DNA from: Cytophagales bacterium
GTDB taxonomy: Bacteria > Bacteroidota > Bacteroidia > Cytophagales > CCMP332
Length of the DNA stretch: 32,817 nucleotides
Direction: 5' to 3'
NCBI GenBank assembly: GCA_028282565.1
Contig: JANQHS010000161.1
Span: forward strand, 1-32,817
The notes beneath the pieces are model-generated. The model searched no databases. It was not told the DNA's origin and saw nothing but the letters and a program-made list of their open reading frames with translations. Positions within the stretch are counted from its first letter, which is position 1, and every line of letters starts with the position of its first letter. Positions 1 to 32,817 of the stretch are shown one piece after another. The position numbers and the translations under genes are program-made.

Positions 1-46
1 CTTGTGGAGCCATCGGAAAGTGGGGATGTTAACCACTACCTGGCTA

Positions 47-256
47 TTATACTTTGGAGATCTTCTTCGTTCTCCAGCCAAAGATCCCATAGATCGGGCA
101 ATAGCTGATGAAACTTGTGGCGAGAAAAATAACGGATATCACTACGAGAACAATGCCCAGTATCCCGGGGATTACTCCCATGAAATATAGGGTGGTCAAC
201 AATACGGCGATAATGGCTCTGATGATCCGGTCCGGGTTACTCATATTTGCTTTCAT
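47..256 (-). CDS. DUF2892 (YgaP-like transmembrane) small membrane protein
   Basis: This is a 69-residue protein with two hydrophobic stretches, roughly residues 8-28 and 31-50, and a short basic tail. The N-terminal pattern NPDRIIRAIIA and the CPIYGIFG motif near the end are typical of the DUF2892 family, which is also the membrane part of the rhodanese YgaP. The ORF track starts at a TTG at 262, but ATG at 256 gives the usual DUF2892 N terminus (MKANMSNPDRIIR), so I chose it. It lies 63 nt behind the Crp/Fnr gene on the same strand and is probably co-transcribed. The molecular role of stand-alone DUF2892 proteins is not established; in many Bacteroidota they sit beside sulfur-metabolism genes, which is background knowledge rather than something seen here. 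Confidence 0.85.
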   Translation of the reverse strand: MKANMSNPDRIIRAIIAVLLTTLYFMGVIPGILGIVLVVISVIFLATSFISYCPIYGIFGWRTKKISKV

Positions 257-319
257 GATCAATTGCTTTAGGAATGGGTCAAAGAAAGCAATGGCCCGAA
301 TTCCGGTCAGTGACTTATG

Positions 320-949
320 TCACAAAAGCTCAATTTTATTTCTTCCAAGCCTGATTTTGCTCTTTTTCTCCAATTCCTTCATGAGCCTTGAAATAACCTC
401 TCTCGAAGTGTTCAGGTCATAGGCGATTTTCTGGTGTGTGGAAACAATTTCCTTTCCGTCAAATATAGACGCCTTCTTTTCCAGGTAATCCAATAATCTC
501 TTGTCCAAGTTGTTAAATACCACGCTGTCCAGGGTGGCCATCAGTTCGGAGAATCTTTGGGTATAGGTTTGAAGTACAAAGTTGTTCCAGGCCTGAAATT
601 TTGCCTTCCATTCGTCCATTTTTGAAGCAGGGATCAATAAAAGTTTGACTTTGTCTTCGGTTACAGCCTTGATCTGGCTTGGTGCCTGGGCCATGCAGCA
701 TTGAAAAGTCACGGCACAACTTTGCCCCGGATACAGGAAATAAATGAACATTTCGTTCCCTTCCTCGTCTTTTCGGAGAACCTTCAGGGCACCTTCCAGC
801 ACAAAGGGCAGCATCTTTATGGACGAGCCGAAATCCATGACGACCTGCTCGGACGGGATCTCGGCTATTTGTCCTGCTTCGGTGATCTCCTTCAGCAACT
901 CAGGATCAGAAAAATCGGGGAATACTTCTTTGATCTGTGCAATATCCAT
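320..949 (-). CDS. Crp/Fnr family transcriptional regulator with vicinal cysteines
   Basis: The 209-residue product has a cyclic-nucleotide-binding-like beta roll (about residues 15-120), a dimer helix (about 120-160) and a C-terminal winged helix with recognition segment LNTSREVISRLMKELE (179-194). It should bind DNA as a dimer in the cytoplasm and respond to a small effector or redox signal. Three cysteines cluster in the sensor domain: C78, C84 and C85 in QSCAVTFQCCM. No N-terminal 4Fe-4S cysteine set as in Fnr is present. The ORF track begins at two TTG codons, but ATG at 949 is more natural. The leader is short and contains the hairpin that follows sodA. The next gene on the strand is DUF2892, a likely target or operon partner. 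The effector is unknown. Confidence 0.9.
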   Translation of the reverse strand: MDIAQIKEVFPDFSDPELLKEITEAGQIAEIPSEQVVMDFGSSIKMLPFVLEGALKVLRKDEEGNEMFIYFLYPGQSCAVTFQCCMAQAPSQIKAVTEDKVKLLLIPASKMDEWKAKFQAWNNFVLQTYTQRFSELMATLDSVVFNNLDKRLLDYLEKKASIFDGKEIVSTHQKIAYDLNTSREVISRLMKELEKKSKIRLGRNKIELL

Positions 950-953
950 CAAC

Positions 954-976
954 AAAAAACCCGGCTTTCGCCGGGC
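954..976 (-). terminator. Rho-independent terminator behind sodA, abutting the crp start
   Basis: Read on the minus strand, a 6-bp stem GCCGGG... in the form CCCGGC/GCCGGG (960-965 with 970-975) closes on a GAAA tetraloop and is followed by six T residues. It sits 25 nt past the sodA stop. The T run ends only a few bases before the crp ATG at 949, so the hairpin also lies in the leader of the regulator gene. Confidence 0.85.
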
Positions 977-1000
977 TTTAATTCAAAGCTTATGATTTGG

Positions 1001-1600
1001 TTAAAGTGCCGCCTGATACCTTTTCTCCACCTCAGACCAGTTGATCACATTGAAAAAGGCATTGATATAATCAGGCCTTCTGTTTTGGTAGTTCAGGTAA
1101 TAGGCATGCTCCCAAACGTCCAACCCAAGTATGGGAGTGCCAGAGCAACCCGAGTCCGGCATCAATGGATTGTCCTGATTTGCGGTTGAGCAAACCTTCA
1201 GGGCATTGCCTTCCACGCAAAGCCAAGCCCAGCCTGAGCCAAATCTTGTCGCTGCGGCTTTTGAGAATTCTGCCTTGAACTCGTCAAAGGAGCCGAAAGT
1301 TGCATCTATGGCGTCGGCAAGCACACCGGAAGGCCCTCCACCATTTGGACTCATAATTGTCCAAAAAAGACTGTGGTTAAAATGCCCTCCTCCGTTGTTT
1401 CTGACGGCCGCGATATCGCTGTGGTTTCGACAAAGTTCTTCAAGGGATTTATCCCCGAGTCCATTTGCTTCAACCGCTGCGTTGAGATTGTTTACATATG
1501 CTGCGTGGTGTTTTCCATGGTGAATTTCCATGGTAGCTGTATCGATATTTGGTTCCAAAGCATTGTGAGCATAAGGAAGATCCGGTAGTGTAAATGCCAT
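1001..1600 (-). CDS. sodA: Superoxide dismutase, Fe/Mn family (Mn type)
   Basis: The 199-residue enzyme converts superoxide to oxygen and hydrogen peroxide in the cytoplasm. The four expected metal ligands are visible: H27 in EIHHGKHH, H76 in HFNHSLFW, and D161 and H165 in DVWEHAYY. The second-shell residues favour manganese: GGGH before the second ligand and Q142 in [10 protein letters not shown], the position used by Mn enzymes. No signal peptide is present. ATG at 1600 gives the normal N terminus [15 protein letters not shown]. The gene starts 11 nt after the tadA stop and is probably the last gene of the DUF4293 - unknown - tadA - sodA run, with a terminator at 954-976. Metal choice from sequence alone is not certain, because cambialistic members exist. 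Confidence 0.97.
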
Positions 1601-1611
1601 TTTATTCTTGT

Positions 1612-2061
1612 TTATTGAATCCTTAAATTATTAAAAAAATCTTTCAACAAAGCCTCGCTTTCATTTCTTAACAAACCGGTAAAAACATTGGTTTTGGGAT
1701 GCAGAATATTCTTTCCTAAAAGGCTATATCCACGCTTGGGATCGGGAGCCGAAATGTACAGGTTTCTTACCCTCGACCAGTAGAGTGCGCCGGCACACAT
1801 GTTACAAGGTTCCAGGGTCACATAGAGGTCACAATCTTCCAGAAACTTGCTCTGTAGTTCATAACTGGCGGCGGTTAAAGCCTGTAATTCTGCATGCGCT
1901 GTGGCATCATTCAAGATCTCACATTGGTTGTGGGCTTTTGCAAGGATCTTCCCAGCCGATACGACAACCGCTCCAACCGGGACTTCACCTTCATCGAATG
2001 CCTTTTGGGCTTCCTTGAGCGCGACTTTCATAAAATGGTCCGGGGAATGAATGGAAAGCAA
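1612..2061 (-). CDS. tadA: tRNA-specific adenosine deaminase-like nucleoside deaminase
   Basis: This 149-residue cytidine/deoxycytidylate deaminase-fold protein carries the zinc site HAE (H56, E58) and PCNMC (C86, C89), followed by AGAL, the TadA signature. TadA converts A34 to inosine in the tRNA-Arg(ACG) anticodon. The family N terminus ([14 protein letters not shown]) runs upstream of the only ATG (2031, residue 11), so the TTG at 2061 is the better start. This TTG follows the TGA of the upstream gene without any spacer and in the same frame, which suggests termination-reinitiation coupling. The sodA gene follows after 11 nt. A guanine or cytosine deaminase is possible but less likely given the PCNMCAGA motif. 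Confidence 0.9.
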
Positions 2062-2625
2062 TCAGAAAGGGTTACTCTTGATTTTGATCGAATTCATGAT
2101 CTGCCAGGCGGCATCCTGGTATTTTTCCCGGTCGAACTTCGGGCAACTAAAGTTGAATACCAGGATCCGGTTTTGAACGATCATATACTGAACTATGGTG
2201 TACTTCCTCTCGTAGGAGTTCGAATATCTCGTAGCTGAGGTGAATTCAAAGTAATAGACCTGGTGCTTATGCACCTCGCGGACCCCCTGTTTTTCAATTT
2301 CCAATTTGTCATAGAGGTAGTTCAGGTTGGATTGTTGAAATTCCCCGAGAAGCTCCAGGTCGCTCCCTTCCCAAAAATTATCCGAGATTGACAATCCGAA
2401 TTCGGCCAATCTGTCTTCCGATGAATACATGGCCAAGGGCATTTTGTAGGTCAGATATCGCTCATTGATATCCTGCTCGGTCATTCTGTAAAATGCAGCT
2501 GGCACCTTGGCATCGATACCATCGATCAAATGCACCTTTTGCATTTTGATCCCGGCTGCCATGGCTATAACGCCAAGCAGAAGAATGAAGGGCAGTGCAT
2601 GTCTTCTAGCGCATCCTATCCGCAT
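2062..2625 (-). CDS. Membrane-anchored or secreted protein of unknown function
   Basis: I do not recognise a family with certainty. The ORF track gives 239 residues, but the first 52 overlap the well-conserved DUF4293 gene in another frame. ATG at 2625 (MRIGCARRH) is the likely start, giving 187 residues. A hydrophobic segment (about residues 11-27, ALPFILLLGVIAMAAG) should be an uncleaved anchor or signal peptide. The remainder is mixed alpha/beta, with aromatic strands near the end (YTIVQYMIVQNRILVFNF) and a closing amphipathic segment WQIMNSIKI. That ending resembles PsbP/DcrB-like folds, which is an inference at low confidence. It overlaps the DUF4293 gene by 20 nt and runs straight into tadA, so it is an operon member. 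Confidence 0.7.
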   Translation of the reverse strand: MRIGCARRHALPFILLLGVIAMAAGIKMQKVHLIDGIDAKVPAAFYRMTEQDINERYLTYKMPLAMYSSEDRLAEFGLSISDNFWEGSDLELLGEFQQSNLNYLYDKLEIEKQGVREVHKHQVYYFEFTSATRYSNSYERKYTIVQYMIVQNRILVFNFSCPKFDREKYQDAAWQIMNSIKIKSNPF

Positions 2626-3088
2626 CTCTGACAGTTTTTTCGTCCCTTTTGATAAAGCGATTTGCCACCACATTGCTGAACATCGCAATGGCCGGCAGAT
2701 AAAACCCTGCATGAAACACACCGGCAACCATAGGCATGATCTCTTTGTCGAATTGGGTAATGAAATAAATTGAAAGGCCAAGGGTAATTCCCATGACGAC
2801 GGAGTTCAGTGCTCCGATCTTGATCTGGGTCAGCCTGTTCCGGAATTGGAAGATCTCAAAGAAGGCGATTCCCGCAGATATCATTGCCAAAATGGATATG
2901 GCAATGTAGGGACTGTATTCCATGGTTCTTTCTCCGGACTCCATTTGAACGATATAGACACCCATTGAAGAGAAAACGAAGCTCTCGCTTCCGGTGGTAT
3001 TGGTTTTCGACCAAAGGGGGAAAAACACCATCACGATCATGCAAATACCCGTGATGGCGAGGAATAAACTTTGGACCCTTTGAAGCAT
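2606..3088 (-). CDS. DUF4293 family membrane protein
   Basis: The 160-residue protein starts MLQRVQSLFLAITG, the usual opening of DUF4293, a family largely confined to Bacteroidota. Four hydrophobic segments are visible, near residues 5-25, 60-78, 92-112 and 118-140, with a charged C terminus (KRDEKTVRDADRMR). The function of the family is unknown; it is an integral inner-membrane protein. It is the first gene of a minus-strand run continuing into the unknown anchored protein, tadA and sodA. Its promoter region is shared with the divergent thiolase gene, and the upstream -33 box of the thiolase lies inside its first codons. Confidence 0.88.
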   Translation of the reverse strand: MLQRVQSLFLAITGICMIVMVFFPLWSKTNTTGSESFVFSSMGVYIVQMESGERTMEYSPYIAISILAMISAGIAFFEIFQFRNRLTQIKIGALNSVVMGITLGLSIYFITQFDKEIMPMVAGVFHAGFYLPAIAMFSNVVANRFIKRDEKTVRDADRMR

Positions 3089-3108
3089 AGTAATTAACCC
3101 TAATTTTG
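3079..3108 (+). promoter_or_regulatory. Bacteroidota-type promoter for the thiolase gene
   Basis: TTTG at 3079-3082 and TAATTTTG at 3101-3108 are separated by 18 nt. This matches the -33 TTTG / -7 TAnnTTTG consensus of the main sigma factor in this phylum. Transcription would begin near 3115, about 28 nt before the thiolase ATG. Confidence 0.7.
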
Positions 3109-3110
3109 GG

Positions 3111-3118
3111 CAAAACTA
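3111..3118 (-). promoter_or_regulatory. Candidate -7 box for the DUF4293-tadA-sodA operon
   Basis: Read on the minus strand this is TAGTTTTG, a full match to TAnnTTTG, located 23 nt upstream of the DUF4293 start. A TTTG candidate for the -33 box lies at 3133-3136 but with only 14 nt between, shorter than usual, so the call rests mainly on the -7 match. Confidence 0.5.
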
Positions 3119-3142
3119 TTGAAATATTAAAGCAAAGCAGAT

Positions 3143-4342
3143 ATGGGTAATGCCTTTATTGTCGACGCGGTCAGAACACCAATCGGAAGATATGGGGGAG
3201 CATTGAGTTCGGTGCGCCCTGATGATCTTGCCGCCCATGCCATAGCTGCTCTGGTCAAAAGAAACCCGAACATCAATGTCGAAGATATCGAGGATGTGGT
3301 TTTTGGAGCTGCCAATCAAAGCGGGGAGGATAACAGGGATGTGGCCAGAATGGCTCTTTTGCTCGCAGGCCTGCCCATTACCACCGGGGGTGTTACCGTA
3401 AACCGTCTTTGTGCTTCCGGGCTGCAGGCGATTATGGATGCCTCCAGAGCCGTGATGTTGGGTGAATCCGATGTTTATATCGCCGGAGGAGTTGAGAGCA
3501 TGTCCAGAGCACCCTTTGTGATGGCAAAGGCCTATTCTGGCTTCTCGAGGAAACAAGAGATCTATGATACCACAATTGGCTGGCGTTTTATCAATAAGAA
3601 ACTCAAGGAGATGTACTATCCGTATTCAATGGGAGAAACAGCTGAGAATGTGGCGGAAAAGTATGCGGTGAGCAGAGAGGATCAGGATGCCTTCGCAAAA
3701 CAAAGCCAGGATAGGTACGAAACGGCTGCGAAGGCAGGCCGCTTCAACGAAGAGATCTCTCCGGTTTCTGTTCCTCAGCGAAAAGGAGATCCTATCATTG
3801 TTGATAAGGATGAACATCCGAGACCGGGAACAACGATCGAAAAGCTTGCTACGCTGAAACCCGCCTTCAGAGAGGGAGGTTCGGTAACGGCAGGGAATGC
3901 CAGTGGGATCAATGACGGCTCTGCTGCCTTATTTGTGGTCAGTGAGGATTACGTTGAGAAGAACGGTCTGGAGCCGCTTGCCAGGGTTGTTTCCATGGCC
4001 GTTGCAGGAGTGGATCCGGCGATTATGGGAATCGGCCCCGTTCCAGCTAGCCGCAAGGCATTAAAAAGGGCTGGTTTGAGTGTTTCGGATCTTGGGCTTG
4101 TGGAACTAAATGAAGCTTTTGCTTCTCAAAGCCTGGTCTGCATGAAAGAATTGGGGCTTGATCCTGAAATTGTAAATGTCAATGGTGGAGCGATCGCCCT
4201 AGGGCATCCCCTGGGATGCAGCGGTGCCAGAATTTCTACGACTTTACTCCATGAAATGCAAAAAAGGGATGCGCGCTACGGGCTTGCAACCATGTGCATT
4301 GGGGTGGGCCAGGGGGCGGCTGTTATTTATGAAAAGGCCTGA
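3143..4342 (+). CDS. Acetyl-CoA C-acyltransferase (thiolase, PcaF/PaaJ-like)
   Basis: The 399-residue enzyme is a full-length degradative thiolase. It cleaves 3-ketoacyl-CoA with free CoA to give acetyl-CoA and a shortened acyl-CoA. The nucleophile C90 lies in [12 protein letters not shown]355 in [14 protein letters not shown], and the second active cysteine C385 in CIGVGQGAA. Segments such as [24 protein letters not shown] and [12 protein letters not shown] resemble 3-oxoadipyl-CoA thiolases (PcaF, PaaJ) more than FadA. No aromatic-degradation or beta-oxidation partner gene is in view, so the natural substrate could equally be a fatty acyl or branched-chain intermediate. It is a single-gene transcription unit bounded by its own promoter and a bidirectional hairpin terminator. 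Confidence 0.95.
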
Positions 4343-4372
4343 TCCTCTGGATGAACGATGAATTTTGGGCAT

Positions 4373-4405
4373 AAAAAAAATGGCATAGGACGTACGCCAT
4401 TTTTT
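4373..4405. terminator. Bidirectional terminator between convergent thiolase and small lipoprotein genes
   Basis: An A tract, TGGC (4381-4384), GCCA (4396-4399) and a T tract form an A-rich/T-rich hairpin that can end transcription from both sides. The stem can extend as AAAAAATGGC with GCCATTTTTT, plus an inner TA/TA pair. Confidence 0.8.
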
Positions 4406-4443
4406 AAATATCTTCTAGACCTCCTAAATTCTTTGTAGGAGTC

Positions 4444-4566
4444 TTAGACGTTCTTGTCGGTATTCTCTTTTTGGACTGGTGCTTTTTTAGCGTATGTGGG
4501 GCAGGTATGATATCCACAAGAAGTCAAGAAACCAACCAAGAATACAAGTGCGATTACTTTTTTCAT
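4444..4566 (-). CDS. Small 40-residue lipoprotein (not in the ORF track)
   Basis: Translation of the minus strand from ATG at 4566 gives a 40-residue protein with a basic start (MKK), a hydrophobic core (VIALVFLVGFL) and a lipobox TSC-G, so the mature lipoprotein would be only about 24 residues starting at C17. The mature part reads CGYHTCPTYAKK followed by a charged tail. Small lipoproteins with a CPTYAK-like core occur in Bacteroidota as unannotated proteins; this is from memory and no function is known to me. Its stop precedes the bidirectional terminator and a -7 box lies about 22 nt upstream. It is the only gene in the 340-nt gap between the thiolase and TerC genes. Confidence 0.8.
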   Translation of the reverse strand: MKKVIALVFLVGFLTSCGYHTCPTYAKKAPVQKENTDKNV

Positions 4567-4587
4567 AACAACGGACTTTTAGCCATA

Positions 4588-4595
4588 CAAATGTA
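4588..4595 (-). promoter_or_regulatory. Candidate -7 box for the small lipoprotein gene
   Basis: The minus strand reads TACATTTG, a full TAnnTTTG match, 21 nt upstream of the lipoprotein ATG. I see no convincing TTTG at the expected upstream distance. Confidence 0.45.
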
Positions 4596-4682
4596 ATAAT
4601 TTTTTGCTGATAAGAGATGATGTTTCTGTTATCTTCAAATCATACGAATTTTCGCATGCTTTGGTTCATTGTACCACAATAT

Positions 4683-5417
4683 TTATTCCAATCTTTTGTT
4701 TAAGGAAACCGGATTTCTCTTTTTTAGTAATCTGAGGTTCAAAATTTCAACCATAAGGGAGAAAAACACGGCAAAGTAGATATAGCCTTTGGGGATATGA
4801 TAGTGGAATGCTTCAACTGAGAGCATAAAACCAATGAGAATCAAAAATGAAAGGGCTAAAACCTGCAAAGTCGGATGTTCTTTGAGAAATCCACTGATAC
4901 CATTAGCAGAAAGCAACATGATCACCATGCCCAATACGATCGCGACTACCATGATGATCAGTTGGTCTGTCAATCCGACAGCTGTCAGGATGGAGTCAAA
5001 GGAGAATATCAGGTCCAAAACGATAATTTGAAAAATAACCCCCGTAAAGGTGTTGTTTGCGAACTCCGTCCCCGATTGTGTCTCACCTTCCAGATGATGA
5101 TGGATCTCCGTGGTACTCTTAAAGATCAGGAACAAGCCACCTCCCAGGAGAACCAGATCGCGAAAGCTGAAGTCGAATTGCCAAATGGATATTAATGGAT
5201 CTGTCAGTTTAACCAACCAGGAGATCCCGAACAGTAACATCAACCTAAAAAGCAGGGCGAGGCCCAGGCCGATGAATCTGGCCCGAGGCTGTTGGGCCGT
5301 GGGAAGTTTATTGGTAACTATGGAGACAAATATGACATTGTCGATCCCAAGAACAACCTCCAGAAAGGTCAGGGTGAGCAAGGCGATCCAGGCTTCGGTA
5401 GTGAGAAAAATTTCCAC
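4683..5417 (-). CDS. TerC family integral membrane protein
   Basis: The 244-residue protein has seven or so membrane helices and the acidic intramembrane motifs of the TerC family: E20 and D26 in FLEVVLGIDNVIF, and D135 and D141 in IIVLDLIFSFDSILTAVGL. These residues are proposed to bind metal ions. A His-rich loop (EIHHHLEGE, residues 104-112) lies between the halves. Family members (TerC, Alx, MeeY/YkoY) are linked to tellurium resistance and manganese export, including metal loading of exported enzymes. The start is GTG at 5417; no ATG is available upstream in frame. The gene stands alone, with the 5571 gene divergent from it. Confidence 0.92.
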   Translation of the reverse strand: MEIFLTTEAWIALLTLTFLEVVLGIDNVIFVSIVTNKLPTAQQPRARFIGLGLALLFRLMLLFGISWLVKLTDPLISIWQFDFSFRDLVLLGGGLFLIFKSTTEIHHHLEGETQSGTEFANNTFTGVIFQIIVLDLIFSFDSILTAVGLTDQLIIMVVAIVLGMVIMLLSANGISGFLKEHPTLQVLALSFLILIGFMLSVEAFHYHIPKGYIYFAVFFSLMVEILNLRLLKKRNPVSLNKRLE

Positions 5418-5515
5418 AGCGGTAGTTTGTTGATTTGAATTCCAAAATGTGAAATATTCAATATATCCCGGAAAAAAACGTTTGATTTAATCCCTTTGGC
5501 TCCATTTTTGGGCGA

Positions 5516-5550
5516 TTTGCATGGTAAACCAAGGGTAGGGGTTAAATTTG
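5516..5550 (+). promoter_or_regulatory. Promoter for the 5571-7918 gene group
   Basis: TTTG at 5516-5519 and TAAATTTG at 5543-5550, with a 23-nt spacer, match the Bacteroidota -33/-7 consensus. The expected start site near 5557 leaves a leader of about 14 nt before the ATG. Confidence 0.6.
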
Positions 5551-5570
5551 CGGCCCCTTAAGAATTCGAT

Positions 5571-6557
5571 ATGAAGTTTATTCTCATTTTTCTTTCTTCA
5601 TTCCTGTTGTTTTCGAGTGTTGAGAAGTCTGTGGTTGATTATTATGCTGATCAACTTAAGGTAGACCGGCAAAAGATCGAGGATGCGATCATCGCAGTGG
5701 CACGAGAGGAGGGCTTGGTCCAGGGGACAAGGGCCCTGGCGACCGTAAGCCGTGATTCATTTGATACCATCATCAAGGACCTTACTCCAAGACAACAGCA
5801 TGGTATGTATGAATTGATGAGAAGACCTGATCTTCTAAAGTCTTACTCTATTCCCAATCTTACCGATGAGGAGATCAGATTTGTTTTCAGAAACTACCCT
5901 CAGGAGATCGGGGACAACGCCATTGTCTTTCACAAGGAGCACCTGGATGTCCTGATCCAGCTCACCCTTCTAAATCAGTATGTGAAGCAGGAGTTTGGAA
6001 AGGTCCTCTTTGGTTACCCACCTGAAGCACAGGAGGCCATGCAATTTCTGGTTGATTTCCCACAGATCCTGGAATTGTTAACCAGGGAAACGGCGACTAA
6101 TAGAAAACTGAGAAAGACCTATCAAGAAAGGCCGGATCTGTTTGTAGCCACAGTTGACTCCATCGCAACTAAAATTTCGGATGAATACAATGGTTCGATT
6201 GACGAATGGGCAGAAAGTATCAAGTCCAACCCCGAAGCCCTCAAGGCTTTTGAAGAGGCAGCAGGGGTTTATGAATCCCATCAACAGGCCAAGCAGGAAA
6301 CCCATAATCAAACCATGATGGCCAAGAACCAGCAGAGCTATGAGGTTTCCGGAACCCAGCAGCAGTATTTTCAGCAATACGGAACCCACCGTGATCCAAA
6401 GAAGGGTTCCAATGTTCATGTGAGTGTATGGGTGGGCGCAGGCTATGGCTTCGGTTATGGAAGACCCTACTGGTATGGAAGTCCCTATATGGGTGGTGCG
6501 GGAGCGGTATATGGCGGGGCCTATTATAATCCATATCATAACCCTTACTGGTTCTAG
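5571..6557 (+). CDS. Secreted protein with Gly/Tyr-rich C-terminal tail, unknown function
   Basis: I do not recognise this 328-residue protein. A signal peptide (MKFILIFLSSFLLFSS) precedes a long, charged, mostly helical body (about 20-240). Residues 240-275 are rich in Gln and Asn (QQAKQETHNQTMMAKNQQ, then TQQQYFQQYG). The last 45 residues are strikingly rich in Gly, Tyr, Pro and Trp (GAGYGFGYGRPYWYGSPYMGG), ending PYHNPYWF. Such tails suggest surface adhesion, self-association or a glycine-rich spacer, but nothing here proves it. The protein should be exported. The next gene, a degenerate M48-like lipoprotein, begins after 3 nt in the same frame, so both are almost certainly one transcript. 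Confidence 0.85.
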   Translation: MKFILIFLSSFLLFSSVEKSVVDYYADQLKVDRQKIEDAIIAVAREEGLVQGTRALATVSRDSFDTIIKDLTPRQQHGMYELMRRPDLLKSYSIPNLTDEEIRFVFRNYPQEIGDNAIVFHKEHLDVLIQLTLLNQYVKQEFGKVLFGYPPEAQEAMQFLVDFPQILELLTRETATNRKLRKTYQERPDLFVATVDSIATKISDEYNGSIDEWAESIKSNPEALKAFEEAAGVYESHQQAKQETHNQTMMAKNQQSYEVSGTQQQYFQQYGTHRDPKKGSNVHVSVWVGAGYGFGYGRPYWYGSPYMGGAGAVYGGAYYNPYHNPYWF

Positions 6558-6560
6558 ATC

Positions 6561-7406
6561 GTGAGAAGCCCGGGTTTAAGATTTTCCACTTTTTTGATCG
6601 TGGCAGGGATTTTTGTCCTCGGATGTCAGGAATCGGAAGTTCCGGAAAACCAAGGCTTGGGCCTGCAGGAAGAACTCGATCTAGGAGCCATATTAGAAAA
6701 GGAGATAGATACGGCTTCAAGTAAATATGGACAACGTCTGAAGAGAGCTGATTATCAATCCCTGTATGATTATTTGGATGCCGTCCAGGATTCGGTATTA
6801 AAATCTGAACTGATCCTGAGAGGATCGGATATTCGCTTTGAGCCGATTATTCTTGCGGATGACAACAAATACCAGGCGTTTTCCTTGCCTGGCGGAGCCC
6901 ATTATTACTATACAGGCCTGCTTAAATATCTTGAAGATGAAAGCCAACTTGTTGCCTTGATGTCCAAAGAAATGAGCCATAATGATCGGATTGAGCCATT
7001 TACCAGGCTTGAGCTGAGGTATGGACAGGATATAATAGTCGATGTGATACAGGGAGGACAATCAAATCTTAGACAGGATATGATCGATCTTCTACTCGAG
7101 ATCGGTTATGATTCAGTAACCGAGCTAAGCGCCGACCACAGCTCTGTCGATTATCTATGTGGAAACTCATATCTCCCAGCCGGATTGGCAAGGATCTATG
7201 AACGAGCCATGCTGGATTCGATACAGATGGATACCATCTTGGTCCTCAATCCGGAGGGAATTCTTAGGCAGTACTTCACCTTCTACTCTCTGAGTATGAT
7301 CAGGTCGAATGAGATCAGAACGAGGGTGGATTCAACTGCCTGCACCGGTGACTCCTTGTACTCGGATCGCTACCAGAGTTTCGTGGATCTACTCAATGCC
7401 ATATGA
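6561..7406 (+). CDS. Lipoprotein resembling an M48 peptidase with a degenerate zinc motif
   Basis: The 281-residue protein has a lipoprotein signal (lipobox VLGC, C22). Residues 103-140 follow the M48/BepA layout: KYQAFSLPGGAHYYYTGLLKYLEDESQLVALMSKEMSH lines up with the usual NAFATPGG...GLL..ENEDELAAVLAHEIAH. The HExxH zinc motif is replaced by KEMSH (136-140): the first His is Lys, while E137 and H140 remain. The downstream ELSAD (188-192) matches the third-ligand EREAD motif. It is therefore probably a catalytically dead or altered envelope peptidase homologue; the family assignment is an inference from pattern alone. The start is GTG at 6561, 3 nt after the upstream stop; its end overlaps the dcd ATG by 4 nt (ATGA). 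Confidence 0.75.
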   Translation: MRSPGLRFSTFLIVAGIFVLGCQESEVPENQGLGLQEELDLGAILEKEIDTASSKYGQRLKRADYQSLYDYLDAVQDSVLKSELILRGSDIRFEPIILADDNKYQAFSLPGGAHYYYTGLLKYLEDESQLVALMSKEMSHNDRIEPFTRLELRYGQDIIVDVIQGGQSNLRQDMIDLLLEIGYDSVTELSADHSSVDYLCGNSYLPAGLARIYERAMLDSIQMDTILVLNPEGILRQYFTFYSLSMIRSNEIRTRVDSTACTGDSLYSDRYQSFVDLLNAI

Positions 7407-7918
7407 TATTATCAGGAAAGGAAATATTAGCAAGATTAGGTGAAGACATTATCATCGAACCATTCGATGAAAAACAGATCAATTCTAATAGCTATAATCT
7501 AAAGCTTCATAATGAGCTACTCGTCTACAAAGACCATGAGCTCGACATGAAGAAGGATAATGGAATTGAACGGATCATAATCGGTGAAGAAGGTTTCTTG
7601 CTGGAGCCTGGAAGGATCTACCTGGCAAGAACATTGGAGCGTCTGGAGACCCATAATCTGGTTCCCTTTCTGGAAGGAAGGTCATCCATAGGAAGATTGG
7701 GACTCCATGTGCACATCACAGCGGGGCTCGGCCAGGTAGGGTCAAAGGGTTATTGGACCCTGGAACTACAGGCGATCCAACCCCTCAGGATCTATCCCGG
7801 TATACAGATCTGCCAGATCTATTTTTCTGAGATCAAGGGAGACTTCTCCTCCTATTCGAACAAGTACTTCAATAGCAGGGATATTCAATCCAGCCTCTTG
7901 TTCAAAGAATTTGAATAG
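7403..7918 (+). CDS. dcd: dCTP deaminase
   Basis: The 171-residue enzyme deaminates dCTP to dUTP for thymidylate synthesis. The signature EGRSSIGRLGLHVHITAG (91-108) supplies the phosphate-binding Arg-Ser-Ser, and the catalytic glutamate lies in the WTLEL segment (E121). The loop GLGQVGSKGYWTLEL differs from the DPGxxG of E. coli but, as far as I recall, agrees with the variant common in Bacteroidota. The start overlaps the preceding lipoprotein gene as ATGA, implying translational coupling to envelope proteins that have no obvious link to nucleotide metabolism. Length is slightly short compared with E. coli Dcd (193). Confidence 0.93.
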   Translation: MILSGKEILARLGEDIIIEPFDEKQINSNSYNLKLHNELLVYKDHELDMKKDNGIERIIIGEEGFLLEPGRIYLARTLERLETHNLVPFLEGRSSIGRLGLHVHITAGLGQVGSKGYWTLELQAIQPLRIYPGIQICQIYFSEIKGDFSSYSNKYFNSRDIQSSLLFKEFE

Positions 7919-8010
7919 GCGTCCTTACTCTGGCAGGATTAGTTTTTTACCTGATTTCTGTCAGTGATTCTTTTTTTCTCGACAGCTACTATTGGGCAAA
8001 TTGAAGAGTC

Positions 8011-9279
8011 ATGGAAGCCCATAAATTTCAGATCCTTGTTCTTGGCGGTGGAACCGGTGGAGTCATTGCAGCAGCTCAATTGAAAAGGAAGGATCCCAGT
8101 TTGGATATTGGGATCATTGAACCAAATGAAAAACACTACTACCAACCCGCCTGGACCCTTGTAGGAGCGGGTACCTTTGACCTTGAAAAGACCATCAGAA
8201 ATGAAAAGGATGTCATTCCCAAGGGTGTAAAATGGATCAAGGGAAGGGTGGCCGAGGTCATTCCTGCTGACAATATGGTCAAATTGGAGGATGGAAGATT
8301 TTTCAGTTATGAAGAGCTGATCGTTGCTGTAGGAATTCAGATCAATTACGATGCTATCCCGGGACTAAAGGAGGGAATCGGAAACAACGGGATTACCACC
8401 AATTACGACCCGGCATATGCGGAATACACCTTTGAATGCCTGAAAAAGATCAAAAAGGGCAATGCCTTGTTTACCCAAGCCCCAACCCCAATAAAATGCG
8501 GTGGTGCTCCTCAAAAGATCACATACCTGGGAGACCACTATTTCCGGAAAAAGGGAAAAAGAGATGAAATCAATGTGATCCTGGCACTTCCGGGAACCAA
8601 GATCTTCGGAGTTCCGAAGTTTGAGAAGCTTTTGGACAATGTGGTTAGAACCAGGGATATCCATGCCCGTTTCTTTCATGAGCTTGTAGAGATCCGTCCG
8701 GATAAGAAGGAAGCGGTATACGTGATCGGACAGGCGAACACCAATCCGGATTATCTCAAGGAAGATGCGAACATGAACATCAGGATCGAAGATAGTTTTA
8801 AGGTGGTCATTCCCTTTGAGATCATGCACCTGGCACCCCCGCAAAGCGCCCCTGATTTTATCAAGAACAGTCCCTTGGCTGTGCATGATAGTCCATGGGG
8901 ATGGGTAGACGTGGATCAATACACCCTACAACATAGTCGCTTCAAAAATGTATGGTCGTTGGGTGATGTTGCCAGCACGCCAAACGCGAAAACCGGGGCT
9001 TCGATTAGAAAACAGGCTCCGGTTCTTGTCAAGAACCTGCTTACGAAGATCAACGGAGGAGATATTCAGAGGGATTATGCCACTTACAATGGCTATGCAA
9101 GTTGTCCTATTGTGACAAGATACGGCAGAATGGTCCTAGCGGAATTTGATTACCATAACAATCCGACGCCGTCTTTTCCCATCAATATGGCCAAGGAAAG
9201 GTACTCGATGTGGGTACTGAAAAAATACGGACTGCCCTGGTTGTATTGGAATAAAATGTTGAAGGGGGACGATTTCTAA
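8011..9279 (+). CDS. sqr: Sulfide:quinone oxidoreductase, type II-like
   Basis: This 422-residue flavoprotein opens with the FAD-binding GGGTGG (12-17). It has the SQR-typical HYYQPAWTLVGAG (42-54), PTPIKCGGAPQK (158-169), a second FAD segment SLGDVASTPNAKTGAS (316-331) and YASCPIVTRYG (362-372). The redox pair is C163 and C365, the same spacing context as in the mitochondrial SQOR type. The enzyme oxidises sulfide to persulfide and passes electrons to quinone at the membrane; the aromatic C-terminal region (LPWLYWNKML) probably provides membrane association. No persulfide dioxygenase or rhodanese lies beside it. Its stop overlaps that of the convergent histidine kinase by 4 nt. A role in sulfide detoxification is the likely meaning in a heterotroph. 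Confidence 0.93.
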   Translation: MEAHKFQILVLGGGTGGVIAAAQLKRKDPSLDIGIIEPNEKHYYQPAWTLVGAGTFDLEKTIRNEKDVIPKGVKWIKGRVAEVIPADNMVKLEDGRFFSYEELIVAVGIQINYDAIPGLKEGIGNNGITTNYDPAYAEYTFECLKKIKKGNALFTQAPTPIKCGGAPQKITYLGDHYFRKKGKRDEINVILALPGTKIFGVPKFEKLLDNVVRTRDIHARFFHELVEIRPDKKEAVYVIGQANTNPDYLKEDANMNIRIEDSFKVVIPFEIMHLAPPQSAPDFIKNSPLAVHDSPWGWVDVDQYTLQHSRFKNVWSLGDVASTPNAKTGASIRKQAPVLVKNLLTKINGGDIQRDYATYNGYASCPIVTRYGRMVLAEFDYHNNPTPSFPINMAKERYSMWVLKKYGLPWLYWNKMLKGDDF

Positions 9280-11030
9280 ACAGGCATCTCAGGGAACCTT
9301 AAGGTAAACGTCGCCCCCTTGCCCGGATTGCCTTCAGCCTCGACCTGACCTTGGTGTTCTGTGACGATTTTTTTGACGATCGAAAGACCCATTCCCGTTC
9401 CGCCGGTTTTTTCATTGGAGGTGAAAAATGGCTCAAAGATCTTTTCCTTGTCGGATTGATGAAATCCCCTTCCGGAATCAGATATTGTGACCTTAATTGT
9501 GCCTTCAGTGGAATCTTCCGTTTTGACTCTGAGAATGCCGGAGCTTCCCATGGCGGTGATGGCATTTCGGAACAAATTGATGAACATTTGCTTCAGTTGT
9601 GAAGCTGCACCGTTGATAATTCGATCTGACCGAAGATCCGTTTCGATCACAATTCCTTCTTCAATGGACTGAGCCATGAGCTTGAGGGAAGACTCAATGA
9701 TCTCATTAAGATTTGAAGGCCTTTTTTCCCGGTTGCCTTCCTTTCCAAATTCACCGATCTCCGCGATGATCTCACCGGCATGCGTGGATCCCTGTTCAAG
9801 ATTTTCGATCAGCTCCTCAGCTTCTATTCTCACCTGATCCAATTCCTTCTTCTCTTCTTCGCTTAAAGATTTTCCGGGCAGTTTCATCAAAAACCGGATA
9901 TCTCGTTTTAAGGGTGGAATACTCGCCTTCAGATAGTTCAACATGTTGTTCACCTCATGGTTGACCACAGCTGAGATCTGCCCAATGGCTGATAATTTCT
10001 CTGCCTGCACCAACTGCGACTGGGTTTCTTTCAGGTCACCCAAGGCCTTATCCAATGATTCGGATTTCGATTTCAAATTGATGTTGGCCTGTATCAATTT
10101 GTTCTCCGCGGATTTTCGGGATCTGATCTCTTTTTGAAGACTTTGATTCCAAAATATCACGAAGATGATCACCACGCCAAGGGCTATCAGGCCAATGGAG
10201 AAGAACCGTATATACTTCCTTTTGATCCCTGATTGCAGACTGACCTCAAAGAATTCTCTTCTCATCTCTGCTTTTTCAACCGGAGTGAGTGAACGCAGCC
10301 CTTTGTTGATGATGCCGATGAGGAGATCATATTCAGGCAATGCAGCCATATGAATTTCAATCTCTTCGAATACTGATGGGATCACCTTTAGATCACTATA
10401 ATTCCCCTTTTCGATGAAATACATGGCAACGGTAAAATCCATCACCATGGCATCGATCTCTCCATGATCCAAAGACTCGAATCCCTCCGGAATTGAGGGG
10501 ACATCTACATAGCTAAACCTGCCAAAACGCTTTCGGAGTTGGTCCGTGATCCAATAGCCCTTGATCACACCGATTCTTAACCCTGCCAGATCATTTTCGT
10601 CGAAGATCCTTTTTGAACGATCAGAAGTGACGATCACAAATTCTCCGGATAGGTATGGATCGGTAAAGACCAATAACCTTTCCCTTGTTTTGTTTTTTGC
10701 AATGGAACTAACCATAACGGTCTTCCCCTCCTGGAAGAGTTTTTTTAATCCTGTCCAGGAATCCGATCGGATATAGGTGAATTTTAGTCCTGTGATTTCG
10801 GATAACCTGTCAAGGTAATTCTTTGAGATCCCCCGATGTACTCCGTCTTCTGAAAAATCATAAGGTGCCCAGTCCGGATCACCGGAATAAAACACCTCCG
10901 GGTTATTTCTGATCCATTCCAATTCCTCTTGGGTAAACTCCACCTTTTCCGAAGCCCGACTATTTTCAGCAAATACAATTAAGCCGAAAATACAGCCTAT
11001 GATCGCAAGTAATGGTTTTGAAAAAGGCAT
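9276..11030 (-). CDS. Sensor histidine kinase with periplasmic solute-binding (SBP_bac_3) domain
   Basis: The 584-residue protein has a signal/anchor (1-26), a bacterial solute-binding family 3 domain (about 30-265), a transmembrane helix (about 274-294), a coiled linker (298-345), and a kinase core. The phosphoacceptor is H358 in VVNHEVNN, the N box carries N489 in NLFRNAITAM, followed by DSGRGF (518-523) and GGTGMGLS (543-550). The periplasmic part should bind an amino acid-like or small polar ligand and control autophosphorylation. No PAS and no receiver domain are present, and no response regulator gene lies within the window, so it is an orphan here. It starts 12 nt behind the small T9SS-domain gene and may be co-transcribed with it. 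Confidence 0.93.
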   Translation of the reverse strand: MPFSKPLLAIIGCIFGLIVFAENSRASEKVEFTQEELEWIRNNPEVFYSGDPDWAPYDFSEDGVHRGISKNYLDRLSEITGLKFTYIRSDSWTGLKKLFQEGKTVMVSSIAKNKTRERLLVFTDPYLSGEFVIVTSDRSKRIFDENDLAGLRIGVIKGYWITDQLRKRFGRFSYVDVPSIPEGFESLDHGEIDAMVMDFTVAMYFIEKGNYSDLKVIPSVFEEIEIHMAALPEYDLLIGIINKGLRSLTPVEKAEMRREFFEVSLQSGIKRKYIRFFSIGLIALGVVIIFVIFWNQSLQKEIRSRKSAENKLIQANINLKSKSESLDKALGDLKETQSQLVQAEKLSAIGQISAVVNHEVNNMLNYLKASIPPLKRDIRFLMKLPGKSLSEEEKKELDQVRIEAEELIENLEQGSTHAGEIIAEIGEFGKEGNREKRPSNLNEIIESSLKLMAQSIEEGIVIETDLRSDRIINGAASQLKQMFINLFRNAITAMGSSGILRVKTEDSTEGTIKVTISDSGRGFHQSDKEKIFEPFFTSNEKTGGTGMGLSIVKKIVTEHQGQVEAEGNPGKGATFTLRFPEMPV

Positions 11031-11042
11031 AGGGAGTCTGCC

Positions 11043-11402
11043 TTATTTAATATATCGGAGCTTCAATAGCTGAAATTTATCTCCCGAGGATATGCGCGCA
11101 TAATAGACACCTGAACGCAAATTGATCTCGGCCGGGTCCCAACTGACTTCATGATTGCCTGCAGGAAGCACCTTAACGATCGGCTCAGCGATCATGAACC
11201 CCATTTGGTTGTAGATCTTCAGACTGACTTCAGATGTTTTATACATTTCTACGGAAAATGTTGTCTCTCCATAAAAGGGATTTGGGTCACAATTGGCATG
11301 AAATCCAGTGCTGAGATCATTATAGGAATCAAAATGATGAGAATACTCCTCACTGTCTTGTGCAGAACAATCCAAAGCAGGCAGGATGAGTACCAGTGCC
11401 AC
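11043..11402 (-). CDS. Small secreted protein consisting almost only of a T9SS type A sorting-like domain
   Basis: From the GTG at 11402 the product is 119 residues: a hydrophobic leader ending in CSAQ, about 20 linker residues, and then DPNPFYGETTF... to LKLRYIK (39-119). That last part has the layout of a T9SS C-terminal domain: PNP start, SLKIYNQMG strand, LPAG and SGVYYARI near the end. Normally this domain follows a large cargo; here no cargo is present. The start is uncertain. No ATG exists, and the open frame continues upstream with RIPKLILLVALVLILPAL, which would make a better, positively charged signal peptide if a non-standard start such as ATT were used. The histidine kinase follows after 12 nt. 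Confidence 0.75.
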   Translation of the reverse strand: MALVLILPALDCSAQDSEEYSHHFDSYNDLSTGFHANCDPNPFYGETTFSVEMYKTSEVSLKIYNQMGFMIAEPIVKVLPAGNHEVSWDPAEINLRSGVYYARISSGDKFQLLKLRYIK

Positions 11403-11457
11403 CAGGAGTATGAGTTTTGGAATCCTGAGATGCTCTGAGGATATCGGTTTTTCTAGA

Positions 11458-11465
11458 TAGATTTG
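11458..11465 (+). promoter_or_regulatory. Candidate -7 box for the outer membrane protein gene
   Basis: TAGATTTG is a full match to TAnnTTTG about 49 nt upstream of the ATG at 11514. A TTTG exists at 11416-11419, but its distance is too large to count as the -33 box. Confidence 0.4.
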
Positions 11466-11513
11466 AATAGGAATTGCTTTAATTTGGTTTAAAAATAGCC
11501 AAGGGGCTTGTCA

Positions 11514-12152
11514 ATGAAAAAAATCTTTCTGCTAGTTTTCCTTTCCGCGCTCTTTGTCGCACAGGCTTATGCCCAGGATGAAGTCAGCGGAAACCAGACC
11601 CAGAAAAGGGATATGCCACCTCCACCGGAGGAACCAAAAGAACCTAAACAAGGCCCAAGCTTTAAGGATAGGGTTTCATTTGGAGGTTCTATCGGGCTTC
11701 AGTTCGGAAGTTATACCTTCATCGACATCTCTCCGTTGATGGCCTATAAATTCTCACCCAAACTTATTGGAGGGGTAGGGATCACTTATCGCTATGTTAG
11801 TTACGATTACCGCACTGCGCTGGGAAACCAGACATTTGAAGACCACCAATATGGCTGGAGGGTCTTTGGAAGGTATTTTGTCATTCCTCAGCTATTTGCG
11901 CATATCGAGTATGAGTCATTGAATTTGACCTCACAAATCAGGCTTGAACCCGATGGAAGTGGCGGGTTTAGTGAGGAGAGATCAAGATCCTGGGTGAACT
12001 CTGCTTTTGTGGGTGCGGGATACTTTCAGGGTGCAGGAAAAAGTGCAGGAGTATTTGTAATGGTTCTCTACAACCTGATCGATTGTACGGAGTTCTATTG
12101 TCCCTATCCGGACCGTTGGTTGATCCGCGTCGGGGTTATGGCCGGATTCTAG
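11514..12152 (+). CDS. Beta-barrel outer membrane protein, unknown function
   Basis: From ATG at 11514 the product has 212 residues. A signal peptide (MKKIFLLVFLSALFVAQAYAQ) is followed by a low-complexity Pro/Glu/Lys linker (MPPPPEEPKEPKQGP) and then alternating aromatic beta strands (VSFGGSIGLQFGSYTFIDISPLMAY and so on) ending in VGVMAGF. A terminal Phe is usual for barrel insertion by Bam. It should form a small barrel of about eight strands. Two cysteines (CTEFYC) sit close together near the end and could form a disulfide in a loop. The ORF track start at TTG 11508 adds only two residues and is less likely. The last 17 nt overlap the convergent small membrane protein gene. Confidence 0.85.
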   Translation: MKKIFLLVFLSALFVAQAYAQDEVSGNQTQKRDMPPPPEEPKEPKQGPSFKDRVSFGGSIGLQFGSYTFIDISPLMAYKFSPKLIGGVGITYRYVSYDYRTALGNQTFEDHQYGWRVFGRYFVIPQLFAHIEYESLNLTSQIRLEPDGSGGFSEERSRSWVNSAFVGAGYFQGAGKSAGVFVMVLYNLIDCTEFYCPYPDRWLIRVGVMAGF

Positions 12153-12489
12153 GCCTGGAGTAAAATTCCCTGATGAGCCGATGAAGCTGTGTATTGCCGG
12201 CAAAGGTTGTCCAGACTTCCTTCTTGCCCTCCATGGTTTCCACTATGAACATATAACGCCCTCTCCAACCATGAACGATAAGCGCAAGTCCGAGCACCAG
12301 ATACAAGATCATTTCCCTTCCCGGTAGTTTTAGTTTGAAATAGGCCACCATCGAAAGAGGTGCAATGATCCCTCCAATAACCAGCGATGCCAACCTCCGG
12401 TTAAAACGGTAATCCAGCTTTTTTATCGAAGAGATATTGAACCTTCGAGATCTATCCTTATAGTTGATGATCAACTCGTGTTCAAGCAA
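12136..12489 (-). CDS. Small two-helix membrane protein in frame behind scpA, unknown function
   Basis: The 117-residue reading from TTG at 12489 shows an N-terminal stretch HELIINYKDRSRRFNISSIKKL, then two hydrophobic segments (about 34-52 and 60-77) and a charged C-terminal part. I do not recognise a family; the first part looks like the strand pattern of a small PH-like domain, which is a guess. The frame is open all the way back to the TAG of scpA and is the same frame as scpA; there is no ATG between. The true start may be TTG 12489, CTG at 12537 or, less likely, arise by read-through of the scpA stop. It overlaps the convergent outer membrane protein gene by 17 nt. Confidence 0.65.
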   Translation of the reverse strand: MLEHELIINYKDRSRRFNISSIKKLDYRFNRRLASLVIGGIIAPLSMVAYFKLKLPGREMILYLVLGLALIVHGWRGRYMFIVETMEGKKEVWTTFAGNTQLHRLIREFYSRPRIRP

Positions 12490-12543
12490 TTGAACATGAT
12501 TGGTTTCAGGATCCAGTTCTTTAAGTGGAGCTTCCAGTGTATT

Positions 12544-13311
12544 CTAAGCTTGGGTTTCCTCCTTTGAAGATTCGATCTTTTCCGGCGGCAGGATCCAGAA
12601 ATTGTTGGAACCAATACCAACCCTCAGGCCGATCAGGCTTTGTTGAGCCATTTCAAGGATGGCCAGAAAATTGAAAATGACAGCGATTCTCTCGGTATTG
12701 GTTTTGATCACATCGACGAAGGACAATTCCTTTTTTCCTTTTAACAAGTCCAGAACAAACTGCTTTTGCTCAGAGATGGTATAGGAGTATTGAACAACGG
12801 TATGCTTGGGGTTCTGTTTTTCCAGATCATACCGTTCCATGACCTTGTTAAAAGTGTTGAGGATCTTGAAAAGGTCAATGTTTTGCAATTCGGCTTCAAC
12901 ATTGTTCTTCTCGTACATTTTTACAAGCTCCTTCTGGAGATTGCCTCGTGCTTCTCTTTTGAGCCTCGTGTCTTCCATCTCTGTTAAAGGCTCAACAACT
13001 TCTTTGAATCTCTTGTACTCCAAGAGATGCTTCACCAGTTCCTCGCGTGGATCTATCTCTTCACCTTGTTCATCCAATTCCGGTCGGGGAAGAAGCATTT
13101 TGGATTTGATCCTCATGAGCGTGGCGGCGACCAATATGAATTCGCTGGCAACATCCATATTCAAGGATTCCAGGTGCTTCAGGTATTCCAGAAAATCCTT
13201 GGTGATCTTGGAAATTGGGATATCATAGATGTCCAGTTCATCGCGTTCAATGAAAAACAGGAGTAGGTCGAAAGGACCCTCGAATAGCGGAAGTTTTACC
13301 TCGAAGCTCAA
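12544..13311 (-). CDS. scpA: Segregation and condensation protein A
   Basis: The 255-residue kleisin subunit of the bacterial SMC-ScpAB condensin opens with the canonical FEVKLPLFEGPFDLLLFFIERDELDIYDIPISKIT, the SMC neck-binding region. It continues with the helical middle (RIKSKMLLPRP) and a C-terminal winged-helix part (FVDVIKTNTERIAVIFNFLAILEMAQQSLI). Together with Smc and ScpB it compacts and separates chromosomes. The scpB and smc genes are not in the window. The gene ends with TAG followed in the same frame by the ORF of the small membrane protein. The ATG at 13311 fits the family start. It is divergent from dxs. Confidence 0.96.
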   Translation of the reverse strand: MSFEVKLPLFEGPFDLLLFFIERDELDIYDIPISKITKDFLEYLKHLESLNMDVASEFILVAATLMRIKSKMLLPRPELDEQGEEIDPREELVKHLLEYKRFKEVVEPLTEMEDTRLKREARGNLQKELVKMYEKNNVEAELQNIDLFKILNTFNKVMERYDLEKQNPKHTVVQYSYTISEQKQFVLDLLKGKKELSFVDVIKTNTERIAVIFNFLAILEMAQQSLIGLRVGIGSNNFWILPPEKIESSKEETQA

Positions 13312-13360
13312 TACCGTCGGTCTTGGGGTTACAAAAAAGCACTTAAATTCAAATAATATT

Positions 13361-13368
13361 TAGCTTTG
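13361..13368 (+). promoter_or_regulatory. Candidate -7 box for dxs
   Basis: TAGCTTTG matches TAnnTTTG in the 114-nt gap between divergent scpA and dxs. Transcription would begin near 13375, leaving a leader of about 50 nt. No clean TTTG is visible at the -33 distance. The gap holds nothing else that I can name. Confidence 0.5.
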
Positions 13369-13425
13369 CTGGTTATTAATTCTAAAAAGTTTAAACCATT
13401 TCAGAGACGCTCTGTTTAAATCACC

Positions 13426-15348
13426 ATGGACGTTATTCAGCCAGGTAAACTACTGTCCAGAATCGATTCCCCGTCTGATCTAAGGAAGCTGGAAAAATCT
13501 CAACTTCCAGATTTGGTGAACGAACTTCGTCAGTACATCATCGACGTGGTTTCGGTCTACGGAGGACATTTTGGAGCTAGTCTGGGTGTTACTGAAATGA
13601 CCGTGGCCCTTCACTATGTCTTTAATACCCCGGATGATCAATTGGTCTGGGATGTTGGGCATCAGGCTTATGGCCATAAGATATTAACGGGCAGAAGAGA
13701 CAATTTTTCCACCAACAGGACCTACAAAGGACTCTCCGGTTTTCCTAAAAGGAGCGAGAGCGAGTATGATACTTTTGGAGTAGGCCATTCCTCAACATCT
13801 ATTTCGGCGGCACTGGGCATGGCCGCGGGTTCGAAGATCCAGAATGATGATTCAAGGCAACATATCGCAGTGATCGGAGATGGGGCTATGACGGGCGGAA
13901 TGGCATTTGAGGCCATGAACAACGCCGGTGTTTCCAATTCCAACCTGCTGATCGTTTTGAATGATAACTGCATGTCGATCGATCCCAATGTCGGAGCCCT
14001 CAAAGAATATTTAACGGATATTACCACATCGCACACCTATAACAAGCTTCGTGACGAGGTGTGGAAGATGCTGGGTAAGATCAGCAAATTCGGTCCTAAT
14101 GCTCAAGAGATCGCTTCCAAGATCGAAAACGGCTTGAAATCAGCTATTCTAAAGCAGAGTAATCTGTTTGAATCTCTGAATCTTAGGTACTTCGGGCCAA
14201 TAGACGGTCATGATATCCATCATATGGTCGAGGTATTGAATGACCTTAAGGACATTCCCGGCCCAAAGATTCTTCATTGTCTTACCGTGAAGGGAAAAGG
14301 CTATGCGCTTGCCGAAAAGGACCAGACCCGCTGGCATGCACCCGGGAAATTCGATAAGATCACCGGAGAGATCCATAAGGTGATCCATGATGAGCCCCAG
14401 GCCCCAAAGTATCAGGATGTTTTCGGAAACACACTTGTCGAACTTGCTGACAACGATGAAAAGATCGTTGGCATAACGCCCGCGATGCCTTCTGGTTCAT
14501 CGATGAATATCATGATGAAAGCCTATCCGGACAGGTCTTTTGATGTCGGGATAGCCGAACAACATGCAGTGACCTTTTCGGCAGGCCTGGCCACCAGAGG
14601 GTTGACCCCGTTCTGCAATATATACTCGAGCTTCATGCAAAGGGCTTATGACCAGGTGGTGCATGATGTGGCCATTCAAAAACTTCCAGTGGTCTTTTGC
14701 CTGGATCGTGCCGGGATAGCCGGAGCCGACGGTCCTACTCATCATGGAGCATACGACCTTCCATACATGCGCTGTCTTCCCAATATGGTCGTCAGTGCAC
14801 CGATGAACGAGGAAGAGCTAAGAAATCTGATGTTCACGGCAAGCGAATGGAAAGAAGGCCCTTTCACGATCAGATATCCGAGAGGTCAGGGAGTCATGCC
14901 CCAATGGAAAACCAAAATGAAGAAGGTAGAGGTTGGAAAGGGCCGAAAGGTAAGGGAAGGTTCTGACCTTGCTATTCTGAGTATTGGACATATCGGAAAC
15001 CATGCCTTGAAAGCAGCAAGAATTCTTGAAGCAAAGGATATTGAGGCAGCACATTATGATATGAGGTTCGTGAAACCACTGGATGAAGAGCTGCTTCATG
15101 AGGTTTTCCGGAATCATAGGCTGGTTCTGACTGTGGAAGATGGTACCGTCGTTGGCGGGTTTGGTTCCGCAATTCTGGAGTTCATGGCGGCGAATAATTA
15201 TGCTTCCAGAGTGAAATTGCTTGGGATCCCGGATAAGGTCGTTGAGCATGGAACCCAGGATCAGCTCTATTCGGAATGCGGCTACAACGCCGAAGACATT
15301 GCCAAGGAAGCACAAATTCTGATCAGGGATTATGTAAAGGCTCTTTAG
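13426..15348 (+). CDS. dxs: 1-deoxy-D-xylulose-5-phosphate synthase
   Basis: The 640-residue thiamine diphosphate enzyme condenses pyruvate and glyceraldehyde 3-phosphate, the first step of the MEP isoprenoid pathway. Visible landmarks are GGHFGASLG (46-54), WDVGHQAYGHK (75-85), the cofactor-binding GDGAMTGGMAFEAMN (151-165) with the following N179, the catalytic glutamate region GIAEQHAVTF (about residue 376), and GADGPTHHGAYDL in the pyrimidine domain. The C-terminal transketolase domain is complete. It sits alone on the plus strand with a promoter in the scpA gap and a terminator at 15385-15410; no other MEP gene is in view. Confidence 0.98.
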   Translation: MDVIQPGKLLSRIDSPSDLRKLEKSQLPDLVNELRQYIIDVVSVYGGHFGASLGVTEMTVALHYVFNTPDDQLVWDVGHQAYGHKILTGRRDNFSTNRTYKGLSGFPKRSESEYDTFGVGHSSTSISAALGMAAGSKIQNDDSRQHIAVIGDGAMTGGMAFEAMNNAGVSNSNLLIVLNDNCMSIDPNVGALKEYLTDITTSHTYNKLRDEVWKMLGKISKFGPNAQEIASKIENGLKSAILKQSNLFESLNLRYFGPIDGHDIHHMVEVLNDLKDIPGPKILHCLTVKGKGYALAEKDQTRWHAPGKFDKITGEIHKVIHDEPQAPKYQDVFGNTLVELADNDEKIVGITPAMPSGSSMNIMMKAYPDRSFDVGIAEQHAVTFSAGLATRGLTPFCNIYSSFMQRAYDQVVHDVAIQKLPVVFCLDRAGIAGADGPTHHGAYDLPYMRCLPNMVVSAPMNEEELRNLMFTASEWKEGPFTIRYPRGQGVMPQWKTKMKKVEVGKGRKVREGSDLAILSIGHIGNHALKAARILEAKDIEAAHYDMRFVKPLDEELLHEVFRNHRLVLTVEDGTVVGGFGSAILEFMAANNYASRVKLLGIPDKVVEHGTQDQLYSECGYNAEDIAKEAQILIRDYVKAL

Positions 15349-15384
15349 TCTTGCAGGTGATAAATTCCTGATTTTTACATTCTT

Positions 15385-15410
15385 AAGCGAGAAATCCTTT
15401 TCGCTTTTTT
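15385..15410 (+). terminator. Terminator behind dxs
   Basis: AAGCGA at 15385-15390 pairs with TCGCTT at 15401-15406, with extra A-T pairs inside, followed by a T tract. It lies about 37 nt beyond the dxs stop and before the S8 protease gene. Confidence 0.65.
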
Positions 15411-15443
15411 CCTAATTTTAAAACCAGCCAAAAATCCAGTTTT

Positions 15444-18400
15444 ATGAAGCAAGCAATCACTCTATCCCTACTATTGCTTTTTTGTATTTCCGCCATTTCC
15501 AAAAGCGGGAAAAGACTTTTTCTCAGATCCGGAGAAATAACCCCGGAAGAAAACTTTGAATCCCGATATCTCGCAACTTCAAGCAAGAAGGAAGCCTACT
15601 TTATCATGCAGTTCTCAAAATTGCCTGATGAGAAACAGAAGCAGGCCATCACTGCTACCGGGATCGCGATACTTGATTACTTACCGCAAGACGCATTCCT
15701 TGTTAGAATACCGGCGAACTATGCTTTTTCATCCCTTAATGGAATGGCGGTAAGCTCCGTACTTCCCTATCTCCCGGAATACAAGGCTTCTGATTACTAC
15801 CTTCTCGATGTACCGGACTTCTGTGCAGAAGGTGAAGATAACATCAGGTTGAACGTGAATATCTTCGATGGTTTTTCTGAACAGAGTTTTTATCAAACGA
15901 TGACCGGTCTCAAAGGAAGGGTCAATTGGAAGGCAGCCTCGGGGAATTACTATGAGGTGATCCTCCCGACTAAAAACAGGGAAGATCTCCTGAAAATTTC
16001 GGGTGTCAAGTGGGTTGAGTTCGGAGAGGCGGAACCCGTTCATGATGACATGCACGCCAGGACCTTGCACCGGGTTCACAACCTTCAAAATGGTATCGCT
16101 GGCAGAAACTATGATGGAACGGGAGTAAATGTTTCACTCGTCGATGATGCCTCTATTGCAAATCATATAGATCTCCAGGGCAGAATTACACAAGTAGGCA
16201 GTTTTGGAGGAAATGGAAGCCATGGAGACGGTACAGTTGGAATTGTTATGGGAGCAGGAAATCTTGACCCTGTACGGGGAGCCGGTATGGCTACCAATGT
16301 GACCATGAGGTACTATGATTATATCAGTCAAGCAAATTACCCGCACATTGCCGCAGCTGTTACCAACTACAACAATTTTGGAACCATTGCTACATCCAGT
16401 TCATACAGTGAATTCAATGGTTTTGGCGGGCAATACATTCAAACCTCTCATGATGTTGATGAGCAGGTTCGCTTAAATCCTTCCATCCAGCATGTGTTTT
16501 CAGCCGGAAACTCCTCGGGATCAAATTCTCCGACCTATAATTCCGGGGTTGGCGGTATTAATTGGGGAACGATCACAGGCGGAAGGAAGGCCGCAAAAAG
16601 CGTCATCGCGGTAGCTGCACTTGATTATGAAGATGTACTGGCGGGCTATAGCTCCAGAGGCCCCGCTGAGGATGGAAGGATTAAACCCGATATATCCTCT
16701 TATGGCAATGGTCAGATCTCGCTGGATAATGCTGCAAATACCTACCAGACCTTCGGTGGTACTTCTGCGGCCTGCCCAGGAATCACAGGAACCGTGGCTG
16801 TAATGTATCAGGCTTATCGCGAACATAATGCCGGAGTTGACCCCGATGCGGCTTTGATCAAGGCCATGCTCTTGAATTCAGCCGATGATCTCGGTAATCC
16901 TGGACCGGATTTTTATTTCGGTTGGGGAAGGGTGAATGCCCTGCGTGCTGTCAGGATCCTGGAAAACAACCAGTATATGTCCAGTACGATTTCGCTCGGG
17001 AATACCAATACGCATACCATTCCTGTCCCGGCCGGGGTTCAGGAGCTCAAGGTAATGGTTTATTGGAACGACTACGAAGGATCTGTCATTGCCAGTAAGG
17101 CCCTGGTCAACGATCTTGACATGGAACTGGAAACTCCGGGTTCTACGGTTTTTCTTCCCTGGACCCTGGATCACAGAGATCTGGTTAGCGCCCTGTCCGC
17201 AAATGCGGTCAGAGGAATCGATACCGTGAACAATGTGGAGCAGGTCACTTTGTCGGCTCCTGCAAGCGGGAACTACACTTTGCGTGTCAATGGCACAACT
17301 GTTCCACAGGGACCTCAAAGATATTTTGTGGTTTATGAGTATCGTTATGCTAAGCCTGAAATAACCTATCCGACCGGAGGCGAATCGTTCGTCCCGGGAG
17401 AGGTGGAATCGATAAGATGGAATGCCACGCCAACCGGAGGTACATTTGACCTTTCTTACAGCGTTGATAACGGATCAACCTGGTATGGCATTATCACCGG
17501 ATTGCAAAACTCCCTACGCTCTTTTGATTGGCTTGTTCCGGATTCCGTTTCCGGGGATGCACTGATCAGAATTACAAACCAGGGCTTGTCGGATACATCA
17601 GATGCGAGTTTTTCGATCATTCAGGTTCCTTCGAACCTCAATGTGGCCTGGGCATGTACGGACTCAGTAAGGTTGTCCTGGGACAGCGTGGAAGGAGCAA
17701 CTTCATACCAGGTATACAGACTGGGAGCTACGCATATGGATTCTGTTGGCACGGCCTATGGGACGACCAGCCTGGTGTTGAATGGGATTCCGTCGACGGG
17801 CACGGAATGGTTCTCGGTGCACGCCCAGGACATTGGAAATATGGTCGGTCGAAGGGCAGTGGCCATCGAGAAGGCCCCCGGAACATTTGGCTGCCCGGTG
17901 GCGATCGATGGGGCGATCACGAACATAATCTCCCCTGCGGGAGGTTCGGTTCCTGACTGTCACAGCTTTGATTCTATTCACGTGAAAGTTGAAGTGTCAA
18001 ACACGGGAGTCAATCCCATTTCAAACTTCCAGCTAAGTTATCAGTTGAACAGTCTTCCCATTGTGACCGAAACCTATGTCGGTAGCATCAGTTCTTTTCA
18101 ATCTGTTGAGTACGAGTTTTCCTCGATAATCAGTCTTTCAGGGAGTTCTGCAGACACATTGAGAGCCTGGATAACGGTTTCGGGAGACCTCCAGCCCTTC
18201 AATGATGAGCTGGTAAATGTAACCAGCCAGTATCCTTCTACGGTGATCACTCTCGGAGCTCCATGGGTAGAAACATTTGATCAGATGTCAACTTGCCCCA
18301 CTACCAACAATTGCGGATTGACCAATTGCGTGTTATCAGGGGGCTGGAGAAATACGCCAAATGGGTTTGGTGATGACATTGACTTCAGGGTCGATGCCGG

Positions 18401-20459
18401 GACCACACCTTCAAACGGCACCGGGCCTTTCGGAGATCATACCACCGGTAACGGGAATTTTATCTACACGGAGGCTTCGTTTTGCTTTGATCAGGATGTA
18501 TTGCTTGCATCTCCCTGTCTGGATCTTGGAGGAACCGTGGCACCCGAGTTAAGATTTTGGTACAATATGAGGGGACCTGATATGGGGGATCTGCACGTGG
18601 ATCTTATTGTTGACGGCGATCTCGTGAGCGACATAACTCCCGTGATCTCAGGAGATCAGGGAACGGCTTGGCTGGAGAGAATAGTTGACCTCACCCCATA
18701 TGCCGGAAGTATGGTCACCATTTTATTCCGCGGTACCACGGGACCTGATTTCACTTCTGATATCGCCCTAGATGATATTTCGGTTCGTGAAACATTTGTG
18801 TTTTCTCAGGATGTAACCATCCCCCAACTGACTTCCCCGTTTCTCAACATATTGGAGACCTGCATCATCCAGGATTCGATCGCGGTTGAGCTGGTCGTAG
18901 AAAATTCAGGAACCCTTCCTGTGGCCAACTTTACCGTTTATTATCAACTCGATAATCAGGCTCCTGCCTCAGAACCATATTTGTCTGTGCTGCCTGCCAG
19001 CAGTTCTGACACCATCCGGTTCAATAAAAGATTTGCGGTGCCTGCTTTGGGCTCGTATAATTTGAAAGTCTGGCACGATTATTCACTTGATCAGAACCTT
19101 GTCAATGATACCCTTAACCATCCGCTTACGGTAAATGCCAGTACGCCCGTGTCGACGCCGACTTTGTTCACCGTGGATGCCTTGGCCAATTGTCCAACCA
19201 CTTTTAACTGCGGTGCAACCGTTTGTGGCTTGGGCAACAGCGGTTTTGTCAATGTCACCAACGGTGTCGGCGATGATCATGACTGGAGGGTAAACCAGGG
19301 GACAACGCCTTCAACCGGTACAGGCCCGGCCGGAGATCATACCAGCCCATCCGGGAATGGCAACTACCTATATCTTGAAGCGTCAAATGGCTGCAATTTT
19401 GCAACTGCCATTTTGGAAAGCCCCTGTTATGATCTGACGACGCTAGTTGATCCGAAACTTCTCATTTGGTATCATATGCTGGGTGCTGACATGGGTGAAC
19501 TTCATTTGGATGTTGGGTTTGGTGGTGTATGGGTTGAAGACTTTGCTCCTCCATTGGTAGGTGCACAGGGAAATTCCTGGCAGCCATGGCTCATTGACCT
19601 TACATTTTTCTCCGGGGCCATCGTTAAATTTAGGATCAGAGGTATCACCGGACCGGATTTTGCCTCGGACATGGCTATTGATGATATAGAGGTTTATTCA
19701 GGGCAGGGTGCTCCTTTGGCTGGGTTTGACCTGCCTTCGACTACATGCCAAAACCTTCCGGTGGTGATCGCGGATAGCGCTTCAGGACAAAATATTAGCT
19801 ATCTCTGGGATTTTGGCCCGGGGGCATCACCGGCTACCGCTAATACTCCGGGGCCGCATTTTGTGACTTTTTCTCAAAGCGGAAATATTACCGTGACACA
19901 GATCGTAACTAACCCGGCCGGTTCTGATACCCTGTTTCAGTCGATCTATGTGGATTCTCTTCCGACTGCCGATTTTACTTTTTCAGTATCGGGGGATACG
20001 GCCTACTTCACGAATGCCTCTCTGAATTTCAATAATCTCTTCTGGGATTTTGGAGATGGAAATACGAGCATGATGCCTAACCCGGTCCATGTGTATAATA
20101 GTATGGGAAATTATCTGGTTGAGCTCACAGCTGAAAACCAATGTGGGAATGACATGGAGTCTACTTCGGTTCTTGTTCTTAATACTTTGCCATCTCATGG
20201 CGGACTTGCAGGAAAAGTTAATCTCTATCCAAACCCTGTCCGTCAAAACATTGTTATGGAATGGTCTGGCAATAAATCGGGTAATGGATCCGTAAATATC
20301 CTGGACATTACCGGTAAGAACGTTGGTTTTCACCGGTTCATCTTTTCGAACGGTCAAAATGAGCAAGAATTTGACCTATCACAATTACCGGCCGGAACAT
20401 ATTTCCTAAGGGTGAATTTAGGAGAGGAACAAGGGACATTCAAGATTGAGAAACAGTAA
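15444..20459 (+). CDS. Large secreted S8 (subtilisin-like) protease with MAM, CARDB, Fn3, PKD and T9SS sorting domains
   Basis: The 1671-residue protein carries a signal peptide (1-19), an N-terminal region to about 215, and a subtilase domain (about 220-505) with D234 in SLVDDAS, H260 in NGSHGDGT, N356 in FSAGNSSG and S441 in GGTSAACPG. Downstream come a beta-sandwich, an Ig-like domain (about 636-725), an Fn3 domain (about 727-815), and two copies of a CARDB-like plus MAM-like pair (about 820-1115 and 1125-1418; the MAM parts share CPTTxNCG, GPxGDHT and a DxALDDI/DMAIDDI ending). Two PKD domains (about 1423-1580, WDFGDGNTS in the second) and a T9SS type A sorting domain (about 1590-1671, NLYPNPV to GTFKIEK) finish it. 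It should be exported by Sec and T9SS, cut at the C terminus and attached to the cell surface or released. A short gap of 6 nt leads in frame into the DUF1232 gene. Confidence 0.95.
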   Translation: MKQAITLSLLLLFCISAISKSGKRLFLRSGEITPEENFESRYLATSSKKEAYFIMQFSKLPDEKQKQAITATGIAILDYLPQDAFLVRIPANYAFSSLNGMAVSSVLPYLPEYKASDYYLLDVPDFCAEGEDNIRLNVNIFDGFSEQSFYQTMTGLKGRVNWKAASGNYYEVILPTKNREDLLKISGVKWVEFGEAEPVHDDMHARTLHRVHNLQNGIAGRNYDGTGVNVSLVDDASIANHIDLQGRITQVGSFGGNGSHGDGTVGIVMGAGNLDPVRGAGMATNVTMRYYDYISQANYPHIAAAVTNYNNFGTIATSSSYSEFNGFGGQYIQTSHDVDEQVRLNPSIQHVFSAGNSSGSNSPTYNSGVGGINWGTITGGRKAAKSVIAVAALDYEDVLAGYSSRGPAEDGRIKPDISSYGNGQISLDNAANTYQTFGGTSAACPGITGTVAVMYQAYREHNAGVDPDAALIKAMLLNSADDLGNPGPDFYFGWGRVNALRAVRILENNQYMSSTISLGNTNTHTIPVPAGVQELKVMVYWNDYEGSVIASKALVNDLDMELETPGSTVFLPWTLDHRDLVSALSANAVRGIDTVNNVEQVTLSAPASGNYTLRVNGTTVPQGPQRYFVVYEYRYAKPEITYPTGGESFVPGEVESIRWNATPTGGTFDLSYSVDNGSTWYGIITGLQNSLRSFDWLVPDSVSGDALIRITNQGLSDTSDASFSIIQVPSNLNVAWACTDSVRLSWDSVEGATSYQVYRLGATHMDSVGTAYGTTSLVLNGIPSTGTEWFSVHAQDIGNMVGRRAVAIEKAPGTFGCPVAIDGAITNIISPAGGSVPDCHSFDSIHVKVEVSNTGVNPISNFQLSYQLNSLPIVTETYVGSISSFQSVEYEFSSIISLSGSSADTLRAWITVSGDLQPFNDELVNVTSQYPSTVITLGAPWVETFDQMSTCPTTNNCGLTNCVLSGGWRNTPNGFGDDIDFRVDAGTTPSNGTGPFGDHTTGNGNFIYTEASFCFDQDVLLASPCLDLGGTVAPELRFWYNMRGPDMGDLHVDLIVDGDLVSDITPVISGDQGTAWLERIVDLTPYAGSMVTILFRGTTGPDFTSDIALDDISVRETFVFSQDVTIPQLTSPFLNILETCIIQDSIAVELVVENSGTLPVANFTVYYQLDNQAPASEPYLSVLPASSSDTIRFNKRFAVPALGSYNLKVWHDYSLDQNLVNDTLNHPLTVNASTPVSTPTLFTVDALANCPTTFNCGATVCGLGNSGFVNVTNGVGDDHDWRVNQGTTPSTGTGPAGDHTSPSGNGNYLYLEASNGCNFATAILESPCYDLTTLVDPKLLIWYHMLGADMGELHLDVGFGGVWVEDFAPPLVGAQGNSWQPWLIDLTFFSGAIVKFRIRGITGPDFASDMAIDDIEVYSGQGAPLAGFDLPSTTCQNLPVVIADSASGQNISYLWDFGPGASPATANTPGPHFVTFSQSGNITVTQIVTNPAGSDTLFQSIYVDSLPTADFTFSVSGDTAYFTNASLNFNNLFWDFGDGNTSMMPNPVHVYNSMGNYLVELTAENQCGNDMESTSVLVLNTLPSHGGLAGKVNLYPNPVRQNIVMEWSGNKSGNGSVNILDITGKNVGFHRFIFSNGQNEQEFDLSQLPAGTYFLRVNLGEEQGTFKIEKQ
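17905..18800 (+). repeat. Internal module copy 1 (CARDB-MAM) of the S8 protease gene
   Basis: This part encodes a CARDB-like domain followed by a MAM-like domain. It is a diverged duplicate of the stretch from about 18815 to 19700, judged by shared protein motifs (ETFDQMSTCPTTNNCG against VDALANCPTTFNCG, and GTGPFGDHT against GTGPAGDHT). Boundaries are approximate. Confidence 0.7.
18815..19700 (+). repeat. Internal module copy 2 (CARDB-MAM) of the S8 protease gene
   Basis: This is the second copy of the CARDB-MAM pair. The domain order and cysteine positions are kept, while DNA identity looks moderate, pointing to an old duplication rather than a recent one. Boundaries are approximate. Confidence 0.7.
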
Positions 20460-20465
20460 ACGGAG

Positions 20466-20861
20466 TTGACGAAGGGATTAAAGGAACTATTTGAAACATA
20501 TAAGGCAAAGGCCGATGCCTTGCTGCAACAAAAGCAAATTGTTGTTGATCAGCTAAACCATGCGCTTCAAAAGCTTGCCGAGAAGAGCCCCAGAGCCAAA
20601 AATTTCTTCGACGATCTGAAGGATTTTATTCAGATGATCACTTTTTGGGTGGAAGGTAAATATGAAGATCTGCCATATAAATCGGCTGTATTGATCTTTG
20701 GTGCGATACTTTACTTCCTGAATCCATTTGACCTCATCCCGGATGTGATCCCCGGACTTGGCTTCACGGATGATGCTGCTGTCATAGGCTTTGTGGTCAA
20801 GTCGGTTTCCGATGACCTACAGAAATTTAGATTGTGGAAAAGGCAAATGGGACTGATCTGA
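20466..20861 (+). CDS. DUF1232 (YkvA-like) protein
   Basis: The 131-residue protein ends in a DUF1232 domain with its signature LYFLNPFDLIPDVIPGLGFTDDAAVIGFV (about 82-110), preceded by a helical, charged N-terminal half (KELFETYKAKADALLQQKQIVVDQL). One hydrophobic segment (AVLIFGAILYFL) can touch or cross the membrane. The family has no settled function. The start is TTG at 20466, 6 nt behind the TAA of the protease gene and in the same frame; no ATG is available. Its TGA is followed at once by the ATG of the DUF493 gene, so the two are coupled. Confidence 0.88.
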   Translation: MTKGLKELFETYKAKADALLQQKQIVVDQLNHALQKLAEKSPRAKNFFDDLKDFIQMITFWVEGKYEDLPYKSAVLIFGAILYFLNPFDLIPDVIPGLGFTDDAAVIGFVVKSVSDDLQKFRLWKRQMGLI

Positions 20862-21131
20862 ATGGAAAACTTCAACAATCTGAAAGCAATGCTCGAAGAG
20901 GAGAAGGATTGGCCTCTTGAATATCTTTTTAAGTTCATTCTGAAATCCGGCAGAAAAGACGACCTTTTGAAGATCAGGGGTTTTTTCAAGACCAATGTCC
21001 ATCTTTCTTTTCGGGAATCCTCAAAAGGGAATTATCAATCCGTGTCGATCAAGGCGATGATGGAAAATCCCGACGAAATTATTACGGTATACGAAAAGGC
21101 CTCCGAGATCGAAGGCCTTATGGTCATTTGA
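20862..21131 (+). CDS. DUF493 (YbeD-like) protein
   Basis: This 89-residue protein has the small alpha/beta ferredoxin-like fold expected for DUF493: WPLEYLFKFILKSGRKDDLLKIRGFF, then HLSFRESSKGNYQSVSIKAMMENPDEIITVYEKASEIEGLMVI. E. coli YbeD sits between dacA and lipB, but the role of the family is not firmly known; regulatory domains of ACT type are structurally similar. The ATG follows the DUF1232 stop with no spacer, and aat begins 4 nt after its own stop, so it is the middle gene of a three-gene run. Confidence 0.9.
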   Translation: MENFNNLKAMLEEEKDWPLEYLFKFILKSGRKDDLLKIRGFFKTNVHLSFRESSKGNYQSVSIKAMMENPDEIITVYEKASEIEGLMVI

Positions 21132-21135
21132 TCTT

Positions 21136-21786
21136 ATGGATCCCATTCATCCAAACGGTGAATGGATCATCCTTGACAAACCTCATGAGTCAGGGCTTGC
21201 GGCCCTGGGAGGAGATTTTTCTGCTGAATCTCTTTTTTGGGCCTATTCCAAGGGACTCTTCCCCTGGTACAGGTCTGGAGGGCTCATTCATTGGTTCAGT
21301 CCAGATCCAAGGTTTATTATCACGGCCAGCTCATTTAAGACCCCAAGAAGTTTGAGACCCCTGCTCAGGAGGGATGCCTTTGATTACCGAAGCAATTCTC
21401 ACTTTGAAGAAGTAATGCAGCAGTGCAGGAAAGCCAAAAGACCGGATCAGGAATCCACATGGATACTTGAGGATATGATCCCTGGTTACCACGGCTTGGC
21501 TAACATGGGCTATGCTGAATCTGCCGAAACCTACCAAAACGGAGAACTTGTCGGAGGGCTTTACGGGGTAAGGATCAACAAAGCTTTTTCGGGAGAATCA
21601 ATGTTTTCCAAAGTCAATGATTCCTCCAAGATCGCTTTTGCCAAATTTGCTATGGAGTTCTTTGATGCTGGTGGCCTCATCATTGATTGCCAAATGAAGT
21701 CCGACCTTTTCGAACGGTTTGGTGGCCATATGGTTTCCAGGGAGAGATTTGAAGTCCTATGGTTCAGGGCGTTGGATGGCCAATGA
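21136..21786 (+). CDS. aat: Leucyl/phenylalanyl-tRNA--protein transferase
   Basis: The 216-residue enzyme adds Leu or Phe from aminoacyl-tRNA to proteins with N-terminal Lys or Arg, marking them for ClpS-ClpAP degradation (bacterial N-degron pathway). The signature GLFPWYRSGGLIHWFSPDPRFII (about 35-57), GYAESAETYQNGELVGGLYGV (about 122-142) and FSGESMFSKVNDSSKIA (about 150-166) are all present, and length is normal. It ends the DUF1232-DUF493-aat run. About 136 nt of non-coding sequence follow, in which I see no clear terminator or promoter. Confidence 0.96.
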   Translation: MDPIHPNGEWIILDKPHESGLAALGGDFSAESLFWAYSKGLFPWYRSGGLIHWFSPDPRFIITASSFKTPRSLRPLLRRDAFDYRSNSHFEEVMQQCRKAKRPDQESTWILEDMIPGYHGLANMGYAESAETYQNGELVGGLYGVRINKAFSGESMFSKVNDSSKIAFAKFAMEFFDAGGLIIDCQMKSDLFERFGGHMVSRERFEVLWFRALDGQ

Positions 21787-21922
21787 CATTTTCTTGAATC
21801 CAGTGTTGCAGTTTTTCCTATTAGTCCCTGTGAGTGCCAACTTTTTACTGTTTCCCTGACCGGATGTTTTCCTTCACCATCCTTTTTGGCTGTTGGGGAT
21901 TTTGCGTCATTTGCAAGCTCAA

Positions 21923-22660
21923 ATGTTATTTCAAAGGACATTAAGTGAAAAGGAACTCCAAAGGGAGAAGCTGAAGGATTATCGCCGGGTGGTTATGGTT
22001 CAGATGGTCATTGTCGTCTTGGGTATGATCATGGCTGCCCTTTTTGACCCATCTGAAAAAACACTTGGCGGCTTATCGGCGAATCTGCTTTTTAGTTCTT
22101 TTGGCGTGGTCTATTCCTTCTTGCTCTGGGATCTTCTCAGGAATTTTACAAGAAGTCAATTATTGGTTAATCTGATTTTCTTCACTCTGATGCTTATTGT
22201 GTTTGTGGGCTTAATTGTCGAAAACCCCTTTGTCCAATTGATGGCCCCAAGCCTTAGAAGGCCGTTCCTTCTTGGTATCCATGGCTTGCTTTTTCCAATT
22301 GAGATCATTGTGATATCCTATACGGTGGTCGATGTGTTTGGTGGTAAATTCATGAGTTCGGAGAAACTTTGGGGTGCGGCTTGTGTTTTTCTGATGATCG
22401 GGATAACCTTTGCAAGCTTGTACGATTTGATCAATATTATCCGACCCGGAAGTCTGGGTGAAGATATTCCGCTTGGCTTGTCAAGCTATACCGAATGTAT
22501 TTACTACAGTTTCAATGTCCTCGGCGGCCTGGATACGGCTTATCCTAATCCAACCAAACTGGTGAGGAATCTTGGGGTTATCGAGGCGGTTTGGGGAAAT
22601 CTTTTTACCGTATTGATCATCGGCAAACTTCTTACCCTTCCTTCCAGATCGGAAGAATAA
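21923..22660 (+). CDS. Ion channel-like membrane protein with a non-canonical pore loop
   Basis: From ATG at 21923 the product has 245 residues (the ORF track starts at TTG 21893). Hydrophobic segments lie at about 24-42, 53-71, 80-99, 116-138, 150-170 and 214-238. The last two flank a pore-loop-like stretch: SSYTECIYYSFNVLGGLDTAYPNP (187-210), followed by RNLGVIEAVWGNLFTVLIIGKLL. This matches the layout of Ion_trans_2 potassium channels (YFSF.TLTTVGYGD.TP, then the inner helix with LEA..G), but TVGYGD is replaced by LGGLDT. It may therefore be a channel with other selectivity, or a non-conducting relative. The mfd gene follows after 10 nt. Family assignment is by pattern. Confidence 0.72.
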   Translation: MLFQRTLSEKELQREKLKDYRRVVMVQMVIVVLGMIMAALFDPSEKTLGGLSANLLFSSFGVVYSFLLWDLLRNFTRSQLLVNLIFFTLMLIVFVGLIVENPFVQLMAPSLRRPFLLGIHGLLFPIEIIVISYTVVDVFGGKFMSSEKLWGAACVFLMIGITFASLYDLINIIRPGSLGEDIPLGLSSYTECIYYSFNVLGGLDTAYPNPTKLVRNLGVIEAVWGNLFTVLIIGKLLTLPSRSEE

Positions 22661-22670
22661 TCAACAATTA

Positions 22671-25600
22671 GTGAGCGTCAGTACAATCATCAGGAAGTAC
22701 AGGGAAGACCCTTTGGTCGGGAGTTTTGTCGAAAAGGTCAAAAACGGTGAGTCGATCAAGCTTTCAAATCTGACCGGAAGCCTTCCCTCGGTCATGGTAT
22801 TGGCCGCTTCTCTTGAAAATGGAAGTGACCAAGTGGTGATCCTCAATGATACCGAGGAGGCCGGCTATTTTTTCGATGATGTCAAGCATCTGGGGGCCGA
22901 CATGATACAGGTGTTGTATTTCCCGGCTTCTTATAAGCGCATATATGAGTTTGAAAAAACCGAGAATGCCAATGTGGTTTCAAGAGCAGAAGTCCTTACC
23001 TCCTTGAGATCGGAAAGGAGCGTTCCAAGGATAATTATCAGCTGCCCTGAGGCGATCACAGAAAAGGTGATCAACAAGAAAAACCTGATCGAAAATTCGG
23101 TTGAGATCAGGGTAGGGTCGGAGTTGGATCAGGGCTTTCTGATGGAGTTCCTCATCGAATATGGGTTTGAAAAAACGGATTTCGTTGTAGAACCTGGGCA
23201 GTTTTCCATTAGGGGTGGTATTATCGATATTTTCTCCTACTCGAGTGAGAAGCCCTATAGGATTGAGTTCTTTGGAGATACCATAGAGTCGATCCGTGAC
23301 TTCAGCCCCGTGGATCAACTTTCGCAGGGCAAGCTGGATGTCATCAGTGTACTTCCAAACATCGGTACCGGCGATTTTATTGAAGAGAGGGTATCGATTT
23401 TTGAGTTCTTAAGCAGGGATACATGCATTTGGATCAAAGACCCTGATCTTGTCGTCTCTACTGCAGATAGCATACGCTCAAAAGCGGAAGAAGTTTATGG
23501 GGAATTTGAGAAGGCAAACCTCGAAGATCCAATTGTATTTGAACCCAAGGAGCTATTTAATACCGGAGAGGAACTCTCCGAACTATTTGATCCTTTTGGA
23601 AAGGTTTTTTTTGGTTTCTCCGGCTCTTCAAGCTCAAGAACCGAAATCAAATACACTTCCAAACCCCAACCCTCCTTCAATAAGAATTTTGAACTGATCA
23701 AGGAAGACCTTCAGAAATCACAAGCTGAAGGATTTGAATTGTTTATCGCTACCGACCAATTAGGTTCCATAGAAAGGCTCAATGAGATCTTTACCGAACT
23801 GGATCCAAACCTGGAGGTCAAAACCTTACTTCTTGGATTGAAGGAAGGCTTTATCGATCAAAACCTTAGGATCCTTTGCTACACAGAGCATCAGCTTTTT
23901 GAAAGGTTCTACAGGATGCGAGGGAAAACGAGATTTTCCAAATCCAAGGCTATTTCGGTCAATCAACTCCGCGAACTTGAGATCGGAGATTTCGTGACCC
24001 ATATCGACTATGGGGTGGGTAGGTTTGTCGGTTTGGAGAAAAGGGAGGTCAACGGAAAGATCCAGGAGTCTATCCGCTTGATCTACAAAGACAATGACAT
24101 CTTACTTGTCGGCATTCACGCACTTCACAAGATCTCAAAATACTCAGGGAAGGACGGAGAGCCTCCTTCGATCAGCAAGCTTGGGTCCCCTGAGTGGGAA
24201 AACAAAAAGAAACGGGCAAAGAGGAAAGTCAAGGATATCGCCAAGGACCTGATCGAACTTTATGCCAAGCGAAAAAAGAGCTTTGGATTCCAGTTCTCCA
24301 CGGATTCCTATCTCCAGGCAGAGTTGGAAACGTCTTTCTTATATGAGGACACCCCTGATCAGGCTTCGGCTACCCTTGCGGTGAAAGAGGATATGGAGAA
24401 TCCTCACCCTATGGACCGGCTCATCTGTGGCGATGTGGGCTTTGGGAAAACCGAAGTGGCCATCAGATCGGCTTTTAAGGCTGTGACCGATGGAAAACAG
24501 GTGGCTGTTCTGGTCCCGACAACCGTGCTTGCCCTTCAGCACTACAAGACCTTTCGGGATAGACTCAAAGATTTCCCGGTGGAAGTGGAATACTTAAATC
24601 GCTTTAGAAGTGCGGCCCAGATCAAAAGGATCGTAGCGAACCTTGAAGAGGGGAAAACGGATATCATCATCGGAACACATAGATTGGTTGGAAAGGATGT
24701 GAAGTTCAAGGACCTGGGACTTCTCATCATCGATGAAGAACAAAAATTCGGAGTCTCTACAAAAGAGAAGCTCAAGCACCTAAGGGTTAACGTTGATGTT
24801 CTGACACTTACCGCTACCCCAATTCCGAGAACGTTGCAGTTTTCCCTGATGGGTGCAAAGGATTTTTCAATTATCACCACTCCACCGCCAAACAGACAAC
24901 CGGTGCAAACCGAGGTAATGGTTTTCAATGAGAAGGTGATCAGGGATGCTATCGCTCATGAGTTAGCAAGAGGAGGGCAGGTGTTTTTTGTTCACAATCG
25001 CATCAAGGATATTGATGAAATAGCCGGTATCGTTAAAAAACTGGTTCCTGAGGCTTCCATTTCCGTTGCCCATGGACAAATGGACGGAAAGATCCTTGAA
25101 AAAACAATGGTTGGATTTATCGAAGGGAAGTATGATATCCTTGTTTCCACCAATATCATTGAATCCGGACTGGATATCCCAAATGCCAATACCATCATCA
25201 TCAACCAGGCACAGAATTTTGGATTATCGGATCTCCACCAAATGCGGGGCAGGGTAGGAAGGTCAAACAAGAAGGCATTTTGCTACTTCCTTACACCGCC
25301 GCTGACCGGTCTTTCCGGTGATTCAAGAAAAAGGTTGCAGACCCTGGCAGAGTATTCGGAGCTTGGCGACGGATATAAGGTGGCCATGAGAGATCTGGAT
25401 ATACGCGGTGCGGGGAACCTGCTCGGCGGTGAACAGAGTGGTTTCATCAATGACCTTGGGCTGGATACCTACCATAAGATCCTTGATGAAGCGGTTCAGG
25501 AGCTCAAGGAAACCGAGTTTCGCGATCTTTTTATGGGCCAGAACGAGAAGGTCGATTTTGTGAAGGACTGCAGCCTTGAGACAGATTGGGAGGTGCTGAT

Positions 25601-26012
25601 CCCCGAAAACTATGTGGCCAACATTTCGGAAAGACTCAGGCTTTATACCAGGCTCGATAACCTCAAGGATCATTCAGAAGTAGACGGATTTTTGGAAGAG
25701 TTAAAGGACCGTTTTGGTCCTATACCAGGGGAGGTTGATGTTTTGATCCGCCTTCTCCAATTGAGATGGCTGGCGATGAAAATCGGTTTTCAAAAAATAT
25801 CGATCAAAAACGGTCGTATGAAGTGCTATTTCCCCGAGAATTCTCCGGATTACTTCCAAGGAGAAATGTTTGGAAGGATCCTGAATTTCGTAAAGGAGCA
25901 CCCCAAGAATTCGAGCCTTAAAGAGGTTAAGAAATCACTTTTTCTGGGGTTATCGGGAATTGAGAACGTTGATCAGGCCTATCGCACACTGGAGATAATC
26001 ACTTCCGATTAG
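22671..26012 (+). CDS. mfd: Transcription-repair coupling factor
   Basis: The 1113-residue ATPase removes RNA polymerase stalled at DNA damage and recruits UvrA. Visible parts are the UvrB-like N-terminal region (FVVEPGQFSIRGGIIDIFSYSSEKPYRIEFFGD), the CarD-like polymerase-interaction domain (about 430-490, GDFVTHIDYGVGRFVGLEKREV), Walker A GDVGFGKTE (K593), the Walker B region IIDEEQKFGV (about 688), and helicase motifs TATPIPRTLQFSLMG and QMRGRVGRSNKKAFCYF. RGAGNLLGGEQSGFI and the TRCF C-terminal domain follow. The start is GTG at 22671, 10 nt behind the channel-like gene. No damage-inducible operator is apparent. Confidence 0.98.
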   Translation: MSVSTIIRKYREDPLVGSFVEKVKNGESIKLSNLTGSLPSVMVLAASLENGSDQVVILNDTEEAGYFFDDVKHLGADMIQVLYFPASYKRIYEFEKTENANVVSRAEVLTSLRSERSVPRIIISCPEAITEKVINKKNLIENSVEIRVGSELDQGFLMEFLIEYGFEKTDFVVEPGQFSIRGGIIDIFSYSSEKPYRIEFFGDTIESIRDFSPVDQLSQGKLDVISVLPNIGTGDFIEERVSIFEFLSRDTCIWIKDPDLVVSTADSIRSKAEEVYGEFEKANLEDPIVFEPKELFNTGEELSELFDPFGKVFFGFSGSSSSRTEIKYTSKPQPSFNKNFELIKEDLQKSQAEGFELFIATDQLGSIERLNEIFTELDPNLEVKTLLLGLKEGFIDQNLRILCYTEHQLFERFYRMRGKTRFSKSKAISVNQLRELEIGDFVTHIDYGVGRFVGLEKREVNGKIQESIRLIYKDNDILLVGIHALHKISKYSGKDGEPPSISKLGSPEWENKKKRAKRKVKDIAKDLIELYAKRKKSFGFQFSTDSYLQAELETSFLYEDTPDQASATLAVKEDMENPHPMDRLICGDVGFGKTEVAIRSAFKAVTDGKQVAVLVPTTVLALQHYKTFRDRLKDFPVEVEYLNRFRSAAQIKRIVANLEEGKTDIIIGTHRLVGKDVKFKDLGLLIIDEEQKFGVSTKEKLKHLRVNVDVLTLTATPIPRTLQFSLMGAKDFSIITTPPPNRQPVQTEVMVFNEKVIRDAIAHELARGGQVFFVHNRIKDIDEIAGIVKKLVPEASISVAHGQMDGKILEKTMVGFIEGKYDILVSTNIIESGLDIPNANTIIINQAQNFGLSDLHQMRGRVGRSNKKAFCYFLTPPLTGLSGDSRKRLQTLAEYSELGDGYKVAMRDLDIRGAGNLLGGEQSGFINDLGLDTYHKILDEAVQELKETEFRDLFMGQNEKVDFVKDCSLETDWEVLIPENYVANISERLRLYTRLDNLKDHSEVDGFLEELKDRFGPIPGEVDVLIRLLQLRWLAMKIGFQKISIKNGRMKCYFPENSPDYFQGEMFGRILNFVKEHPKNSSLKEVKKSLFLGLSGIENVDQAYRTLEIITSD

Positions 26013-26066
26013 CCTGCTATCAGTAATATAATTTCTAACTTTAAAATCAACCAAATCAAATCTACC

Positions 26067-27065
26067 ATGCTGAAAAAGATTCTTTACGGGTTTTTAGCCC
26101 TGATTGCCTTGATCGTTATCATCAGTCTTTTTTTACCGGGATCGGCCCATGTGGAAAGGTCAACGACCATCGATGCTCCGGTTGAAAGAGTGTTCGCATA
26201 TGTGAACGACCTCGAAAAATGGGATGACTGGTCGCCCTGGTCTGAGAAAGATCCCGATATGGATGTTTCTTGGGGCGAGATTACCGAAGGAATGGGAGCT
26301 TCATATTGTTGGGAGGGAGATCCGGATCAAGTTGGGAAAGGATGCCTCGAGATCACCGAAGTTGTCGAAAACGAAAAGATCGTGAATAAGCTGGATTTCA
26401 TGGAGCAGGGAACTGCCACGGGGAGCTATACTTTCTCTGAGGCTGATGGAAAAACAACCGTCACCTGGGGATTCGATACGGATGTATCAAGCCCACCGGT
26501 CGTTGGGAAATTCTTCGGAATGATGATGGATGGGTTTGTGGGACCCGATTTTGAAAAAGGTCTTGCTAACTTAAAGGCCTTGGCAGAAGCAGCACCTTCA
26601 TATAGTATTGAAATTGGTGAATCCAACTTTGGACCCTACCACTATATCTACGTAAGACAAGTCACTACGGCTGAGAACCTAGCCCAAATGATGGCTGAAT
26701 CTGCCGGAGCCATGACAGAGTTTGCTGCTGCCAATGGCATAGAGTCTGTTGGTACTCCCTTTTCACAGTACTATTCCTTCGGTGAGGAGATCGATTTTGC
26801 ATTTTGTATCCCCGTAGCTGAAGAAGTCACTGTTGACGACGAGGTGGTCATGTATGCATTTCTTGAGGAAGGTGCTTGCATCAAGGGAGTTCACTTGGGC
26901 TCATATGATAATCTTGGAGGATCCTATGGTGAAATGGACAGGTACATGTCTGACAATGCTATGGAGAGTACCGGACCACCTATTGAGCATTATGTCACAG
27001 ATCCAGGTGAAGAACCGGACCCCGCGAACTGGATCACACATATATATTATCCAATAGGATCCTGA
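26067..27065 (+). CDS. Membrane-anchored SRPBCC (polyketide cyclase-like) and GyrI-like fusion protein
   Basis: The 332-residue protein opens with one hydrophobic anchor (MLKKILYGFLALIALIVIISLFLPG). Next comes a SRPBCC/START-like ligand pocket (about 30-172, starting HVERSTTIDAPVERVFAYVNDLEKWDDWSPW) and a GyrI-like effector-binding domain (about 180-330, ending DPANWITHIYYPI). Both domains bind hydrophobic small molecules in other proteins; the fusion is seen in Bacteroidota and its ligand is unknown. No DNA-binding domain is attached, so it is not a classical transcription factor. It stands alone; a weak TAACTTTA box lies at 26036-26043. It converges with the lipoprotein gene with only 2 nt between the stops. 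Confidence 0.88.
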   Translation: MLKKILYGFLALIALIVIISLFLPGSAHVERSTTIDAPVERVFAYVNDLEKWDDWSPWSEKDPDMDVSWGEITEGMGASYCWEGDPDQVGKGCLEITEVVENEKIVNKLDFMEQGTATGSYTFSEADGKTTVTWGFDTDVSSPPVVGKFFGMMMDGFVGPDFEKGLANLKALAEAAPSYSIEIGESNFGPYHYIYVRQVTTAENLAQMMAESAGAMTEFAAANGIESVGTPFSQYYSFGEEIDFAFCIPVAEEVTVDDEVVMYAFLEEGACIKGVHLGSYDNLGGSYGEMDRYMSDNAMESTGPPIEHYVTDPGEEPDPANWITHIYYPIGS

Positions 27066-27067
27066 TT

Positions 27068-27838
27068 CTATATTGCCTCTACGGTAATATTCTCATGAAT
27101 GATTTCTGACAAAAGGGGCAACTGCCCCTTTTCGTATTTATTGAACAGGGATTTCAGCTCAAAGCCATCTTCTGGCTGTGCCTTGTAGTTCTTGTAATCC
27201 TGGAAAAGGATACCGCCAATCCTTTTTTTGTTCATGGCCTCCCGGAATCTTATCCCTCCTCCATCGGTCGAATAGGAATAGGCAAGAAAGTCAATTTCGA
27301 AGGAACTGTTGTTGATCCAGTATACAAACACGTCCTCGAAATCCTTACCTCCGCCCTCTTCTTGAAAGCTAACCTGTACCAGTGAGTATTCTCGATCACC
27401 AAATTTTTGGATCCCAAGGTATTCTTTGTTGACTGCGGAATCATTGAGTCTATACGGAAGCAGGAAAAAGTAGATCACCGAATTGATGGAATTGGAGTAT
27501 TTGCTTGCCCATTCCTCGCTGACCGTTACAGCCTCGTTATTGACGTGGCGTTTGAAACCCATATTACTCAATTCATCCCTGATGACCCCAAGGGTATCGT
27601 TCCATTCCCGGGAAAACCAATATTCTCCGCCAATTCGCTTTCTGGAATAGTGCCTATTGCGAAAGTCAAATTCTATTCTGCTTTGGTCGTAGATTTTTCC
27701 TCCATGAGCCTGGATTGCCTTGTCAACCAATTGTTGAGGATCGGTCGGTATGCTCTCCTTGCATGCAAGAAAAAGCGGGAGTATGAGAATCAAAAAGGTA
27801 TATCGTTGATAACTGGGCCGGTATATTGACTGAATCAT
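27068..27838 (-). CDS. Lipoprotein of unknown function (DUF6503-like)
   Basis: The ORF track gives 295 residues, but the first 39 lack any signal features and lie over the divergent promoter region. ATG at 27838 gives 256 residues with a clear lipoprotein signal (MIQSIYRPSYQRYTFLILILPLFLAC, lipobox FLAC). The mature part begins KESIPTDPQQLVDKAIQAHGGKIYDQSRIEFDFR, a pattern I associate with Bacteroidota DUF6503 proteins that share the LolA/LolB-like half-barrel fold. That link is from memory and is tentative. The mature part ends in a conserved-looking FNKYEKGQLPLLSEIIHENITVE. Its 3' end contains the terminator hairpin of the convergent SRPBCC gene. Confidence 0.78.
   Translation of the reverse strand: MIQSIYRPSYQRYTFLILILPLFLACKESIPTDPQQLVDKAIQAHGGKIYDQSRIEFDFRNRHYSRKRIGGEYWFSREWNDTLGVIRDELSNMGFKRHVNNEAVTVSEEWASKYSNSINSVIYFFLLPYRLNDSAVNKEYLGIQKFGDREYSLVQVSFQEEGGGKDFEDVFVYWINNSSFEIDFLAYSYSTDGGGIRFREAMNKKRIGGILFQDYKNYKAQPEDGFELKSLFNKYEKGQLPLLSEIIHENITVEAI
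27111..27132. terminator. Hairpin terminator inside the 3' end of the convergent lipoprotein gene
   Basis: AAAAGGGGCA at 27111-27120 is the exact inverse of TGCCCCTTTT at 27123-27132, so the site is a near-perfect palindrome ending in a T run in either direction. On the plus strand it lies 45 nt after the SRPBCC stop and is a fitting terminator. On the minus strand it would lie within the last codons of the lipoprotein gene. Confidence 0.7.
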
Positions 27839-27906
27839 TCCTTTTAAAATTCTATTATTGCGAACCTCATTGATCAGGTTGGCATCTTTTGTCGGCCGTT
27901 TGGCAC

Positions 27907-28620
27907 ATGGATCTGTTTCACCCAACATCATTGTCATTCTATTTGGCGGTGGCACTATCGGTTTTTTCCGGCGTGTTTATGGTCCTTCGCGGGTACTTCG
28001 GAATTAAAGGAGGTTTTTCCCAGGTTTTGATCTACCTGCTCATCACCATTGGTTGGTTGGGCATCTCAGCTTATTCACCCAATTTTTATCAAATTGAAAG
28101 CCTCAGGGACTACCAGTTGACTGTATTGGCCGGTCTGGGTGTTCCCCTGCTGATCATGACGATACTGGTGTTTCTGAGTCCAAAAACCGTGAACCTTCTT
28201 CCTCAGAAGTGGCTCACATTTTTCCAGGTGTTAAGGATCTTGATCGAACTTTCCTATTATGGATTGTTCATTCGCGGGTTTCTTCCCCAGAAGCTCACGT
28301 TCATGGGCATGAATGTTGATCTCCTGATCGCCTTGTTTTCCCCCGTTGTCGCCATGTACTATTACTCGAATCATTCCCTGGGAAAATTCTATGCCTATTT
28401 GTACCATGTTGTCGGTTTGATCTCCCTGATATGGATCTGCTATCTTGGCTTTTACCCTCCCGGACATGAAGAGCAGGGTGTATTTGTCCTGGCTAATCCC
28501 CTTTGGTTTGAATACCCATGGATCTGGCACTGGACTTTTTTGATCCCTCTTTTTCTGATGGGCCATGCGTTGTCCATTTATCTTCTGATAAAAAACCCCA
28601 GCGGTGCAAGGAACCCTTAA
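27907..28620 (+). CDS. Seven-helix integral membrane protein, unknown function
   Basis: From ATG at 27907 the product has 237 residues, against 243 from the TTG at 27889. Seven hydrophobic segments are visible, beginning at FYLAVALSVFSGVFMVL and ending at HWTFLIPLFLMGHALSIYLLI, with a conserved-looking PLWFEYPWIWHW segment before the last helix. I do not recognise a family. The last 17 nt overlap the start of the sugar transporter gene, which points to co-translation and perhaps a functional link with uptake. Confidence 0.8.
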   Translation: MDLFHPTSLSFYLAVALSVFSGVFMVLRGYFGIKGGFSQVLIYLLITIGWLGISAYSPNFYQIESLRDYQLTVLAGLGVPLLIMTILVFLSPKTVNLLPQKWLTFFQVLRILIELSYYGLFIRGFLPQKLTFMGMNVDLLIALFSPVVAMYYYSNHSLGKFYAYLYHVVGLISLIWICYLGFYPPGHEEQGVFVLANPLWFEYPWIWHWTFLIPLFLMGHALSIYLLIKNPSGARNP

Positions 28621-29962
28621 GGAAAGCAAAGTCCTTTTACCATTAACCCTGCTGTTTTTTTTGTGGGGTTTTATGACAGTCCTGAATGATATTTTGATTC
28701 CGTTTCTGAAAGATCATTATGCTCTGGATTATTTCAGGTCCATGTTGGTTCAGACCTCTTTCTTCGGCTCCTATTTCGTCGGATCATTGATCTACTTCAT
28801 CTATTCTTCCCTGTATCGGGATCCCATCAATACCATTGGGTACAAAAATGGGATCATCCTCGGTTTGCTCATCAGCGGGACGGGATGTGCTCTTTTTTGG
28901 CCTGCGGGGATCATGGATAGTTATCCTTTCTTCCTGTTTGCGCTCATGATCTTGGGATTTGGGTTTACCCTGCTCCAGATCGCCGCGAATCCTTTTGTTT
29001 CTATCATTGGTCCTGAAGAAAGTGCAGGCTCAAGGTTAAACCTTGCCCAGGGTTTTAATTCCTTGGGCACCATGCTTGGACCTCTTGTCGGGGGTGCAAT
29101 TATATTCACCTATCTATCTGGCATTACAGCCATTTCCTATCCATACCTCGTTGCGGGATTGGTGTTTTTTCTGGTGGCTGTTCTGTTTTGGTTTCTCCCG
29201 ATCCCCGGCTTTAAAAATGAAGAAAGGATTGAGAAGGGTCTTTCAGCATTACAATTTCCAAACCTTAAATGGGGTATCCTGGCAATCTTCTTTTATGTGG
29301 GAGCCGAAGTTGGGATCGGCAGCCTGATCATAAACCTCTTGGGTCTGGAAAAATTTGGAAATCTATCCGAGGAGCTGTCGAGTGATTACCTGAGCTTGTA
29401 TTGGGGTGGTCTGATGATCGGAAGGTTTGGTGGCGCATATATTCAATCCAGTAGAGATAGCAGGATCAATATGGCCAAACTCTTCGGGGTTATGGCCGTG
29501 GCACTGGCGGTCGTGATGATCGCTAACCTTGTCAAGGGAGGTATAGGTACAGATGCTTTCCTTGGCTTTGCTGTAATGGTTCTTCTTTCGCTATTGGGAT
29601 TTTATTTTGGACAAGGCAGAAGCAGAACTACTCTGATGCTCTTTTCGATGGCTATCGTGGTTCTTCTGCTGTTTTCAATGTTTTTAAGCGGCTCAATGGG
29701 GCTTTGGTGTTTGATCGGAATTGGCTTGTTCAATTCCATTATGTGGCCAAATATCTTTACCTCGGCGATTTCCGGATTGGGAAAATATACATCTCAGGGA
29801 TCTTCCCTGCTGGTCATGGCTATCCTGGGTGGCGCTTTGATTCCGCCCTTGATGGGGTGGATTGCCGATGGACAAGGCCTTGTTCTATCATTGTTGGTGC
29901 CAGTTTTTTGCTACCTGTACATTATATGGTACTCTTCCAGGTCATACTGGGATAAAAAATAA
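28604..29962 (+). CDS. MFS transporter of the FucP/GluP (fucose, glucose/galactose) type
   Basis: The 452-residue protein has twelve membrane helices. Typical motifs of the fucose:H+ symporter family are present: LTLLFFLWGFMTVLNDILIPFLKD at the first helix, FGFTLLQIAANPFVSIIGPEESAGSRLNLAQGFNSLGTMLGPLVGG in the middle, and GLFNSIMWPNIFTSAISGLGKYTSQGSSLLVMAILGGALIPPLMG towards the end. It should import a hexose or deoxyhexose with protons. The start is GTG at 28604, inside the end of the preceding membrane protein gene; no ATG fits. No sugar kinase or glycosidase is nearby to narrow the substrate. A short gap with the tRNA promoter follows. Confidence 0.92.
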   Translation: MQGTLKESKVLLPLTLLFFLWGFMTVLNDILIPFLKDHYALDYFRSMLVQTSFFGSYFVGSLIYFIYSSLYRDPINTIGYKNGIILGLLISGTGCALFWPAGIMDSYPFFLFALMILGFGFTLLQIAANPFVSIIGPEESAGSRLNLAQGFNSLGTMLGPLVGGAIIFTYLSGITAISYPYLVAGLVFFLVAVLFWFLPIPGFKNEERIEKGLSALQFPNLKWGILAIFFYVGAEVGIGSLIINLLGLEKFGNLSEELSSDYLSLYWGGLMIGRFGGAYIQSSRDSRINMAKLFGVMAVALAVVMIANLVKGGIGTDAFLGFAVMVLLSLLGFYFGQGRSRTTLMLFSMAIVVLLLFSMFLSGSMGLWCLIGIGLFNSIMWPNIFTSAISGLGKYTSQGSSLLVMAILGGALIPPLMGWIADGQGLVLSLLVPVFCYLYIIWYSSRSYWDKK

Positions 29963-29996
29963 TGGAAATTGGATGTGATAGAATACGATGTTGAAT

Positions 29997-30004
29997 TACT
30001 TTTG
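29997..30004 (+). promoter_or_regulatory. Promoter -7 box of tRNA-His
   Basis: TACTTTTG, followed by CACCCC, is the form often seen before stable RNA genes in Bacteroidota. It lies 11 nt upstream of the tRNA 5' end. A TTGG at 29969-29972 may serve as the -33 box, although the spacing is rather long. Confidence 0.6.
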
Positions 30005-30015
30005 CACCCCTTAAT

Positions 30016-30090
30016 GGTGGCTGTAGCTCAGCTGGTTAGAGTAGCGGTTTGTGGATCCGTTGGTCGTGGGTTCGAATCCCATCAGCCACC
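30016..30090 (+). tRNA. tRNA-His (anticodon GTG)
   Basis: The acceptor stem GTGGCTG (30017-30023) pairs with CAGCCAC (30083-30089). The extra G-1 at 30016 faces the discriminator C73 at 30090, the hallmark of tRNA-His. The anticodon GTG is at 30051-30053 and the T arm GTGGG-TTCGAAT-CCCAT is regular. CCA is not fully encoded. The anticodon stem has a U31-U39 mismatch and a G27-U43 wobble, which is weaker than usual. Confidence 0.96.
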
Positions 30091-30096
30091 CATTTT

Positions 30097-30132
30097 CCTG
30101 CCCCTAAGAACTTGTTTTGGGCAGGAATTTTT
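30097..30132 (+). terminator. Terminator behind tRNA-His, overlapping possible purK starts
   Basis: CCTGCCC (30097-30103) pairs with GGGCAGG (30119-30125) and AATTTTT follows. The right arm covers the region after the TTG at 30117 proposed by the ORF track as the purK start, which argues that purK begins further downstream. Confidence 0.7.
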
Positions 30133-30134
30133 GT

Positions 30135-31286
30135 TTGAACCCTGATGATTTGGGAAATAAGCTGAATAAGAAAATCGGTATCCTTGGTGGTGGACAGTTG
30201 GGGCGTATGCTTTTTGAAGCGTCAATCGATCTGGATGTTGAATTGCATTTCATGGACCCGGATCCTGCTGCCCCATGTGCAAATCTGGGAGCATCGTTCA
30301 GAGTTGGCGATATCAACGATAAGGACACCGTGGTTGAATTCGGCAAGAACCTCGATATAATCACCATTGAGATAGAAAGGGTCAGCAGAGCCGGCTTGGA
30401 TCTGATGGAAAACCAAGGGAAAGAGGTTTATCCTTCTGCCAATCTGATCGGTATTGTCCAGAATAAAATCCTTCAGAAAGGTTTTTTTGAAGAACATGGC
30501 TTTCCTACGGCCCCTTTTAAGGTAGTTAAGAATTTGACTGAAATACGTGCTCTCAATCCGGATTTTCCTTTTGTAAATAAGATAGGAGAGGGTGGCTATG
30601 ATGGGCGCGGAGTGTCGGTTATCAGATCTGATGGCGATATGAACCGCTGTTTCGATGCTCCGGGTATCATCGAGGAAATGGCGGATATCCAAAAAGAAAT
30701 ATCCGTTATCGTCGCAAGGAATAAGGATGGGGAGGTGACTTCCTTTCCAGCTGTGGAAATGGTTTTTGATCCCAGGGCCAATCTGGTGGACTTTCTGATC
30801 TCACCGGCCAGGGTAGATCGGAAAGTAGAAATCGAAACTGAAGCATTGGCAAATTCATTGGCTGAAAAAATGGATTTAGTGGGGATCATGGCCATCGAGA
30901 TGTTTTTGCTGAATGATGGTAGGATCTGGATCAATGAAGTTGCACCCAGGCCTCATAATTCCGGGCATCAGAGCATAGAAGGGAACTATACATCGCAATA
31001 CCAGCAGCATTTGAGAGCAATTCTGGATTTGCCATTAGGAAATACCGATACCATTTTGCCCTCCGCCATGGTCAATTTGCTGGGAGAAGAGGGATATGAA
31101 GGGGAGCCGATTTTTGAGGGAATGGATGAAATACTTGGTTTGAAAGGTGCATATGTTCACCTTTATGGGAAGAAAAGAACCAAACCATTTCGAAAAATGG
31201 GGCATGTCACCCTGGTGGATGAGGCCGAAGATCAATTGCCTGGGAAAGTTGAGATGGTTAAGAAGATCTTAAAAGTCAAATCATGA
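30135..31286 (+). CDS. purK: N5-carboxyaminoimidazole ribonucleotide synthetase
   Basis: This ATP-grasp enzyme uses ATP and bicarbonate to turn AIR into N5-CAIR in purine synthesis. The N-terminal [17 protein letters not shown], the nucleotide-binding [16 protein letters not shown], and [18 protein letters not shown] near the end are diagnostic. No ATG precedes the conserved core. The ORF track starts at TTG 30117, within the tRNA terminator hairpin; TTG at 30135 or TTG at 30150 is more sensible, and I use 30135 (383 residues) with little certainty. The gene overlaps purE by 4 nt (ATGA), so the two pathway steps are translated together. Confidence 0.93.
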
Positions 31287-31780
31287 GCGATCCGTCTGTA
31301 GGAATTATCATGGGAAGCAAATCGGATCTCGAGGTCATGAACAAGGCCGCCGAAATCCTTGATCAACTCGGTGTCAGTTATGAGTTGGATATTGTTTCTG
31401 CCCATAGAACGCCCTCAAGAATGGCCGAATACGCTGAATCTGCCATCAAAAGGGGATTGAAGGTCATCATAGCGGGAGCCGGCGGCGCTGCTCATCTTCC
31501 GGGAATGGTTGCGTCTTATACGACTTTGCCGGTAATCGGGGTTCCCGTAAAATCAAGAAACAGCATTGATGGTTGGGATTCCATGCTGTCGATTCTTCAA
31601 ATGCCCGCAGGCGTGCCGGTGGCAACGGTTGCACTCGACGGCTCTGAGAATGCCGGTATTCTGGCCGCCCAAATTGTTGCTTTGACGGACAAGGGCGTTT
31701 CGGCTGCACTGCTGGATTTCAAGGCCCAGCTCAGGAAAAAAGTCGAGGATTCGGCAAAAAGTTTAAAATCCGGAAATTGA
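31283..31780 (+). CDS. purE: N5-carboxyaminoimidazole ribonucleotide mutase
   Basis: The 165-residue class I PurE moves the carboxyl group of N5-CAIR to give CAIR, the step after PurK. Motifs are GSKSDLEVM (12-20), SAHRTPSRM (39-47), [17 protein letters not shown] (65-81), PVIGVPVKS (84-92) and [15 protein letters not shown] (106-120). The presence of a linked PurK agrees with the class I reaction. It starts at the ATG overlapping the purK stop. No terminator is evident behind it. Confidence 0.97.
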
Positions 31781-31802
31781 TTACCTTCCAGATTGGCACG
31801 GT

Positions 31803-31831
31803 TTTGGAAAAATGAATAATTGCTATTTTTG
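31803..31831 (+). promoter_or_regulatory. Promoter for the small secreted protein gene at 31855
   Basis: TTTG at 31803-31806 and TATTTTTG at 31824-31831 are separated by 17 nt, close to the Bacteroidota -33/-7 consensus. The start site near 31838 would leave a leader of about 17 nt. Confidence 0.65.
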
Positions 31832-31854
31832 GTCAAACTCTGAAATATCTTAAA

Positions 31855-32355
31855 ATGAAGAATTTTTTACTGTTCATATTCTGCTTGACACCCTTCCTTG
31901 TTTCCGCACAAGCGGAAATGACGGCCGTTGCCGAAACGGTTAAGATCCACGGACATCATGTTAAACTGGACGTCACCCTTTATGATAAGGGTGGTGCAAA
32001 ATTCGTGGGGATAGATCTAAGTACAATTTATGATGTCGGTTGTGTCGCTGATACCGGCCTCATCCTTTACCTTGCCAATGGTGCCGAGGTGGATGGTATT
32101 TTGCAGGAAGGAGATAACACCTGTGGAAACATGATCGACAACAAAGAGAAATTCGGAGGAAAAGTTAACCGCCATGCGGAATACCATCTGATGTTCGCTC
32201 TTGATCCCGAGGATCTTGAAGACCTGAGAACATATCAGATCGAAGCTATCGATATCGAAGGTGAGCACATGACCATCGAAAGAAAAGCCTCGGACTTTCA
32301 GGAAATGTCGCGAGAACATTTCACGAATTACCTGATGGTAAACCTGAAAAAATAA
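31855..32355 (+). CDS. Small secreted protein of unknown function
   Basis: I do not recognise this 166-residue protein. A signal peptide (MKNFLLFIFCLTPFLVSAQA, cut after about residue 18-20) precedes a soluble, acidic domain of mixed strands and helices. Two cysteines, C63 (DVGCVADTG) and C90 (DNTCGNMID), could form a disulfide in the periplasm or outside the cell. The N-terminal mature part has a His cluster (KIHGHHVKLDV). There is no T9SS domain or lipobox. It has its own promoter and terminator and is thus an independent unit. Confidence 0.82.
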   Translation: MKNFLLFIFCLTPFLVSAQAEMTAVAETVKIHGHHVKLDVTLYDKGGAKFVGIDLSTIYDVGCVADTGLILYLANGAEVDGILQEGDNTCGNMIDNKEKFGGKVNRHAEYHLMFALDPEDLEDLRTYQIEAIDIEGEHMTIERKASDFQEMSREHFTNYLMVNLKK

Positions 32356-32360
32356 ATTGA

Positions 32361-32384
32361 AGCCCCGATATCGGGGCTTTTTTT
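32361..32384 (+). terminator. Terminator behind the 31855 gene
   Basis: AGCCCCGATATCGGGGCT (32361-32378) is an inverted repeat followed by seven T residues in all from 32378. It ends at the stop codon of the convergent nitronate monooxygenase-like gene. Confidence 0.85.
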
Positions 32385-32817
32385 ATACCCTCTCTTTTGC
32401 CCGGAAATATCCCTGCAGAAGTTCCTGAACCACATCTTCTGCTGAGAGAATTTCGTTGATTTGACTGGATACCTGGCCTATTTCCAATTCTCCTTCCGAC
32501 AGGTCTCCTTCGAACATTCCCTTTTTAGCCCTTCCTTTTCCGAGGAGATCCTTTAGTTCCTGAAGACTTGCTCCATTTTCCTTTGCGTTCTGAATTTGTT
32601 CGTAAAAATGGTTTTTGATCAACCTAACGGGAGTGATCTCTTTGAGTGTTAAGCGTGTGGAACCTTCGCCTGCCTTGACGATTTCATCCTTGAACGATGC
32701 ATGTCCCGAGGATTCAAGAGTGGCAGCAAAGCGACTTCCCACCTGAACCGCTTCCGCCCCTAGAGCCATGGTAGCTAACATCGCTTTTCCCGATCCGATT
32801 CCTCCTGCCGCGATCAC
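32383..32817 (-). CDS. Nitronate monooxygenase-like flavoprotein, C-terminal part (cut by window edge)
   Basis: The visible 144-145 residues are the C-terminal part of a TIM-barrel FMN enzyme; the gene continues beyond the right end. IAAGGIGSGKAMLATMALGAEAVQVGSRFAAT is the phosphate-binding end of the barrel in nitronate monooxygenases (formerly 2-nitropropane dioxygenase) and in the related enoyl-ACP reductase FabK. The helical tail (QIQNAKENGASLQELKDLLGKGRAKKGMFEGDLSEGELEIGQVSSQI) resembles the first more than the second. The missing N-terminal part would decide between them. The ORF track start near the edge is not the real one. Confidence 0.88.
   Translation of the reverse strand: MIAAGGIGSGKAMLATMALGAEAVQVGSRFAATLESSGHASFKDEIVKAGEGSTRLTLKEITPVRLIKNHFYEQIQNAKENGASLQELKDLLGKGRAKKGMFEGDLSEGELEIGQVSSQINEILSAEDVVQELLQGYFRAKERV

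Follow-up and report, generated by a model that had tools for sequence, protein, structure and literature searches.

A lineage-specific M48-fold lipoprotein with a dismantled zinc site, very probably a pseudoprotease, in a small family of Cytophagales

For M48 proteases of the BepA type, it has been proposed that they both assist and destroy one and the same set of outer-membrane clients, and mutation has not readily separated these activities. A natural clade with the client-binding surface but devoid of the zinc site would test the M48 fold as a chaperone alone. A candidate for such a clade was encountered in a stretch of 32,817 nucleotides from a Cytophagales bacterium (contig JANQHS010000161.1, hereafter the window), in which the product of an open reading frame at 6561..7406 resembles an M48 peptidase with the zinc motif HExxH replaced by KEMSH. 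The question raised by this locus was whether it encodes a pseudoprotease, as the original prediction proposed, an enzyme with altered metal use, which the same prediction had allowed for, or a gene in decay.

A predicted envelope lipoprotein of M48 fold

The frame at 6561..7406 on the forward strand is intact from its GTG start to its TGA stop and encodes a protein of 281 aa. Its coordinates had been given correctly, and the motifs on which the M48 likeness was first based are present exactly in the order described, with LPGG (residues 109-112) and GLL (119-121) followed by KEMSH (136-140) and ELSAD (188-192). A hydrophobic N-terminus precedes the lipobox VLGC (6615..6626, forward strand), the cysteine of which (Cys22, the predicted site of a lipid anchor) is invariant across the three orthologues described below; the product is thus predicted to be a lipoprotein and would reside in the envelope. 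The residues that follow, QESE in the window protein, are acidic in all three orthologues (CQESE, CKDPE and CNESSE). They do not fit the minimal export signal of surface-exposed Bacteroidota lipoproteins (LES), K-(D/E)2 or Q-A-(D/E)2, as defined in Capnocytophaga (PMC5080379), although the signal of this lineage may differ.

When searched on its own, the protein matched the Pfam M48 family (PF01435) with an E value of 4.9e-6 (26.9 bits against a cut-off of 20.3), and both orthologues also passed individually (E 2.3e-4 and 1e-7; 21.5 and 32.4 bits against 20.3). The intact M48 paralogue from the same genome matched the family at E 3.8e-31. The NCBIfam BepA model aligned with residues 84-140 below threshold (18 bits against a cut-off of 570), and a profile of seven relatives retrieved the M48 structure 3c37 at E 9e-43. 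Judged from the Pfam matches, the M48 homology of the protein is beyond chance. An AlphaFold2 model, computed from 15 sequences (the window protein, the orthologue from the sister species and 13 intact M48 homologues), had a mean pLDDT of 82.7 and a pTM of 0.79, with the core mostly above 90. Comparison of this model with the PDB by Foldseek returned confident matches solely to M48 proteins, the best being 3c37 (E 9e-10; TM 0.67/0.83, the value of 0.83 by target length), and E. coli BepA was matched at E 2e-6 to 5e-5. Due to the 13 intact homologues in the alignment, the fold match is partly dependent on homology, whereas the single-sequence Pfam matches are independent of it. The structural check that had been proposed for the M48 likeness was therefore passed, and sequence profile and predicted three-dimensional fold both place the protein in the M48 family.

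The best structural match, the Geobacter sulfurreducens M48 lipoprotease (Q74D82, PDB 3c37), likewise folds as a single M48 domain of equal size, with a PGG edge-strand region and a plug loop. It differs in that its zinc site is intact (HExxH, ExxxD and STHP), whereas the window protein retains H140 and E188 of the four ligands. E. coli BepA, an M48 protein of outer-membrane protein quality control, shares the protease-domain fold (E 2e-6) and the edge strand. However, BepA carries a TPR domain and all four ligands, whereas the window protein has K136 and Y242 in place of two ligands and consists, by sequence and by model, of the protease-like domain alone. The intact M48 lipoproteins found in Bacteroidota, among them the paralogues from the three genomes discussed here (L002, L005 and L008), are alike in length, lipobox, fold, C-terminal cysteine and motif order, but possess the HExxH, the downstream histidine and the STHP motif, and the genomic setting of the paralogue is a different one (CoA-transferase, gldC).

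The zinc site and its loss across the clade

Homologues were sought at the level of the order (391 genomes) and of the class (395 genomes), and 83 distinct ones were read. Among the genomes searched, the family of the source organism is represented by three, namely the window genome, that of a sister species (G001) and one from another genus, which is complete (G002), and each encodes one broken protein. All 80 other M48 relatives carry an intact HExxH together with the third-ligand glutamate, as do 13 further loci from named genomes, which are partly the same proteins. In the tree the three broken proteins group together (support 99/97), on very long branches that make any one sister clade among the intact M48 proteins uncertain. 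The orthologue from the other genus is 29-30% identical. No new member was found with a profile of the two closest broken copies in 396 phylum-wide genomes (E ≤ 1e-25), the window protein on its own gave no match in a search of genome contigs, scans of viral contigs found no relatives, and no description of an M48 clade of this kind was found in a literature search. Since the orthologues, which come from two independent assemblies, also lack the first histidine, sequencing error and isolated mutation were both dismissed as causes of the broken motif. In the family designated f5, by way of a separate observation, intact M48 lipoproteins occur as tandem pairs (L010 in G068 and L015 in G095).

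In BepA the zinc is held by H136, H140 and E201, and by the plug residue H246 of the HPx4R motif (PMC7950410), and these four positions align with K136, H140, E188 and Y242 of the window protein. The degenerate HExxH of the window protein (6966..6980, forward strand) reads KEMSH, that of the sister species KEMTH and that of the other genus REMSY. The first histidine, present in 77 of the 77 intact homologues to which the columns were compared, is thus K, K and R in the three broken proteins; a basic residue occupies the position clade-wide, and no orthologue with an intact HExxH was found. The second histidine, H140, is kept in two of the three, and the REMSY orthologue is without it. The third-ligand motif, ELSAD in the window protein (7122..7136, forward strand), EEGAD in the sister species and ELKGD in the other genus, retains its glutamate (E188) and aspartate (D192) in all three, as is also the case for E137 at the position of the catalytic glutamate. 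The original prediction of a lost first histidine with the glutamate and the third-ligand motif preserved therefore applies to the whole clade, while retention of the second histidine applies within the genus only.

A further ligand, overlooked in that prediction, has also been lost. The active-site plug, LSTHPxPxxR in intact homologues, has degenerated to FTFYSLSMIRS (residues 239-249; 7275..7307, forward strand), such that the plug histidine at 242 (H246 of BepA, in the STHPxPxxR motif) is tyrosine in all three broken proteins and histidine in 77 of 77 intact ones, with the plug arginine (R248) kept in all three. The distal histidine of HExxHADRRH, at position 145, is similarly present in 77 of 77 intact homologues and replaced by E, E and L. 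Of the features that mark an active M48 protease, an HExxH with both zinc histidines is found in none of the three orthologues, the glutamate of ExxxD is found in all three, and the HPx4R plug has lost its regulatory fourth-ligand histidine and kept its arginine. Of the 50 columns that are near-invariant among the 77 intact homologues, 15 have changed in every one of the broken proteins and 20 have been retained throughout; the broken proteins individually depart from 19-26 of these columns, compared with a mean of 0.9 and a maximum of 8 for the intact ones. On the residues present, the window protein would be unable to build the usual zinc site, and zinc catalysis has very likely been lost in the clade, presumably with loss of proteolysis.

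These ligand states also bear on the suggestion of a metalloenzyme with altered metal use, in which H140 and E188 would be joined by E137 or another residue as ligands. E137 and E188 are indeed invariant and H140 is present in two of the three proteins. The third orthologue, however, has REMSY and no plug histidine and so shares no such site, and zinc binding is not to be expected of a lysine or arginine that takes the place of a ligand (PMC3650047). With no ligand set, and hence no metal site, common to the three proteins, this part of the original prediction did not hold, and we consider an altered-metal enzyme highly improbable.

Loss of so many core residues could alternatively mark a decaying gene, a redundant duplicate under relaxed selection with no function left. 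Between the window and the sister species, dN is 0.38 for the broken pair and 0.18 for the intact paralogue pair, about a twofold difference in amino-acid change, and the branches are very long, as decay would have it. The frame nevertheless is open in all three genomes, lipobox and gene order have been kept, and the 20 of 50 core columns that persist in every copy speak against decay, as does the comparison of site classes, with synonymous sites saturated and only 30% of non-synonymous sites different (pN 0.297, pS 0.884; NG86 proportions). The gene is thus constrained by purifying selection, less or differently than its active relative, and decay appears very unlikely. Ligands lost clade-wide from a frame under purifying selection, the pattern by which a pseudoprotease is recognised, were found here in three genomes. 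Together with the intact state of the 80 other homologues, this upheld the pseudoprotease reading, and we are highly confident that the clade represents a real, conserved and lineage-specific M48 pseudoprotease.

A possible client-binding role

The edge strand of BepA lies next to the active site and contacts the client LptD (residues 105-107 were tested), and it is needed for both degradation and chaperone-like function, the latter being attributed by the authors to repressed proteolysis (PMC8423444). The corresponding region of the window protein, Q105-A-F-S-L-P-G-G112 (6873..6896, forward strand), equates to NAFATPGG of intact homologues and to N105-A106-F107 of BepA, and the AlphaFold2 model has strands at 106-108 and 113-117. 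All three broken proteins retain F107 and P110-G112, as well as C261.

From these features the following course of events can be envisaged. The ancestor would have been a BepA/LoiP-like zinc lipoprotease of the sort common in Bacteroidota, one copy of which, in a small Cytophagales family, lost zinc binding through replacement of the histidine at 136 by lysine or arginine, of the plug histidine by tyrosine, of the distal histidine by glutamate or leucine and, in one species, of the second histidine. Selection would have maintained the fold and cleft, the edge-strand region, the lipid anchor and the place in the operon. In the manner of BepA, unfolded or client polypeptides of the envelope may then dock on the edge strand flanking the cleft, to be held or handed on instead of cleaved. 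The basic residue at 136 could pair with Glu137 or Glu188 by a putative salt bridge and so replace the structural charge of the metal. Client binding, the holdase role and charge compensation are all inferred for this protein, and we regard a membrane-anchored pseudoprotease of M48 fold, binding clients via its edge strand without cutting them, as an evenly balanced proposition. If pseudoprotease status is granted, the chance that the mechanism is that of a holdase is again about half. More tentatively, and with a probability well short of even, remodelling of the active site by a basic residue and a tyrosine in place of two ligands may have turned an envelope quality-control protease into a dedicated client-binding chaperone, a naturally uncoupled form of the chaperone-like activity of BepA.

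The basic residue at 136 has precedent among substituted zincins such as members of the CLCA family, in which the first and second histidines of HExxH are replaced by lysine or arginine more often than expected and in a non-random manner (PMC3650047). The broken clade fits this trend and offers a clear case of a known, unexplained replacement, although the substituted zincins of that study belong to zincin families other than the M48 clade described here.

Several observations count against the client-binding reading. The edge strand itself is altered in the broken clade, with N105 replaced by Q, Q and R, and A106 kept in two proteins and replaced by I in one. The TPR domain of BepA is absent, and the clade amounts to three genomes, in which the third orthologue shares no more than 29-30% identity. 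Moreover, in the protease-dead E137Q mutant of BepA, chaperone-like activity is weakened, LptD maturation is supported weakly and the mutant is dominant-negative (PMC7950410, PMC8423444). Losing catalysis does not, therefore, automatically leave a good chaperone, and a decoy or regulatory subunit, which would pair with the intact M48 paralogue or compete for its substrates and thereby tune activity, is also a reasonable model. It is favoured by the dominance of protease-dead BepA over wild type (PMC7950410) and by the coexistence of an intact paralogue in all three genomes (L002, HEIAH; L005, HEVAH; L008, HEIAH). The intact paralogue is, however, located elsewhere (L103:8211-9373, with equivalents in L104 and L105), beside CoA-transferase-like and GldC-like gliding-motility genes in all three genomes, and the identity of about 23% between broken and intact proteins does not imply shared substrates or dimers. 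We consider the decoy model fairly unlikely, and the client-binding pseudoprotease is retained as the preferred reading.

Gene neighbourhood

The GTG start at 6561 lies 3 bp past the stop of the preceding gene (5571..6557, forward strand), which encodes P0002, a putative secreted protein with a Gly/Tyr-rich tail, and the 3' end overlaps the next gene, a dcd-type gene of the dCTP deaminase family (7403..7918, forward strand), by 4 bp (ATGA). No terminator-like sites were found within 5300-8100, where promoter-like sites occur near chance level, and from its spacing the stretch 5571-7918 is likely to form an operon. Upstream, a divergent gene for a TerC-family membrane protein (4683..5417, reverse strand) has counterparts nearby in all three genomes.

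The close spacing of P0002 and the lipoprotein, an arrangement kept in the sister species, where P0002 is 72% identical, would accord with a structural anchor or adaptor that holds the Gly/Tyr-tailed protein at the envelope. The other-genus genome, in contrast, has two other genes in the place of P0002 and yet keeps both the pseudoprotease and dcd, and an anchoring function thus seems rather improbable. Coupling to the Gly/Tyr-tailed protein, as originally proposed, stands within the genus and fails in the third genome, dcd being the more deeply conserved partner and adjacent in all three. P0002 has a helical N-terminal part and belongs to no Pfam family, and a model of the protein (pLDDT 38) was too poor to judge. 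Four other genomes of the order encode distant relatives, scattered among its members; the one that was read carries a long tail rich in Gly and Tyr and has no M48 gene as a neighbour.

In the remaining dcd loci retrieved from the order, dcd had no M48-like gene beside it. An ancestral M48-dcd neighbourhood is not backed by these loci, and the pair therefore probably originated within the family.

Each of the three genomes encodes a second dCTP-deaminase-family paralogue in addition to that at 7403-7918 (L103:12386-12922, L104:10396-10932 and L105:14839-15375). The intact M48 paralogue is a few kb away from it, and M48 and dCTP deaminase genes are thereby linked at both sites in every one of the three genomes, which could be chance. 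Further downstream in the window, 8011-9279 encodes an FAD/NAD-dependent oxidoreductase, for which the best NCBIfam match was a type III sulfide:quinone reductase of the selenoprotein subtype (229.9 bits against a cut-off of 525), and the product of 9276-11030, on the reverse strand, resembles a histidine kinase and carries a HATPase domain as well as a solute-binding domain (SBP_bac_3) at its N-terminus.
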